Below, piece after piece: positions 1 to 64,000 of a DNA stretch of 64,000 nt. Source of the DNA: Spelaeicoccus albus. Lineage in GTDB: Bacteria > Actinomycetota > Actinomycetes > Actinomycetales > Brevibacteriaceae. Position numbers and translations under genes: made by a program. The number at the start of each line of letters is the position of its first letter. The first letter of the stretch is position 1. Under the pieces are notes generated by a model. The model was given only the letters and a program-made list of their open reading frames with translations, was not told where the DNA came from and did not search any database. The stretch lies in contig NZ_JACBZP010000001.1 in NCBI RefSeq assembly GCF_013409065.1, forward strand, positions 3,792,518 through 3,856,517, given 5' to 3'.

Positions 1-1512
1 GAAGCCGAGTACGCGAACCCGCCGGTCTGGGTCGGTGAAATGTACCTTGAGCTGCACCGCGGAACTTATACGTCGCAACTTCGCACAAAACAGGGAAATC
101 GCCGCAGCGAACACCTCTTGCGCGAAGCCGAACTATGGGCGGCGACGGCTGCCGTTCGAGCCGGGGCCGACTACCCCTACGACGAGTTGTCCACGGTCTG
201 GCACCAAGTGCTGCTGCAGCAGTTTCACGACATCTTGCCGGGCAGCTCGATTGCGTGGGTGGCGCAGGATGCCGAACGCCACTATGCGGATATCGCTGCA
301 CGGCTCGACCAGCTCATTGCCGATTCGGCGCGCCGACTCGTCGGGGACGGCGACCGAACACTCGTGTTGAACGCGGCGCCGCATGATCGCCACGGCGTAC
401 CGGCCATGGGAATCGCCGAACCGGTCGGAGCCGACGCCGGCGTCGAGGTAACCCGGGCTGGCGATGAGTACATGCTCGACAACGGCCGTATCCGAGCAGT
501 CGTGGATTCTTCCGGGCGGTTGACATCATTGCTCGACTACGCGACAGGCCGGGAAGCCGTCCCGGCGGGCGAATTCGGCAACTCGCTCGAGATCTATCGG
601 GATACGCCCAACCAATGGGATGCGTGGGATATCGATGCGCACTATCGACGGAATCGGCGGGTGCTGGACGCCGCCGACTCGGTGAGTCTCGTCCAGGAGG
701 ACGGCGATGTGCACGTCGTCGTCGAGAAGCATTTCGGCCGCTCGCAGATCAGGCAGACAATTTCGCTGGCCGCCGGCTCGGACTCGCTCGAGATCGCCAC
801 TGTCGTCGACTGGCACGAGGAAAAGAAGCTGCTCAAGGTCGCGTTTCCGCTCGATGTCCGGGCCGACCGGTCGGCGTCCGAAACTCAGTTCGGCCATGTC
901 TTCCGTCCGACGCACGAGAACACGTCGTGGGAAGCCGCGAAATTCGAGATCTGCGCCCACCGTTGGATTCACGTCGGCGAGCCCGGGTACGGCGTCGCGG
1001 TTGCGAACGATTCCACCTACGGCCACGACATCACGCGCGACGTGCGACCCGACGGCGGCACGACCACCTGGGTGCGGCCATCGCTGCTGCGCGCGCCGAC
1101 GTATCCCGATCCGCACAGCGACCAAGGCGAGCACACCATGCGTCTGACTGTTCGCCCCGGCGCGACGATCGCGGACGCCGTCGAAGAAGGCTACCGAGTG
1201 AATCTCACCGAGCGAACTCTCTCGGGCGGCCGGAGCGTCGACCCGTTGGTGACCGTCTCGAATCCGGCCGTCGTGGTCGAGGCCGTGAAACTTGCGGATG
1301 ATCGGAGCGGCGACGTCGTCGTGCGATTGTATGAATCCCGCGGCGAGCGCTCCGGCGCCACCGTCGCCGCAACGTTCGCCGCCGCGGGGACTACGGTGAC
1401 CGATCTCTTGGAACGGGACATCGAAGCTCCCGCCGGCGTTCACCTGGAGCAGCAATCGGCGACCGTGACGCTGCGTCCGTTCCAAATACTGACGCTGCGG
1501 TTCGCGCGGTAG
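1..1512 (+). CDS. alpha-mannosidase, GH38 family (5' end outside window)
   Basis: The reading frame is open from base 1 and ends with TAG at 1510-1512, so this is the C-terminal part (503 residues) of a protein that starts upstream. The first residues include the block VGEMYLELHRGTYTSQ, and the motif FHDILPGSSI lies about 85 residues in; both are typical of the central region of glycoside hydrolase family 38 alpha-mannosidases, which act on alpha-mannosides with a zinc-dependent retaining mechanism. The remainder matches the beta-sandwich C-terminal domains of the family. Full-length members are about 1000 residues, so roughly half is missing, including the N-terminal catalytic barrel with most metal ligands. 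No signal peptide can be assessed. The gene converges on the DUF6350 gene, with a large palindrome between them. Confidence 0.9.
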   Translation, partial: EAEYANPPVWVGEMYLELHRGTYTSQLRTKQGNRRSEHLLREAELWAATAAVRAGADYPYDELSTVWHQVLLQQFHDILPGSSIAWVAQDAERHYADIAARLDQLIADSARRLVGDGDRTLVLNAAPHDRHGVPAMGIAEPVGADAGVEVTRAGDEYMLDNGRIRAVVDSSGRLTSLLDYATGREAVPAGEFGNSLEIYRDTPNQWDAWDIDAHYRRNRRVLDAADSVSLVQEDGDVHVVVEKHFGRSQIRQTISLAAGSDSLEIATVVDWHEEKKLLKVAFPLDVRADRSASETQFGHVFRPTHENTSWEAAKFEICAHRWIHVGEPGYGVAVANDSTYGHDITRDVRPDGGTTTWVRPSLLRAPTYPDPHSDQGEHTMRLTVRPGATIADAVEEGYRVNLTERTLSGGRSVDPLVTVSNPAVVVEAVKLADDRSGDVVVRLYESRGERSGATVAATFAAAGTTVTDLLERDIEAPAGVHLEQQSATVTLRPFQILTLRFAR

Positions 1513-1647
1513 GCCGCGGCTTCAACCGTCGGGCACGGTTCGCAGGGTGGAGCGCGGCGGTTCACACGGTGGCGGCCAGGTACGCACCGTGGAGGCCGGC
1601 GCTGATTCCGGTCCGCCGAGTGGTGGCGAATGGTGGTGCCCTTCCAT

Positions 1648-1704
1648 CGAGTGGTGGTGAATGGCTGAATTTCGTGCCGAAATTCAGCCATTCACCACCA
1701 CTCG
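1648..1704. repeat. perfect palindrome, family A copy 1
   Basis: Two 26-bp arms (1648-1673 and 1679-1704) are exact reverse complements around a 5-base loop. The arm begins CGAGTGGTGGTGAATGG. A further half copy (CGAGTGGCGAATGG-like) lies at about 1617-1636. The same outer stem sequence recurs at 13.87 kb and 57.55 kb, while the inner part of the stem differs between copies. It lies between convergent genes, so it could act as a bidirectional terminator, but the recurrence suggests a dispersed REP-like element. Confidence 0.85.
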
Positions 1705-1740
1705 GCGCGGGAGGAAGGGCGCGGGAAGGCAGAAAGGGCG

Positions 1741-1782
1741 GGAAAGGCGGAAGCACCGGTGGGAAAGGCGGAAGCACCGGTG
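1741..1782. repeat. 21-bp direct tandem repeat, two copies
   Basis: The 21-bp unit GGAAAGGCGGAAGCACCGGT+G occurs twice in perfect tandem (1741-1761 and 1762-1782), followed by a degenerate third start. It lies in the purine-rich intergenic stretch between the family A palindrome and the 3' end of the DUF6350 gene. Function unknown. Confidence 0.8.
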
Positions 1783-1804
1783 GGAAGGCGGAGGCGCAGG
1801 CGGG

Positions 1805-3172
1805 TCAGTCTTGGCGGCGAGTGCCGGACGACGCGAATTTGCGTTCCGCGCTACGCGCGCCGGAGGCGATCTGTTCGGCTGCCTTGCGGGATGTCGGCAC
1901 AATGCGCGGTCCGGCCAAAAGGGCCAGTGCCGCTCCGACGAAGGCGCCGGCCGCGCCGATCAGCGCGAATTGCACGGCGTGCGGCCCGGTCGTCATCAAC
2001 AGACCCGGGCCGACCGGGCCGCCGGACAACCCGCCAAGCACCCCAAGCAGCACTCCGGTTCCCACCCCGATCGACGCCGACGCGATCAGTTGTTCGGGCC
2101 ACGCGTCGATGCCCTTGGCCAGCATCCACCAGCCGGCCGCCAGCCCCGCCAGGGCCGGAACGACCACGAAGACACCCGCCCAATCAACCGCGTCGGTCGG
2201 TATTCCGGCGAGGACCGGGACGGCGGGAATCGGCCCGATGGTCGTACCGAACGGCGAGATGCTGCTGCCCGTCCCGAGTACGAATCCGGGGCCGGTCATC
2301 CAGCTGGACGCCCACACGACTAGGTTCGGGAGTGCCAACAGCTGGCCGAACGACAGCACTATTGCCCCGGTGCCGGTCGCTCCGAGCGTGCCGTACAGCG
2401 CCGCGAACTGGTGATGATGGACGATGATCGTCACGACAACCAACACGAACCCGGCCGCCAGAATGATCCCCGTACACAGGAGGACGGCGCGCACGGACGC
2501 CGCGGCAAAGTCGACGACGCCCTCGCCGACGAGCCCGACAAGTTTGGCGCGCAGCTTCGTCTGCGGATAGTCGTCCGCATCGTTTCGGTGCTTCTTCGGC
2601 AGGCGCAGCACGCCGACTCCGCCGGCTATGAGAGCCACCAGGAATGCGCCGCCGGCTGCTTGCCAGGGGTGTGTCGGCAACGGCTGCCGGCCCATGGCCG
2701 CCGATGTCGCGAGCGCGATCGCCCCGTAGACGACCGCCATGCACACCCACGAGATCAACGAAAAGTATCGAGAGACGGTGCCGGTACGCGCGGCTTTGCG
2801 TCGGGCCCGTGTGATGCCGCCGGCGATCGTCAGACGTCGTCCGGCCCGGTAGCACAGCCAAATCGGCAATGCCGTCACGAGCCACGGGACGAACCCGAAA
2901 CTCCCTCCGTCGTACGACACGGGCGCGCCGTGGCTGAGCAGCCAGACCTGCACGCTTGCCGCCACGACGGTGAACAACGTGCCGAGCGGGGACGTGCTCA
3001 AGATCCAGGCGATCACCGATACGACGGCCAGCATGATGATGCCGAGCAATGCGGCCTGTACACCTTCAAGGACCCCTAATGTCCATGGCGATCTGGTTCC
3101 GTCGTCACGGACATCGACACCGACGCTGGCGCGTTTCGGTGTCGGCTTGATGCGGGGGCGTCGTGAAGTCAT
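1805..3172 (-). CDS. DUF6350 family multi-pass membrane protein (PerM-like)
   Basis: The product is 455 residues and is almost entirely hydrophobic helices (about ten membrane segments) after a basic N-terminus rich in Arg/Lys. The composition and motifs resemble the actinobacterial DUF6350 family, whose mycobacterial relatives are sometimes named cell division protein PerM; a role in the division or stress envelope is known only for some relatives, so the function here is inference. The ATG at 3170-3172 (protein start MTSRRPRIKP) was chosen over an in-frame upstream extension to 3343 because the extension is Arg/Cys-rich and unlike the family. It is a single gene, with the next gene starting divergently at 3434. 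The C-terminus is charged and cytoplasmic-looking. Confidence 0.75.
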   Translation of the reverse strand: MTSRRPRIKPTPKRASVGVDVRDDGTRSPWTLGVLEGVQAALLGIIMLAVVSVIAWILSTSPLGTLFTVVAASVQVWLLSHGAPVSYDGGSFGFVPWLVTALPIWLCYRAGRRLTIAGGITRARRKAARTGTVSRYFSLISWVCMAVVYGAIALATSAAMGRQPLPTHPWQAAGGAFLVALIAGGVGVLRLPKKHRNDADDYPQTKLRAKLVGLVGEGVVDFAAASVRAVLLCTGIILAAGFVLVVVTIIVHHHQFAALYGTLGATGTGAIVLSFGQLLALPNLVVWASSWMTGPGFVLGTGSSISPFGTTIGPIPAVPVLAGIPTDAVDWAGVFVVVPALAGLAAGWWMLAKGIDAWPEQLIASASIGVGTGVLLGVLGGLSGGPVGPGLLMTTGPHAVQFALIGAAGAFVGAALALLAGPRIVPTSRKAAEQIASGARSAERKFASSGTRRQD

Positions 3173-3433
3173 GAGGGCTCTATTGTTTCGCGAGCACCCG
3201 CCGATTCCGGCCTCCGACACGCGTGGTCTACCTGACAACCCGCTGAATACCGGCAGCCTGCGGTACTGTAGCGCGTGCACTCGTGATGCAGTATCGCTAT
3301 ACTGCTTACGCGGTCCCATCCCGCACGTCCAGATTCGCGACACACAGTCCTTGCTGTGCCGTGATCCGAACTAATTTCATACTGCCAGATATCGCATCCC
3401 CCACTTCCGTGGCCTCACACTCGGAGTCGACAT

Positions 3434-4831
3434 ATGACCGACGGACCCAATTCGAACCCCCAACCCCCGAATTCGGGGCAAGGCGGCCCCGGCCAGGGCC
3501 AGCCGTACGGCGGCAATCAGCCGCCGTCGCAGCCCCCGAACAACCCGCCCGGAAACCAGCCAGGCCAGCAGGGCGGCTACGGACAACAGCCCCAGCAGGG
3601 CCAGCCCTACGGCGCTTCCGGCCCCGGGCAAGGCGGCTACGGACAACAGCCGCAACAGGGCCAGCCCTACGGCGCTTCCGGCCCCGGGCAGGGCGGCTAC
3701 GGACAACAGCCCCAGCAGGGCCAGCCCTACGGCGCTTCCGGCCCCGGACAAGGCGGCTACGGACAACAGCCCCAGCAGCAAAACCAGGCATACCCGGGCG
3801 GCCCGTACGGCGGCCCGCCGCAAAAGAAGAAGCTGAGCCGCGGTGCTAAAGGCGGCATCATCGGCGGCGGAATCGCGGTCATCCTGATTATCGCGCTTGT
3901 CGCCGGCTGGCTGATCGTCGGTCATTTGAACAAGACGCAGCACGGACCCGACAACGTCGTCGCCGATTACGTCAAGGCCATGAAGAACGGCGACGTCAAG
4001 GCGATGAACCAGATCGCGGAACCGGACATCACCGATGAGGCCGATGACACCCTGATGAAGGGGAAGGCCGCCAAGCAGGCGCTCAAGAGCGTCAGCGAAA
4101 TCGAGACCGGCGACCCGATCATCCGGGGCGACGAAGCACAAGAAACGCTGCGTTACAAGGTCGACGGGCATTCCCATTCGACGACGTTGAAGCTGCACAA
4201 GGACGGCAAGGAAGGCATCTTCTTCGACAAGTGGGAGCTTGAATCGCCGACCGTCAACAACATCAATGTTCGCGGCAGCAACATCGACACGGTTTCCGTG
4301 AACGGCAAGAACATCAAGCTCAAAGACGACGAGGCCAAGCTTGCGGCCTATCCGGGCTCGTACACCGTCGAGGTCGCTGATTCGAAGTACTTCGACGGCT
4401 CGTCCGAAAAGGTCGGACTCGGTTTCTCCAGTTCGTCGGTCTCCATCCCGTCCAGCGTGTCGCTGACCCGCGAGCCGAACGATGCCCTCGACGACGAGGT
4501 GAAGCGGCTCGTCAAGAAGAAGATCGAAGAGTGCGCCGCCACCACCGATCCGCGCACCACCGGCTGCCCCTTCTACAGCTCGAACAGCGATATCAAGAAG
4601 GGCACCGTCAAGTGGGACATCGGCTCGATTCCCGACATCAGCGTGAGCGCGACGTCCGACGGCTCAATCCGGTTCTACGCGACCTCGAGCCTGAAGGTTG
4701 ACTACAAGGCCAAGTCGAAGACGCGTTCGTCCGGCTACTGGCACCTGCGCTCCCCCGCCTCCGTTTATCTCTCCGGAACGGGCACGGTGAAGGGCGATAA
4801 GATCACCATCGAATTCTCGTCGGCAGCGTAA
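3434..4831 (+). CDS. Gln/Gly/Pro-rich repeat membrane protein with TcaA-like extracellular domains
   Basis: The 465-residue product has three parts. Residues 1-130 are a low-complexity cytoplasmic tail with three 20-residue repeats of the type GGYGQQPQQGQPYGASGPGQ. Residues about 137-162 form one membrane helix preceded by a Lys/Arg patch (KKKLSRGAK), so the C-terminus should face outside. Residues 165-465 form small extracellular domains; the VVADYVKAMKNGDVKAMNQ segment looks like the NTF2-like DUF4878 fold, and the NNINVRGSNIDTVSVNGK to YPGSYTVEV segment resembles a TcaA-type domain seen in envelope-stress or teicoplanin-resistance proteins. Function is not established. The ATG at 3434 has GGAG upstream. 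A strong terminator follows directly, so it is probably monocistronic. Confidence 0.7.
   Translation: MTDGPNSNPQPPNSGQGGPGQGQPYGGNQPPSQPPNNPPGNQPGQQGGYGQQPQQGQPYGASGPGQGGYGQQPQQGQPYGASGPGQGGYGQQPQQGQPYGASGPGQGGYGQQPQQQNQAYPGGPYGGPPQKKKLSRGAKGGIIGGGIAVILIIALVAGWLIVGHLNKTQHGPDNVVADYVKAMKNGDVKAMNQIAEPDITDEADDTLMKGKAAKQALKSVSEIETGDPIIRGDEAQETLRYKVDGHSHSTTLKLHKDGKEGIFFDKWELESPTVNNINVRGSNIDTVSVNGKNIKLKDDEAKLAAYPGSYTVEVADSKYFDGSSEKVGLGFSSSSVSIPSSVSLTREPNDALDDEVKRLVKKKIEECAATTDPRTTGCPFYSSNSDIKKGTVKWDIGSIPDISVSATSDGSIRFYATSSLKVDYKAKSKTRSSGYWHLRSPASVYLSGTGTVKGDKITIEFSSAA
3572..3778 (+). repeat. 60-bp in-frame tandem repeats, 3.4 copies
   Basis: Units start at 3572, 3632, 3692 and (partial) 3752. The DNA copies are nearly identical, differing at only a few third positions such as CCCCAG/CCGCAA. 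Because the repeats are conserved at the nucleotide level rather than only in protein, they look recently duplicated and prone to copy-number change in multiples of 20 residues. Confidence 0.9.
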
Positions 4832-4842
4832 CCGGCGGAAAG

Positions 4843-4881
4843 TTCGGGCGGCGGCAGCAATGCCGCCGCCCGAATTTTTTT
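4843..4881 (+). terminator. intrinsic terminator
   Basis: A 14-bp GC-rich perfect stem (4843-4856 with 4861-4874) closes a GCAA tetraloop and is followed by seven T residues (4875-4881). It lies 11 bases after the stop codon of the TcaA-like gene. Confidence 0.95.
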
Positions 4882-4897
4882 GCTCGCGGCCCGGCAG

Positions 4898-6316
4898 TCA
4901 GTCCGGCCAGCTCTGGCGTGCCGATTCGGGCCGCGCCGATTCATACCACGCCGCCGCCCGGAGCACCTCCGGATCGGCGAACCGTCGTCCGGCGATCTGC
5001 AGCCCGATCGTGCGGCCGTCGGACGTGAATCCGCAATTCACGGACGCCGCGGGCTGCTCGGACATGTTGTACGGCGCCGCGAATCCGATATGCGCCATGC
5101 CGACGGACGGATCATTGAATGGCATGGGCCATTCGGCCGGGAACGCCGCAACCGGGCTCACGGGCGAGAGAACCAGGTCGAAATCCTTCGTCGCTCCGAT
5201 GGTGGCGGCGCGGATCCGCATGATGTCCTGATAACACCGCAGTACCTCGGCTCCCGATACATCGGCGCCCTGACGGCACCAGTCCGCGACGTACGGAAGG
5301 ATTCGGCGCTGGTTGTCGATTGTCAACGCCTGGTAATCCACCCAGCTGCGCACCCGCCAAAACCGGTCCAGCGAATCGAGCAGCCGCTGACTCATGAACG
5401 GTTCGATTCGGCTCACCGCCGCGCCGTTACCGGCGAACAGGTCCGCGGCAGCCGTCACTGCCTGCGCGATTTCCGGATCGACGGCCATCCCGCACCCGGC
5501 GTCCACCTGCACCCCGATCTTCAGCCCGCGCACCGATCCGCGGACTCCGTCGGTGCCTGCCGCGGGCAGCGTCCAGTCGAGCTCGGCGGCAGGCAGGTGC
5601 GAATAATCGCGGACGTCGGGCCGCCCGATGACCGACATCATCACGGCGAGGTCGTCGACGCGCCTGGCCAAGGGGCCGGCGCACCGCCCCAGATACGGCG
5701 CGTCCAACGCGACCCTTCCATAGCTCGGCTTCAGCGTGGCCAAGCCCAACCACGTTCCGGGAAGCCGGATGGAGCCGCCGATGTCCGAACCGACGTGTAC
5801 GGGGCCGTACCCGGCAGCGGCCGCCGCGCCTGCGCCCGCGCTCGACCCGCCGGTCGTCAGCTTCGGGTCGATCGGGCTGCGGGTAATGCCGTGCAGACTG
5901 GACACGCCCGATGAGAGCATCCCCCAGTCGGGCATGGTGGTCGACCCGACTATGACGCCGCCCGATTCCTCGATCCGGTCGGTGATCGGCGCGTTGGCGG
6001 CGGCCGGCGGCTGGTCGTTGCCGGCGTTGCCCGACGGCATGCCGACGCCGCGGCGGGCCACGTTCTCCTTCACCGTCACCGGCACGCCGTCCAGAACGCC
6101 GCGCGGCGTTCCGGCACGCCACCGATCGGCGCTGGCGAGGGCGTCGCGTCGGACGGCGTCCGGGTCGTGCACGTAGAACGCGTTGATGACGGGCTCGAAC
6201 TCGCCGACTCGGGCCAGGACGGCGTCCGCGACCTCGACCGGAGACAAAGTTCCGGCAGCGTACCCGCCGGTCATGTCCGCTGCCGAGAGCCCGGCCAAAT
6301 CGCGTTCATTCGTCAT
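4898..6316 (-). CDS. amidase (amidase signature family)
   Basis: The 472-residue protein hydrolyses an amide bond; the substrate cannot be told from sequence. The Ser-cisSer-Lys triad of the amidase signature family is intact: Lys83 in VTVKENV, cis-Ser158 in [16 protein letters not shown], and nucleophile Ser182 in GSDIGGSIRLPG. Length matches the family (450-500). It has no signal peptide, so it is cytosolic. It is the last gene of the minus-strand run from clpS, 102 bases after the MFS gene, and may have its own expression. The ATG at 6316 is preceded by GGAG (in CTGGAGGAGATCACG). Gene names such as gatA are not justified because gatB/gatC are not adjacent. Confidence 0.9.
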   Translation of the reverse strand: MTNERDLAGLSAADMTGGYAAGTLSPVEVADAVLARVGEFEPVINAFYVHDPDAVRRDALASADRWRAGTPRGVLDGVPVTVKENVARRGVGMPSGNAGNDQPPAAANAPITDRIEESGGVIVGSTTMPDWGMLSSGVSSLHGITRSPIDPKLTTGGSSAGAGAAAAAGYGPVHVGSDIGGSIRLPGTWLGLATLKPSYGRVALDAPYLGRCAGPLARRVDDLAVMMSVIGRPDVRDYSHLPAAELDWTLPAAGTDGVRGSVRGLKIGVQVDAGCGMAVDPEIAQAVTAAADLFAGNGAAVSRIEPFMSQRLLDSLDRFWRVRSWVDYQALTIDNQRRILPYVADWCRQGADVSGAEVLRCYQDIMRIRAATIGATKDFDLVLSPVSPVAAFPAEWPMPFNDPSVGMAHIGFAAPYNMSEQPAASVNCGFTSDGRTIGLQIAGRRFADPEVLRAAAWYESARPESARQSWPD

Positions 6317-6418
6317 CGTGATCTCCTCCAGTGCTCGTGCAGGGGGTGCGATTCGTCATCTTACGACCCGGAAACCTCCGGCCGGGCCGGCCGGGTGAGA
6401 TTGGGAGGGACCGCGCTG

Positions 6419-7636
6419 TCATGCGCGCCGGCGCAGCTGCGCCGTCACGCCGGCCCCGATGATGATCGCTGCCGCTGACACGGCGAGCACGCCGGCCGTG
6501 AGAAGCCCGGCCGTGAGCGCCACGCCCCAAAGGATCCCTCCGACCCAGAGCCCGCCGTCCACGGACAGGTTCCACACCACCGACGCCGGGCCGGAATCCA
6601 GCCGGCGCATCGCCACGTGCAACGTGACGGTTTGCACGATCCCGACTCCGAGACCGATGAGCAGTCCGGATGCGATCACGGCCGCCGAGCCGCCGACGAG
6701 AACCCCCACGACGCCGCCGGCCGCGAGCAGGACGGCGCCCGTCGTCGCCGCGCCGCCCGCTTCGACCTTGGCCTCCAATTCGCCGCCGATACCGCGCCCC
6801 AGCGCATTACCCGCTTGAACGGCGAAGACCACGACGGCGGCGCGTCCGTAGGCCGAGGCCAGCACCGGCAAGCTCGACAGTCCGTGCGACAGCACGACCA
6901 CTGCCGCGAGCAGGAGAGACAGCACGAGCCACGGAGCATTGGCGACCAGTGACGGCCGAGTTCGCGGCTTCCTTTCCGTTCCCGACGAGGCTTGCGCATT
7001 AGTGGTGGATTCGCCGGATTCGCCCGAATTGTCGACGTTGTCGACGGACGGCCCGCTCGGGGTCCTGCCGACTCCGGCCGGGATCCCGAATGACAGACCT
7101 GCGGCGATGATCCCGGCCGCGAAGGCGCATATGCCGAACACGGGCGACGAGAAAGTGAGTGCGAGTTGCACTCCGGCAGGCGAGCCCAGCGCCGACGCGG
7201 CCATGGTGAAGAGCCCGTAGGTGCCCAGTGCCCGTCCCAACTTGGTCGGGGGCACCAGCAGCGCCACCCCCTGCGCGCCGGCCACGATGAGAACGCCGAA
7301 GCCCGCTCCCGTTGCGACGGCCCCGATGAGCAGCGTGGGGGTCGCTGCGGCCATGCCGGTCACGAGCGCGCCCGCCGCCAGCAGCAGGGCCGAGCCTGTC
7401 AGTACGTACCGGAGCGACAGCCGGCGTACCAGTGCCGGGGTGAAGACCTGCACGCCCATGACGAATGCCATCATGGTGCCGACGAACACGCTGCTCAGCC
7501 CGGGAGCGTCCGCGCGAGTGACCGGGATGAGGGAGTACAGCGTGAAAAAGATCGCCACGCTGACAGAGACAGTCGCCGTCAGCGACACTAATGCCGCCGG
7601 CGACCGTGACGAGGATCGGCGAGCGGGAAATTTCAC
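6419..7636 (-). CDS. MFS transporter
   Basis: A 405-residue, 12-helix major facilitator protein. After a short basic N-terminus ([12 protein letters not shown]) the hydrophobic segments begin at about residue 14. The loop between helices 6 and 7 (about residues 200-230) is hydrophilic and Ser/Thr/Asp/Asn-rich. Start overlaps the rdgB stop by 4 bases (ATGA), so the two are translationally coupled. The substrate is unknown; the layout resembles small drug or metabolite exporters of the family. Being downstream of rdgB/rph in the same operon says little about its function. Confidence 0.8.
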   Translation of the reverse strand: MKFPARRSSSRSPAALVSLTATVSVSVAIFFTLYSLIPVTRADAPGLSSVFVGTMMAFVMGVQVFTPALVRRLSLRYVLTGSALLLAAGALVTGMAAATPTLLIGAVATGAGFGVLIVAGAQGVALLVPPTKLGRALGTYGLFTMAASALGSPAGVQLALTFSSPVFGICAFAAGIIAAGLSFGIPAGVGRTPSGPSVDNVDNSGESGESTTNAQASSGTERKPRTRPSLVANAPWLVLSLLLAAVVVLSHGLSSLPVLASAYGRAAVVVFAVQAGNALGRGIGGELEAKVEAGGAATTGAVLLAAGGVVGVLVGGSAAVIASGLLIGLGVGIVQTVTLHVAMRRLDSGPASVVWNLSVDGGLWVGGILWGVALTAGLLTAGVLAVSAAAIIIGAGVTAQLRRRA

Positions 7637-8253
7637 CCGGCGAGGGCCTCCACGATGTGGGGGCGCAGCGCGCGGAACGCCTGTCCGCGATGGGACAGTC
7701 GGTTCTTTTCCGCCGGCTCGAGTTCGGCGGCCGTACGGCCGCCGGGGTCACCGTCGACGCGCAGGATCGGATCGTAACCGAATCCGTTCCGCCCGCGCGG
7801 TGAAAATTCCAGCGTGCCGGGGAAGTACCCGTGTTCGACGTGCTCGGCGCCGTCCGGAGTCACCAGGGCGGCCGCGCACACGAACCGGGCGGCCCGGTGG
7901 GCCTCGGGAACGTCGGACAGCTGGGCAAGCAGCAGTTCGAGATTCGCCAGATCGTCGCCGTGCGTGCCCGACCAGCGGGCAGAGAAGACACCGGGCGACC
8001 CGCCCAGCACGTCCACGGCCAGGCCCGAGTCGTCGGCGATCGACGGCAGCCCGGTGAACTCGGCGGTCGCCCTGGCCTTCAGCAATGCGTTCTCGGCGAA
8101 CGTCACCCCGGTTTCGCGCACGTCCGGAACGTCGAGCTGCGCCGACGAGGCGACGTCCGGCGCACCGGCGTGCATCTCCAGGATGGCCCGCAACTCGACG
8201 AGCTTTCCTTCGTTGCGCGTTGCCAGCACGATCCGCGGAGCCCGGCCCGTCAT
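7633..8253 (-). CDS. rdgB: non-canonical purine NTP pyrophosphatase (RdgB/HAM1)
   Basis: A 206-residue Ham1/RdgB protein that hydrolyses dITP, ITP and XTP to the monophosphates plus pyrophosphate and keeps deaminated purines out of nucleic acids. Family motifs are clear: the N-terminal [13 protein letters not shown] block, [13 protein letters not shown] for metal/substrate contact, the segment [12 protein letters not shown], and the C-terminal [10 protein letters not shown]. Length is standard. It overlaps rph upstream and the MFS gene downstream by 4 bases each. The rph-rdgB pair is common in bacteria. Confidence 0.95.
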
Positions 8254-9017
8254 GCCCGGGCGTCCTCGCTCAACGCGGCGTTCTGGATCTTTGTCAGGTC
8301 GGCGCCGCCGGCGACCGCCAGGTCGAGCAGCTTGTCGAGTTCGGCGCGGTTGAACGGCGCGCCTTCGGCGGTGCCCTGTACTTCGACGAAGTCGCCGGTG
8401 CCGGTCATCACAACGTTCATATCGGTTTCGGCGCGCACGTCTTCGACGTAGGCCAGGTCGAGCATCGGCGTCCCGTCAATCACGCCGACGCTGACTGCCG
8501 AGACCGATCCGGTCAGCGGGTTCGCGTTCTTTGGGATGTCGCCGGCGGCCTTGCCGGTGGCAACGGCGTCGGCAAGCGCCACATAGGCGCCCGTGATCGC
8601 CGCCGTGCGGGTGCCGCCGTCGGCCTGGAGCACATCGCAGTCAAGCACGATGGTGTTCTCGCCGAGGGCGTCCACGTCGACAATGGCGCGCAAGCTGCGG
8701 CCGACCAGCCGGGAGATCTCATGCGTGCGCCCGCCGATTTTTCCCTTGACGGACTCGCGGGAATTGCGCGTGTTCGTTGCGCGCGGCAACATCGCGTATT
8801 CGGCAGTCACCCAGCCCTTGCCGCTGCCCTTGCGCCAGCGCGGCACGCCGGCCGTGAACGAGGCGGCGCACAGGACTCGGGTGCGGCCGAATTCGACGAG
8901 CACGCTGCCTTCGGCGTGATCGAGCCAGTTGCGCGTGATGGTCACCTCGCGCAGCTGGTCGACGGCGCGCCCGTCGGCGCGGGACTGCGTCGGCTCTTGG
9001 TGGGTCTGCGATGTCAT
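8250..9017 (-). CDS. rph: ribonuclease PH
   Basis: A 255-residue phosphorolytic 3'-5' exoribonuclease that trims tRNA 3' ends. Recognised from the RNase PH core: [13 protein letters not shown], the [17 protein letters not shown] segment with the arginine-rich substrate loop, [17 protein letters not shown]-like helix, and the [19 protein letters not shown] phosphate-binding block. Its start overlaps the stop of the upstream MBL hydrolase by 4 bases and its stop overlaps rdgB by 4 bases, indicating one coupled operon. Confidence 0.95.
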
Positions 9018-9829
9018 GAGACTCCTTCGGTTGTGTAGACGGCGCCGGTGGCGGCCAGGTCGATCGGGCCGGAAAAACGGCGCGCGGCCCCGGCGGACGT
9101 GCGCTGCGGGTCGTTCCAGGCCGGGATGTGGGTGAGGACGAGTCGGCGGGCGCCGGCGTCGGCGGCGACGCTGCCGGCGCGGTATCCGGTCATGTGGATG
9201 CCGCGCACTTCGTCACGGCCCTCGTGAAAGGCGGCCTCGCACAGCAACAGGTCGGCGCCGGCGGCCGCATCGCGCAACGCATCGCATTCGTCGGTGTCGC
9301 CGGAGTAGGCCACTACGTGCCCGGCGGCGTCCTCGAGCCGCAGGCCGTACGCTTCGACCGGGTGATCGACGAGGAACGGCGTCACACGCAACGGACCGAC
9401 CCGGAATTCGGTGCGGTCGGACCAGTCCGTGAACGTGTAGACGGTGTTCAGATCGCTGCTGCCGGGTTCCTCGTGCCGGCCGGGAGCCGCGCCCGGGGCT
9501 GTGAAGTACGCGGCGCCGAGCCGCTCGGCCGCGCCGGGCGGCGCGTAAACGGGCAGCTTGCCCTGCCGCGCGCCGTCCGGGGCATACCTGGCGTACACGA
9601 ACATGCCGGTGAGATCGAGGCAGTGATCCGGGTGCAGGTGGGTGAGCAGGACGGCGTCCAGCTCGTTCGGGTTCGCAAAGCGCTGCAATGCGCCGAGCGC
9701 GCCCGACCCGAAGTCAAGAGCGATGCGCCAGTTGCGTCCGGCCTCATCGGTCGTCTCGACGAGATAGCACGAGGCCGGCGACTCGGGGCCCGGATACGAT
9801 CCGGCGCATCCGATGACTGTCAATTTCAC
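9014..9829 (-). CDS. MBL-fold metallo-hydrolase
   Basis: A 271-residue metallo-beta-lactamase-fold hydrolase of the RNase Z/cyclic phosphodiesterase-like type. The metal-binding motif HLHPDH sits at residues 64-69 (THLHPDHC) and further ligands are offered by the [11 protein letters not shown] and [10 protein letters not shown] segments. The start is a GTG at 9827-9829; an AAGGAG ribosome site lies 10 bases upstream, and no in-frame ATG fits. A longer open frame continues upstream but overlaps murI out of frame and is spurious. A gene of this family regularly lies between murI and rph in actinobacteria. Substrate unknown; cyclic nucleotide or tRNA 3'-end processing are possibilities. Confidence 0.85.
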
Positions 9830-9843
9830 GTGATGCTCACTCC

Positions 9844-10683
9844 TTAGGATGCGTTTCCGCGCAGGATCGGCAGCGATCCCGTTTCGGTATGTTCGATGGC
9901 CGGTACCACGGGGCCGAGGAACCGGCGGGCAAGCGTGTTGAATGCGTCCGGGTTTCCGGTGGTGAGGAACTGGTGATGCGGCGGCGGGTAGTCGTCGGGG
10001 CGTTCCAGATCCCGTTCGACAAGTGTGCGGTAGACGTCCTTGGCGGTTTCCTCGGCGCTCGAGACAAGCGTGACCGACTCCCCCATCACGTACGAGATGA
10101 CGCCGGTCAGCAGCGGATAATGCGTACAGCCGAGCACGAGCGTGTCGATATCGGCCTCCCGGACGGAGCGCAGGTACTCGGAGGCCACGTCGAGCAGCTC
10201 CGGGCCGGACGTGATGCCGCGTTCGATGAATTCGACGAATCGCGGGCACGCCTGAAACGACAGCGTCAGCTGCGGCGCGGCGGCAAACGCGTCGTCGTAC
10301 GCCCGCGAGGTGATTGTCGCCTGGGTGCCGATCACGCCGACCCTGCCGCTGCGGGTGGCCGCGACGGCGCGCCGGACGGCGGGACCGATCACCTCGACGA
10401 CGGGGATCCCGGCCGGCGTGTACCGTTCCCGGGCGTCGCGCAAGGTCGCCGACGAGGCGGTGTTGCACGCGATGACGAGCATTTTCACGCCGTCCGCGAC
10501 CATCTCGTCGAGCGCGCCCAACGTCAGGCGGCGCACGTCGGCGATCGTGCGCGGCCCGTACGGACTGTTGGCAGTGTCCCCGACGTAGCGGATCGCCTCG
10601 TGGGGCAGCTGGTCGAGCACCGCGCGGGCGACGGTCAGGCCGCCGACGCCGGAGTCGAAGATGCCGATCGGCGCGTCGGTCAT
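9844..10683 (-). CDS. murI: glutamate racemase
   Basis: A 279-residue cofactor-independent racemase making D-glutamate for peptidoglycan. The two catalytic cysteines are Cys73 (in [10 protein letters not shown]) and Cys186 (in [11 protein letters not shown]). The N-terminal [11 protein letters not shown] segment supplies Asp10 and Ser11 of the active site. The start codon overlaps the DUF2017 stop by 4 bases; the MBL gene follows after 14 bases. Complete and standard in length. Confidence 0.96.
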
Positions 10684-11255
10684 TCCTCGTCGCCCTCGGG
10701 CAGGTCGCCCATCAGTGCGTTCGCGAGAGTCTCCTGCAACCAGGTGAGGAAGTCGTACACGTCGATCAGCATGTCCTGATGCCCCTCGCCGCCGTCCTCG
10801 TCGGTTTCGGCTTCGAGCCGTTCGAAGTCCTCTTCCGTTTTCACGCCGAGCCGTTCGGCAAGCACGAGACGCACATCGGTCAGCGCAACGAGCCAGGCCT
10901 CGGCCTCGGCGTCGGCCAGCGCGATCGGATCCGATCTGCCGACGGTGAGCAGCGCCGTTTGGAGTCCCGCGATCTTACGCTCGCGCAGGCCGCGTTCGGT
11001 GTAACGGCGGAACTCGTCGGCGTCCTCGTCGTCGGTGGTGGACCCGGGCGGCAGCAGCCGCGCCAGCGCCGGATCGGACGGTGTCCCGGCCGACTCGGTG
11101 ATGCCGACCATTGCGGCCAGCGGGTCCTCGTTCTCGGCGACGGTGGGCTCGAGCAAGGCGATCGTGTCGGTGAAAATCGTCGTCAGAATGGTGCGCTCGC
11201 CCTTGGCGAGGTTCACGATGATGCCGCGCGACGTGCGGCGGAATGCTTTGGCCAC
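10680..11255 (-). CDS. DUF2017 family protein
   Basis: A 191-residue acidic protein starting [16 protein letters not shown] and matching the actinobacterial DUF2017 family, which almost always lies directly downstream of clpS. The biochemical role is unknown; genomic linkage suggests a connection to ClpS/ClpCP proteolysis or to the following cell wall gene. The C-terminal half (about residues 130-180) holds a helix-rich segment around [15 protein letters not shown] and [10 protein letters not shown]. Start lies 3 bases after the clpS stop; the stop overlaps murI. Cytoplasmic. Confidence 0.85.
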
Positions 11256-11258
11256 CGG

Positions 11259-11624
11259 TTACCCTTCCGAATCCTCGCGCTGGAACGTCGCCCACAGGCC
11301 GTAGCCGTGCATGGCCTCGGTGTCGCGTTCCATTTCTTCGCGCGAGCCACTCGCAACTACCGATTTGCCGTCGTTGTGAACTTGGAGCATGAGCTTTTCG
11401 GCCTTGGACTTCGAGTAGCCGAAGTAGCTGCGGAAGACATAGCTGACATAACTCATCAGATTGACCGGGTCGTTCCACACCAGCGTGACCCACGGCACGT
11501 CGCGGCGGGTCAGCAGGGCAGTGCTCGAGGCGGTCTCTTCGGCGGCGTCCGGCACCGCCGACTCATGCGACGCGGTGACGATTCCGGCATGCGGCACCGG
11601 GGGCGCATGGACATCGTTGGTCAT
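11259..11624 (-). CDS. clpS: ATP-dependent Clp protease adaptor ClpS
   Basis: A 121-residue ClpS that delivers N-degron substrates to the Clp chaperone. The core fold begins with [19 protein letters not shown], containing the Asn-Asp pair that binds the N-terminal residue of substrates, followed by [21 protein letters not shown]. An N-terminal extension of about 45 residues precedes the core, with Pro/Ala/Glu-rich composition as in other actinobacteria. The start is uncertain: ATG 11624 (MTNDVHAP) is preferred, but GTG at 11639 is in frame five codons upstream. A TACAGT -10-like hexamer at 11638-11643 overlaps the GTG, favouring the ATG, possibly with a very short leader. First gene of the operon. 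Confidence 0.9.
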
Positions 11625-11711
11625 CAACACATAGTCCACTGTACGTAAGTGCGCCGTGTTTGACTCACCCCGTGTGGGCCGGCGTGAGCAGTTTCACTAC
11701 GCTTAGCGGTG

Positions 11712-13112
11712 ATGAATACTTACGGCTCCCCGTCGAATGTCGGGCCGGACGCCGGGCTGGATACCGGGCCGGACGCCGGGCCGTCGGCCGCGCAGCTCCG
11801 GACCGGCCGGCCCACGGGGCTTTATACCGACCAGTACGAGCTGACGATGCTCGAGGGCGCGTTGAAGTCGGGGGCGGCCGAGCGCCGCTCAATGTTCGAG
11901 GTCTTTGCGCGCAGCCTGCCGGACGGGCGCCGCTACGGCATTGTCGGCGGAACCGGCCGGTTCCTGGAGGCGCTGGCGAATTACCGCTTCGGCGACGACG
12001 AGCTGGCGTGGCTGCGCGAACACGATATCGTCGACGGTCCCACGCTCGATTGGCTCGCCGATTACCGGTTCGACGGCACGATCCACGGGTACGCCGAGGG
12101 CGAGGCGTTCTTCCCGGGATCGCCGATCCTCACTGTCGAGGCGTCGTTCGCCTCCGGCGTCGTCCTGGAAACTCTTGCACTGTCGATCTTGAACCACGAC
12201 TCGGCGGTAGCGTCGGCGGCGTCCCGCATGACGTCGGCGGCGGCCGGACGGCCGTGCCTGGAGATGGGGTCCCGGCGCACCCACGAGGAGGCTGCCGTCG
12301 CGGCGGCCCGGGCCGCGGTGATCGGCGGATTCTTCGGCACCTCCAATATGGAAGCGGGGCGCCGGTACGGGCTGCGGACGCTGGGCACGTCGGCGCACGC
12401 GTTCACGCTGCTGCACGACACGGAGGAAGAGGCGTTTGCCGCGCAAGTGCGCTCGCACGGGCAATCGACGACCTTGCTCGTCGACACGTACGACGTTGCT
12501 CGCGGCGTGGAACGGGCAGTCCGGGTCGCCGGCGTCGGCCTCGGCGGCGTCCGGCTCGATTCGGGCGATCTGCTCACGCAAGCGCGCGACGTGCGGGCTC
12601 AGCTGGATTCGCTTGGTGCGACAAGCACGAAAATCACTGTCACCAGCGACCTGGACGAATACGCCATCGCCGGGCTGGCGGCCGCACCGGTTGATTCGTA
12701 CGGCGTCGGCACGTCGCTGGTCACCGGATCGGGTTTCCCCACCGTCGGTCTTGTCTACAAGCTCGTCGCCCGGCAGAACGACGACGGCGACTGGGTGTCG
12801 GTGGCAAAGGCGTCGACGAACAAGGCGAGCGTCGGCGGGCGGAAATTCCCGATCCGCCGGATCGGCGACGACGGGCACGCCACCGACGAAGTCATCGGTG
12901 TGGGCTCGTACCCGGAGGTCACCGGCCGGACGCGCGACCTGCACGTACGGTTCGTCGACGACGGGCGCATCGACCCGGCGTACGTCGGGCCGGAGGCCGT
13001 GTCGGCCGCGACCTCTCGCCGGGCCGAGTCGGTCGGCGAATTGCCCGACACGGCACGCAAGCTGCAACGCGGCGAGCCTGCTATCGACACGGCGTTCGTG
13101 GCTGCGCGATGA
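11712..13112 (+). CDS. pncB: nicotinate phosphoribosyltransferase
   Basis: A 466-residue enzyme of the Preiss-Handler NAD salvage route that joins nicotinate and PRPP to form NaMN. Signature segments are TDQYELTMLEGALKSG near the N-terminus, FFGTSNMEAGRRYG with GTSAHAF, the VRLDSGDL loop, and GVGTSLVTG for phosphate binding. An in-frame GTG immediately precedes the ATG at 11712, so the start may be one codon earlier. The first 30 residues are Gly/Pro/Asp-rich with a small internal repeat (DAGLDTGPDAGP) and precede the conserved fold. It is followed 85 bases later by pncA, so the two steps from nicotinamide to NaMN are encoded together. Confidence 0.95.
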   Translation: MNTYGSPSNVGPDAGLDTGPDAGPSAAQLRTGRPTGLYTDQYELTMLEGALKSGAAERRSMFEVFARSLPDGRRYGIVGGTGRFLEALANYRFGDDELAWLREHDIVDGPTLDWLADYRFDGTIHGYAEGEAFFPGSPILTVEASFASGVVLETLALSILNHDSAVASAASRMTSAAAGRPCLEMGSRRTHEEAAVAAARAAVIGGFFGTSNMEAGRRYGLRTLGTSAHAFTLLHDTEEEAFAAQVRSHGQSTTLLVDTYDVARGVERAVRVAGVGLGGVRLDSGDLLTQARDVRAQLDSLGATSTKITVTSDLDEYAIAGLAAAPVDSYGVGTSLVTGSGFPTVGLVYKLVARQNDDGDWVSVAKASTNKASVGGRKFPIRRIGDDGHATDEVIGVGSYPEVTGRTRDLHVRFVDDGRIDPAYVGPEAVSAATSRRAESVGELPDTARKLQRGEPAIDTAFVAAR

Positions 13113-13197
13113 TGCACGTACCGAACGCGTAGTGCTGTGCGGCGATTGAGCTGCGCAGCCGCTGCCAAGGACAGCCGATGAGGAGAGCGAACCGACA

Positions 13198-13845
13198 ATG
13201 ACCGACACGAGAGCACTCGTCGTCGTCGACGTGCAAAACGACTTTTGCGAAGGCGGCGCGCTCGGCGTCGACGGGGGCAGCGGCGCAGCTGCCCGCATTG
13301 CCGAGCTTGTGGCCGGCGGCGGATACGACAGGGTTGCCGCAACGAAAGACTGGCACATCGATCCGGGCGCGCACTTTTCCGACGACCCGGATTATGTGAC
13401 GTCGTGGCCGGTGCATTGCCGCGCCGGCACGCCGGGAGCCGATTTTCACGAAGCGCTGGCCGACGCGCGGTTCGACGCCGTGTTCCTGAAGGGCCAATAT
13501 TCCGACGGATATTCCGGCTTCGACGCGGCCGCCGCGTCCGCCGACGTCGGCGGCCGGTGGGCCGAGGACGACGCGGCCCCAGCCGGCGCCGTCAATGCGG
13601 AGCCTGCCGATACCGGGCCTGCCGAAGCCGGCATCCCGCCGCTGGCCGGTTGGCTAGCGGGCGCCGATGTCGTCGACGTGGTCGGCCTGGCCACCGATCA
13701 TTGCGTGCGGGCGACCGCGCTGGACGCCGTCCGGCACGACTTTCGCGTGCGGGTGCTGCTGCAGTATTGCGCGGGTGTCTCCCCGGCAACCATTGACGCC
13801 GCACTTGCCGAGCTGAAATCGGCCGGCGTCGAGCTCATCGACTGA
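13198..13845 (+). CDS. pncA: nicotinamidase (isochorismatase family)
   Basis: A 215-residue nicotinamidase converting nicotinamide to nicotinate for the upstream PncB. The catalytic triad is visible: Asp11 (VVVDVQNDF), Lys98 (FLKGQYSDGYSGF) and Cys169 (LATDHCVRATALDAV). Metal ligands are Asp51 and His53 (KDWHID) and His73 (WPVHC). Between Lys98 and Cys169 there is an Ala/Glu/Pro-rich insertion (about residues 115-147) not found in short family members, so the protein is some 30 residues longer than a typical PncA. ATG start with AGGAGAG upstream. Confidence 0.93.
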   Translation: MTDTRALVVVDVQNDFCEGGALGVDGGSGAAARIAELVAGGGYDRVAATKDWHIDPGAHFSDDPDYVTSWPVHCRAGTPGADFHEALADARFDAVFLKGQYSDGYSGFDAAAASADVGGRWAEDDAAPAGAVNAEPADTGPAEAGIPPLAGWLAGADVVDVVGLATDHCVRATALDAVRHDFRVRVLLQYCAGVSPATIDAALAELKSAGVELID

Positions 13846-13866
13846 CGCTCACTCCCTCGCCGGCCC

Positions 13867-13930
13867 GCCAAGTGGCGGCGAATGGCTGCCCAAAGTGCAA
13901 AACGCCCACCATTGGCCGCCACTCGGTGGC
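13867..13930. repeat. imperfect palindrome, family A copy 2
   Basis: Outer arms GCCAAGTGGCGGCGAATGG and CCATTGGCCGCCACT-type sequence pair with a few mismatches around a non-conserved centre rich in AAAGTGCAAAACG. The stem sequence is the same family as at 1.65 kb and 57.55 kb (AGTGG(C/T)GGCGAATGG). It lies between convergent pncA and the helicase gene. Confidence 0.7.
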
Positions 13931-13970
13931 GACAGAGCACCGATCGGTGCCGGCGAGGAAGTACGGGCTG

Positions 13971-15782
13971 CTACTTCTTGCCGACAAACCAGCCGCGCAG
14001 CCTGTCGATCCGACGCTGCACCTCGTCCACGCTGGCCTGGGCCACGGCCGGCCCGCCGCACAGGCGCCGCAAATCCGAGTGGATGACGCCGTGCGGCTGG
14101 CCGGAACGCCGCGCCCAGGCCGACACGAGCGATTGCAGTTGCGAGCGCTGTTCCTTCAAGGCCCGGTGGATGGCGACCGTATCCTCTTCCGGCTCGGGGG
14201 CCGGCTTCTTCTTGGCGCGCTTTGAGACCTGCTCGGCCTGCCTGGCCCGTAACAGCTCGGTCACCTGCTCGGGTTCGAGCAGACCGGGGATGCCCAGATA
14301 GTCCTGCTCGTCATCGCTGCCCACGGCGCCGCCGGCGCCGAATTCGCCGCCGTCGAACAGCACCTTGTCGAACGACGCCTGCGCATCGAGGGTCTCGAAC
14401 GGCAGGGCCTCCTGCGTGGCGGACGCCCGCTCCTCTCGATTGGCCTCGGCAAGTGCGGCGTCTTCTTCGAAGAAGTCCTCGTCCGCGGCCGGCTTGTCGA
14501 GCGCATGGTCGCGTTCGAGTTCGAGCTGCCCGGCCATGGCCAGCAGTAACGGCACGCTCGGCAGGAAGATTGACGCGTTTTCACCGCGTTTTCGAGCGCG
14601 GACGAAACGCCCGACGGCCTGGGCAAAGAACAACGGCGTCGAGGTGGACGTCGCATAGACCCCGACCGACAACCGCGGCACGTCCACGCCCTCCGAGACC
14701 ATGCGTACCGCGACCATCCATCGACGGTCGGATTCGGTGAACTTCTCGATCCGGTCGCTTGCCGCCTTTTCATCAGACAGCACGAGAGTGGCGGCCTCGC
14801 CGGTGATCTCCCGCAAAATCTTCGCGTATGCGCGCGCGGTTTCCTGATCGGTAGCAATGACCAGCCCGCCGGCGTCCGGAACTCCGCGCCGTACCTCCGT
14901 CAACCGGCGGTCGGCTGCCGCCAGCACCGAGGGGATCCACTCGCCCTTCGGGTCCAGCGCCGTGCGCCAGGCACCGGCCGTGATGTCCTTCGTCGTGGCT
15001 TCGCCGAGCCGAGCAGTCATCTCGTCGCCGACTTTGGTGCGCCATCGCATTTCGCCCGAGTACGCCATGAAGATGACGGGACGGACGACGCCGTCCTCGA
15101 GCGCGCGCCCGTAACCGTAGTTGTAGTCGGCGGTCGACGTGCGGATGCCCTCGTCGTCCGGCACGTATTCAACGAACGGGATTGCGGCAGTGTCCGATCG
15201 GAACGGAGTGCCGGTGAGCGACAGGCGCCGGGTCGCCGGCTCGAATGCTTCCCGGATTCCGTCGCCCCAGCTGAGCGCGTCGCCGCCGTGATGCACTTCG
15301 TCGAGAATGACGAGGGTGCGGCCGGCTTCGGTGCGCGCCCGGTGCAGAGCCGGTTTACTGGCCACCTGCGCGTAGGTGACGGCGACGCCGTGGAAGTGTT
15401 TGCCGTGCCGGCCGTCGCTGTTCTTGAAGTTCGGGTCGAGCCGGATGTTCACGCGCGCGGCCGCGTCCGCCCACTGCCGTTTGAGGTGCTCGGTCGGCGC
15501 CACCACCGTCACGCGTTCGACGGTGTGGCGCGCCAACAGCTCGGACGCCAGCCGGAGCGCGAAGGTAGTCTTACCGGCGCCCGGCGTTGCGACGGCCAGG
15601 AAGTCGCGGGGTTCGTCGGCGAAATACCGCGTGAGTGCCTCGGCCTGCCAAGCGCGGAGCTTGCTGGCCGTACCCCATGCTGCGCGTTCGGGAAATGCGG
15701 GAGGAAGGTTCTCTGCCGCCGACGTTCCGACGACGGGGGCCGACTCGGTCTCGGCGGAAAATGGCGCGGTGGAGTTGCTCAA
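13971..15782 (-). CDS. DEAD/DEAH-like (DEVH) superfamily 2 helicase
   Basis: A 603-residue SF2 helicase. Motif I is ATPGAGKTT with Lys71; motif II is DEVH at 161-164 (LVILDEVHHGG); motif VI is QAVGRFVRARKRG at about residue 387. A Q-rich coiled segment and Lys/Arg-rich stretch (KRAKKKPAPEPEED) occupy the C-terminal 150 residues, giving an extra module after the two RecA-like domains. The family is conserved in actinobacteria next to DUF3039 genes as here (31-base gap). Nucleic-acid substrate unknown; resemblance to XPB/restriction-type helicases suggests DNA repair, but no nuclease domain is visible. Cytoplasmic. Confidence 0.85.
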   Translation of the reverse strand: MSNSTAPFSAETESAPVVGTSAAENLPPAFPERAAWGTASKLRAWQAEALTRYFADEPRDFLAVATPGAGKTTFALRLASELLARHTVERVTVVAPTEHLKRQWADAAARVNIRLDPNFKNSDGRHGKHFHGVAVTYAQVASKPALHRARTEAGRTLVILDEVHHGGDALSWGDGIREAFEPATRRLSLTGTPFRSDTAAIPFVEYVPDDEGIRTSTADYNYGYGRALEDGVVRPVIFMAYSGEMRWRTKVGDEMTARLGEATTKDITAGAWRTALDPKGEWIPSVLAAADRRLTEVRRGVPDAGGLVIATDQETARAYAKILREITGEAATLVLSDEKAASDRIEKFTESDRRWMVAVRMVSEGVDVPRLSVGVYATSTSTPLFFAQAVGRFVRARKRGENASIFLPSVPLLLAMAGQLELERDHALDKPAADEDFFEEDAALAEANREERASATQEALPFETLDAQASFDKVLFDGGEFGAGGAVGSDDEQDYLGIPGLLEPEQVTELLRARQAEQVSKRAKKKPAPEPEEDTVAIHRALKEQRSQLQSLVSAWARRSGQPHGVIHSDLRRLCGGPAVAQASVDEVQRRIDRLRGWFVGKK

Positions 15783-15812
15783 ACTGTTCTTTCCTGGTGC
15801 GAAGGGCCGGCG

Positions 15813-16127
15813 TTATTCGTCGTTGTTGTTCTTGTCGCCCTTGCCGGGAGGCATCCCTTCGTAAATCTCCTTGCACGCCGGGCAGATCGGGAACTTCTGC
15901 GGATCGCGACTGGGCACCCAGACCTTGCCGCAGAGGGCGATGACCGGGCTGCCGGTCACCATGGCCTCCATGATCTTGTCCTTCGGCGCGTAGTGCGAAA
16001 AGCGTTCGTGATCGCCGGGCTCGACCGTTTGCCGTTCTTCGGTCCGCTCGATAGTGGCGGCGCCGCCGGTCGCCGGGGCGCTGAACGGATCGGCCGGTGC
16101 ACCCGGGTTCGTCGGAGATTCAGTCAT
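15813..16127 (-). CDS. DUF3039 domain-containing protein
   Basis: A 104-residue protein whose C-terminal part (ALCGKVWVPSRDP and FPICPACKEIY) carries three cysteines (C..CPAC) typical of a small zinc-ribbon, the DUF3039 family. The first 35 residues are Pro/Ala/Thr-rich and disordered. ATG 16127 (MTESPTN) is preferred; an in-frame ATG at 16136 would add three residues. It is upstream of the helicase in the same direction with a 31-base gap and is probably co-transcribed with it. Function unknown. Confidence 0.85.
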   Translation of the reverse strand: MTESPTNPGAPADPFSAPATGGAATIERTEERQTVEPGDHERFSHYAPKDKIMEAMVTGSPVIALCGKVWVPSRDPQKFPICPACKEIYEGMPPGKGDKNNNDE

Positions 16128-16137
16128 GGCACCCATT

Positions 16138-16641
16138 CTAGACGCCCGGATGGTTTGATTCATCCGGGTGCATGCCGATATAGATCGACCACGCTTCGCC
16201 GTCCGGCTCGGGCGCGCGGGACGCGAACTCATCGAGAAGTTCGTGCAGTCGCGAGCGGAATTCCTCGCGGCCGGCCGGTCCGAGTTTGAGGCCCAGTCGG
16301 ATCGACTGGAGGCTGTCGGCGTCCAGCTGTTCGATCTCGTCGAGAAACGTGTCCAAGATGAGCGTCGACGATCGCGTCGGTTTCGGGCCGCGGTGGCTCC
16401 AGGATTTGCCGGTGGCTCGATACGGGTACTCGGTGGAGCGCCGGGCGCCCAGCCTGGGCGGTTCGGCCCGCAGATACCCGTTGTCGACAAGCTTGCGCAC
16501 GTGATGCAGCGTCGTGCCCGGGTTGAGTCCGAGCACGTCGGCGATCTCCTTGTTCGTGTGCGAATCGTGCAAACAGATCCGCAGGATGCGCAGGCGAACC
16601 GACGACGCCAACGCTTTCGCTTCCTCCTCGCCACGGTTCAT
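16138..16641 (-). CDS. winged-helix transcriptional regulator (ArsR-like)
   Basis: A regulator of about 167 residues with an ArsR-type winged helix: EEEAKALASSVRLRILRICL, recognition region NKEIADVLGLNPGTTLHHVRKLVDNGYL. No metal-binding CxC is seen, so it is probably not a metal sensor. The ATG at 16641 (MNRGEEE) is chosen; the frame continues to 16719 but that would run through the divergent promoter region and a TTGA..TCAA inverted repeat. It is divergent from an MFS exporter starting at 16697, so it very likely represses that gene. The C-terminal half (about residues 95-165) is acidic and is presumably the effector/dimer domain. Confidence 0.8.
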   Translation of the reverse strand: MNRGEEEAKALASSVRLRILRICLHDSHTNKEIADVLGLNPGTTLHHVRKLVDNGYLRAEPPRLGARRSTEYPYRATGKSWSHRGPKPTRSSTLILDTFLDEIEQLDADSLQSIRLGLKLGPAGREEFRSRLHELLDEFASRAPEPDGEAWSIYIGMHPDESNHPGV

Positions 16642-16658
16642 ACCCTCGACTATAAATG

Positions 16659-16674
16659 ATTGACTTTTCTCAAT
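16659..16674. promoter_or_regulatory. candidate operator in divergent regulator/MFS region
   Basis: ATTGA-CTTTTC-TCAAT is a perfect 5-bp inverted repeat with a 6-base spacer, in the short gap between the start of the regulator (16641) and of the MFS gene (16697). An AT-rich site at this place in an otherwise GC-rich genome is what an autoregulated divergent pair would show. Not tested. Confidence 0.5.
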
Positions 16675-16696
16675 TGCACGGAGCATACTCGCAATC

Positions 16697-18022
16697 ATGT
16701 CATTGCGAGCGCCCCGCATCCGGTTCGGCCCGCTATGGCATCATGCGGACTTCATCCGCTTGTGGACCGGCGACACTCTGAGCCAGTTCGGCGCTCAAAT
16801 CACGTCTTTGGCAATCCCGTTGTTGGCCGTGACGTCGCTGCAGGCCTCGACGTTCGAAGTCGGCATGCTGGAGACTTTGCAGAACTTGGCATTCCTGGTG
16901 ATCGGGCTGCCGGCGGGCGCGTGGATCGATCGGCTCATTCAACGCCACGTCATGATCACTGCCGATCTGGTCCGGTTCGGTTTGCTCTTGTCGCTGCCGG
17001 TCGCCCACTTGTTCGATGTGCTGACGCTGTGGCATCTGTACGCAGTCGCGGTGATCTTCGGTATGGCTACCGTGTTCTTCGATGTGAGCTACCAAAGCTA
17101 TCTGCCCGGGCTCGTGCCGCACGACAACTTGGTCGAGGGCAATTCCAAGCTGCAGGCCAGCCAATCGGTCGCACGCGTGGCCGGGCCCGGCGTCGGCGGC
17201 TTCATCATCGGCTGGCTGAGACCTGTCGGGGCCCTCTGGGCGTCGTCGTTCGGCTACCTGTGGTCGGCGTTCTGGGTGTGGCGGATCAAAGCCCGCCAGC
17301 CCGCACACGACCCGACAAACCGGCAAACTCTCGTTCACGACATCGGGGAGGGCTTGGGGTTCGTCTTCCGCCATCCGCTGCTGCGCGCCATCACCATGAC
17401 GACGGGGATTTCGAACTTCTTCTCATCGATCGGATTCGCCGTCATGATGGTGTTCTTGGCGCGCACCCTCGGACTTCATGCGTCAATCATCGGCATCGTG
17501 TTCATGTTCGGCTCAATCGGCGGCTTGATCGGCGTCGCGCTGACCCAGCCGCTCGGCAAAGCGATCGGCCAGGGTCCGACCCTCTGGATCAGCACGGCGG
17601 TCTCGGGGCTGATGCTGTTCGTCGCCCCGTTCATCCAAGCCGACTGGACGATTTGGCTGTTTGCGGCGGCGTTCCTCGTCATGGATGTCGCGATAGTCGT
17701 GTACAACATCACGCAGGTCAGCTTCCGGCAGAGCCTGTGCCCGCCGCATTTGCTGGGACGGATGAATGCGACGATCCGGTTCGTCGTCTGGGGAACCATG
17801 CCGTTGGGGTCGTTCGCGGGCGCACTCATCGGCGAGCATTTCGGCGTCCGGACGGCATTGTTCGTGGGCGCGATCGGCGCCGCGTTCTCGTTCCTGCCGA
17901 TCTTCTTCTCACGGTTACGGCAAATGGCGACGTTGCCGACGGGCGAATCGGGCGCCGCCGGCGTCGAGGGCATTGCCGAGTCGGACGTCGATACCGGCGA
18001 CGACGCGCCGTCCGCGCCCTAG
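16697..18022 (+). CDS. MFS transporter, exporter type
   Basis: A 441-residue, 12-helix MFS protein of the EntS/macrolide-efflux-like type: the N-terminal segment HADFIRLWTGDTLSQFGAQI is characteristic, followed by LPAGAWIDRL (motif A-like with IDRL). The C-terminal tail is acidic (SDVDTGDDAPSAP) and cytoplasmic. Divergent from an ArsR-like regulator that probably controls it. Substrate unknown; drug or siderophore efflux are plausible from the subfamily. It is convergent with nagB, leaving only 2 bases between stops (18022/18025). Confidence 0.85.
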   Translation: MSLRAPRIRFGPLWHHADFIRLWTGDTLSQFGAQITSLAIPLLAVTSLQASTFEVGMLETLQNLAFLVIGLPAGAWIDRLIQRHVMITADLVRFGLLLSLPVAHLFDVLTLWHLYAVAVIFGMATVFFDVSYQSYLPGLVPHDNLVEGNSKLQASQSVARVAGPGVGGFIIGWLRPVGALWASSFGYLWSAFWVWRIKARQPAHDPTNRQTLVHDIGEGLGFVFRHPLLRAITMTTGISNFFSSIGFAVMMVFLARTLGLHASIIGIVFMFGSIGGLIGVALTQPLGKAIGQGPTLWISTAVSGLMLFVAPFIQADWTIWLFAAAFLVMDVAIVVYNITQVSFRQSLCPPHLLGRMNATIRFVVWGTMPLGSFAGALIGEHFGVRTALFVGAIGAAFSFLPIFFSRLRQMATLPTGESGAAGVEGIAESDVDTGDDAPSAP

Positions 18023-18024
18023 CG

Positions 18025-18807
18025 TTACAGCTCCTGCCACTTCGGCCGGTTGGCGTACGTGTGCTTGTAGTAGTCGGCGAGTTCGAGTGCCGAACCGGCC
18101 GCCTCGTCGACGATGACTGCCGCATGCTCGTGCAGTTGAAGCACGGACGCCGGGCAGATTGCCGAGACCGGCCCCTCGACTGCCGCGGCGACGGCCTCGG
18201 CCTTGGCGGCCCCCGTCGCGACAAGGACTGCTTGCCGCGACTCCGAGATCGTGCCGAGGCCCTGCGTCAGCACGTGCCGGGGCACGTCGGACATCGAGGG
18301 AAAGAAGCGGGCGTTGTCCTCGCGGGTCTGCTCGGTGAGGGTCTTCACCCTGGTGCGCGAGCGCAATGACGAGGCGGGCTCGTTGAAGCCGATGTGCCCG
18401 TCCGTACCGATGCCGAGCAGTTGAATGTCGATTCCGCCGGCTGCGCGAATCGATTCGTCGTACCGTGCTCCTTCGCCGGCAATATCGTCCGATTCGCCGT
18501 TGGGTGAATGGACGCGCTCGGCGGGAATGTCGATGTGGTTGGTGAATTCGCGGCGGATCACCGAATAGTACGACTGGTCGTGGCTGCGCGGGATGCCAAT
18601 GTATTCGTCGAGCAAGAACGCGTGGGCGTCGGCAAATGACAAGCCGGATTGCCGGTGCCGGCGGATCAGTTCTTCATAGATCTTCAGCGGCGACGAGCCG
18701 GTAGCAAGGCCCAGCACCGAGGACGGCGTGGCGCGCACGCGGCGTTCGACGGCGTCCGCGACCAACCCCGCAATTCGGCCCGGATCGGACAGAATAATTA
18801 CTTCCAC
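18025..18807 (-). CDS. nagB: glucosamine-6-phosphate deaminase
   Basis: A 260-residue NagB converting glucosamine-6-phosphate to fructose-6-phosphate and ammonia. Motifs: LATGSSPLKIYEELIRRHR (sugar phosphate binding), FLLDEYIG with the catalytic Asp region, and GIGTDGHIGFNEP with catalytic His. The start is GTG at 18805-18807 with TGGAGA six bases upstream; no suitable ATG lies nearby and a longer open frame extends upstream through the ABC genes in a shadow frame. It lies 56 bases downstream of the ABC permease, perhaps with its own promoter. Single nag gene here: nagA is not in the window. Confidence 0.95.
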   Translation of the reverse strand: MEVIILSDPGRIAGLVADAVERRVRATPSSVLGLATGSSPLKIYEELIRRHRQSGLSFADAHAFLLDEYIGIPRSHDQSYYSVIRREFTNHIDIPAERVHSPNGESDDIAGEGARYDESIRAAGGIDIQLLGIGTDGHIGFNEPASSLRSRTRVKTLTEQTREDNARFFPSMSDVPRHVLTQGLGTISESRQAVLVATGAAKAEAVAAAVEGPVSAICPASVLQLHEHAAVIVDEAAGSALELADYYKHTYANRPKWQEL

Positions 18808-18863
18808 GTTGTCTCCATGCAGTTCGTCGGCGGCGCACCGGCGTTCCCGGCCGCACGGACAGT

Positions 18864-20462
18864 CTAGCTGGAGGCGAACCCGTGAATTCGGGCCAGGATG
18901 TCCGGGGCGCGCCGATCGAACGTGGACGCGCCCAGGCGCACTCCCACGACCAGGTACACGCCGCCGAGCACGACTCCCGCCGGCAGCACGATCCACCCGA
19001 TCCCCGGAGCCGCGAACATCGCAATGAGGGCTGTGACGAGGATCGGAAGCGACAGCACGACAACCGCTGCCAGGGTCGCGAATTGTACGAGCATGGTGAT
19101 TCCCGTCGCTCCGGGAGGAGTGCGAAACGGGCTGTCCCCCGGCCCCGGAGACGGATAGGGAATCGTCACGCTCGTGACCGCCGACAGGCCGAGCCCGGCG
19201 CCGAGCAAGCACGCGCTCAACCCGATGGTGGCCGGCAACAGGTCCCATCTGCCCGTCAGTCCGGACGCCGCGACGGCATAGATCACGACGACGGGCAGGC
19301 CGACGACGAGCCACGGCGCCAGGCGCCCGATCCGGTCGGCGCGGCCGCTCACGCCGGACGAGACGTGCAGCGCAAAGGCCGTGTTGTCCATCGACACGTC
19401 CGAATGCACGCCCCAACCGATCATGTAGGCGACGATCGGAGCGACAGCCAAATAGGCGCCGGACGCGACCGTCCCGGAGTCGGAAACGACGAGCGAATAG
19501 ACAACGACGATCAGCGGCAGCAGCACGAGCATTGCGATCGACCCGAAATAGCGCGGGTCGCGGCGCCAGTACGTGACCGTGCGCGCGGCAATGGCACCGG
19601 ACGGCGTCCCCGGCAATGTGGAGAACCAGCCGAGTCCGCTGGACAGACCGGTGGAGACTTGACGATGGGTCGGGCCCCGCTCGAGGGTGCGCTTCAGCGC
19701 CGACGTCCAGGCCAACAGCAGCAAGCCGAGCGTGGCGGCCGCCAAAACAAGACGAAGGATCGCAAGCGGCAGGTGCCCGGTTGCGGCGTCCGCCGGCGCC
19801 GCGAACGCGAAGCCGAGCGGCGTCCAGCCCAGAACGGTAGCCACCCCGGTCAACGGGCCGTCGTCGATGGACATCCGGTGCTGCGTCACCAGGTTCACGA
19901 CCGGACCGAATGCCACGACGGCCACGAGCCCGATGATGGACAGCACGTCGCGCCACCGGCGGCTGGCCAAGGCGGAGGACACGGCCGACGTCGCGGCGCG
20001 CGAAACCGCCACGCAGGTTCCGGCGCCGAGCAGGGCCCCGATCACGGCAACGAGCACTGCCGGCACCGAATACGACCAGGTGACCGTCGTGACCAGCAGC
20101 AACAGCGTCGTCGCCGCGGCCGGGACGGATACAAAAGACGCCGCGAACAGGCCGGTCACGAGCCGTTTCATGGGGATGGCGAAAGTTTGAAACCGCAGCG
20201 GGTCCAGTGTCTCGTCGATCCCAAATGCGAAAAGCGGTAGCAGGAGCCACCCGAGCACCGCGAGCGAACCGCCGCAGACCAGCACGATCCGAGAGACCTC
20301 GGGGTTGCCGAAGAGCCGCAGCGCAACGAGACCGACAACGCCGAAACCGACGATCATCAACCCGTAGAGCGCCCCGATGATCAGGACGATTATGCGCCCG
20401 GTGCGCCCGCGCAGGGAGCCTTTGAGCAGCTGCAGCTTCAGTCGGACGAGGTGCGCAACCAT
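18864..20462 (-). CDS. ABC transporter permease (ABC-2-like, 12+ helices)
   Basis: A 532-residue membrane protein with many hydrophobic helices in two halves, starting MVAHLVRLKLQLLKGSLRG, typical of large actinobacterial ABC-2-like permeases. It overlaps the ATPase gene by 25 bases (20438-20462) so the two form one exporter. The ATPase is the DrrA/CcmA type that drives exports; substrate unknown. Confidence 0.85.
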   Translation of the reverse strand: MVAHLVRLKLQLLKGSLRGRTGRIIVLIIGALYGLMIVGFGVVGLVALRLFGNPEVSRIVLVCGGSLAVLGWLLLPLFAFGIDETLDPLRFQTFAIPMKRLVTGLFAASFVSVPAAATTLLLLVTTVTWSYSVPAVLVAVIGALLGAGTCVAVSRAATSAVSSALASRRWRDVLSIIGLVAVVAFGPVVNLVTQHRMSIDDGPLTGVATVLGWTPLGFAFAAPADAATGHLPLAILRLVLAAATLGLLLLAWTSALKRTLERGPTHRQVSTGLSSGLGWFSTLPGTPSGAIAARTVTYWRRDPRYFGSIAMLVLLPLIVVVYSLVVSDSGTVASGAYLAVAPIVAYMIGWGVHSDVSMDNTAFALHVSSGVSGRADRIGRLAPWLVVGLPVVVIYAVAASGLTGRWDLLPATIGLSACLLGAGLGLSAVTSVTIPYPSPGPGDSPFRTPPGATGITMLVQFATLAAVVVLSLPILVTALIAMFAAPGIGWIVLPAGVVLGGVYLVVGVRLGASTFDRRAPDILARIHGFASS

Positions 20463-21232
20463 TGCAACCCCTCGCCGTTGTCGGAGCGCCCGCCGGCCAT
20501 CGCGACGAAACGGTCTTCAAGCGTGCCGCCGGCGCGGACGTCGTCCACGGTGCCGGCTGCTTGGATGGTCCCGTCGATGACTATTGCCACGTGATCGCAG
20601 GTCCGTTCGACGAGGTCCATCACGTGCGACGACAAAATGACTGTGCCGCCGGATCCGACGAAGCCATCCAGTATCTGACGGATATTTTTGGCGGAAACGG
20701 GGTCGACTGCTTCGAACGGTTCATCGAGCACGAGGACCCGCGGAGCGTGCACCAGGGCGCTCGCCAAGGCCACCTTCTTGGTCATGCCGGCCGAGTAGTC
20801 GGCGACGAGCTTGCCGGCGGCCTCCTTGAGTCCCAGGGCGCGCAACAGGTCTGTGCAGCGTGCGTCGACGACGTCCGGGGGCATGCCGCGCAGCAAACCG
20901 GCGTAAGTGATCAGCTGGGCCCCGGTCAAACGCTCGAATAGTCTGACGCCGTCGGGCAAAATCCCGAGCCGTCGTTTGGCCCCGACCGGGTCTGCCCATA
21001 CATCGTGGCCGAGGACGTGAGCAGTGCCGGAGTCCGGGCGCAACAGCCCCGTGGCCATGGACAGCGTCGTGGTCTTGCCGGCGCCGTTCGGGCCGACGAG
21101 CCCGTAGTACGAGCCGGCCGGCACGTCGAGCCAGACGTTGTTGGCAGCGGGTTTGCCGCTGTAGAACTTGCTGAGGCCGCGAAGAGAAACCGCGGCCTGG
21201 GCATATTCCGGCGGTGGGGAATGATCCGTCAT
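20438..21232 (-). CDS. ABC transporter ATP-binding protein
   Basis: A 264-residue nucleotide-binding domain with Walker A GPNGAGKTT, LSGG-variant signature DYSAGMTKKVALA, and Walker B VLVLDEPFEAVD followed by a His switch (ILSSHVMDLVER). The signature reads SAGM rather than SGGM. ATG at 21232 is used; the frame continues to 21502 but that part runs over the rRNA terminator and 5S gene. It begins just downstream of the rRNA terminator (21317-21346) and so is insulated from rRNA read-through. Works with the permease encoded directly after it. Confidence 0.9.
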   Translation of the reverse strand: MTDHSPPPEYAQAAVSLRGLSKFYSGKPAANNVWLDVPAGSYYGLVGPNGAGKTTTLSMATGLLRPDSGTAHVLGHDVWADPVGAKRRLGILPDGVRLFERLTGAQLITYAGLLRGMPPDVVDARCTDLLRALGLKEAAGKLVADYSAGMTKKVALASALVHAPRVLVLDEPFEAVDPVSAKNIRQILDGFVGSGGTVILSSHVMDLVERTCDHVAIVIDGTIQAAGTVDDVRAGGTLEDRFVAMAGGRSDNGEGLQWLRTSSD

Positions 21233-21316
21233 GATTACCACCGTACCGAAACAAGGCTCGCTCCGTTGCTGGAGCGAGCCCTGCGAGTCGGAAGCCGTCC
21301 GGGCGGCAAATTGAGT

Positions 21317-21346
21317 AATGCCCCGGACCTTAAGGTCCGGGGCATT
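21317..21346 (-). terminator. rRNA operon terminator
   Basis: A perfect 30-bp palindrome with 15-base arms (AATGCCCCGGACCTT and its complement) 15 bases after the end of the 5S gene on the minus strand. In RNA it forms a 13-bp GC-rich stem with a UUAA loop; only a short T-poor tail follows. Confidence 0.8.
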
Positions 21347-21360
21347 GCCCGTAATGGGTG

Positions 21361-21478
21361 TTCGGCGGTGTCCTACTCTCCCACATGGTCCCCCATGCAG
21401 TACCATCGGCGCTGGTAGGCTTAGCTTCCGGGTTCGGAATGGGACCGGGCGTTTCCCTACCGCTATGGCCGCCGTAAC
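21361..21478 (-). rRNA. rrf: 5S ribosomal RNA
   Basis: About 118 bases. Reads on the minus strand from GTTACGGCGGCCATAGCG to ACACCGCCGAAC, with the conserved CCCGGTCCCATTCCGAACCC loop and the complementary ends. Ends are set by analogy to other actinobacterial 5S genes, accurate to a few bases. Confidence 0.95.
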
Positions 21479-21543
21479 TGTATCGAAACGATCAACTCTC
21501 ACGTATTCACTTGTTGTGGTAGTGGATAGTTGGTTGTGTTTCG

Positions 21544-21563
21544 GGAACCGTATAGTGGACGCG
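21544..21563 (-). other. 3' half of 23S rRNA processing stalk
   Basis: The minus-strand RNA here contains CGCGUCCACUAUAC, which is complementary to the spacer RNA just before the 23S 5' end (24870-24889). 14 bases pair perfectly, extended by further G-C and G-U pairs. This is the usual RNase III stalk that brings both ends of pre-23S together. Confidence 0.75.
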
Positions 21564-21597
21564 TCATTTCTTGTATTTCAGAAGAAATAGTGTTTTG

Positions 21598-26760
<5,163 letters not shown>

Positions 26761-26929
26761 AAAACGAAAAATTCAAACATCCCAGCAAAAACAAACAACC
26801 AACGAAAACTTATCCGTCAATCATCAAAAATGTTTTCACCAAAACAGCACCCACACCAACCAACAAAAAGCCAGCCAATGCAGACACCAAAAAAATTTGG
26901 CAACACAACATCAAACAAAACACACTATT

Positions 26930-26950
26930 GAGTTCTCAAAGAACAGACAC
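26930..26950 (-). promoter_or_regulatory. rRNA leader boxA-like element
   Basis: On the minus strand the leader reads TGTTCTTTGAGAACTCAATA, the sequence that precedes 16S in many actinobacteria and resembles the antitermination boxA/boxB arrangement. A related GTTTGAGAACT lies in the 16S-23S spacer (24881-24893). Confidence 0.6.
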
Positions 26951-26995
26951 ACATCGACTTTCATCCGTGAGGATTTCCGTCGAGGCAACCTCTCT

Positions 26996-27024
26996 AACTT
27001 ACCACTCTTGGGCCTCCGTGCCAA
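26996..27024 (-). promoter_or_regulatory. rRNA promoter (proximal)
   Basis: TTGGCA (27019-27024) and TAAGTT (26996-27001) on the minus strand, separated by 17 bases; good sigma-70-type spacing upstream of the boxA-like leader. Confidence 0.6.
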
Positions 27025-27071
27025 ACTTGCTCTCGGCGAGTCCAACCGGTTTTTCCCTTGAGGGCTTTCCT

Positions 27072-27101
27072 ACTTTAGCACCACGTTCCGGCTTCTTGCA
27101 A
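27072..27101 (-). promoter_or_regulatory. rRNA promoter (distal)
   Basis: TTGCAA (27096-27101) and TAAAGT (27072-27077) with an 18-base spacer on the minus strand, about 75 bases upstream of the proximal promoter. Tandem promoters are normal for rRNA operons. The rest of the leader (26761-27303) holds no coding sequence that I can support. Confidence 0.55.
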
Positions 27102-27303
27102 AGCGCCTGGTTCCCGGTCAAAAGTAGGCCGTCGACCCTGATTCTTCTCGCCCGGCCCGTGTGAAACGGTTCTGCCGGTGCGCCGTCATCGGGGCAACTC
27201 GAAAGACATTACCGGCCCGATCGACGTGGATGCAAATCGGGCTCCGGGACGCGCATCATGCGCTTTGCCGGCACACCGTCACCCCGCGTAATGCCGGCCC
27301 CGA

Positions 27304-28065
27304 CTAGCCCGCCGGCCCCGGTGGCTCGACTGCTACCGGGTCGGCCAAGTCGGGCCTGTTCACTGCGACGCTGCCCACATCCGCGCTCACCGGGTGCCAC
27401 GTCAAGCGGTCCGGCTCGGCGGCGATCTGACGGCCCAATAGATCCCCTGCGGCGTCCGTGCCGCAGCCGGGGTCCAACCATTCGTCGACATCGTCGCGCA
27501 TCATCACTACCGGCATGCGGTCGTGAATTTCCGCAAGCCCCTTCTCGGCAGCCGCGGTGACGACGCTGGCGCTGACGAGCCACCGGTCCGGATCGTCGTC
27601 GGGCTTGGAGCGGTCCTTCCAAAATTCGAAGACGCCGGCGAACAGCAACGGCTCGTCTGCACGCGCGTGGATGAAGTACGGCTGTTTCTTTTTCGCGCCG
27701 GATATTTTCTGCCACTCGTAGTAGCCGGCGGCCGGGATGACGCAGCGGCGCTTGGCGAACGCCGCCCGGTACGCCGGCTTTTCGGCAATTGTCTCGCTGC
27801 GCGCGTTGAACATCCTTGCTCCGACCGACGGGTCCTTAGCCCATCCCGGCACCAGGCCCCACCGGGCGATTTCCAGCCGACGCGTGACGCCGTCGTCCTC
27901 GGCGTCTGCTTTCGCGCCGGATGGTTTCCGATCGGCCACGATGTACAGCTCACTGGTCGGCGGCACGTTCCACGAGGGCGCAAGCCGACGAGCCGGGGCG
28001 ACGGCGCAGTCCAGTTCAGCGATCAAATCATCGACGTTGAGGCTCAAGTTCATTCGGCCGCACAT
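27304..28065 (-). CDS. SOS response-associated peptidase (SRAP, YedK/HMCES family)
   Basis: A 253-residue SRAP protein that covalently captures abasic sites in single-stranded DNA through the amino-terminal Cys2. The essential start MCGRMN is at the N-terminus, so the Met must be removed; longer upstream starts are excluded because Cys2 must be N-terminal. The conserved SWNVPPTSELYIV, RWGLVPGWAK, NARSETIAEKPAYR, PAAGYYEW and DRMPVVM blocks place Glu and His of the active site. No recognisable Shine-Dalgarno sits before the ATG, so it may be leaderless. The C-terminus extends beyond the fold with a Pro/Ala-rich tail. Confidence 0.93.
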   Translation of the reverse strand: MCGRMNLSLNVDDLIAELDCAVAPARRLAPSWNVPPTSELYIVADRKPSGAKADAEDDGVTRRLEIARWGLVPGWAKDPSVGARMFNARSETIAEKPAYRAAFAKRRCVIPAAGYYEWQKISGAKKKQPYFIHARADEPLLFAGVFEFWKDRSKPDDDPDRWLVSASVVTAAAEKGLAEIHDRMPVVMMRDDVDEWLDPGCGTDAAGDLLGRQIAAEPDRLTWHPVSADVGSVAVNRPDLADPVAVEPPGPAG

Positions 28066-28145
28066 AGGCCAAGCGTGCCATGCGCCGGCGGGGAATTCGA
28101 CGCTCATGCGGTAATTTCGTCATAACGACTTTCGAAAGGCCCCTT

Positions 28146-28649
28146 ATGACCGCCCCGCATCACCGCGACCCGATCGATGAGTCCCGGCGGCAATGGATTG
28201 CGCACGGCTGGGAAGACGTCGCGGACGGGATGACCCTCGTGACGTCGCTCATGCGCGCCCATCAGATCATGCTGGCCCGGGTCGACGCGGTATTGCGCCC
28301 GCTCGGCGTCACGTTTGCCCGTTATGAACTGCTCATGCTGTTGACGTTCTCCCGCACCGGTGCCCTGCCCATGTCCCGCGTGAGTGAGCGGTTGCAGGTG
28401 CATCCCACTTCGATCACGAACGGAGTCGACAGGCTCGAGAAGGCGGGCTTGGTGCGGCGCCGCCAGCACCCGCGCGACGGCCGCACGACTCTGGTGGAGA
28501 TCACCGACGCCGGCAGTGAGCTCGCCGAGCGCGCGACGAACGGCCTCAATTCCGAGGTGTTCGCCTCCCCCGGCCTGCCCAAGGGTGACCTCGACATGGT
28601 CTTGAAGCTGCTCGCCGAGCTGCGCCGGGCCCCGGAGAGTGACCTGTAA
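28146..28649 (+). CDS. MarR family transcriptional regulator
   Basis: A 167-residue MarR-type winged-helix protein. The core runs from about residue 40: TFARYELLMLLTFSRTGALPMSRVSERLQVHPTSITNGVDRLEKAGLV, then the wing RRQHPRDGRTTLVEITDAG. ATG 28146 (MTAPHHRD) was chosen with AAAGG upstream; the frame is open further 5' but overlaps the SRAP gene's 5' end. It is 170 bases upstream of a DrrAB-type exporter in the same direction, which suggests that it represses that exporter in response to a small ligand. Confidence 0.9.
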   Translation: MTAPHHRDPIDESRRQWIAHGWEDVADGMTLVTSLMRAHQIMLARVDAVLRPLGVTFARYELLMLLTFSRTGALPMSRVSERLQVHPTSITNGVDRLEKAGLVRRRQHPRDGRTTLVEITDAGSELAERATNGLNSEVFASPGLPKGDLDMVLKLLAELRRAPESDL

Positions 28650-28819
28650 CGCCCTATCACTCCGGTGATGTGGCGGTTCTTTGCCGCTGACTGTCGGCGA
28701 CGACCGCCGCCGGCACGGTCGGCTGTCAGTGCCGGTAAGTCCTCCGTCAGCGCGCCGTAAGCCGAAGCCCTCACGGTTGGTGATGTCGCACCCGCTTACC
28801 AATCGAAAGGAGCCGGTTC

Positions 28820-29871
<1,052 letters not shown>

Positions 29872-29875
<4 letters not shown>

Positions 29876-30717
29876 CGACTGTGATTCCCACCCCCGCACC
29901 ATCCGCACCGCCCGGATCGGCGCAGTCGTTCCCGACCGCGCCCGACAACCGCGTGAGCGTGGCACAGACCGTTCGAAATTCGCTGTCGATGGCTTGGCGC
30001 GGGCTGCTCAAGGTCCGCCGCACTCCCGAACAGCTCTTCGACGTGACGCTCCAGCCGATCCTTTTCACCTTGATGTTCACGTACATCTTCGGCGGCGCCA
30101 TCTCGGGCGATATCTCGAGCTATCTGCCCATCGTCATTCCGGGCATTCTCGTCCAAACCGTCATCACGACGTCGGTCGTCACCGGCGTGCAGCTCCGCGA
30201 GGACATGGACAAGGGCGTATTCGACAGATTCAAGTCCCTGCCGATCGCTCGTATCGCACCGCTTGCCGGTGCGCTGCTCGCCGACACCCTCCGGTACGCC
30301 ATCGCCACCACGTTGACGTTCGTCACCGGGTACGTCTTGGGTTATCGGCCCGACGGCGGTATCGGGTTTGTCATAGTCGCGGGTCTGCTGGTGATCGCGT
30401 GCGCGTGGGCCCTGAGCTGGATCTGGGCGTTCTTCGGAGTCGTAGCCCGCACGGCGTCGAGCGTGCAAGGCATCTCCATGATGGTGATGTTCCCGCTGAC
30501 GTTCTTGTCCAACGCGTTCGTCCCGGCGAGTTCGCTTCCCGGATGGCTGCAGGCTTTCGTGCGGTTCAACCCGGTGTCGCATCTCGTGTCTGCCGTCCGG
30601 AGCATTGCGGGCAACGGCCAGTTCGACATCAATGTGGTGTGGGCGCTGGTCGGCGCGGCCGCCGTCGTGGCGTTCTTCGCGCCCTTGGCCGTTCGCGCGT
30701 ATATGCGCAAGGTCTGA
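29872..30717 (+). CDS. DrrB-type ABC-2 permease
   Basis: A 281-residue ABC-2 membrane protein with six predicted helices, starting translationally coupled (ATGA) to the ATPase. The block ISMMVMFPLTFLSNAFVPASSLPGWLQAFVRFNPVSHL near residue 200 is the classic ABC-2 signature region. Together the pair forms a multidrug-type exporter; the MarR gene upstream is the likely regulator. Confidence 0.9.
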
Positions 30718-30721
30718 TCGG

Positions 30722-33700
30722 TCAGCGGATCGGATACAGCAGCGGGTCGGCGAGCAGTTCGTCGGCCCGCTGGACGGCGTCGTTCGGTGCCGTCCCCTCG
30801 TGTCGCCGATACATCGCGGAAACTCGTTCGACGCCGTGATCGGCTTCGAGCTTGGCGAAATGCCTGGCGTGGTTCATGGACGGCGAGTCCTGGCGGGCGT
30901 GCATTCGCCCGGCCACGATGACGAGTTCGATGCCGATCGACGCGATCCGGTCGATCGCAGCTGCGTCAAAGCCGGCACCGGCCAGATAATTCCCCGCCGG
31001 AGGCGACGCCAGCCAAGCCCCGATGGCAAGGAGCACCATGCCGCTGGCCGGTTTGTCGACATAACCGGGCATCAGGCGCCTGACGGCGCGAGTGCGGGAC
31101 CGGAATCTGCGCACATATCCGGCCAAGTACTCTTGGTCGTCCGAGTCGTAAAGGACGTGAGCCGTGATCGCCGACGCCGCCATGATCGGCCACCACATCG
31201 AGTTGCGCGGCGGAGCAGCCTGACCGGCGGCCTGTCGGTACTCCGCCAGTCCCTCCGCAATGTGCCCGCGCGCGAGCTCGGCTTCGGCGATGGTGGTGGC
31301 GGCGAGCATGCCGGTACCACCGGACGTATCGCCGTCATGGTCGCCGCTGGATGCCACTATTTCGTCCACGACCCCGACACCGCCGTCGATGTCGCCGATC
31401 GCGATCATGCTCATGGCCTGCAGCCAACGTTGTTGCAGCACGTCCGAGTCCGCGTGGAAGAGCCGCAGGATGTCGACGGCCTCGGCCGAGCTCGTCAAGG
31501 CGTCGGCAGGGCGTGCGCCCTGGCTGTAGAGTTCGGCGAGCGTTTGCGCGGACATTGCTTGCAGCCACAGGTTCTCGGTTCGAGCCGCGAGCCGGTGTGA
31601 CTCGAGCGCGTACGTCAGCGCGTCGTCCATCGCCCCTTCGTTCTCGGCTCCGTGGGCCGAGAGAATGTTCGCCAACCCGCGAGTTTCGACGTCCGCCGCG
31701 CCCCGTAGCAGGGCAAGCTTGGCACTGAGCCGCGCACCGTCCGGGATGGTCTCCACCAGCTCGCCCATCGCACGAGCGTGCGCCGTGATCGGCAGATCGG
31801 ACGTCAGGCAGCGTCGGATCAGCAGCCGCGCCCGGGCAAGATCCCGAAAGCCGCCAAAGAGCAATGACACGGTGCCGGAGATTGCGGCCATCATGATGGC
31901 CGCATCCACGCTCTCGGCTTTCGGCGTATATCTCGACGTCCCGGCCAACAAGTCGCCGGCGAGAGACGCCACGTCCGTGTGGGATCCGCGCTGCATCCAA
32001 AATCCGACGAGAGCTGCCCCGATGCACACTACGGCGTCGACATCCTCGGCCTCCTGCGCCCAGCGCAAGATTGTCACGAGATTGTCGTCCTCCATCTGCA
32101 TGCGCCTGCTGCTTTCGAGCTGCCGTGCCGTCAGGCCGCCGCCCGCCGTCGCCAATGCGAACCCCGCGCCCCAGTCGATCATGGCGTTTTGGACGGCGAG
32201 ATCCTCGCCGGCGTCGCCGAGCGCCATCTCGCCGAATTCACGCACGGTTTCAAGCATCCGGAAACGTACCCCGTCGACGCTTTCGGTCAAGCTCAGCAAC
32301 GACTGGTTCACCAATGCGTCCAGCGCGGCGTCGACGTCGATCGCGTCGTCCAATGCCGCCACCGCGCGGGCCGCGTCGGCCGAGAACCCGGCCGGGAACC
32401 GTGCCAGGCGCCGCATCACGCTCTTTTGCGCATCCGTGAGCAGGTTCCAGCTCCAATCGATCACCGCCAGCAGCGTGCGGTGTCGCGCCGGCGCCGAGAC
32501 GTCGGATCCGGTCAAGAGCGAAAAGCGCCTGTCGAGGCGGCGTTCGATGTCCTCCACGCTCATCGCGCGCACCTTCACGGCGGCCAGCTCGATGGCCAGC
32601 GGGAGGCCGTCCAGGCGAGCGCACAACCGCTCCACCGGCGCGTCGTCCAACTTCACCGTGGGACGTGCGGCAAGCGCGCGCTCACGAAACAGCCGGGTGG
32701 CCGGTGATCCTTCATCGGGTCCGTACCCGAGCGTGCCGAGCTGGTAGACGTGTTCGCCGGCGATGCCCAACGGCGAGCGCGACGTAGCCAACACCGTCAG
32801 ATCCGCGACGGCGCCGAGAAAATCCGCCGTCAGCCGGGCGACCGCATCCGAGACGTGCTCGCAGTTGTCAATGATCAAAAGGGTGCGCTGCTCTCGTAGC
32901 CGGTCGGCCAGCCTGCTGCCGAGATCGGAGAGCACGGCCGGTTGTGCCAGCCGTTTGGTCATCGTCGACTCGCGGATTCCGAGCGCCGCAGCGAAGGCCG
33001 ACACGACATCCTCGTCCGTCCGCACGCTGGCCAGCGCGATCAACACGACGCGCGGCGTTCCGGCAGCATGCGCCCGCAACCCGATCTCATGGGCCAGCCG
33101 CGTCTTCCCGAGCCCGCCGACGCCCAAGATCGTCGTCAGGCGCACCGAGGACAGCAGCCGGTTCACGGCGTCAATATCGCCATCGCGGCCGATCAGCGCG
33201 GTCGGCTCACTGCGCACTCCCACCATCGACGATGCGGCGGGGCCCGGCTGCCGCGGCACGTCGTCGGCCAGCAACATGCGCTGGACGGCGGCGAGGTCGT
33301 TCGACGGCGCCAAGCCCAGTTCGTCGCGCATGGCACGATCGAGCAGCCGGTAATGCTCAAGCGCCGCCGCGGTCCGACCTGCGCCGTGCAGGGCGCGCAA
33401 GTAGGCGGCTTGCGCCGTCTCGTCGAACCGGGCTCCTTCGATGATCGAGGCGGCCAATTGCTCGGCCGCGTCGAAGGCGCCGGTCTCGAGCAGGCACGTC
33501 AGTTCCAAGCTCGTCGCATATTTCCGTGACGCTTGGATGGCGGCGTCGATGTCGCTTTTCAGGACATCCGTGAGCCCCTCGTCGAGTTCGCCCGTGCCCA
33601 AGAGGCGTCCGGCTTCGGCGAGCAGCCGCAGTGCATGCCCGAATTCCCCGGCCGCCGCGGTGCCGTCCGCCTTGTCGACCAGTGCCCGATATTGAAAGAC

Positions 33701-34036
33701 ATCGATCGCCCCGTCGTCGATGCCGAGCCGGTACCCGCTCGGATGCGTCACAAGCACGCCGTCCGCGCAGACGTTCCGGGTACGGGAGACAAGCGTATGC
33801 AGTGCTGCTTTGCTGGGCTCCTCGCCGTCCCAGATGTCCCGGGCCAGGCTGGAGCGCGACACCACGCGGCCACGAGCCAGGGCAAGGGCGACCAAAAGCG
33901 ACTTCGCGCGCCGTCCGGCGGGTTCGATCAGTGTGCCGTCACGGCCTTCGACGAGCACCGGCCGGAGAATCACCAGGCGCGGAGGTTCGTATTCGGGCAC
34001 GCTGGCAACTCTAGTGGAATCGGCATGCGGCGGCAT
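30722..34036 (-). CDS. AfsR/SARP-type regulator: DNA-binding + BTAD + NB-ARC + C-terminal helical region
   Basis: A very large regulator of 1104 residues. Residues about 20-105 form an OmpR-like DNA-binding domain (GRVVSRSSLARDIW, ALHTLVSRTRNVC); residues 110-255 form the bacterial transcriptional activation (BTAD) domain of SARP regulators; residues about 285-560 are an NB-ARC ATPase with P-loop GVGGLGKTRL (Lys311), and the rest is a helical TPR-like region. Such proteins activate biosynthetic or efflux genes on ligand binding. It is convergent with DrrB (4 bases apart). The ATG at 34036 lies next to a weak ribosome site; an internal GTG start (residue 13) is possible. Confidence 0.85.
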   Translation of the reverse strand: MPPHADSTRVASVPEYEPPRLVILRPVLVEGRDGTLIEPAGRRAKSLLVALALARGRVVSRSSLARDIWDGEEPSKAALHTLVSRTRNVCADGVLVTHPSGYRLGIDDGAIDVFQYRALVDKADGTAAAGEFGHALRLLAEAGRLLGTGELDEGLTDVLKSDIDAAIQASRKYATSLELTCLLETGAFDAAEQLAASIIEGARFDETAQAAYLRALHGAGRTAAALEHYRLLDRAMRDELGLAPSNDLAAVQRMLLADDVPRQPGPAASSMVGVRSEPTALIGRDGDIDAVNRLLSSVRLTTILGVGGLGKTRLAHEIGLRAHAAGTPRVVLIALASVRTDEDVVSAFAAALGIRESTMTKRLAQPAVLSDLGSRLADRLREQRTLLIIDNCEHVSDAVARLTADFLGAVADLTVLATSRSPLGIAGEHVYQLGTLGYGPDEGSPATRLFRERALAARPTVKLDDAPVERLCARLDGLPLAIELAAVKVRAMSVEDIERRLDRRFSLLTGSDVSAPARHRTLLAVIDWSWNLLTDAQKSVMRRLARFPAGFSADAARAVAALDDAIDVDAALDALVNQSLLSLTESVDGVRFRMLETVREFGEMALGDAGEDLAVQNAMIDWGAGFALATAGGGLTARQLESSRRMQMEDDNLVTILRWAQEAEDVDAVVCIGAALVGFWMQRGSHTDVASLAGDLLAGTSRYTPKAESVDAAIMMAAISGTVSLLFGGFRDLARARLLIRRCLTSDLPITAHARAMGELVETIPDGARLSAKLALLRGAADVETRGLANILSAHGAENEGAMDDALTYALESHRLAARTENLWLQAMSAQTLAELYSQGARPADALTSSAEAVDILRLFHADSDVLQQRWLQAMSMIAIGDIDGGVGVVDEIVASSGDHDGDTSGGTGMLAATTIAEAELARGHIAEGLAEYRQAAGQAAPPRNSMWWPIMAASAITAHVLYDSDDQEYLAGYVRRFRSRTRAVRRLMPGYVDKPASGMVLLAIGAWLASPPAGNYLAGAGFDAAAIDRIASIGIELVIVAGRMHARQDSPSMNHARHFAKLEADHGVERVSAMYRRHEGTAPNDAVQRADELLADPLLYPIR

Positions 34037-34041
34037 CCCCT

Positions 34042-34070
34042 TTGAAATACTTGGACGTCCTACTTATGCT
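34042..34070 (+). promoter_or_regulatory. promoter of the acyl-CoA dehydrogenase operon with an internal palindrome
   Basis: TTGAAA (34042-34047) and TATGCT (34065-34070) with a 17-base spacer. The spacer contains the palindrome GGACGTCC (34053-34060), a plausible repressor site lying between -35 and -10. The start codon follows about 95 bases downstream. Confidence 0.55.
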
Positions 34071-34166
34071 GGAGGGAGAAGAAACCGCGTCGCCCGCTTT
34101 GCGTACGTGCCGCGCGGCCGCGCCCCGCCGGGCGTCGCCGACCGATAACCAGACAAAGGATGTGCC

Positions 34167-35333
34167 ATGGCCATGCACTCGGCGTCGCCGCTGACGTTCG
34201 GGCTCACCAAGGACCAGCAGGAACTGTCCGCGATGACCCGGGATTTCGCGGACGAACAGCTCGCCCCCTTCGCCCTCGACTGGGACCGGGACCACACGTT
34301 TCCGGTGGACACGCTCCGCAAGGCCGCCGAACTCGGCATGGGAGCGATCTACGTGCCGGAGGACCACGGCGGCTCCGGGCTGACCCGCTCGGACGCGGCA
34401 GTCATCTTCGAAGCGCTCGCCACCGGCGACCCGGCAGTCGCGGCATACATCTCGATCCACAATATGGTCGCCTGGATGGTCGACAAGTACGGCGACGACG
34501 CGCAGCGCGCCGCCTGGCTCGATCGGCTCGGCTCGATGGACATGCTCGGCAGCTATTGCCTGACGGAGCCGGGCGCGGGGTCGGATGCCGCCGCGCTCAA
34601 GACGTCCGCACGCCGCGACGGCGACGACTACGTGCTCAACGGCGTCAAGCAGTTCATCTCGGGTGCCGGTGAGACGGACATTTATCTGGTGATGGCCCGC
34701 ACCGGGCAGGACGGCGCGCGCGGCATCAGCGCGTTCATCATCGAACGCGACACCGACGGGCTGTCGTTCGGCGCCAATGAGCACAAGATGGGGTGGCGTG
34801 CGCAGCCGACCCGGCAGGTCATCTTGGAAAACGTGCGGGTGCCGGCGGCCAATATGCTCGGTTCCGAAGGGCAAGGGTTCAAGATCGCCATGTCCGGCCT
34901 GAACGGCGGGCGGCTGAATATCGGCGCTTGCTCGATCGGCGGCGCGCAAGCTGCCTTGGAGAAAACTATCGACTACACGTCCGAGCGGATGGCGTTCGGG
35001 TCGGAACTGCGCGACTTCCAAGCGCTGCGCTTTCGCATCGCTGATATGCAGACCCGCCTCGAGACGGCCCGGTCGTTGCTATGGCGAGCGGCCGGAGCCG
35101 TGGACGCCGGCGACCCGCGCGCGACCGAACTCGTGGCCATGGCCAAGTTGACGGCCACCGATGCCGGCTTCGACGTGGCCAACGAGGCTTTGCAGTTGCA
35201 CGGCGGATACGGTTACCTGACGGAGTACGGTATCGAGAAAATCGTGCGGGATCTGCGCGTGCATCAGATTCTCGAAGGCAGTAACGAAATCATGCGCGTG
35301 ATCATCTCCCGCAAATCGACTGGAGTGAACTAA
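34167..35333 (+). CDS. acyl-CoA dehydrogenase (probably isobutyryl-CoA type)
   Basis: A 388-residue FAD flavoenzyme that introduces an alpha,beta double bond in an acyl-CoA. Motifs: YCLTEPGAGSDAAALKTSA near FAD and substrate, and the catalytic Glu in HQILEGSNEIMR near the end. Downstream genes encode a crotonase-fold 3-hydroxyisobutyryl-CoA hydrolase-like protein and an enoyl-CoA hydratase, which is the order of valine degradation, so the likely substrate is isobutyryl-CoA; other branched acyl-CoAs cannot be ruled out. ATG at 34167 with AAAGGA upstream; a second in-frame ATG follows two codons later. Confidence 0.9.
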   Translation: MAMHSASPLTFGLTKDQQELSAMTRDFADEQLAPFALDWDRDHTFPVDTLRKAAELGMGAIYVPEDHGGSGLTRSDAAVIFEALATGDPAVAAYISIHNMVAWMVDKYGDDAQRAAWLDRLGSMDMLGSYCLTEPGAGSDAAALKTSARRDGDDYVLNGVKQFISGAGETDIYLVMARTGQDGARGISAFIIERDTDGLSFGANEHKMGWRAQPTRQVILENVRVPAANMLGSEGQGFKIAMSGLNGGRLNIGACSIGGAQAALEKTIDYTSERMAFGSELRDFQALRFRIADMQTRLETARSLLWRAAGAVDAGDPRATELVAMAKLTATDAGFDVANEALQLHGGYGYLTEYGIEKIVRDLRVHQILEGSNEIMRVIISRKSTGVN

Positions 35334-36455
35334 TTGACGTCATCGACCGGAGCCGCCGAGTCCCCCTCAGCCGATCATCACCGCGAACACGGCACGGCCG
35401 CGCGTGAGCCCGGGCGACGGGCCGGTGACGAACTCCTGCACGGCGTGACCGGCGGCTTGGCACGGCTGACCTTGAACCGGCCGCGGGCCATCAATGCGCT
35501 CACCGAGCCCATGATCATGGACATCGCGTCCGCACTCGACGACTGGGCGACCGATGACGACGTCCATGCCGTGCTGATCGACGGCGCCGGCGAGCGCGGC
35601 CTGTGCGCGGGCGGCGACATCCGCGCCATTTACGAGGATGTGAAGGCGGCCGGATCGGCATCGATCGGATTCTGGCGCCACGAGTACCGGATGAACGTCA
35701 GGATCGCCGAATTCCCGAAGCCGTACATCGCACTGATGGACGGCATCACGATGGGCGGCGGCGTCGGCGTCTCCGCGCACGGCAGTGTCCGCGTTGTCAC
35801 CGAACGGTCGAAGATCGGCATGCCGGAGACGGGAATCGGGTTCGCCCCGGATGTCGGCGGCACGTATTTACTGGCGCGAACGCCCGGCGAGATCGGTACG
35901 CATCTGGCTCTCACGGCCGGCGTCATGGGCCCGGGCGACGCCATCGCGTGCGGCTTTGCCGACCATTTCATTCACTCCGACGACGTACCGGCATTCATCG
36001 ATGCCGTGGCCGCCGATCCGGCGCGGGCAGTCGCCGTCGCCGCAGAAATGGCAACCGATCCACCAGCCGCCGCTCTCGCCGGCGACCGCGAGTGGATCGA
36101 CGAGTGCTATTCCGCCTCGAGCGTCGAAGACATTCTTCGGCGGCTCGACGCGCACTCCCATCCCGACGCAGCCGATGCGGCGTCCGCGATCCGGGCGAAG
36201 TCCCCCACCTCAGTCAAGGTGACGTTTGCCGAATTGCGCGCGGCGCGAGGCCGCTCGCTGCGCGCTGCCATCGAACAGGAATTCCGCGTGTCTTCCGCGC
36301 TGACCGGCAGGCCCGATCTGGTCGAAGGCATTCGCGCACAGGTCGTCGACAAGGACCGAAATCCGCGCTGGTCGCCCGCCGCATTGGACGACGTCAGTGC
36401 CGACCAGGTCGCGTCGATTCTCGACACCCACGTAAAGGAGTCAGTGCTCTCATGA
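35334..36455 (+). CDS. 3-hydroxyisobutyryl-CoA hydrolase (crotonase superfamily)
   Basis: A 373-residue crotonase-superfamily hydrolase of valine catabolism. The crotonase core reads [36 protein letters not shown] and [22 protein letters not shown], the last being typical of the hydrolase. An N-terminal tail of about 35 polar residues precedes it. The start is TTG directly after the preceding TAA, with GGAGTG seven bases upstream; no ATG fits. It is longer than simple enoyl-CoA hydratases (~260) because of the extra C-terminal region of the family. Confidence 0.87.
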
Positions 36456-37225
36456 CCGAAACACTCCGCGTTGATCGCGACCCGGCCGGCTACGCGCTTG
36501 TCACGCTCGATCGACCCAAAGCCCTCAATGCGCTCAATCTGCAGACGCTGAACGAGGTCGTCACCGCTTTCGCCGAGCTGGACGCCGATCCATCGGTCTC
36601 AGTCATCGTGATCACCGGCTCTGAAAAGGCCTTTGCCGCCGGCGCCGACATCAAGGAAATGAAGGACATCACCTTTTCCGAGGCGTACGCCAGCGACTGG
36701 TTTGCCGGCTGGGACGCCGTCAAGCGAGTGCGCAAACCGATTATCGCGGCGGTCTCCGGCTTTGCACTCGGAGGCGGCTGCGAATTGGCCATGATGTGCG
36801 ACATCCTCTTGGCGTCCGATACCGCGAAATTCGGCCAGCCCGAGATCAAGCTGGGCGTACTGCCGGGAATGGGCGGTTCGCAGCGGCTGACTCGGGCCGT
36901 GGGCAAGGCCAAGGCCATGGACATGTGCCTGACCGGACGAACCATCGACGCCGAGGAAGCCGAACGGGCCGGCCTGGTCTCCCGGATCATTCCAGCCGAC
37001 GAACTGCTCGACGAGACCAAGAAGATCGCCACCGAAGTGGCAGGCATGTCGACGCCCGCCACCATGATGGTCAAGGAATCGATCAACCGCTCCTTTGAAA
37101 CGTCGCTTTCGGAGGGAATCCTGTTCGAACGGCGGGTCTTTCACGCAACGTTCGCCACGCACGATCAGTCCGAGGGCATGGCGGCGTTCGCCGAAAAGCG
37201 CAAGCCGAACTTCACCGACTCCTAG
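36452..37225 (+). CDS. enoyl-CoA hydratase
   Basis: A 257-residue crotonase. The oxyanion-hole segment [10 protein letters not shown], and the [16 protein letters not shown] plus [25 protein letters not shown] segments are present, with catalytic Glu in GQPEIKLG. Its start overlaps the previous stop by 4 bases (ATGA). Role here is probably hydration of methacrylyl-CoA, the step between the dehydrogenase and the hydrolase, but broad-specificity EchA-type enzymes look alike. Confidence 0.92.
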
Positions 37226-37272
37226 CCGATCGGGCGCGCACCGCTCGGCTTCCGCTCCGTGCCGCCCTCACG

Positions 37273-37342
37273 GTAAAACGCGGTGTGGCGTCGGGAACGC
37301 CCCGTTAGAACGGGGCGTTCCCGACGCCACACCGCGTTTTAC
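37273..37342. terminator. 70-bp perfect inverted repeat, family B copy 1 (candidate bidirectional terminator)
   Basis: Two 34-base arms (37273-37306 and 37309-37342), exact complements, around a 2-base centre; ends are GTAAAACGCG and CGCGTTTTAC. Between convergent echA-like and MHS genes, it could end both transcripts. A second element of exactly the same length and ends, ungapped about 70% identical, lies at 55337-55406 in a different context, which suggests a dispersed element rather than only a terminator. Confidence 0.75.
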
Positions 37343-37351
37343 GCGCGGACC

Positions 37352-38707
37352 TTAGCCGGCTTGTTTCTTGGGCGCGTATGTCGCCTCGTCCGAAATGTCG
37401 CTGCGCGAACGGTCCTTCAAAAGCTTCAACGCAATGAGCGTGATGATCGCCGACACCAGGATGTACACGGAGACGGCGTAGCCGGTACCGAAGGTGTGAA
37501 TCAACCAGGTGGCGATCAACGCCGCAGGGCCCCCGGCGATGATCGACGACAGCTGGTACCCGAGCCCGGCACCCGTGTACCGCAGGTTCGTTGGGAAGCT
37601 CTCGGCGATGATCGAGGCCTGCGGCCCGTATTGCATGGCATGCGGTATCAGGCCCAGACACACTGCGATGAACGCGAGCCAGCCGACGCCGCTGTCAAGC
37701 AGGGCGAAGTAGATGAACCCCCACACGCCCATGATCGACGCGCCCCACATGTAGATCTTCTTCCGCCCGATCGTGTCGGACAGGCTGCCGAATACCGGAA
37801 CCAGGATGAACTCGACGCCGGCGGCGATCAGCGTACCGATCAACACGAAGTTGTACGAGTAACCGTGCTCCTTGTTCGTCATGTACGACAAGACGAACGC
37901 GGTGACCACGTAAAACGGCATTTGCTCGGACATACGCAGCAGCGCCGAGAGGATGATCTCCTTGGGGAAGCGCTTGATGACCTGCAGCAGCGGGGCGGCC
38001 TGCGTCTCCTTGGTCTTGACGACCTTGGCGAACATCGGAGTTTCCAAGATCTTCAGACGAATATAGAGGCCGATGCCGACAAGAACGAGGCTGAGCAGGA
38101 ACGGGATGCGCCAGCCCCACGAGATAAAGGCGTCCGACCCCATGATGCCGTTGAAGATCGCCATCAGCGCGGTGGAGAGAATGAGCCCGATAGCCACACC
38201 GAGCTGGGGCCAACTGCCCATCAGCCCGCGCTTCTTTTGATTGCCCCATTCCATCGAAAGCAGCACCGATCCGCTCCATTCGCCACCGACGGCGATGCCT
38301 TGCAGCAGTCGGAGCAGGATCAAGATCAACGGTGCGGCATCGCCCCACGTTCCCGATCCGGGGAGCACGCCGATGAGAGCGGTGGAGATGCCCATCATGA
38401 GCAGCGTCACGATGAGCATGACCTTACGGCCTATCCGGTCACCCCAGTGGCCGAAGATGGCTGCGCCCACCGGGCGCGCCAGGAACCCGACGAAGTAGGT
38501 GGCGAACGATTCGATTGTTCCGATGTACGCCGAGGAATTGGGAAAGAACAGATGAGGGAAGACTAGTGCCGCGGCAGTGCCGTAGAGGAAGTAGTCGTAC
38601 CACTCGACGGTGGTGCCGATCGTGCTGGCAACCGCCGCTCGTCGAACCTGCTTCTTTTGGTCGACCGTTGCCGGAATGAATTCGTCCGCACTGGACATCG
38701 TTGTCAC
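37352..38707 (-). CDS. MHS-family MFS metabolite:H+ symporter
   Basis: A 451-residue 12-helix MFS protein of the metabolite:proton symporter group: FDRIGRK-like motif FGHWGDRIGRKVMLI, and the region RLLQGIAVGGEWSGSVLLSMEWG. Family members import dicarboxylates, osmolytes or aromatic acids; the substrate here is unknown. ATG at 38707 with a 200-base upstream region to nrdF. A proline- or shikimate-transporter role cannot be told from sequence. Confidence 0.88.
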   Translation of the reverse strand: MTTMSSADEFIPATVDQKKQVRRAAVASTIGTTVEWYDYFLYGTAAALVFPHLFFPNSSAYIGTIESFATYFVGFLARPVGAAIFGHWGDRIGRKVMLIVTLLMMGISTALIGVLPGSGTWGDAAPLILILLRLLQGIAVGGEWSGSVLLSMEWGNQKKRGLMGSWPQLGVAIGLILSTALMAIFNGIMGSDAFISWGWRIPFLLSLVLVGIGLYIRLKILETPMFAKVVKTKETQAAPLLQVIKRFPKEIILSALLRMSEQMPFYVVTAFVLSYMTNKEHGYSYNFVLIGTLIAAGVEFILVPVFGSLSDTIGRKKIYMWGASIMGVWGFIYFALLDSGVGWLAFIAVCLGLIPHAMQYGPQASIIAESFPTNLRYTGAGLGYQLSSIIAGGPAALIATWLIHTFGTGYAVSVYILVSAIITLIALKLLKDRSRSDISDEATYAPKKQAG

Positions 38708-38846
38708 ACTTTCGTTTCAAAGGGATTCAGCAGAATTAGCGTAACCCCAGAAAACGATTTGCGGAGGATTTTTCTTCGGCGTGTTCAACAATCTTGGGCG
38801 GCGGATCGGGGTACGTGACGGCACCCTTTTCACCGGCGGAACGCTA

Positions 38847-38892
38847 GACACCCCTCCGGCCCGCACTGTGCACTGCGGGCCGGAGGGGTGTC
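38847..38892 (-). terminator. terminator after nrdF
   Basis: A 19-bp perfect stem (38847-38865 with 38874-38892) with an 8-base loop, 14 bases after the nrdF stop on the minus strand. No T tract follows, so it may need Rho or act as an mRNA 3'-end stabiliser. Confidence 0.7.
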
Positions 38893-38905
38893 TCGATGCG
38901 CCGGG

Positions 38906-39886
<981 letters not shown>

Positions 39887-39913
39887 TCAATCTCCTCGTT
39901 GTGCTGGTTCTCC

Positions 39914-39938
39914 GTGGCGCCGGACGAGCCGGCGCCAC
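39914..39938 (-). other. hairpin in the nrdE-nrdF gap
   Basis: A perfect 10-bp stem GTGGCGCCGG with a 5-base loop between nrdE and nrdF. It may adjust relative expression or protect mRNA. Inference. Confidence 0.5.
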
Positions 39939-39957
39939 TGTTTGTTCGGGGCCTGAG

Positions 39958-42117
39958 TCACAGCATGCAGGAGACGCAGCCTTCGACCTCGGTGCCGTCC
40001 AGCGCCAGCTGACGCAGACGGATGTAGTAGATCGTCTTGATGCCCTTGCGCCATGCGTAGATCTGCGCCTTGTTGATATCCCTGGTCGTGGCGGTGTCCA
40101 TGAAGAACAGCGTCAGCGACAGACCTTGGTCCACGTGCTGCGTCGCTTCGGCATACGTATCGATGATCTTCTTGTAGCCGATCTCGTACGCGTCCTGGTA
40201 GTAGTCCAGATTCTCGTTCGTCAAGAAGGGGGCCGGGTAATAGACGCGGCCGATCTTGCCTTCCTTGCGGATTTCGATCTTCGAGGCGACCGGGTGGATC
40301 GACGAGGTCGAGTTGTTGATGTACGAGATCGATCCCGTCGGCGGCACGGCCTGCAGGTTCTGGTTGTAGATGCCGTGTTCCATCACCGACGCCTTCAGGT
40401 CGAGCCAGTCCTGCTGGGTCGGAATGTCGATCTTGGCCGCCTCGAACAACTCGCGCACGCGCTCGGTGCGAGGAGCCCATTCCTGCTCGGTGTACTTGTC
40501 GAAGTATTCACCGCTGGCATACTTCGACTTCTCGAATCCGCCGAATGTTTCGCCGCGTTCGATGGCAATGCTGTTCGACGCCCGAAGTGCGTGGTACACG
40601 ACCGAATAAAAGTACATATTCGTGAAGTCCAGGCCCTCTTCGCTTCCGTAGTGGATGCGTTCGCGGGCGAGGTAGCCGTGCAAGTTCATCTGGCCGAGGC
40701 CGATCGCATGCGAGGAGTCGTTGCCCCGCTCGATCGAGGGCACCGAACCGATATGACTCATATCGGACACGGCCGTCAGACCGCGGATTGCGGTCTCGAT
40801 CGTTTTACCGAAGTCGGGCGAATCCATCGTCATGGCGATATTGAGCGAGCCGAGATTGCACGAGATGTCCTTGCCGACCTCCGCGTACGACAGATCGTCG
40901 TTATAGGTCGTCGGCTTCGACACCTGCAGGATCTCCGAGCACAGGTTGCTCATGGTGATCTTGCCGTCGATCGGGTTCGCCCGGTTCACAGTGTCTTCGT
41001 ACATGATGTACGGGTATCCGGACTCGAACTGGATCTCGGCGAGCGTCTGGAAGAATTCGCGGGCCTTGATCTTGCTCTTCTTGATGCGTGCGTCATCGAC
41101 CATCTCGTAGTACTTCTCGGTGACCGACACGTCGGTGAACGGTATGCCGTACACCTTTTCGACGTCGTACGGCGAGAACAGGTACATATCCTCGTCGTTC
41201 TTCGCCAACTCGAACGTGATGTCCGGGATCACGACGCCGAGCGAGAGAGTCTTGATGCGGATCTTCTCGTCCGCGTTCTCGCGTTTGGTGTCCAGGAACT
41301 TGTAAATGTCCGGGTGATGGGCGTGCAGATAAACGGCGCCGGCACCCTGGCGCGCGCCGAGTTGATTGGCGTACGAGAACGAATCCTCAAGGAGCTTCAT
41401 CACGGGAATGACGCCGGACGACTGGTTTTCGATCTGCTTGATCGGAGCGCCGACTTCGCGGATGTTCGTCAGGCTGAAGGCCACGCCGCCGCCGCGCTTG
41501 GACAGTTGCAACGCCGAGTTGATCGAACGGCCGATCGATTCCATATTGTCTTCGATACGCAACAGGAAGCAGGAGACGAGTTCGCCGCGCTGCTTCTTGC
41601 CGGCGTTGAGGAACGTCGGCGTGGCCGGCTGGAAGCGGCCGGAAACTATCGCGTCAACGAGTTCTCGGGCCAAAGTCTCATCGCCCCGGGCCAGCGACAA
41701 CGCAACCATGCAGACGCGGTCTTCGTAACGCTCGAGATAGCGTTTGCCGTCGAACGTCTTCAGTGTGTACGAGGTATAGAACTTGAAGGCGCCCAAGAAT
41801 GTCTGGAAGCGGAACTTCTTCGAGTAGGCGAAGTCGACCAGTTCACGGATGAAGTTCATCGAGTACTGGTCGAGCACCTCCCGCTCGTAGTACTCGTGCT
41901 TCAGCAAGTAGTCCAGCCGCTCGTCCAGGTCGTGGAAGAACACGGTGTTCTGGTTGACGTGCTGCAGGAAGTACTGATGCGCCGCCTCACGGTCGGCTTC
42001 GAACTGAATCTTGCCGTCCTTGCCGTAGAGGTTCAGCATCGCGTTGAGCGCGTGGTAATCCAGCCCCTCGTCCAGCTTCGTCTGCACTACATCGCGCTGA
42101 GCAACTGTCGTTTCCAA
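39958..42117 (-). CDS. nrdE: class Ib ribonucleotide reductase alpha subunit
   Basis: A 719-residue catalytic subunit that reduces ribonucleoside diphosphates. The active-site loop is [13 protein letters not shown] with cysteine, the redox-active C-terminal pair is CVSCML, and ATPTFLNAG plus NLCSEILQ are typical of NrdE. It starts with a TTG (42115-42117) and overlaps nrdI by 31 bases, with GAAGGA about 11 bases upstream; the N-terminus [13 protein letters not shown] fits the family. C-terminal Cys receives electrons from NrdH. Confidence 0.96.
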
Positions 42118-42506
42118 AACTTGTCCAATCCTTCGTCTACCGCACGGAGATCCTCGTCAGTCCCCATGAGTTCAAACCGATAAAGCGGCGGTACCGAGCA
42201 TTTCGCCGAGATGATGTCGACGGCCCGGCAGTAATGCGCTCCGAAATTCGTGTTCCCGGCGCCGATCACGCCCCGCAGCAGCCCGCGGTTCTCGGGAACG
42301 TTGAGAAACTTGATGACCTGTTTGGGTACCGCTCCCCCGCGTTGATGCCCCCCGCCGTAGGTGGGCGTCAACAAGACGAACGGTTCGTCCACGTGCAGTG
42401 TCTCGTCGCCCGTCATGAGCGGCAGCCGCAGAGCGGGCCTACCCAGACGCTCGATGAACCGGTGCGTATTACCGGAGACACTGGAAAAGTAGACGATCTC
42501 AGTCAT
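42087..42506 (-). CDS. nrdI: class Ib RNR flavodoxin-like activator NrdI
   Basis: A 139-residue flavodoxin-fold protein that supplies oxidant to the NrdF metallocofactor. Motifs: [17 protein letters not shown] at the N-terminus (FMN phosphate loop) and TPTYGGG plus [11 protein letters not shown] in the isoalloxazine loops. ATG 42506; 9 bases downstream of the nrdH stop. Confidence 0.95.
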
Positions 42507-42515
42507 GTCATCGAC

Positions 42516-42767
42516 CTAAGCGACGCCCCGGGCCGATCCGGAACCGGCCGCAATAGCCGCGATCTTATCGGGGCGAAAGCCCGACCAGTGATCATTGTCG
42601 GTGACCACAACGGGAGCTTGCATGTAGCCCATCGCCTTGACGACGTCGAGAGCATTCAGGTCTTCACTGATGTCGACCGTCTTATAAGAGATGCCCTTGC
42701 CGTCGAGCGCGCGGTAGGTGGCATTGCACTGCACGCACGCCGGCTTCGAATAGACCGTGACCGCCAT
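42516..42767 (-). CDS. nrdH: glutaredoxin-like protein NrdH
   Basis: An 83-residue thiol reductant for NrdE: catalytic CVQC at residues 11-14 (YSKPACVQCNAT), plus APVVVTDNDHWSGFRPDKI near the end. ATG 42767 has GAGGAAG upstream. The frame is open for another 98 codons upstream, but no conserved sequence is seen there. First gene of nrdHIEF. Confidence 0.95.
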   Translation of the reverse strand: MAVTVYSKPACVQCNATYRALDGKGISYKTVDISEDLNALDVVKAMGYMQAPVVVTDNDHWSGFRPDKIAAIAAGSGSARGVA

Positions 42768-42984
42768 TGCTTCCTCTTTCTCTCCGCGGACCCTCCGGCG
42801 TTTCCCGCCCGAAGCCCCGCTTCTTCTGCCCGTCAAAAGGCTTGGAACCATCATTCTTGCCCCTGCCACCGACAGTCCCCCGGCGTCGTCCGGTACCCCG
42901 TCCGGGGCGGCCGACCGACGATAAGTCAGATCCGTTCGTGGCCGAAGCCTGCCGATCATGTCCAAGCGAGCTATGACCACATAA
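42768..42984 (-). other. long nrdHIEF leader
   Basis: About 215 bases between the NrdR box region (with a TATAGT hexamer at 42987-42992) and nrdH. GC-rich with no recognised riboswitch. It could hold a leader with regulatory structure; no coding feature is supported. Confidence 0.4.
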
Positions 42985-43000
42985 CTACTATATCTTGTGA
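42985..43000. promoter_or_regulatory. NrdR box 1
   Basis: CTACTATATCTTGTGA matches the NrdR box consensus acaCwAtATaTwgtgt at nearly all constrained positions. It overlaps a TATAGT -10-like hexamer on the minus strand, as is typical for repression by NrdR. Confidence 0.8.
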
Positions 43001-43015
43001 CGTGTTGATCAGCTA

Positions 43016-43031
43016 CCCCTAGATCATGTGT
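43016..43031. promoter_or_regulatory. NrdR box 2
   Basis: CCCCTAGATCATGTGT matches the NrdR consensus moderately and starts 31 bases from box 1, which is three helical turns, the standard arrangement for paired NrdR sites. Confidence 0.7.
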
Positions 43032-43091
43032 TACATCACTGTCGTTTGCAAGTATCGACACCGACGGATTTCCCCACCCGAAAGTGGAAAT

Positions 43092-43187
43092 TCATACACA
43101 GGGGGTGTGAATAACATCGTTGTAAGCCCACGACCTGCGCAAACGATCTCGGAGAAATCGTCACCGCTGTGGACGACCTGTGGACGA
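43092..43187. promoter_or_regulatory. DnaA-box-like cluster upstream of nrdHIEF
   Basis: Four 9-mers resemble DnaA boxes: TCATACACA (43092-43100, one mismatch), TGTGAATAA (43106-43114, exact in the reverse orientation of TTATNCACA), and TGTGGACGA at 43168-43176 and 43179-43187 (two mismatches each, 11 bases apart). No dnaA/dnaN gene is present, so this is not oriC. The rest of the stretch from 43032 to 43295 holds no gene I can support. Confidence 0.45.
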
Positions 43188-43295
43188 CACGAAAAAATAC
43201 CCGACCCGACACGCCGGAGTGTGCCTTTAATCGGCGGATAGAAAATTCACGGCCGAAGTCCGAGCCGCTCGATGTTCGATAATTTGACCGGCTGG

Positions 43296-44393
43296 TCAGA
43301 CAGAAATTTTCGCGCGCTCTTTCGATGTCGCGGCGCCCCGGTGGTTGCTTGGACGCGGCGTCCGGGATCGCCGAAGAAGCCGGACGACGCGCGGCGCGCA
43401 CCAGCGCTCGACTGCGGCATATGTGCGGTCGCTGATGAAGATGACGTCGGCGGCGACCATGGTCAAGGAAAACAGTCCCAGCCCCATGAACAGCCCGATT
43501 CCGACGTGCATGGCCAGGATTCCCAAAAGCCCGATGACACGCGTCCACCGCACGAGTAACAGCAGCGGAAAGAAGATCTGGATGAACACCGAGAAATATG
43601 TCACGACGCCGACCATGAAGCCGCCCGACACGAGAAGGTCGTTGACCCACGGCCAGGGCATGAATTTGTCGACCTGCAGCGGGTAATAGATCGCAGTGCC
43701 CCGCTCCCACAGATTGCCTTGGACCTTCGAGAGCCCAGCCGTGACATAAATGATGAACAGTTGGTAAGCGATTGCGATGAGCGCCAGGTTGTTCAACGTG
43801 TTCGGAAGCCATTGCGGGAGACTCCACGCCTTTGCAGATTTCCCGGCCGCGAGACGCCGGGCATGCCGGCGAGCGTCCAACGACCAATGCCTCGACATGT
43901 CGGTGAAGCAGAAATAGAAAAGCATGATCCGAAACGCGTTGTCCGCCTGATCGGTCGACGTCGGACCTGCCGCGACGAGGCTGATGTAGAGGTAGAGCGC
44001 GGCGATTGCGAACGTGCGTGTATGCCATCCGATGATGAGCGCAATTCCGACGGCCGCCAAGATCAACAGTTTGATCGTCAGAGCCCACCCCGGTTCCGTT
44101 GGCGAGAAGAAGCCGAACACGGGGCCCCACGAGTCGTCGACACGCAACGGAGCGGCCCATCCGGATGCGTCACCCCAAATGTATTGACGGTAAGGGAAGT
44201 TGACCAGCACGGTCAGCACGAGGACGACGCCGTACACGATGCGCGCGACCGACGTCCCGTACCCTCCGTGCTTCGTATCAAGCAGCCATCCTTCGGCGCG
44301 CTTGTACGTTCCGGAGGACCACGCGATCGCGCGGTCGATCAAATCGCCGAAGCTCGCAGAAGCAGCGTCGTTGCCGTCGTCGGTGTGTTTCAT
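43296..44393 (-). CDS. HTTM domain membrane protein (SdpB-like)
   Basis: A 365-residue protein with about eight membrane helices and a HTTM fold, as in vitamin K-dependent gamma-carboxylase and B. subtilis SdpB, which matures the toxin SdpC. Motifs: ARIVYGVVLVLTVLVNFPYRQYIWGD, FRIMLFYFCFTDMSRHWSLDARR and QLFIIYVTAGLSKVQGNLWERG. The start is ATG 44393, which overlaps the previous stop by 4 bases (ATGA). The partner is the DUF5819 gene. The function is unknown; Arg-rich cytoplasmic tail (VRLLRRSRTPRPSNH). Confidence 0.8.
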   Translation of the reverse strand: MKHTDDGNDAASASFGDLIDRAIAWSSGTYKRAEGWLLDTKHGGYGTSVARIVYGVVLVLTVLVNFPYRQYIWGDASGWAAPLRVDDSWGPVFGFFSPTEPGWALTIKLLILAAVGIALIIGWHTRTFAIAALYLYISLVAAGPTSTDQADNAFRIMLFYFCFTDMSRHWSLDARRHARRLAAGKSAKAWSLPQWLPNTLNNLALIAIAYQLFIIYVTAGLSKVQGNLWERGTAIYYPLQVDKFMPWPWVNDLLVSGGFMVGVVTYFSVFIQIFFPLLLLVRWTRVIGLLGILAMHVGIGLFMGLGLFSLTMVAADVIFISDRTYAAVERWCAPRVVRLLRRSRTPRPSNHRGAATSKERAKISV

Positions 44394-45163
44394 CGATTGC
44401 CTGCCTTGGCTCCGTACATGCGGTTGATAGTTGTGCTGTCGACGTTTTTGACGTCGCTCACCGGCCGCCAACCGGTCATGATGTACGTCGACTGGGCGTG
44501 ATAATCGTCGTCCAGCCGATCGTCATATGGAGGCACTGGCGTGTTGATCGTGCGTATTTGGACACGGTCGATGTGTTCACCCCATCGTGCTTCGGCAACT
44601 GCCGAGGCAAGCGCGTTGACCGCGCGCGCGTTCGATATGAAGGTCGCGACGTCGGGGCTCGCCTCCGATCCGCCGGCCAGTCGATTGCGCAGGGCGCTGC
44701 TCCACGACGGGTTTTTATAACTAGTCCCGACTGCAGCCTGTCCGTCGTCGTTCAATTTGTCGAATGCGCTCCGGTAGTGGGACATGAGCTGAAAGTTCGT
44801 CAGGTAAAGCCGTGACGGCAACAAGTGATGTTTGATGGCCATGTCGACGTCACGGCCGGAAATGCTATACCACTGCGTCGGCTCATCCGTCCCTGGTTTC
44901 GTGGCACGCACGTCGAACGAGGTATTCGAGCGGATCGGGTTCGGTGCGAAGACCGACCAGCTCTGACCGAACATCGGCAGCATGTACGAATTCAAGGTGG
45001 TGGCTCCGACGACATTGCGGATCGGGCTGGAGCCGCTCGACCAGATGAAGCCGGCAAGCATATGCCATGCCAAAGCTGCTGCGAGAAGGGCGGCGACGAG
45101 CCGGACGTACCAGCGCCGTCGTCCGGAGTGTTGACCGCCGGCTGCGCGATGTGTGAGTGGCAT
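44390..45163 (-). CDS. DUF5819 family membrane-anchored protein (SdpA-like)
   Basis: A protein of about 257 residues with one N-terminal membrane helix (RLVAALLAAALAWHMLAGFIW) after an Arg-rich start and an extracytoplasmic domain beginning SSGSSPIRN. QSWSVFAPNPIRSNTSFDVRA is the signature of DUF5819/SdpA proteins. ATG 45163 was chosen; a TTG at 45181 would add six residues. It lies 110 bases downstream of the surface protein and is translationally coupled to the HTTM gene, as SdpA-SdpB are. Confidence 0.75.
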   Translation of the reverse strand: MPLTHRAAGGQHSGRRRWYVRLVAALLAAALAWHMLAGFIWSSGSSPIRNVVGATTLNSYMLPMFGQSWSVFAPNPIRSNTSFDVRATKPGTDEPTQWYSISGRDVDMAIKHHLLPSRLYLTNFQLMSHYRSAFDKLNDDGQAAVGTSYKNPSWSSALRNRLAGGSEASPDVATFISNARAVNALASAVAEARWGEHIDRVQIRTINTPVPPYDDRLDDDYHAQSTYIMTGWRPVSDVKNVDSTTINRMYGAKAGNR

Positions 45164-45183
45164 GTGAAGAGGTACTTTCAAAT

Positions 45184-45198
45184 CGTTGTGTCACAACG
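45184..45198. promoter_or_regulatory. palindrome upstream of DUF5819 gene
   Basis: CGTTGTG-T-CACAACG (7+1+7) perfect palindrome just upstream of the start. Could be an operator of an unknown regulator. No match to a known box that I would stand by. Confidence 0.4.
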
Positions 45199-45204
45199 GC
45201 GGAA

Positions 45205-45266
45205 GGTGCGCCGGCCGTGTGGACCGGCGCACCATCGCCATTGCGTTGCTCGCACCATGTGCGAGC
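45205..45266 (-). terminator. two hairpins after the surface protein gene
   Basis: First on the minus strand: GCTCGCAC/GTGCGAGC stem (45248-45266, 3-base loop), then GGTGCGCCGG/CCGGCGCACC (45205-45233, 9-base loop). No T tract. They lie between the surface protein stop (45277) and the DUF5819 start, so full co-transcription is uncertain. Confidence 0.55.
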
Positions 45267-45276
45267 TACACCTGAA

Positions 45277-48200
45277 TTACTCGGACTTCAGGTGCTTGCG
45301 GCGTCGCGCTGCAACGAGTGCGGCTCCGCCGATGACGAGCAACAGCAAACCGATTCCGGCCGGCAACAGGTCAAGACCCGTTCGCGGAAGCGGACTACCA
45401 CTACTGGCCGTTCCAGGATCCGTAGCCTGGGCTGCAGCTGTCGACACACTCACCGTGCTCGAGTCGCTGCCGGCCGTGGTTCCGGCATTGCTGCCCGCGG
45501 AGGTCGCGGCCTCGGAGTCGCCGCCGGCAGTCCCACCATCGATCACCCGGAACTTGGTGTCGCGGTTCGGCGGAAGAACTTCACCGGAATCGGCTCCGAC
45601 AACCGAAACGTAATGCTGACCCAGATCGGCACCCTTGAGCACTTTGAACGCGAACTGGACGTTTCCATCCGCGTCCGCGGTCTGCGGGGTCAGCTTGAAG
45701 GGTTCGGAGTGAACTGTAGCGTTCACGGTTTCACCCTTTTCGAACCCGCTTGCGGTAACCACCTGAACTTTGTCACTACCGCGAACGATAGTGGGGTATT
45801 TGATGGTTGCCTTGAGCACGTTCGACGCTTCGGTGCCTGTCGACTCCGACTCGGTGTCGGTCGCAGACGCGGAATCCGAACCGTCAGTCGCGGTCGCGGT
45901 GTCCGTGTCGGACGCCGTCGCCGTACCAGCCGTATCGGTAGCCGTATCGGTCGCAGACGCCGTCGCGGTACCAGCTGTATCCGTGGCCGTGGCCGTGTCC
46001 GTGTCGGACGCGGTCGCAGTGCCGGCAGTAGCCGTGGCCGTATCGGTCGCAGACGCCGTGGCCGTACCAGCTGTATCCGTGGCGGTATCCGTGTCAGACG
46101 CCGTGGCCGTACCAGCTGTATCCGTCGCGGTATCCGTATCGGACGCCGTCGCCGTACCAGCCGTATCCGTGGCCGTATCGGTCGCAGACGCCGTGGCCGT
46201 ACCAGCTGTATCCGTCGCGGCGGTATCCGTATCGGACGCCGTCGCCGTACCAGCCGTATCCGTGTCGGACGCGGTGGCCGTGTCCGTGTCGGACGCGGTC
46301 GCGGTGCCGGCTGTATCCGTGGCCGTATCGGTCGCAGACGCCGTCGCCGTACCGGCAGTATCCGTGTCGGACGCGGTCGCAGTGCCGGCTGTATCCGTGG
46401 CCGTATCGGTCGCAGACGCCGTCGCCGTACCAGCTGTATCCGTCGCGGTGTCCGTATCGGACGCCGTCGCCGTACCAGCCGTATCCGTGTCGGACGCGGT
46501 CGCAGTGCCGGCTGTATCCGTGGCCGTATCGGTCGCAGACGCCGTCGCCGTACCAGCTGTATCCGTCGCGGCGGTATCCGTATCGGACGCCGTCGCCGTA
46601 CCAGCCGTATCCGTGTCGGACGCGGTGGCCGTGTCAGACGCGGTGGCCGTGTCCGTATCAGACGCCGTGTCCGTGTCCGTGTCGGACGCGGTCGCGGTGC
46701 CGGCAGTATCCGTGGCCGTATCGGTCGCAGACGCCGTGGCCGTGCCCGCGGTATCCGTCGCGGTATCCGTGTCAGACGCCGTCGCCGTGCCGGCAGTGTC
46801 CGTCGCGGTATCCGTGTCAGATGCCGTCGCCGTGCCGGCGGTATCCGTCGCGGTGTCCGTGTCGGACGCCGTCGCCGTGCCGGCGGTATCCGTCGCGGTG
46901 TCCGTGTCGGACGCCGTCGCGGTACCAGCCGTGTCCGTCGCGGTATCCGTATCGGACGCCGTGGCCGTGTCCGTGTCGGACGCGGTCGCGGTGTCCGTAT
47001 CAGACGCCGTATCCGTACCAGCCGTATCCGTGGCCGTGTCCGTATCAGACGCGGTCGCAGTGCCGGCAGTATCCGTGGCCGTATCGGTCGCAGACGCCGT
47101 GGCCGTGTCGGACGCCGTCGCCGTCGCCGTACCAGCCGTATCCGTCGCGGTATCCGTGTCGGACGCCGTATCCGTACCGGCGGTATCCGTACCGGCGGTA
47201 TCCGTACCGGCAGTATCCGTGGCCGAAGTGCTTTCGGTCCCGGGGTTCGTTGCCGATCCGCCATCGTCGCTCACTGAAACGGTATCTTCTGCCGTCAGCC
47301 CATCATCCGTAGAGCCCGTCACGGTCAGGTCGCCTGGCGGCGTCCCGTCCGGAACGGTAGCTGAGTCCGTGAAGTCACCGTTCTCATCCGTGGTGACTTC
47401 ATTTGTGGCAATGACATTTCCGTCGCTGTCGGTGTACGTCACTGTGACGTCGGTGTTCGGCGGCCAGCCTTGGCTAGTCACGTCGACCGGGTTGCCCGGG
47501 TCTACCGTCTCCGGTGTCGCCGTCAGAGTTGGCTCGTACGTTGCATCAGCGACTCGTACAGTCGATGAGGCAAGGTTGACGTTGACCGCGTCGGCGTTCG
47601 GCAGCAAACTCAGGCTCAGCGCTCGGACCGTGAACGATTTCGCACCCAAATCACCCGTTTCGGGCTGTTCGTTAACCGTCAGCTGGACGATGTTGCTCAA
47701 AACGCCGCTCAAAACCGGATTGAGCGAGTCAACAACTGGATCGATGACGCCATTCAAGGTGGCCGGCAAGTTCTCCCCGGCCGTATCGAGAACACCCTTC
47801 ACTAGCGGCTTCAGCGGCGTGAGTAGCTGCTTGCCCAACGGCTTGACGAGCAAGTCAATGAGGTCGCCAACATGAAGCCCGGCTAGGCTCAAATCCGTAT
47901 CGATTTTTGGGTCGTTGCCGCTGGTCCCGGCGAAGTCGCCAAGCGAGCCCTTGACCGTAATGTTGCCGCTTCCAATGGTGCCGACAATCGGAGCAGCGAC
48001 TTTAGCCGGCAAGTTGACATTGAGACTCACATCATTCAACGAGTCTTCAATAGTCGTCTGCAACTTGCCCGTAATGCTGCCAAGCGCACTTGCAACGCCC
48101 TGCGTGATTTTCTTGATCGTCGCAGAGGACAAAACTTGGGTGTTCGGGTCGAGACCGTTAAGCCCATCGGTACCGTTCACCAATTTGGCCAGGTCGACGG

Positions 48201-49113
48201 AAATCTGCCCCGACTTCAAGTCGACGGTCAGCAGGCCGTCGTTTGACACCAATGGGGTGTTGACGAGATTAGTGACGACTCCATCGAGAGCCTTGCCAAC
48301 ATTAACCGTCGCGGTGGCCGGGCCGGCTGAAAGCTGACCCACACCTACGTCGATGTTCAAAGCAACGTTCTTCAGCACTTTCTGGATGTCGCCGTCTGAC
48401 CCAATTGTCTTGTCCAGGCTGGTTCCGACACCGTTAACGGTGGTCGTGAGCTGCGAAGACAGCCCCGAAACTGCGTTGCTGTGGATGTTCAGCTTGCCGT
48501 TGGCGACTTCGTATGACGATGTCGGCGCGTCCGTGCCGGTCTGCTCGGCCGTCGAGGCCAGAGCGCCGAGTTCGAGGCCGACCTGATCGACGATTTTGTC
48601 GCTCAGGTTGTCGACATTCAGCTGTGACAACAGATCGGTGAGATTCACCGATGCATTGCGCTGGCCCCCATCCGGATTGCTGACCTCGATTGCGCCCTTA
48701 TTCGTGACGGCACCGGACGCCGCTTTCGAATGATTCGCCTGGTCGGAGACCGAATACGAGTTCAACGTACCGGCTTCCCCGAGATCAAGCAGACCGGAGC
48801 CGCCCGGCGACGTGATCAGCGGCAAGGTCAGCGAACCGACGTCCAATTTGAGCGAATCCAACGCGCCGACGTTAAGCGCCGCGCTGTTGGCACCCGGGTC
48901 ACTCGGATTTCCGCTGCTCGCCGTCCCAATATCCGCTAGCTGGGTTTCAAGGACATCGGAACCAACTACTTGGCCGAGCCCTTCTGACATATCACTCGGA
49001 GAAGCGCTCGCCGCAGTAACCGGGACCAAATATGCCGTAACGCCAAGCGTTAAGGCACCAGTGAGACCAATTGCCTTGGAAAGACGCTTTCTCGGAGCAC
49101 GCTTTTGGCGCAT
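45277..49113 (-). CDS. LPXTG-anchored repeat surface protein, choice-of-anchor G type
   Basis: A 1278-residue secreted, sortase-anchored protein. Residues 1-38 form a signal peptide (basic MRQKRAPRKRLSK, hydrophobic core, ATAASAS-like end). Residues about 40-525 resemble the choice-of-anchor G family. Residues 530-615 form an Ig-like domain (TPETVDPGNPVDVTSQGWPPN). Residues about 625-1078 are a Ser/Thr/Asp/Ala low-complexity stalk (TATASDTDTATDTAG repeats). A second small domain follows (VQVVTASGFEKGETVN). The C-terminus has LPRTG, a hydrophobic helix and RRRKHLKSE. Stalk Thr/Ser residues are good O-glycosylation targets. Codon use in the repeats is uniform. Confidence 0.85.
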   Translation of the reverse strand: MRQKRAPRKRLSKAIGLTGALTLGVTAYLVPVTAASASPSDMSEGLGQVVGSDVLETQLADIGTASSGNPSDPGANSAALNVGALDSLKLDVGSLTLPLITSPGGSGLLDLGEAGTLNSYSVSDQANHSKAASGAVTNKGAIEVSNPDGGQRNASVNLTDLLSQLNVDNLSDKIVDQVGLELGALASTAEQTGTDAPTSSYEVANGKLNIHSNAVSGLSSQLTTTVNGVGTSLDKTIGSDGDIQKVLKNVALNIDVGVGQLSAGPATATVNVGKALDGVVTNLVNTPLVSNDGLLTVDLKSGQISVDLAKLVNGTDGLNGLDPNTQVLSSATIKKITQGVASALGSITGKLQTTIEDSLNDVSLNVNLPAKVAAPIVGTIGSGNITVKGSLGDFAGTSGNDPKIDTDLSLAGLHVGDLIDLLVKPLGKQLLTPLKPLVKGVLDTAGENLPATLNGVIDPVVDSLNPVLSGVLSNIVQLTVNEQPETGDLGAKSFTVRALSLSLLPNADAVNVNLASSTVRVADATYEPTLTATPETVDPGNPVDVTSQGWPPNTDVTVTYTDSDGNVIATNEVTTDENGDFTDSATVPDGTPPGDLTVTGSTDDGLTAEDTVSVSDDGGSATNPGTESTSATDTAGTDTAGTDTAGTDTASDTDTATDTAGTATATASDTATASATDTATDTAGTATASDTDTATDTAGTDTASDTDTATASDTDTATASDTDTATDTAGTATASDTDTATDTAGTATASDTDTATDTAGTATASDTDTATDTAGTATASDTDTATDTAGTATASATDTATDTAGTATASDTDTDTASDTDTATASDTATASDTDTAGTATASDTDTAATDTAGTATASATDTATDTAGTATASDTDTAGTATASDTDTATDTAGTATASATDTATDTAGTATASDTDTAGTATASATDTATDTAGTATASDTDTATASDTDTAGTATASDTDTAATDTAGTATASATDTATDTAGTATASDTDTATDTAGTATASDTDTATDTAGTATASATDTATATAGTATASDTDTATATDTAGTATASATDTATDTAGTATASDTDTATATDGSDSASATDTESESTGTEASNVLKATIKYPTIVRGSDKVQVVTASGFEKGETVNATVHSEPFKLTPQTADADGNVQFAFKVLKGADLGQHYVSVVGADSGEVLPPNRDTKFRVIDGGTAGGDSEAATSAGSNAGTTAGSDSSTVSVSTAAAQATDPGTASSGSPLPRTGLDLLPAGIGLLLLVIGGAALVAARRRKHLKSE
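45880..47240 (-). repeat. Asp/Thr/Ala/Ser stalk repeats
   Basis: Encodes residues about 625-1078. Reiterated SDTDTATDTAGTATA-type units of varying length with near-identical DNA. Both strands and most frames are free of stops here, so several long antisense frames appear by chance. Confidence 0.85.
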
Positions 49114-49114
49114 T

Positions 49115-49182
49115 GCTCTCCTATGGGAAAGAGTCTTGCCACCGGGGTGGCGGGCGCGAACCCCCTGTTTGCGCCCGAACCC
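49115..49182 (-). promoter_or_regulatory. candidate structured 5' UTR of the surface protein
   Basis: Minus-strand RNA contains GGGCGC/GCGCCC and GCCACC/GGTGGC stems next to a pyrimidine stretch CTCTTTCC that can pair with the ribosome-site GGAGAG before the start codon. This could gate translation. No known riboswitch is recognised. Confidence 0.4.
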
Positions 49183-49225
49183 AGTTAACCAGAATTATGA
49201 CGAAACTCTCAGGAACTCAGGATTT

Positions 49226-49255
49226 GTTATAGTCCCGTGACGCAAACCGTGGCAA
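49226..49255 (-). promoter_or_regulatory. promoter of the surface protein gene
   Basis: TTGCCA (49250-49255) and TATAAC (49226-49231) on the minus strand with an 18-base spacer, about 105 bases before the start codon. Confidence 0.6.
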
Positions 49256-49467
49256 TTTTGTGTCCAGTAATCGTTATCTTACCCACATGTACGCGCACTT
49301 TAAGTCTGTTGAATGACGTTTAATGCTATTTGACCATGATTATGAAACGTTTGGAACGTCTCAGCATATGATCAGAAATCTGTGTGCGCTACAGGTTCGT
49401 GCAGAACTCGATTACGCTCAAATCGCAGTACCCCTCTTGCACGCATCCTCAGCAGAAAGGCAAACCA

Positions 49468-49851
49468 ATGGCAGCAAGCTACGATTATTTTCTCTCCTGC
49501 GACACGAACCAAGCGCGGCTCGCCCTGGGCCAGGCATTCGAAAAGCTCGGCTACACGGTGACCGGGACCCCGAAAGGCGGTTTGCTCGCCAAACGCGGCA
49601 GCACCAAGAAGACCGTCTGGCTCGGGGCCCTGGCCGGTAAGGATTTCGCTATCAGCCTGGTCACCGAGTTCTTCGACCACCCGGACGGTTCACTCGTAGC
49701 ACGCGTGAGCCGCGATATGGCCGGCGGAGCCCTCAAAGGCGGTGCTATCGGCGCCTCGAAAGCGAATAACGCCTACGCCGATGCAGTCAACTCCGTTCAG
49801 CAGGACTTACAACAGGCGGGCGTTCTCAAAGGCGTGGCGAACAACACCTGA
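49468..49851 (+). CDS. conserved hypothetical small protein
   Basis: A 127-residue protein of unknown function. N-terminal YDYFLSCDTNQARLALGQAFEKLGYTV, then a basic strand TPKGGLLAKRG with KKTVWLGALAGKDF, and a Gly/Ala-rich helical end (GGALKGGAIGASKANNAY) and coiled tail QQDLQQAG. No signal peptide or transmembrane helix is convincing; the GGALKGGAIGA stretch is weakly hydrophobic. ATG 49468 with AGAAAGG upstream; a longer 5' frame exists but the ribosome site supports this start. Shares a bidirectional-type hairpin with ssrA downstream. It has no recognised neighbours of related function. Confidence 0.7.
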   Translation: MAASYDYFLSCDTNQARLALGQAFEKLGYTVTGTPKGGLLAKRGSTKKTVWLGALAGKDFAISLVTEFFDHPDGSLVARVSRDMAGGALKGGAIGASKANNAYADAVNSVQQDLQQAGVLKGVANNT

Positions 49852-49895
49852 CGTCGCACTCGCGTGCGTGCCGTTTCGATACACGTACACGCAAC

Positions 49896-49924
49896 GGGGG
49901 CCTCACGCTTTGCGTGAGGCCCCC
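49896..49924. terminator. hairpin shared by the small gene and ssrA
   Basis: 13-bp perfect stem GGGGGCCTCACGC (49896-49908) with 49912-49924 and a TTT loop; can serve transcripts from both sides (plus-strand small gene and minus-strand tmRNA). Confidence 0.8.
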
Positions 49925-49931
49925 GTCTCTT

Positions 49932-50299
49932 CGGTGGAGGTGGGGGGAATCGAACCCCCGTCCGCTGGCACTTTGTCAGGACTTCTCCGGGTGCAGTCTG
50001 CTGTGCGTTTTCTCAGTCCCGGCGCTCTAGCAGACGTGTCGCCGACAGACTCAGTTACGTAAAAGTCCCAGCCGGCCCCGTAACATGACCGACCAGCAGT
50101 GGCTTCCTAGCTGACGTTAGACCCCGAGGCGGAAGCAACCCCGGACTAACGGATTACGCAGCTCGCTTAGGCAGCGAGGGCGAAATCGGTGCGATTAGAT
50201 TTGGCACCTATATTTTTGCAGAGGGCGTTTACGAGATAACTCTGCGTTCTCGACCCGCTTCTCCTGACGCAATGACCGGCGTCGAAACCGATCACCCCC
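49932..50299 (-). ncRNA. ssrA: tmRNA
   Basis: The 5' end GGGGGTGATCGGTTTCGAC pairs with the 3' acceptor ACCTCC, and the T-arm is GGGGGTTCGATTCCCCC. The tag reading frame (minus strand, 50205 to 50167) encodes AKSNRTDFALAA with stop TAA; the ending ALAA is the proteolysis signal. The 3' end is CCG in genomic sequence where CCA would be, so the final base must be added or edited. Length about 368 bases. smpB lies just upstream on the same strand. Confidence 0.95.
50167..50205 (-). other. tmRNA tag peptide frame
   Basis: Thirteen codons: resume GCC (Ala) then KSNRTDFALAA and TAA stop. The type of tag resembles those of Micrococcales. Confidence 0.9.
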
Positions 50300-50304
50300 A
50301 TATT

Positions 50305-50333
50305 TATTTACCAACTCGACAAGCCCGTCGAAA
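50305..50333 (-). promoter_or_regulatory. ssrA promoter
   Basis: TTTCGA (50328-50333), 17-base spacer, TAAATA (50305-50310), then five bases to the tmRNA 5' end. A reasonable strong promoter position for a stable RNA. Confidence 0.55.
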
Positions 50334-50428
50334 GCGCGTGCCCACCGGAGTACAACTCTATGCCAGACCAACGCCGCCGGGCCAATCATTTGTTCCCAAT
50401 TTGTTCCAGTGGGAGACGCCGGGTCGCG

Positions 50429-50899
50429 CTACCTGTGCGCCCGCAGTGACATTGCCCGTTGGGCCTCTCGCGCGTCCTGCTTTTCCCGCAACGCTTGCCG
50501 CTTGTCGTATTCGCGCTTGCCCTTGGCCAGCGCGATCTCGACCTTGGCCCGCCCATCCAGGAAATACAGTTGTAGCGGGATCAGCGTGCGTCCCGACTCG
50601 CGCAGTTTTCCGGCGATCTTATCGATCTCGTGCGCGTGCAGCAGCAGCTTGCGCCGTCGTCGCGACGTGTGATTATTCCAGGTGCCTTGCGTGTACTCGG
50701 GAATATGCACACCCTCGAGCCACACTTCACCTTGAAACACCAGCGCGTATCCGTCGACGAGCGATGCCCTGCCCATGCGCAGCGATTTCACTTCGGTACC
50801 TGTCAGCACCATGCCGGCTTCGAACGTGTCTTCAATCAGGAAGTCGTGCCGCGCTCGCCGATTGGTGGCGACCACCTTGCGGCCCTGTTCTTTGGGCAT
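50429..50899 (-). CDS. smpB: SsrA-binding protein SmpB
   Basis: A 156-residue partner of tmRNA in ribosome rescue. Core motifs: [31 protein letters not shown] and the C-terminal basic tail [19 protein letters not shown] that enters the ribosome. ATG 50899 with GGAGGGAA upstream; six further in-frame codons exist 5' but lack a ribosome site. Lies next to ssrA. Confidence 0.96.
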
Positions 50900-51062
50900 G
50901 GCTTCCCTCCCCTGCATTCAGGATGTCGTCGGATCCGCACCGGTCATCGAGTTCCCGGCCCCGGCGCGGACTATCAATTCTACGCTGCCGCGTCGACGGA
51001 AGTCACACGGTTTTCTTGCCTGGCCGCCGATCGTCCCGCTTGCCGGGCCGCCGCCGTCCGGC

Positions 51063-52325
51063 CTACAGCCAGTTCAGCGGATTGGTGTACTGCCCGTTCC
51101 GCAGAACTTCGAAGTGCAGATGGCACCCGGTCGACCAGCCGGTTGTTCCGGACACCGAGATGGCTTGACCGCGAGAAACACGCTGTCCGGCATGGACCAG
51201 GAGCCGCGAGTTGTGCTTGTACGCTGTCGCCAACTGGCCGCCATGCACGGATCCGTGATTGATCACGACTTCGTTCCCGGCGCCGATGCGGTAGCCGGCG
51301 GACATCACTCTGCCGGGTGCCGCAGCATGCACCGTCGTGCCGCACGGTACTCCGAAATCGGTGCCGGCGTGCAGCTTCCGCGTGTGATAGATCGGGTGGT
51401 ATCGCCAGCCGAAATTCGACGTGACCGGATAGCCGGGGGCCGGGTTCTGCAAATAGCTGTTCGACGACGAGGACCCCGAGGACGAGCCGGAATCCGCATA
51501 ATGCTTCGCCCGCCGGTCGGCGCGCTGCTGCTTGAGAATCTTGGCGGCCAGGGCCTTTTGCTGCTTGCGTTCGGCGCTGAGCCGGTTCTTCGTCTTCGAC
51601 TTCGCCGCAGCGAGCGTGGCGGATTCCTTCTTGGTGGTGGCCACCAACGCCGTCAGGTCGGCAGCGACCTCTTCAGCCTTGCGCTGCGCAGCTTCACGCA
51701 CCACGACGTGAGCCGCCGACTCCTTCTTCAACTCGGCGACCTTGGCGCGTACTGCCACCAGCCGCGCACGCGCATTACGCTGTACGGCGCGGTCTTCTTC
51801 CAACTGACGCAGCACGTTCGATTGGGCTTGCACGGCCGAGCTGACCATCGTCACGGCTCCGACCATGTCATCCCCGTGAGCGGCCTGCAGCCAGATCGCC
51901 GTGTTCGACGACACTCCCCCGTTGCGGTAAGCCCGCCTGGCCATTTTGGCCACCCCGCTGCGATTCTTCTCGATCGACGCCTGCGACTCCTTCAAATCAT
52001 CCGTCGCCTGCTGTTGCGCCGTCTTTGCTTCCGCGAGCCGGCTTGCCAGTTTGCGATCCTTCTCCTTGGCCGCTTCGAGCTTCGATTGGGCCACGGCCAC
52101 GGCGCTGCGCGCATCCGGCAATCGCTTTTTCGCGTCCTGAAGCTTCGCATACGACGTGGCCAGCTCCTTGGACAAATCCTCGAACCGGTTCATCAGGCTC
52201 TTCACCTTTTGATCAGTGCGAGATTTTTGGTCCTGGACGTCGTCCTGTGCCGCCGCCGGCGCGGCGAAACTACCCAGCGCCATGCTCACGCCGAGCAGGC
52301 AAGCCGCCACTTTGCGCCACGCCAT
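51063..52325 (-). CDS. M23 family murein hydrolase activator (EnvC-like)
   Basis: A 420-residue secreted protein: signal peptide (MAWRKVAACLLGVSMALG..AAAQ), long coiled coil about residues 30-280, and a C-terminal M23/LytM domain with HAGTDFGVPCGTTV and HLHFEVLRNG. The first ligand motif reads HAGTDFG (His with Asp present) and the HLHFE pair is intact, so it may be catalytically active, unlike EnvC. It is downstream of ftsX, whose complex activates such coiled-coil hydrolases. Start ATG 52325 is preferred; GTG 52334 overlapping the ftsX stop is the alternative. Confidence 0.9.
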   Translation of the reverse strand: MAWRKVAACLLGVSMALGSFAAPAAAQDDVQDQKSRTDQKVKSLMNRFEDLSKELATSYAKLQDAKKRLPDARSAVAVAQSKLEAAKEKDRKLASRLAEAKTAQQQATDDLKESQASIEKNRSGVAKMARRAYRNGGVSSNTAIWLQAAHGDDMVGAVTMVSSAVQAQSNVLRQLEEDRAVQRNARARLVAVRAKVAELKKESAAHVVVREAAQRKAEEVAADLTALVATTKKESATLAAAKSKTKNRLSAERKQQKALAAKILKQQRADRRAKHYADSGSSSGSSSSNSYLQNPAPGYPVTSNFGWRYHPIYHTRKLHAGTDFGVPCGTTVHAAAPGRVMSAGYRIGAGNEVVINHGSVHGGQLATAYKHNSRLLVHAGQRVSRGQAISVSGTTGWSTGCHLHFEVLRNGQYTNPLNWL

Positions 52326-52330
52326 CCGCC

Positions 52331-53241
52331 TCACACCTTCAAGTATCGACGCAAAGTGACGACCGAGGAGATCGCGGCGACGAGAATTCCCAAGACGAGT
52401 AGGCCGGGGGCGACCCACAAGACATCGGTGGTTCCAATCAGCGAGAACGAAGTCACACGATTGCGTAGCCAGTTTTCGACGAAATAATGCACGAGGGCCC
52501 ACAGCGCCCCCGAGGCAAGGACGGCCCCGATAGCGGCCGCGATCACCCCCTCGAGCACGAACGGCAATTGAATGAAGCCGTTCGATGCCCCGACGAGTCT
52601 CATGATGCCCGTTTCTCTACGTCTGGAGAACGCAGACAATCGGATAGTGGTGCCGACCAGCAGGATGGCGCACACCAGCATGATCACCGCCACGCCGAGC
52701 GACACTGCCGTCGCCACATTCATCAACGAGAAGAGCTGATCGAGCCATTCGTTCTGATCCTGCACCTCTTCGACGCCGGGCTGCGAGGCGAAGTATTCCC
52801 GGATGATTTCGTACTTCTCCGGGTCGACAAGCTTCACGCGGAACGACTCCGGCAGTTGCTTCGGCGTCACGGTGCCTTCCAAGGACGTTCCCTTGAACTG
52901 CTCCTGGAAGTGCTTGTACGCCTCCGACTGATTCTCGAAGTACACCTTCTCGACGTACGGCTTGAGCTCATCGGAGTTCAACGCGTTCGCGATCGTCTTC
53001 TTTTGGGCATCCGTGGCCGCGCCGGAAGTGCACGATGGTGATTCGGACTGATCCATGCACAGGTAGATGGCCACCTGCACCTTTTCGTACCAGAAGTTCT
53101 TCATGTGCGAGATCTGCACCTGAAGCAACGCCGCCGCCCCCACAAATGTCAGAGACACGAACGTCACGAGGATGACCGAGACCACCATGGAAAAGTTGCG
53201 GCGCAGCCCCGCGCCGATTTCACTTAAAACAAATTGGAATC

Positions 53242-53245
<4 letters not shown>
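52331..53245 (-). CDS. ftsX: cell division ABC permease FtsX
   Basis: A 304-residue FtsX with an N-terminal membrane helix, an extracytoplasmic domain (residues about 45-165, with [13 protein letters not shown] and [15 protein letters not shown]) and three further helices. The family transmits FtsE ATP hydrolysis to the coiled-coil hydrolase, encoded directly after. Overlaps ftsE by 4 bases. Confidence 0.95.
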
Positions 53246-53931
<686 letters not shown>

Positions 53932-54056
53932 AGGGGAAGTTGTGGTCAGGCTAGGCGGCAGTGTGCGGCTTCCGACCCGGCGAGTGAGGAGACCGCACGC
54001 GCCCGGTTGCTCGGCCGCGTGAGCGTGAACTCAGCGGACTGACCACTCCCGAGTCT

Positions 54057-54086
54057 AAAGACCGCACACTCGGGCGTACGGTCTTT
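54057..54086 (-). terminator. weak hairpin after prfB
   Basis: AAAGACCG (54057-54064) pairs with CGGTCTTT (54079-54086) around a 14-base loop between prfB stop and ftsE start on the minus strand. A TTTAG follows at its end. Possibly a partial terminator. Confidence 0.5.
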
Positions 54087-54155
54087 ACCGACTTCCCGCG
54101 TGTCGCGGGCCCTCGACGCCGAACTTCGCGCCGAGCGGCCGCCGTTTCGCGCCCG

Positions 54156-55277
54156 TCAGGCGTCCGCGGATTGCTGTTCTTGTTCCTTGCGCCAGCGAAT
54201 CCCCGCTTCGAGGAACCCCTCGATGTCCCCGTCGAACACGGCCGACGGATTGTTGACTTCGTAGCCGGTGCGCAGGTCTTTGACCATTTGGTACGGATGG
54301 GTCACGTAGGAGCGCATTTGGTCGCCCCAGGAGGCCTTGACGTCGCCGGCCAACTGTTTCTTGGTGGCTTCTTCCTCGCGGCGTTTGAGTTCGAGCAGTC
54401 GAGATTGCAGCACGCGCATCCCGGCGGCCCGATTCTGGATCTGGGACTTCTCGTTCTGCATGCTCACGACGGTGCCGGTCGGGATATGGGTGATGCGCAC
54501 TGCCGAGTCGGTCGTGTTGACGCTTTGCCCGCCCGGCCCCGATGAGCGGAACACGTCGATGCGCAGATCGTTCTCGGGGATCTCGATATGGTCGGTGGTC
54601 TCGATCAGGGGCACGACCTCGACGGCGGCGAACGAGGTCTGCCGCCTACCTTGATTGTCGAACGGGCTAATGCGCACCAACCGGTGCGTGCCGGCCTCGA
54701 CGGACAGGGTCCCATACGCGTACGGCGCCGAGATTTGGAAGGTCGCCGATTTCAATCCGGCTTCCTCGGCGTAGGACGTGTCGAGCACCTCCCGGCCGTA
54801 ATCCTTGCGCTCGGCCCAGCGTAGGTACATCCGCATGAGCATTTCGGCGAAGTCGGCCGCATCGACGCCACCGGCGCCCGACCTGATCGTGACGACGGCG
54901 TCGCGTTCGTCGTACGGGCCGGACAACAGCGTGGCGATTTCGAGATCGCCCAACTCACGGCGGAGCGTCTCGACCTCTTTCACGGCGTCAGCCATCGCGT
55001 CTTGATCGCCGTCGTCGCCGGCCAGCTCGGCAAGTAGTTCGGCATCGTCGATACGACCTTCGAACTTCTCGAGCCGTTCGAGGGCCGACTGCTTGTGCGA
55101 CAGCTTGCTCGTCACCTTTTGCGCGGCCTCGGGATCGTCCCACAAATGCGGCGACGCCGCTTCGTCGGTGAGCTCGGCGACTTCCTGGCGCAGCACGTCG
55201 ACGTTGCTGGCCAGGCGGATGGACTCGAAGGTGCTGCGCAGCGAGCTAATTTCAGAGGCAAAATCAAAAGCGACCAT
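54156..55277 (-). CDS. prfB: peptide chain release factor 2
   Basis: A 373-residue RF2 recognising UGA and UAA. The tripeptide SPF (in RISPFDNQG) and the GGQ loop ([17 protein letters not shown]) are present. There is no in-frame UGA or CUUUGA shift site, so the programmed frameshift of E. coli prfB is absent, as in many actinobacteria. ATG 55277 (MVAFDFASE) is chosen over a frame to 55340, which begins with Arg-rich sequence unlike the family. Confidence 0.96.
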
Positions 55278-55336
55278 GATGATTTTCAGGTTACGGCAGT
55301 CGCGGCTCGATCCGCGAATGGTGGCCGTTTCCTCCC

Positions 55337-55406
55337 GCAAAACGCGGCGCCGCGGCGAGAACGCGCCGTCATGACTTCGCGTTCCTGACGGGGGTGCGCG
55401 TTTTAC
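55337..55406. repeat. 70-bp imperfect inverted repeat, family B copy 2
   Basis: Ends GCAAAACGCG / CGCGTTTTAC; aligns without gaps over all 70 bases with the copy at 37273-37342 at about 50 of 70 positions. Here it lies between divergent prfB and MFS genes, not at a gene 3' end, so it is unlikely to be only a terminator. Confidence 0.65.
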
Positions 55407-55470
55407 CGAGGGCGGGCGTAGGGTGGATTCCCGTCAGAGGCTACTCGACGAACGGGTAAAGGGGCGCGCA

Positions 55471-56940
55471 ATGAGCGAACCAGCGGCAGATCCGCACTAT
55501 CAAGACCATGGCGAAAAACACGCGGCCAGGGCAATCCTGGTATCGGTCGCCGCAGCCGTCGGTGGTTTCCTCTTCGGTTTCGATTCCTCCGTCATCAACG
55601 GGGCCGTCGACTCGGTCCAGGGCAAGTTCGGCCTGAGTTCGTTCATCATCGGCTTCGTGGTGGCCATTTCGCTGATCGGCGCAGCCATCGGCGCCTGGTT
55701 CGCCGGGCCGCTGGCCGACAAGGTCGGCCGCTTGAAAATCATGTTCTCCGGCGGCGTCCTGTTCCTCATCTCGTCGATCGGCTCGGGGCTGGCCGTCTCG
55801 GCGTGGGATTTGGCCGCGTGGCGACTTATCGGCGGTCTCGGCATCGGCATCGCATCGGTGATCGGACCGACATACATTTCCGAGATCGCTCCGGCCAGGC
55901 TGCGCGGGCGCTTGTCGTCACTGCAGCAGATGGCCATCGTGCTCGGCATCTTCGTGGCGCTGTTGTCGGATGCGTGGATGGCCAACTCGGCGGGCAGCGC
56001 ATCGGACCAGCTCTGGTTCGGCGTTGCTGCGTGGCGGTGGATGTTCATCGTCGGCGTCATCCCGTCCGTCGTCTACGGTCTGCTAGCACTCACGATCCCC
56101 GAATCGCCCCGGTTCCTCGTGGCCAAGGGCAAGGTTGAACGGGCCAAAACCGTGTTGATGGAGGTCCTGTCGGAAAGCTCGGAAGCGGTCGACGCCCGAA
56201 TTGCCGAGATCAAGAAGACGGTGGCCACTGAAAAGCCCGCCTCCTACCGCGACGTCTACCACAAGAAGTTCCTGCTGTTACCGATCGTGTGGGTCGGCGT
56301 CGGCATCGCGTTCTTCCAACAATTCGTCGGCATCAACGTCATCTTCTACTATTCGACGTCGCTGTGGCAGTCGGTCGGATTCGACGAGTCGTTCTCGTTC
56401 ACGGCGTCGGTCATTACCTCAATCGTCAACGTGCTGGTGACGATCATCGCGATTTTGCTTGTCGACAAGATCGGACGTCGTCTGCTCTTGTTGATCGGCT
56501 CGGCCGGTATGACGGTCAGCCTTGCGATCATGTGCATGGGGTTTGCTCATTCGACCATCGTCAACGGCACTCCGCACCTCGATCCCGGTTGGGGCCCCGC
56601 CACGCTGGTGGCCGCCAACGCGTTCGTCGTCTTCTTCGGTGCCAGCTGGGGCCCGGTGATGTGGGTACTGCTCGGCGAAATGTTCCCGAACCGCATCCGC
56701 GGCGTGGCCATGGCCATCTCGACGGCCGGAAACTGGATCGCCAATTTCATCGTCACTCTGACGTTCCCGGCGCTGCGTGACGCGTCGTTGTCCATGACGT
56801 ACGGCATTTACGCCTTGTGCGCCTTGCTGTCGTTCGTGTTCGTGTACTTCTTGATCCCGGAGACGAAGGGCAAGGAACTCGAGGATATGTCGACGGACTT
56901 CCGCGTCGTCCGGAAGAAGGACAAGAAGCCCGCCGATTAG
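55471..56940 (+). CDS. sugar-porter MFS transporter
   Basis: A 489-residue, 12-helix sugar transporter with motifs LFGFDSSVINGAV, PESPRFLVAKGK, LVDKIGRRLLLL and the C-terminal PETKGKELEDM. Family members move glucose, xylose, arabinose or myo-inositol by proton symport; the exact sugar is unknown. ATG 55471 has AAAGGGG upstream; the frame extends 16 codons 5' without a ribosome site. Confidence 0.92.
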   Translation: MSEPAADPHYQDHGEKHAARAILVSVAAAVGGFLFGFDSSVINGAVDSVQGKFGLSSFIIGFVVAISLIGAAIGAWFAGPLADKVGRLKIMFSGGVLFLISSIGSGLAVSAWDLAAWRLIGGLGIGIASVIGPTYISEIAPARLRGRLSSLQQMAIVLGIFVALLSDAWMANSAGSASDQLWFGVAAWRWMFIVGVIPSVVYGLLALTIPESPRFLVAKGKVERAKTVLMEVLSESSEAVDARIAEIKKTVATEKPASYRDVYHKKFLLLPIVWVGVGIAFFQQFVGINVIFYYSTSLWQSVGFDESFSFTASVITSIVNVLVTIIAILLVDKIGRRLLLLIGSAGMTVSLAIMCMGFAHSTIVNGTPHLDPGWGPATLVAANAFVVFFGASWGPVMWVLLGEMFPNRIRGVAMAISTAGNWIANFIVTLTFPALRDASLSMTYGIYALCALLSFVFVYFLIPETKGKELEDMSTDFRVVRKKDKKPAD

Positions 56941-56991
56941 ATCGGGCCGGCTCTTTGGAGAAGATTCGACCCAGCAGAAGGGGAATTACTC

Positions 56992-57444
56992 ATGCCGATC
57001 GCCGATCGCCACGTTCTGCACGCAGATTCCTGGGCGCCCAGGACAATCGATGCCGTGCTGAAATTCGCCGATGAGTCACCGGTGCACCGCGACAACCAGA
57101 GCTTCGCGGTGGAACGCATCACCATCGAAGACCCCGACCAGTTCTCAATACTGTTCGAAGTGGACGGCCACGAGGGCATCTTGGGACTGCGCCTGCGTTC
57201 GGACATGAGCATCGACGAGATCTACGGCCTCGTCGAGGACGAATCGGTGCTCCCGTTCGACCGTGCCACGCCCGAGGACAACGGCTTCGACATCGTCACC
57301 GATCTGCTCGCCGAACCGTTTGGCGACGACGATCTGACCGAGCCGGACGAGGACGGCGTCCGCTGGCTGCGCTTGCACGAAGCGGACTACGAGCACCGCG
57401 AGACGTGGCTACGCCGGATCGCACGCCGGACGACGCGCTCCTGA
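56992..57444 (+). CDS. acidic hypothetical protein
   Basis: A 150-residue, Asp/Glu-rich protein with ATG at 56992 following AGAAGGGG. No signal peptide, membrane helix or known motif. Segments such as SILFEVDGHEGILGLRLRSDMSIDEIYGLVEDESVLPFDRATPEDNGF suggest a compact alpha/beta domain. It is 51 bases after the sugar transporter, so may be co-transcribed. Unrecognised. Confidence 0.65.
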   Translation: MPIADRHVLHADSWAPRTIDAVLKFADESPVHRDNQSFAVERITIEDPDQFSILFEVDGHEGILGLRLRSDMSIDEIYGLVEDESVLPFDRATPEDNGFDIVTDLLAEPFGDDDLTEPDEDGVRWLRLHEADYEHRETWLRRIARRTTRS

Positions 57445-57472
57445 CCTCTGCGGCCGTCCCCCGGCCCCCGCC

Positions 57473-57545
57473 CGCGTGCACTCCAGCCCCTCCATGTCCT
57501 CGTGCACTCCAGCCCTCGCCCGCGTGCACTCCAGCCCCTCCATGC
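57473..57545. repeat. GTGCACTCCAGCCC direct repeats
   Basis: Three direct copies (starts 57476, 57502, 57524) of GTGCACTCCAGCCC in the spacer after the acidic hypothetical gene, directly before the family A element. A short direct-repeat tract also lies next to the family A palindrome at 1.7 kb. Confidence 0.8.
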
Positions 57546-57548
57546 CCG

Positions 57549-57705
57549 CGCCGAGTGGTGGCGAATGGTTGCGAAATCGGCGATTTCGCAACCATTCGCC
57601 ACCACTCGGCGAGGCCGGACCGCCATTCGCCACCACTCGGCGAGGCCGGATCGCCATTCGCCACCACTCGGCGAGGGCGGATCGCCATTCGCCACCACTC
57701 GGCGA
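57549..57705. repeat. family A copy 3: 31-bp palindrome plus 31-bp tandem array
   Basis: A perfect inverted repeat, arms 57549-57579 and 57581-57611, with one central base. The right half, containing CCATTCGCCACCACTCGGCG, is then repeated three more times; CCATTCGCC starts at 57592, 57623, 57654 and 57685, an exact 31-base period. The stretch 57445-57830 has no gene that I can support. Confidence 0.9.
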
Positions 57706-57830
57706 ACCGACCATCGCGCGACAAAAGCGACAAACTCCCCTAATGCGACTATCCCCGACATAACGAACACAACCCTGGTCAAACGGCAGCAAATGGCGGT
57801 AATGTCACGCTGCAAGACCGGGGAGCCGCC

Positions 57831-59036
57831 GTGGACGCCATCAGCATCGTGGAAGACGAGGTGCGCGAACTCGTCCGCCGCCGCGGCCTCGACCCGCGTC
57901 ACGATCTGGACGCCACGCGCGCACTGATCGAGGACGCCGTTGCCGACTACGACGAGCGAGTCCTGTCCGGCGGGCTTCCCGACCTCGGCGAACGCGACGG
58001 CGCGATTTCACGCCTCGTCGACACGGTGTCCGGGTTCGGCCCGCTGCAGCCGTATTTGGACGACGACCAGATCGAGGAGATCTGGGTCAACGAGCCCGGC
58101 AAGGTATTCATCAGCCGGTCCGGAATCTCCGAACTGACACCCACCGTACTGACCGCCGAAATGGTCGACGAACTCGTCGAACGGATGCTCGCCACCTCCG
58201 GGCGCCGCATCGACGTCTCCTCCCCCTTTGTCGACGCCATGCTGCCGGGCGGGTCGCGACTGCACGTCGTCCTGCCGGGAATCACTCGACGACACATGTC
58301 CGTGAACATCCGCAAATTCGTCTGTCGCGCGCACACGCTCGGCGATCTTGTCGCAACCGGTACCGTCACGGACGAGGCCGCCCGGTTCCTCACCGGCGCA
58401 GTGCGTTCCGGGCTCAACGTGGTCGTATCGGGAGCAACTCAGGCCGGAAAGACCACGATGTTGGGCACTTTGGCGGCCGCGATCCCGGCCCGCGAGCGCG
58501 TCATCAGTTGTGAAGAGGTTTTCGAACTCGACTTGAGCGTGCGCGACTGGGTCGCGATGCAGTGCCGTCAGCCCTCCCTGGAAGGAACCGGCGCCGTCCC
58601 GCTGCGCACCCTTGTCACCGAAGCACTGCGCATGCGCCCCACTCGCGTCATCGTCGGCGAAGTGCGACAGGCGGAGACCCTCGACCTGCTGATCGCGCTC
58701 AATTCGGGACTGCCGGGCATGACGTCGGTGCACGCCAATTCGGCACGCACGGCGATCACGAAATTGTGCACGCTTCCCTTGCTGGCCGGCGACAACGTGT
58801 CATCGCGGTTCGTCGTCCCGACCGTCGCGGCATGCGTCGACGTCGTTGTGCACATGCGCTTGGACAAGTCCGGACGCCGGCGGGTCGCCGAGATCGCGGC
58901 AGTGCCCGGCCAGGTCGAGGGCGACGCCGTCGCCACCGAGACCCTGTTCGTCGAACGGTCGGGCGCACTCGTCAAGACCGGCGGCTTCACGGCGGCCGCC
59001 GAACGCTTCACGGCCGCCGATCAGGAGGCCGAGTGA
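57831..59036 (+). CDS. tadA: CpaF/TadA-type pilus ATPase
   Basis: A 401-residue VirB11-like secretion ATPase: Walker A GATQAGKTTML, and the Asp/His-box segment MRPTRVIVGEVRQAETLDLL plus MTSVHANSARTAI. It starts with GTG at 57831, with GGGGAG eight bases upstream. First gene of the Tad-like locus; a tadZ/cpaE (ssd) gene, often upstream, is not present here. Confidence 0.92.
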   Translation: MDAISIVEDEVRELVRRRGLDPRHDLDATRALIEDAVADYDERVLSGGLPDLGERDGAISRLVDTVSGFGPLQPYLDDDQIEEIWVNEPGKVFISRSGISELTPTVLTAEMVDELVERMLATSGRRIDVSSPFVDAMLPGGSRLHVVLPGITRRHMSVNIRKFVCRAHTLGDLVATGTVTDEAARFLTGAVRSGLNVVVSGATQAGKTTMLGTLAAAIPARERVISCEEVFELDLSVRDWVAMQCRQPSLEGTGAVPLRTLVTEALRMRPTRVIVGEVRQAETLDLLIALNSGLPGMTSVHANSARTAITKLCTLPLLAGDNVSSRFVVPTVAACVDVVVHMRLDKSGRRRVAEIAAVPGQVEGDAVATETLFVERSGALVKTGGFTAAAERFTAADQEAE

Positions 59037-59039
59037 CCC

Positions 59040-59921
59040 ATGGATCTATCGGTGCGGGCGCTGCTTGTCGGGCTACTCGGCGGCCTCGGCTTGTTCAGCA
59101 TCTGGTGGTCGACGTGGACCCCGCGCCCGGCGAAACCACCTGAAGCCGGACAGCCGCCGTGGACCACGCGGGTTGAGGACACATTGCGGCAGGCCGGCGT
59201 CCCGCGCATGCACGCGTCCGGCTTGATCGGCACGTGCGGGGCATCGGGGTTCGTGGCCGCGGCCGGCGTGTTTCTGGCCACGGGGTCCGCCACGCTCGCG
59301 TGCTGCTTCGGCCTGATCGCGTCGGCCGCGCCGGCCTATTTTGTCCGGGCACGCGCCCGCAGCCGCCGGATCGCCGTCCGGGAACTATGGCCCGAAGCGA
59401 TCGATCATCTGGCCGGTGCGGTTCGCGCCGGGCTCTCGCTGCCCGAGGCCCTCACGGCCCTTGCCGAACGCGGCCCGGCCGAGATGCGGGCCGACTTCGC
59501 CGTGTTCGCGGCCGAATACCGCGCAACCGGGCGGTTCGTCGTGGCCCTGGACGTCTTGAAACGCCATTTGGCCGATCCCACTGCCGATCGGGTCGTCGAA
59601 GCGCTGCGCCTGACGCGGGAGGTCGGCGGCACGGACCTCGGTTCGATGCTGCGCACGCTGTCGGCGTTCTTGCGGGAGGACGCTCGCACGCGGGCCGAGT
59701 TGGAGGCCAGGCAGAGCTGGACCGTCAACGGGGCCAAGCTCGCCGTCGCCGCCCCGTGGATCGTATTGGCCATGTTGTGTACGCGCCCCGAGGCAGTTGC
59801 GGCATACAGCTCGCGCGGCGGTGCGCTGCTGCTGGGCACCGGGCTCGGCGTGTCATTTGTGGCATACCGGGTGATGCGCCGAATCGGCAGGCTGCCGGAC
59901 GAGCCGCGGGTGCTGCGATGA
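59040..59921 (+). CDS. tadB: TadB-type inner-membrane platform protein
   Basis: A 293-residue GspF/TadB protein: N-terminal membrane segment, cytoplasmic domain with the typical AIDHLAGAVRAGLSLPEALTALAERGP stretch, and C-terminal helices. 3 bases after tadA; overlaps the next gene. Confidence 0.9.
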   Translation: MDLSVRALLVGLLGGLGLFSIWWSTWTPRPAKPPEAGQPPWTTRVEDTLRQAGVPRMHASGLIGTCGASGFVAAAGVFLATGSATLACCFGLIASAAPAYFVRARARSRRIAVRELWPEAIDHLAGAVRAGLSLPEALTALAERGPAEMRADFAVFAAEYRATGRFVVALDVLKRHLADPTADRVVEALRLTREVGGTDLGSMLRTLSAFLREDARTRAELEARQSWTVNGAKLAVAAPWIVLAMLCTRPEAVAAYSSRGGALLLGTGLGVSFVAYRVMRRIGRLPDEPRVLR

Positions 59922-60862
59922 CGTCGCTTCGCGCGGACGGTCCGCTCCTTGCGGTCGTCGCCGGCCTGGCTTTGGGGATCGGCCTGGCGTTGATCGTGTA
60001 CGCCGCGCCGATCGGACGTCGTCCGGCGCTCACCGACAGGCTCGCGCCGTACTTGCGCGATCAGCCGCGTGCGTCCCGGCTGCTCGATGCGGCCGGAGCC
60101 GCACCTGCGCCGTTCGGCGTGTTCACGCCGGTGCTGAACGATATCGGCGCCCGGCTCGGCAGGCTCTATCACGGCACGGCAAGCATTCGGCGGCGCCTCG
60201 ACCGGCTTGGCAGCGACCTGTCTGTCGAGCATTTCCGCGCCGAGCAAGTGATCTATGCGGCGCTCGGGCTGGTCGCCGGGCTTGCCGCCGGTTTGCTGCT
60301 AGCCGCCGCGCGAGGAGTCGGGGCGCCGGTTGTGGCGCTGCTGATGGCCCTCGGCGCGGCAGGCGGTGCGTTGCTGCGCGATCACCGGCTCAGCCGGGCC
60401 GTTGCGCGCCGCGAGGAAGCCATGACCGCCGAGTTCCCGACAGTTGCCGAACTGCTGGCGCTTGCGGTCGCGGCAGGCGAAGGCCCGGCCGCAGCGATCG
60501 ACCGCATCACCCGGTCCTGCGGCGGCGAGCTCTCGCGCGAGTTGGCACGCGCTTTGGCAGACACCTCGAACGGCGTCTCACTCATCGCCGCGCTGGACGC
60601 CGTCGCTGCCCGAACCGGGCTCAGCAGCGTTGCCCGGTTCGTCGAAGGGGTGACTATCGCACTGGAGCGCGGGACGCCGCTGGCCGGGGTGTTGCGAGCG
60701 CAAGCGGCGGACGTGCGCGAGACCGCGAGGCGCGACTTGATGGAAGCCAGCGGCCGTAAGGAAGTCGGAATGTTGGTCCCGGTCGTCGTCTTCGTGCTGC
60801 CCATCACCGTCGTGTTCGCAATCTTCCCGTCGCTGGCGGTGCTCGACATGAGTTTCGGCTGA
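59918..60862 (+). CDS. tadC: TadC-type platform protein
   Basis: A 314-residue second GspF-family protein with helices at the N-terminus, about residues 107-150 and the C-terminus (LVPVVVFVLPITVVFAIFPSLAVLD). ATG 59918 overlaps the tadB stop by 4 bases; a longer frame upstream is a shadow in tadB. Confidence 0.9.
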   Translation: MTSLRADGPLLAVVAGLALGIGLALIVYAAPIGRRPALTDRLAPYLRDQPRASRLLDAAGAAPAPFGVFTPVLNDIGARLGRLYHGTASIRRRLDRLGSDLSVEHFRAEQVIYAALGLVAGLAAGLLLAAARGVGAPVVALLMALGAAGGALLRDHRLSRAVARREEAMTAEFPTVAELLALAVAAGEGPAAAIDRITRSCGGELSRELARALADTSNGVSLIAALDAVAARTGLSSVARFVEGVTIALERGTPLAGVLRAQAADVRETARRDLMEASGRKEVGMLVPVVVFVLPITVVFAIFPSLAVLDMSFG

Positions 60863-60882
60863 TCAAGGAATAAGGAGACATC

Positions 60883-61116
60883 ATGATCCCACCCAATGAG
60901 TCGGACGTCGCGGACGCCGACACCGTGCACGCACCGGACGCCGACGGCCTCGGCCGGCGCCCCGGCGACCCGGATCGAGGCGACGTGCCCGGCTGGGTAC
61001 TCATCACGATGATGACTGCCGGGTTGGTCGTCATGCTTTGGGCTTTGGCCGGCGACGCGCTTTCCGATATGTTCCAAGCCGCCATGGCGCGCGTGTCCAA
61101 TGTCAGCGGCGGATGA
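60883..61116 (+). CDS. small pilin-like membrane protein
   Basis: A 77-residue protein with an acidic N-terminus and one helix VPGWVLITMMTAGLVVMLWALAG. Its place after tadC is where Flp pilin is found, but the usual G|xxxxEY prepilin site is not visible. Strong AAGGAG before ATG 60883. It overlaps the next gene by 17 bases. Confidence 0.6.
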   Translation: MIPPNESDVADADTVHAPDADGLGRRPGDPDRGDVPGWVLITMMTAGLVVMLWALAGDALSDMFQAAMARVSNVSGG

Positions 61117-61564
61117 CGCGGCTGCCCATGGTGCGCCGCTGACGACGCGCCGCCGCGGCACGCAGCCGCGCGCGGCGTGCTCGGCTGCCGAGGCCCGCGA
61201 CTCCGGCGCCGCGGTCGCGGACTTCGCGCTTGTCGCGGGAATCCTGACCCTCGTGTTCGCCTGCGTGCTGCAATTGGCGCTCGTCATGCACGTACGCAAC
61301 ACGGCCATCGATTGTGCCGGAGCCGGTGCCCGGTACGCCGCCTTGGCCGATCTGGGCACGGCGGACGGCGTAGCCCGCACCCGGTCGCTGCTGGCCCGCT
61401 CACTGGGATCCGGCTATTCCCGAGACGTCACCGGACGCTACGTGAGCGTCCACGGCGTGCGCACCGTCGAGATCCGCGTAACGGTCCCGCTGCCGGTGCT
61501 CGGCCTGCTGGGCCCTCCGGGAGTGCAGACTCTCACGGGACACGCCGTGGCAGACTCGCCATGA
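61100..61564 (+). CDS. TadE-like minor pilin
   Basis: A 154-residue protein with a prepilin-like helix preceded by DSGAAVADFALVAGILTLV; Asp replaces the usual Glu at position +5 of the mature part. Single membrane helix about residues 45-65, then an extracellular domain. ATG 61100 overlaps the previous gene. Confidence 0.75.
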   Translation: MSAADDAAAHGAPLTTRRRGTQPRAACSAAEARDSGAAVADFALVAGILTLVFACVLQLALVMHVRNTAIDCAGAGARYAALADLGTADGVARTRSLLARSLGSGYSRDVTGRYVSVHGVRTVEIRVTVPLPVLGLLGPPGVQTLTGHAVADSP

Positions 61565-62001
61565 CGGCCCGACCGGACGCCGCGCCGGACGGCGGCAGCG
61601 CGGTCATCGAGTTCAGCGTCGCCGGGTTGATCTTGTTGATCCCGCTGATCTACCTGGTCGTCACGCTCGGCCGGCTGCAAGCGGCGTCCTACGCCGTCAC
61701 GTCCGCGGCCACCGCGGCGTCCGCCGTCACGTCCCGTGCAGCCGACACCGCACCGACCGGCGCAGCCCGGCAAGCAGCGGTGCTTGCCTTGCGCGATCAC
61801 GGATTCGCCGACGCCGAACGTTCCGTGGCGATCACGTGCGACCCGTCGTGCACGGCCCCGCGCGCGGTCGTGACGGCCCGCGTGACGCTCGACGTGTCCC
61901 TGCCCGGCGCCCCGGCCGCCTTTGCGGCAACGCTGCCCACACACATCACCGTGACGGCCCACCACACCGATGAAGTTGCCGCATATGGCTACAGACCGTG
62001 A
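61561..62001 (+). CDS. TadE-like minor pilin
   Basis: A 146-residue TadE protein: GGSAVIEFSVAGLILLIPLI carries the canonical prepilin-like Glu (here IEFS). Starts translationally coupled with the upstream stop (ATGA at 61561-61564). Two Cys residues (CDPSC) near residue 100 could form a disulphide. Confidence 0.8.
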   Translation: MTARPDAAPDGGSAVIEFSVAGLILLIPLIYLVVTLGRLQAASYAVTSAATAASAVTSRAADTAPTGAARQAAVLALRDHGFADAERSVAITCDPSCTAPRAVVTARVTLDVSLPGAPAAFAATLPTHITVTAHHTDEVAAYGYRP

Positions 62002-62428
62002 GACGGGCGCCGACGCCGGGCAAATCCTGCCGCTGGCCATCGGCTACTCGGCAGTCGCGTTGACGGTTATTTTCATGTGCGTGGCGGTCTCGTCGCTCTA
62101 TCTGACCGAAAAGCAGCTCTACGCACTGTCCGATTCAACCGCGCTGGCCGCCGCCGATTCGTTCCGCCCCGACGTCACCGGCGGACCCAAGGTCGTCTTG
62201 ACCGACGACGGCGTGCGCAGCGCGGCCCGCGATTACCTCACCCGCATCGACGCCTCCGACAGTTTCGACGATCTACGCGTCGGAGGGGCGACCGGGTCGC
62301 CGGACGGACACGGCGCGCGTGTCATTCTCGTGGCAACCTGGCATCCGCCGCTCTTGTCGGTGTTCGTCCCCGGCGGAGTCTCCATCGACGTCACGTCGAT
62401 AGCACGCGGCGGCCTGCGTCTGGACTGA
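61985..62428 (+). CDS. TadE/G-like pilus assembly protein
   Basis: A protein of about 147 residues with an N-terminal helix (QILPLAIGYSAVALTVIFMCVAV) and an extracellular domain. ATG 61985 overlaps the previous gene by 17 bases; ATG 61970 is also possible. Resembles small TadG-type proteins of actinobacteria that lack a full VWA domain. Confidence 0.7.
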   Translation: MATDRETGADAGQILPLAIGYSAVALTVIFMCVAVSSLYLTEKQLYALSDSTALAAADSFRPDVTGGPKVVLTDDGVRSAARDYLTRIDASDSFDDLRVGGATGSPDGHGARVILVATWHPPLLSVFVPGGVSIDVTSIARGGLRLD

Positions 62429-62525
62429 CCGTTGCTTGACGGCACACGCTCGACCGGCCGCCGAGTTATCCACATTTCGGCGCCGGCCCCTGTCGTTCGC
62501 CGTGCGGACTTTCTACTCTCACCCC

Positions 62526-64000
62526 ATGACGGACGAACCCGGATGGTTGCGGCTCTCGGTGCGGGCCCACGGCACCGAGACGGATGTCGCAGTCCGGCCC
62601 GCCGCGGACACGGCCGACGACGCCGATCGCCGCGCCGAGATCCGCCGCGTCCTCGATCTGCCCGCCGCACCGGCATTGCACGGCCCGCTGCAGGAGGGCG
62701 CGGTATTGACCGACGAACCCGATCCGGTCGAGGACGCCGAAATCGTCCTGGTCGTCGAATCCGGCCCGGATTGCGGTCGAATAGTGCCGGTGCCCGGACG
62801 CCGCATTACTATCGGGCGCGCCGATGACAACACGGTAGTGATCGCCGATCCGGCCGTGTCCCGGCACCAGTTGAACGCCGAATATCGCCAGTCGGGATTG
62901 CTCGTCTCGTCCGTGGCGCGCACCAATCCCCCGCTTGTCGACGGCCGACCGGCCGAGCTCCCGCTGTCGCTTTCGATCGGCCGGCTGCTGACCATCGGCC
63001 GCACCGGCATCCGGGTCGCCGCGGCCGGCCGCGCGTCCGCGGAGCGGCAGGACGGGGCCTCGCACCCGGCTCCGCCGTCGCGCACGGTGCTCGACGTGCC
63101 GGAGTCGCCGGATCCGCCTCGCCCGCGGTCGCTGTCGATCGCGGCCATCGTGATTCCGATCATCGTCGCCGGCGTACTGGTCGCTGTCACGCACTCGGCC
63201 ATCTACCTGACCTTTTGCGCGTTCGGGCCGATGACAGCCATTGCCTCGTACATCTCGGACAAACGCACGGGCAAGCGCCGCTCGCGCAAGGACCAACGCG
63301 AGTATCGAACCGCGCTGGCCCGGTTCGACGAGTCGCTTGCCCGCACCTTGGCGGACGAGGCCGCTGCCCTGGAAGCGCTCTACCCGAGTCCGGCTAAGAT
63401 CCGGCCGGCCGGGTTCTCGGTGCGCCTCGGCACCGCCGACATTCCGTCCGGTATCGAATTGCGCGGCCGCCACGGCGGCGTCCCGACCTTGCCGAATGCG
63501 CCGGCCGGCCTCGAACTGCTGCCGGCCGAACGCGCCTCGCCGCACGGGCCGGAGCAGCCCGAGCGGCCGGTCAATGCGCTGCGCGGGCAGCCGACCGACG
63601 TGACGATCGCCCTGAGCGGCGCGGACGCCGTCCCGCTGGCGCGGAGCATCACGGCGCAGCTGTGTGCCGGCAACGGCCCGGCGGATCTCCGCGTAGTGCT
63701 GGCCGATCCGGACGACGCCGAGTGGGCATGGACTCGTTGGCTTCCGCACCGCGGCCCGACGGCAGCTGATGCCGGGACGGTGCTCGTGGTCGGCAACTCG
63801 CTCGGCGGGGCGAATTATCCGGCTCTTTCCGGGCGAATAATCCGGCTCGCGCCCCATGCGGTCGGCACCGAACCGGCCGTGATCAGCCGCGGCGACGGGA
63901 CGGGGCGACCCGGCCCCGGGTGGACCGGTCGGAGACCGGACGGCGACATACTGCTCGACCTGATCTCGTCGGTGACTGCGGAAACCTGGGCGAGGCGCCT
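62526..64000 (+). CDS. FHA and FtsK/SpoIIIE-type protein, N-terminal part (runs off window)
   Basis: Open from ATG 62526 to the last base: at least 491 residues. Residues about 72-160 form an FHA phosphothreonine-binding domain (GRADDNTVVIADPAVSRHQ); two helices at about 203-222 and 225-243 form a hairpin; the rest (from about residue 250) resembles the N-terminal part of an EssC/EccC-like or FtsK-type ATPase. No Walker motif lies inside the window. Such proteins drive type VII secretion or DNA translocation. Start is not preceded by a clear ribosome site. Confidence 0.75.
   Translation, partial: MTDEPGWLRLSVRAHGTETDVAVRPAADTADDADRRAEIRRVLDLPAAPALHGPLQEGAVLTDEPDPVEDAEIVLVVESGPDCGRIVPVPGRRITIGRADDNTVVIADPAVSRHQLNAEYRQSGLLVSSVARTNPPLVDGRPAELPLSLSIGRLLTIGRTGIRVAAAGRASAERQDGASHPAPPSRTVLDVPESPDPPRPRSLSIAAIVIPIIVAGVLVAVTHSAIYLTFCAFGPMTAIASYISDKRTGKRRSRKDQREYRTALARFDESLARTLADEAAALEALYPSPAKIRPAGFSVRLGTADIPSGIELRGRHGGVPTLPNAPAGLELLPAERASPHGPEQPERPVNALRGQPTDVTIALSGADAVPLARSITAQLCAGNGPADLRVVLADPDDAEWAWTRWLPHRGPTAADAGTVLVVGNSLGGANYPALSGRIIRLAPHAVGTEPAVISRGDGTGRPGPGWTGRRPDGDILLDLISSVTAETWARR

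Follow-up and report, generated by a model that had tools for sequence, protein, structure and literature searches.

The genome of Spelaeicoccus albus, a single contig of 4,029,871 bases (4.03 Mb), carries a family of palindromic elements, each a 61-bp hairpin with a stem of about 29 bp and a 3-nt loop, one per locus, at at least 83 loci. The reading that we favor, with modest confidence and from the sequence itself, is that these are genome-specific, REP/BIME-like hairpins at gene ends, without a RAYT, that would mark a transcript boundary for transcription arriving from either side. The newly recognized feature of the family is its arrays of half-units, which stand in fixed register beside the hairpins.

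The hairpin family in the window and in the genome

The window, by which we mean the whole stretch of 64,000 nucleotides that was analyzed, covers positions 3792518-3856517 of the contig. An earlier note on this DNA had described inverted repeats at 1648-1704, 13867-13930 and 57549-57611; all three are present, with the hairpin boundaries given in Table 1. The 20-mer stem that it singled out has three matches in the window with up to 3 mismatches, against 0.01 expected. Its wording "perfect or near-perfect" suits the hairpin at 57550-57610 and not the copy at 13867, which is imperfect and forms a separate subtype. Scanning with the 16-bp core GAGTGGTGGCGAATGG (up to 3 mismatches) gave 11 matches in the window against 0.92 expected, a number reached by none of 100 shuffles; the match at 26653, inside the 16S rRNA gene, is a chance one. 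The direct repeats reported next to two of the sites turned out to be further arm copies of the hairpin, set 31 bp apart. Hairpins 1 and 2 are followed by a convergent gene and hairpin 3 by a tandem one. The T2SSE protein encoded by the latter has its best matches in Cellulomonas and Brevibacterium daeguense (65% in both) and a match of 62% in Sediminivirga luteola.

Table 1. Hairpins, outer half-units, neighboring genes and other features of the window (window coordinates; gene limits from our own calls).
Feature	Position	Strand	Remarks
Outer half-unit	1618..1633	+	Core with 0 mismatches, 31 bp upstream of hairpin 1 arm
Hairpin 1	1646..1706	.	Variant inner stem CTGAATTTCG, 3-nt loop
Hairpin 2	13867..13927	.	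Imperfect subtype, inner CTGCCCAAAGTGCAAAACGCCCA; also at genome loci 113080 and 2633585
Hairpin 3	57550..57610	.	Stem perfect, inner TTGCGAAATCGGCGATTTCGCAA
Right-hand array of hairpin 3, outer half-unit 1	57623..57638	-	Preceded by 15-bp spacer
Right-hand array of hairpin 3, outer half-unit 2	57654..57669	-	
Right-hand array of hairpin 3, outer half-unit 3	57685..57700	-	
Gene 5' of hairpin 1	40..1512	+	GH38 alpha-mannosidase middle and C-terminal domains; start possibly outside window
Gene converging on hairpin 1	1805..3049	-	DUF6350; uncertain start codon
Gene 5' of hairpin 2	13198..13845	+	Isochorismatase family
Gene converging on hairpin 2	13971..15782	-	DEAD/ResIII helicase
Gene 5' of hairpin 3	56992..57444	+	150 aa, without Pfam match
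Gene 3' of hairpin 3	57831..59036	+	Type II/IV secretion ATPase (T2SSE)
Short direct repeats GTGCACTCCAGCCC	57475-57540		Directly 5' of hairpin 3; unlike the half-units
5S, 23S and 16S rRNA genes	21360-26760	-	
tmRNA gene	49932-50299	-	

The three loci of the earlier note hold for the window, but the family in the genome is far larger, and the copies are related beyond the noted stem. With up to 2 mismatches the core has 135 + 138 = 273 matches genome-wide, compared with 3 for a reversed control, and a hairpin pattern of two inward-facing cores with 23 unconstrained bases between them (up to 3 mismatches) has 81 matches on each strand, compared with 0 for its reversed control. A genome-wide covariance search, in which 150 of 4206 candidates were scored, produced 150 hits at 77 places; these hits and 5 more core matches were merged into 73 regions, 70 of them fetched and 3 taken from the window. 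The regions yielded 86 core-match clusters after five weak lone matches had been removed. Five clusters are the second half of a locus split by an insertion sequence (IS), which leaves 81 loci, and a 464-kb systematic sample adds 2 to give the 83.

Wherever both orientations occur in a cluster, the order is plus-strand cores, inverted pair, minus-strand cores. The inverted pair is spaced by 39 bp in 77 of 78 intact cases and by 35 bp in the remaining one. Of the 19 copies that were folded, 18 form a 26-29 bp stem closed by a 3-nt loop at -50 to -60 kcal/mol, and the copy at 13867 gave an imperfect fold of -30 kcal/mol. The element ends in GCC/GGC, and position frequencies give CGCC as the consensus before the core. 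As claimed earlier, the outer part of the stem is conserved and the inner part variable: the core is nearly invariant, a conservation partly built in because units were gathered with up to 3 mismatches to it, and the inner stem changes in a compensatory fashion. Fifty-four of 77 hairpins are fully paired over the 16-bp core and the 10-bp inner stem, while the loop is constant in length and free in sequence (26 types in 77 hairpins).

Compensation was quantified in 71 distinct sequences, where 18 of 29 pairs are altered on both sides. Cells changed on both sides number 113, against 22.2 ± 3.9 in shuffled alignments, none of 500 shuffles reaching 113, although these cell counts overstate the number of events because the sequences are related. 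Slid structures used as a control have 5-9 pairs changed on both sides. Columns 24 and 38, for example, are GC in 44 sequences, AU in 17, CG in 5, UA in 2, GU in 2 and unpaired in 1. Most copies came from a search model that includes pairing, and the center-free pattern recovers about the same number. Over the 26 core and inner pairs there are 12 G-T cells and 17 A-C cells; G-T is thus no commoner than A-C, and RNA pairing is not favored over DNA symmetry. An Rfam scan of the window at the gathering-score threshold returned rRNA and tmRNA only, and a known RNA family was rejected.

Placement at gene ends

Gene boundaries were taken from a home-made codon-usage caller. For the analysis of context we used 73 of the 86 clusters, the 13 removed being 3 lone remnants and 10 clusters within 60 bp of an IS copy. 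Thirty-two of the 73 lie between convergent genes, 36 between tandem genes (19 ++, 17 --) and 5 between divergent genes, compared with 26 convergent, 114 tandem (51 ++, 63 --) and 50 divergent among background gaps of at least 60 bp (counted in the window and 20 systematic stretches, 464 kb in all, a few element-bearing gaps being kept in). Fisher tests give p = 6e-7 for the convergent excess and p = 3e-4 for the divergent depletion. At 100 element-bearing ends the distance to the stop codon, on our own gene calls, has a median of 30.5 bp with quartiles of 22 and 56, and no distance is negative; the upstream stop is the closer one in 34 of 36 tandem cases. On the same calls all three window copies do lie after the 3' end of a gene on the plus strand, as observed earlier. 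Around the chromosome the copies are distributed like random points, with no local clustering. The earlier description "dispersed REP-like or terminator-like" was therefore apt as to location, the copies being scattered, extragenic and at the 3' ends of called genes.

Within 10 bp of the element the flanks have C at 0.60 and G at 0.21 on the strand reading toward the hairpin, a bias that fades by about 40 bp. Five of the 100 element-bearing ends and 2 of 118 background ends pass a test for a hairpin followed by a T-run, a test that overlooks terminators whose stem contains the T-run. Of the two features of an intrinsic terminator, the family thus has the GC-rich hairpin after the stop codon and lacks the U-tract. 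Several other long hairpins of the genome end in an A-run/T-run, unlike the GCC/GGC-ended family. Hairpins of at least 12 bp occur at 30 of the 118 element-free gene ends (counted without a shuffled control), and gene-end hairpins are therefore not peculiar to the family.

This anatomy fits a gene-end hairpin that works from both sides, a function that we infer from position. The gene-end distribution would equally be expected if copies inserted at random and those in promoters and genes were then lost, and the five divergent placements count against a boundary.

Phased half-units and growth of the arrays

Outer half-units were sought with a 23-position profile over 154 hairpin sides, a lower threshold giving the same result. 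Eighty-nine of the 90 units found lie at 31-32, 41-42, 62-63 or 93 bp (31 bp, 65 units; 32, 1; 41, 6; 42, 1; 62, 11; 63, 2; 93, 3). The exception, at 55 bp (locus L106), sits 24 bp outside a 31-bp unit, and locus L099 has a weak unit with 3 mismatches at 49 bp, below the profile threshold. No outer unit in the opposite orientation was found by the profile on any of the 154 sides. By core match the nearest outer unit (n = 76) is at 31 bp in 65 cases, at 41 in six, at 63 in two and at 42, 32 and 49 in one each; 78 of the 154 sides have no outer unit. The arrays show no polarity relative to transcription, 10 of the 36 tandem cases having (1,2) units and 10 having (2,1).

The 11 nearest units that are not at 31 bp fall within 1 bp of whole helical turns in 10 cases at 10.4 bp per turn, in 7 at 10.3 and in 4 at both 10.5 and 10.6, the 41-bp distance lying exactly on the 1-bp limit at 10.5. 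Because the count shifts in this way, the claim of phasing depends partly on the helical repeat that is assumed. The six 41-bp spacers are unrelated by eye save in composition, and the 41-bp step therefore seems to have arisen more than once.

Growth of the arrays was examined in units at 31-bp spacing (83 spacers from 63 loci). Within one locus, spacers from the same side agree at 13-15 of 15 positions in 17 of 17 comparisons (11 arrays) and spacers from opposite sides of the hairpin at 3-8 of 15 in 7 of 7 comparisons; between loci the mean is 8.4 of 15, a figure inflated by common ends and C-rich composition. The 12 bases beyond the outermost unit match the adjacent spacer at 7.07 positions on average, compared with 6.02 ± 0.16 for shuffled partners (68 arrays), and only 6 of the 68 keep flank and spacer alike at 11-12 of the 12 bases. 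These comparisons fit arrays that grow when a 31-bp block, consisting of core and local flank, is duplicated in tandem, in most cases with later divergence. The near-constant length of the block could come either from a mechanism of fixed length or from selection that preserves the register.

For the phased half-units, binding at the DNA level is a better explanation than action as RNA. In one alternative, such binding comes first: a 23-bp site, CGCCGAGTGGTGGCGAATGGCTG, would be recognized by a putative nucleoid or topology protein, the paired and phased sites would form a boundary separating transcription units, and the hairpin would be secondary. A core that is nearly invariant beside spacers that are unrelated between loci is what such a site predicts, as is the preference of the nearest outer unit for 31 bp (65 of 76 cases), with 10 of the 11 others near whole turns at 10.4 bp. 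The latter argument weakens at the other helical repeats (7 of 11 at 10.3, 4 of 11 at 10.5 and 10.6), half-units are absent from the 78 sides noted above, and binding to the core does not account for an inner stem that is paired yet variable. We consider this alternative rather unlikely.

Copying of the hairpin and its relatives

A rare inner stem, CGGCAAAATC, is common to five loci, and the imperfect type, CTGCC.AAA...CAAAACGCCC, is found at three (113080, 2633585 and window 13870). The occurrence of rare inner stems at distant loci indicates that whole hairpins were copied. The members of the imperfect subtype, the window copy at 13867 among them, have an asymmetric center in common and are possibly an older or separately spread lineage.

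A RAYT-type transposase, whose presence the earlier note had suggested checking, was not found: the Y1_Tnp domain (PF01797) has no match in the home genome or in the 59 other family genomes (0 of 60 with home included), compared with positive results in 5 of 14 control genomes. The earlier remark that no transposase lies nearby thus extends, for Y1_Tnp, to the whole genome, and a RAYT-driven REP was rejected. The Y1 family, the one that was searched, yields no mobilizer, and no target-site duplication of the hairpin element was noticed when the flanks were viewed by eye. A viral origin was likewise rejected, with 0 exact 20-mer matches in viral_contigs.

Relatives of the hairpin are few. An exact-arm hairpin scan of genome_contigs, a set that may omit the home genome or a near relative, gave 0 matches. 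Among 98 relatives excluding home, 8 have a single core match each (up to 1 mismatch), and the loci viewed in 7 of these 8 are by eye not hairpins of the family type. In an order-level draw that overlaps this set, the hairpin pattern occurs once or twice in each of 4 genomes out of 395 besides home; the palindromy of these matches is built in because the pattern demands inverted arms. A covariance search of 60 family genomes with stricter filters gave 5 weak hits in 3 non-home genomes, the best scoring 40.2 bits against 89.8 at home. One genome of another family of the same order (G133) has two hairpins that share the 23-nt inner length of the family and have the core CTGGTGGC(G/C)AATGG; one of them has GCC/GGC feet, and 12 other genomes of its family have no such hairpins; judged on sequence, the two are likely a relative of the family, or chance aided by the search.

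Long palindromes of other kinds were also seen. In 400-kb samples a palindrome finder listed 31 in genome G036, which belongs to another genus of the same family as the home genome, 9 in genome G003 and 21 in the home genome, five of these from the hairpin family; in 381 kb of loci from named genomes, mostly Cellulomonas, it listed 21. Long palindromes are therefore not rare in the group, and some form families. G036 has a family of 56-bp near-perfect palindromes (CTACCTGACGGCGG..., loci L253, L257 and L264), the 25-base left arm of which has six near-matches in the sample; extra half-units were not seen there. In the home genome a second long palindrome type with ends AAAACGCG...CGCGTTTT occurs at window 37273-37342, where its arms are perfect over 34 bp, at 14145 of locus L141 and at 11342 of locus L131, and is apparently dispersed too. 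Palindromes of 58-66 bp with the common arm motif GGTTTGTC lie at 2576 of locus L127 and 587 of locus L136 in the home genome and at 5939 of locus L276 in G003, and so occur in two genera of the family.

The copying of whole hairpins could also be that of a selfish repeat, a MITE-like or REP-like palindrome mobilized by a lost or other transposase and tolerated at gene ends. The element would then have no host function, and the identity of its arms would come from the needs of the transposase or from template switching. Rare inner stems common to distant loci speak for this, as do restriction to one genome (matches in 8 of 98 relatives and 4 of 395 order genomes, in overlapping sets), copies spread like random points and the avoidance of divergent gaps. 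Against it stand the lack of a mobilizer among the Y1 family and of a target-site duplication noticed by eye, and it leaves both the proximity to stop codons and the quantized spacing of the outer units unaccounted for. We regard such an origin as possible but doubtful.

Insertion sequences that land on the hairpins

Two IS types use the family as a landing site. The first is an IS110-type element with DEDD_Tnp_IS110 and Transposase_20 domains, present as four full-length copies of 100% identity at 583510, 1876234 (reverse), 1944136 and 3785030 of the genome; partial relatives at 66% occur in the same genome, and a search of plasmids with its protein returned many relatives, ten listed rows being 45-54% identical. 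Its left end adjoins the hairpin foot ...CCACCACTC in all four copies, the far junction being seen for three. The non-coding left end carries CCACCACTCGGC, 12 bases that repeat the target as it reads across the junction and might be a candidate bridge-RNA guide.

The second is an integrase-core element (rve, rve_3) with four full or near-full copies of 100% identity, which we take to be IS481-like from its TGT...ACA ends. The copies lie at about 667200-668660, 732240-733670, 971000-972430 and 3465720-3467150 of the genome, each with a 15-bp direct duplication by eye. Three are at the hairpin apex (loci L065, L068 and L115) and the fourth (L074) is next to a hairpin, within the spacer, where the duplicated target begins 1 bp past the arm. 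With the fourth copy counted as beside the element, about 16 bp out, all 8 full copies of both types are in or beside family hairpins, and since the mapped elements cover 0.19% of the genome this is far above chance; both types had been chosen because they were first noticed at the elements.

IS110-family elements are known to target REPs, for example IS621, ISPa11, ISPpu9, ISPpu10 and ISRm19 (PMC1525189 and PMC11208160), and the insertion at one exact palindrome position in 4 of 4 copies resembles this. The palindrome here is a different one, however, and there is a second user, the IS481-like element; the term IS481 has 0 occurrences in PMC1525189.

Relation to known repeat classes

REP and REPIN elements lie at gene ends, and BIME arrays grow at a locus. 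The family is like REP/REPIN in being extragenic, palindromic, high in copy number and an IS target; it differs in its 61-bp length and fixed 3-nt loop and in the absence of both the GTAG tag and the Y1 transposase. In the loose sense, in which a REP is any repeated extragenic palindrome 21-65 bases long (PMC1525189), it is a REP, at 61 bp and with 81 pattern copies. It is not one in the strict sense, as position frequencies show no GTAG and there is no RAYT. The label REP-like or terminator-like given earlier holds up, with the GTAG tag, the RAYT and a classical U-tract all missing.

A BIME combines regularly spaced repeat units in alternating orientation (PMC2817692). The arrays share the joining of regularly spaced units and not the alternation (0 opposite units on 154 sides); each has a single central inversion, with the units of one side all in the same orientation. 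CGTC-tagged palindromic repeats, including the Rickettsia RPE, are another palindromic family without a dedicated transposase (PMC3733652), but the present family has no constant CGTC tag, CGCC being its consensus before the core. No published description of the element was found in a partial search of the literature.

Discussion

Under the gene-end boundary that we favor, transcription from either side would let the hairpin fold in the RNA and mark the 3' end, presumably by terminating, by pausing or by blocking 3' exonucleases. As the hairpin would fold from either side, it could serve as a boundary in both directions, chiefly where genes converge. Half-units at 31-bp steps, which flank it on one or both sides at many loci, multiply through local tandem duplication, and their core, kept in register by roughly 3 or 4 turns of the helix, may in addition be a DNA-binding site for a host protein. 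IS110-type and IS481-like elements use the hairpin as a landing site.

That these are ordinary intrinsic terminators alike by accident, as their place directly after stop codons and the high stability of the hairpins (-50 to -60 kcal/mol for 18 of the 19 copies that were folded) might suggest, is very unlikely, because one 16-bp core is shared by at least 83 loci and the half-units form phased arrays, and besides this 95 of 100 ends fail the U-tract test and it is other long hairpins of the genome that carry A-run/T-run ends.

A more specific form of the gene-end boundary is one that we advance only tentatively. In it a perfect hairpin and arrays of a 23-bp putative protein site at 3 or 4 turns would together make a phased boundary, spread without a RAYT, that marks where some 80-100 transcription units end. 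If this were true, long palindromes in related genomes, such as the two hairpins of G133, would make the family a lineage-specific form of a wider actinobacterial class.

REP-like elements have been described mostly from proteobacteria, together with RAYT transposases. The genome of S. albus offers a high-copy family of gene-end palindromes without a Y1 transposase, with copies of the arm in fixed register and two unrelated IS users. It thereby allows two questions to be put: by what route REP-like repeats spread when no RAYT is present, and whether they serve as devices at transcript ends, serve as boundaries that bind protein or are just passengers that the genome tolerates.
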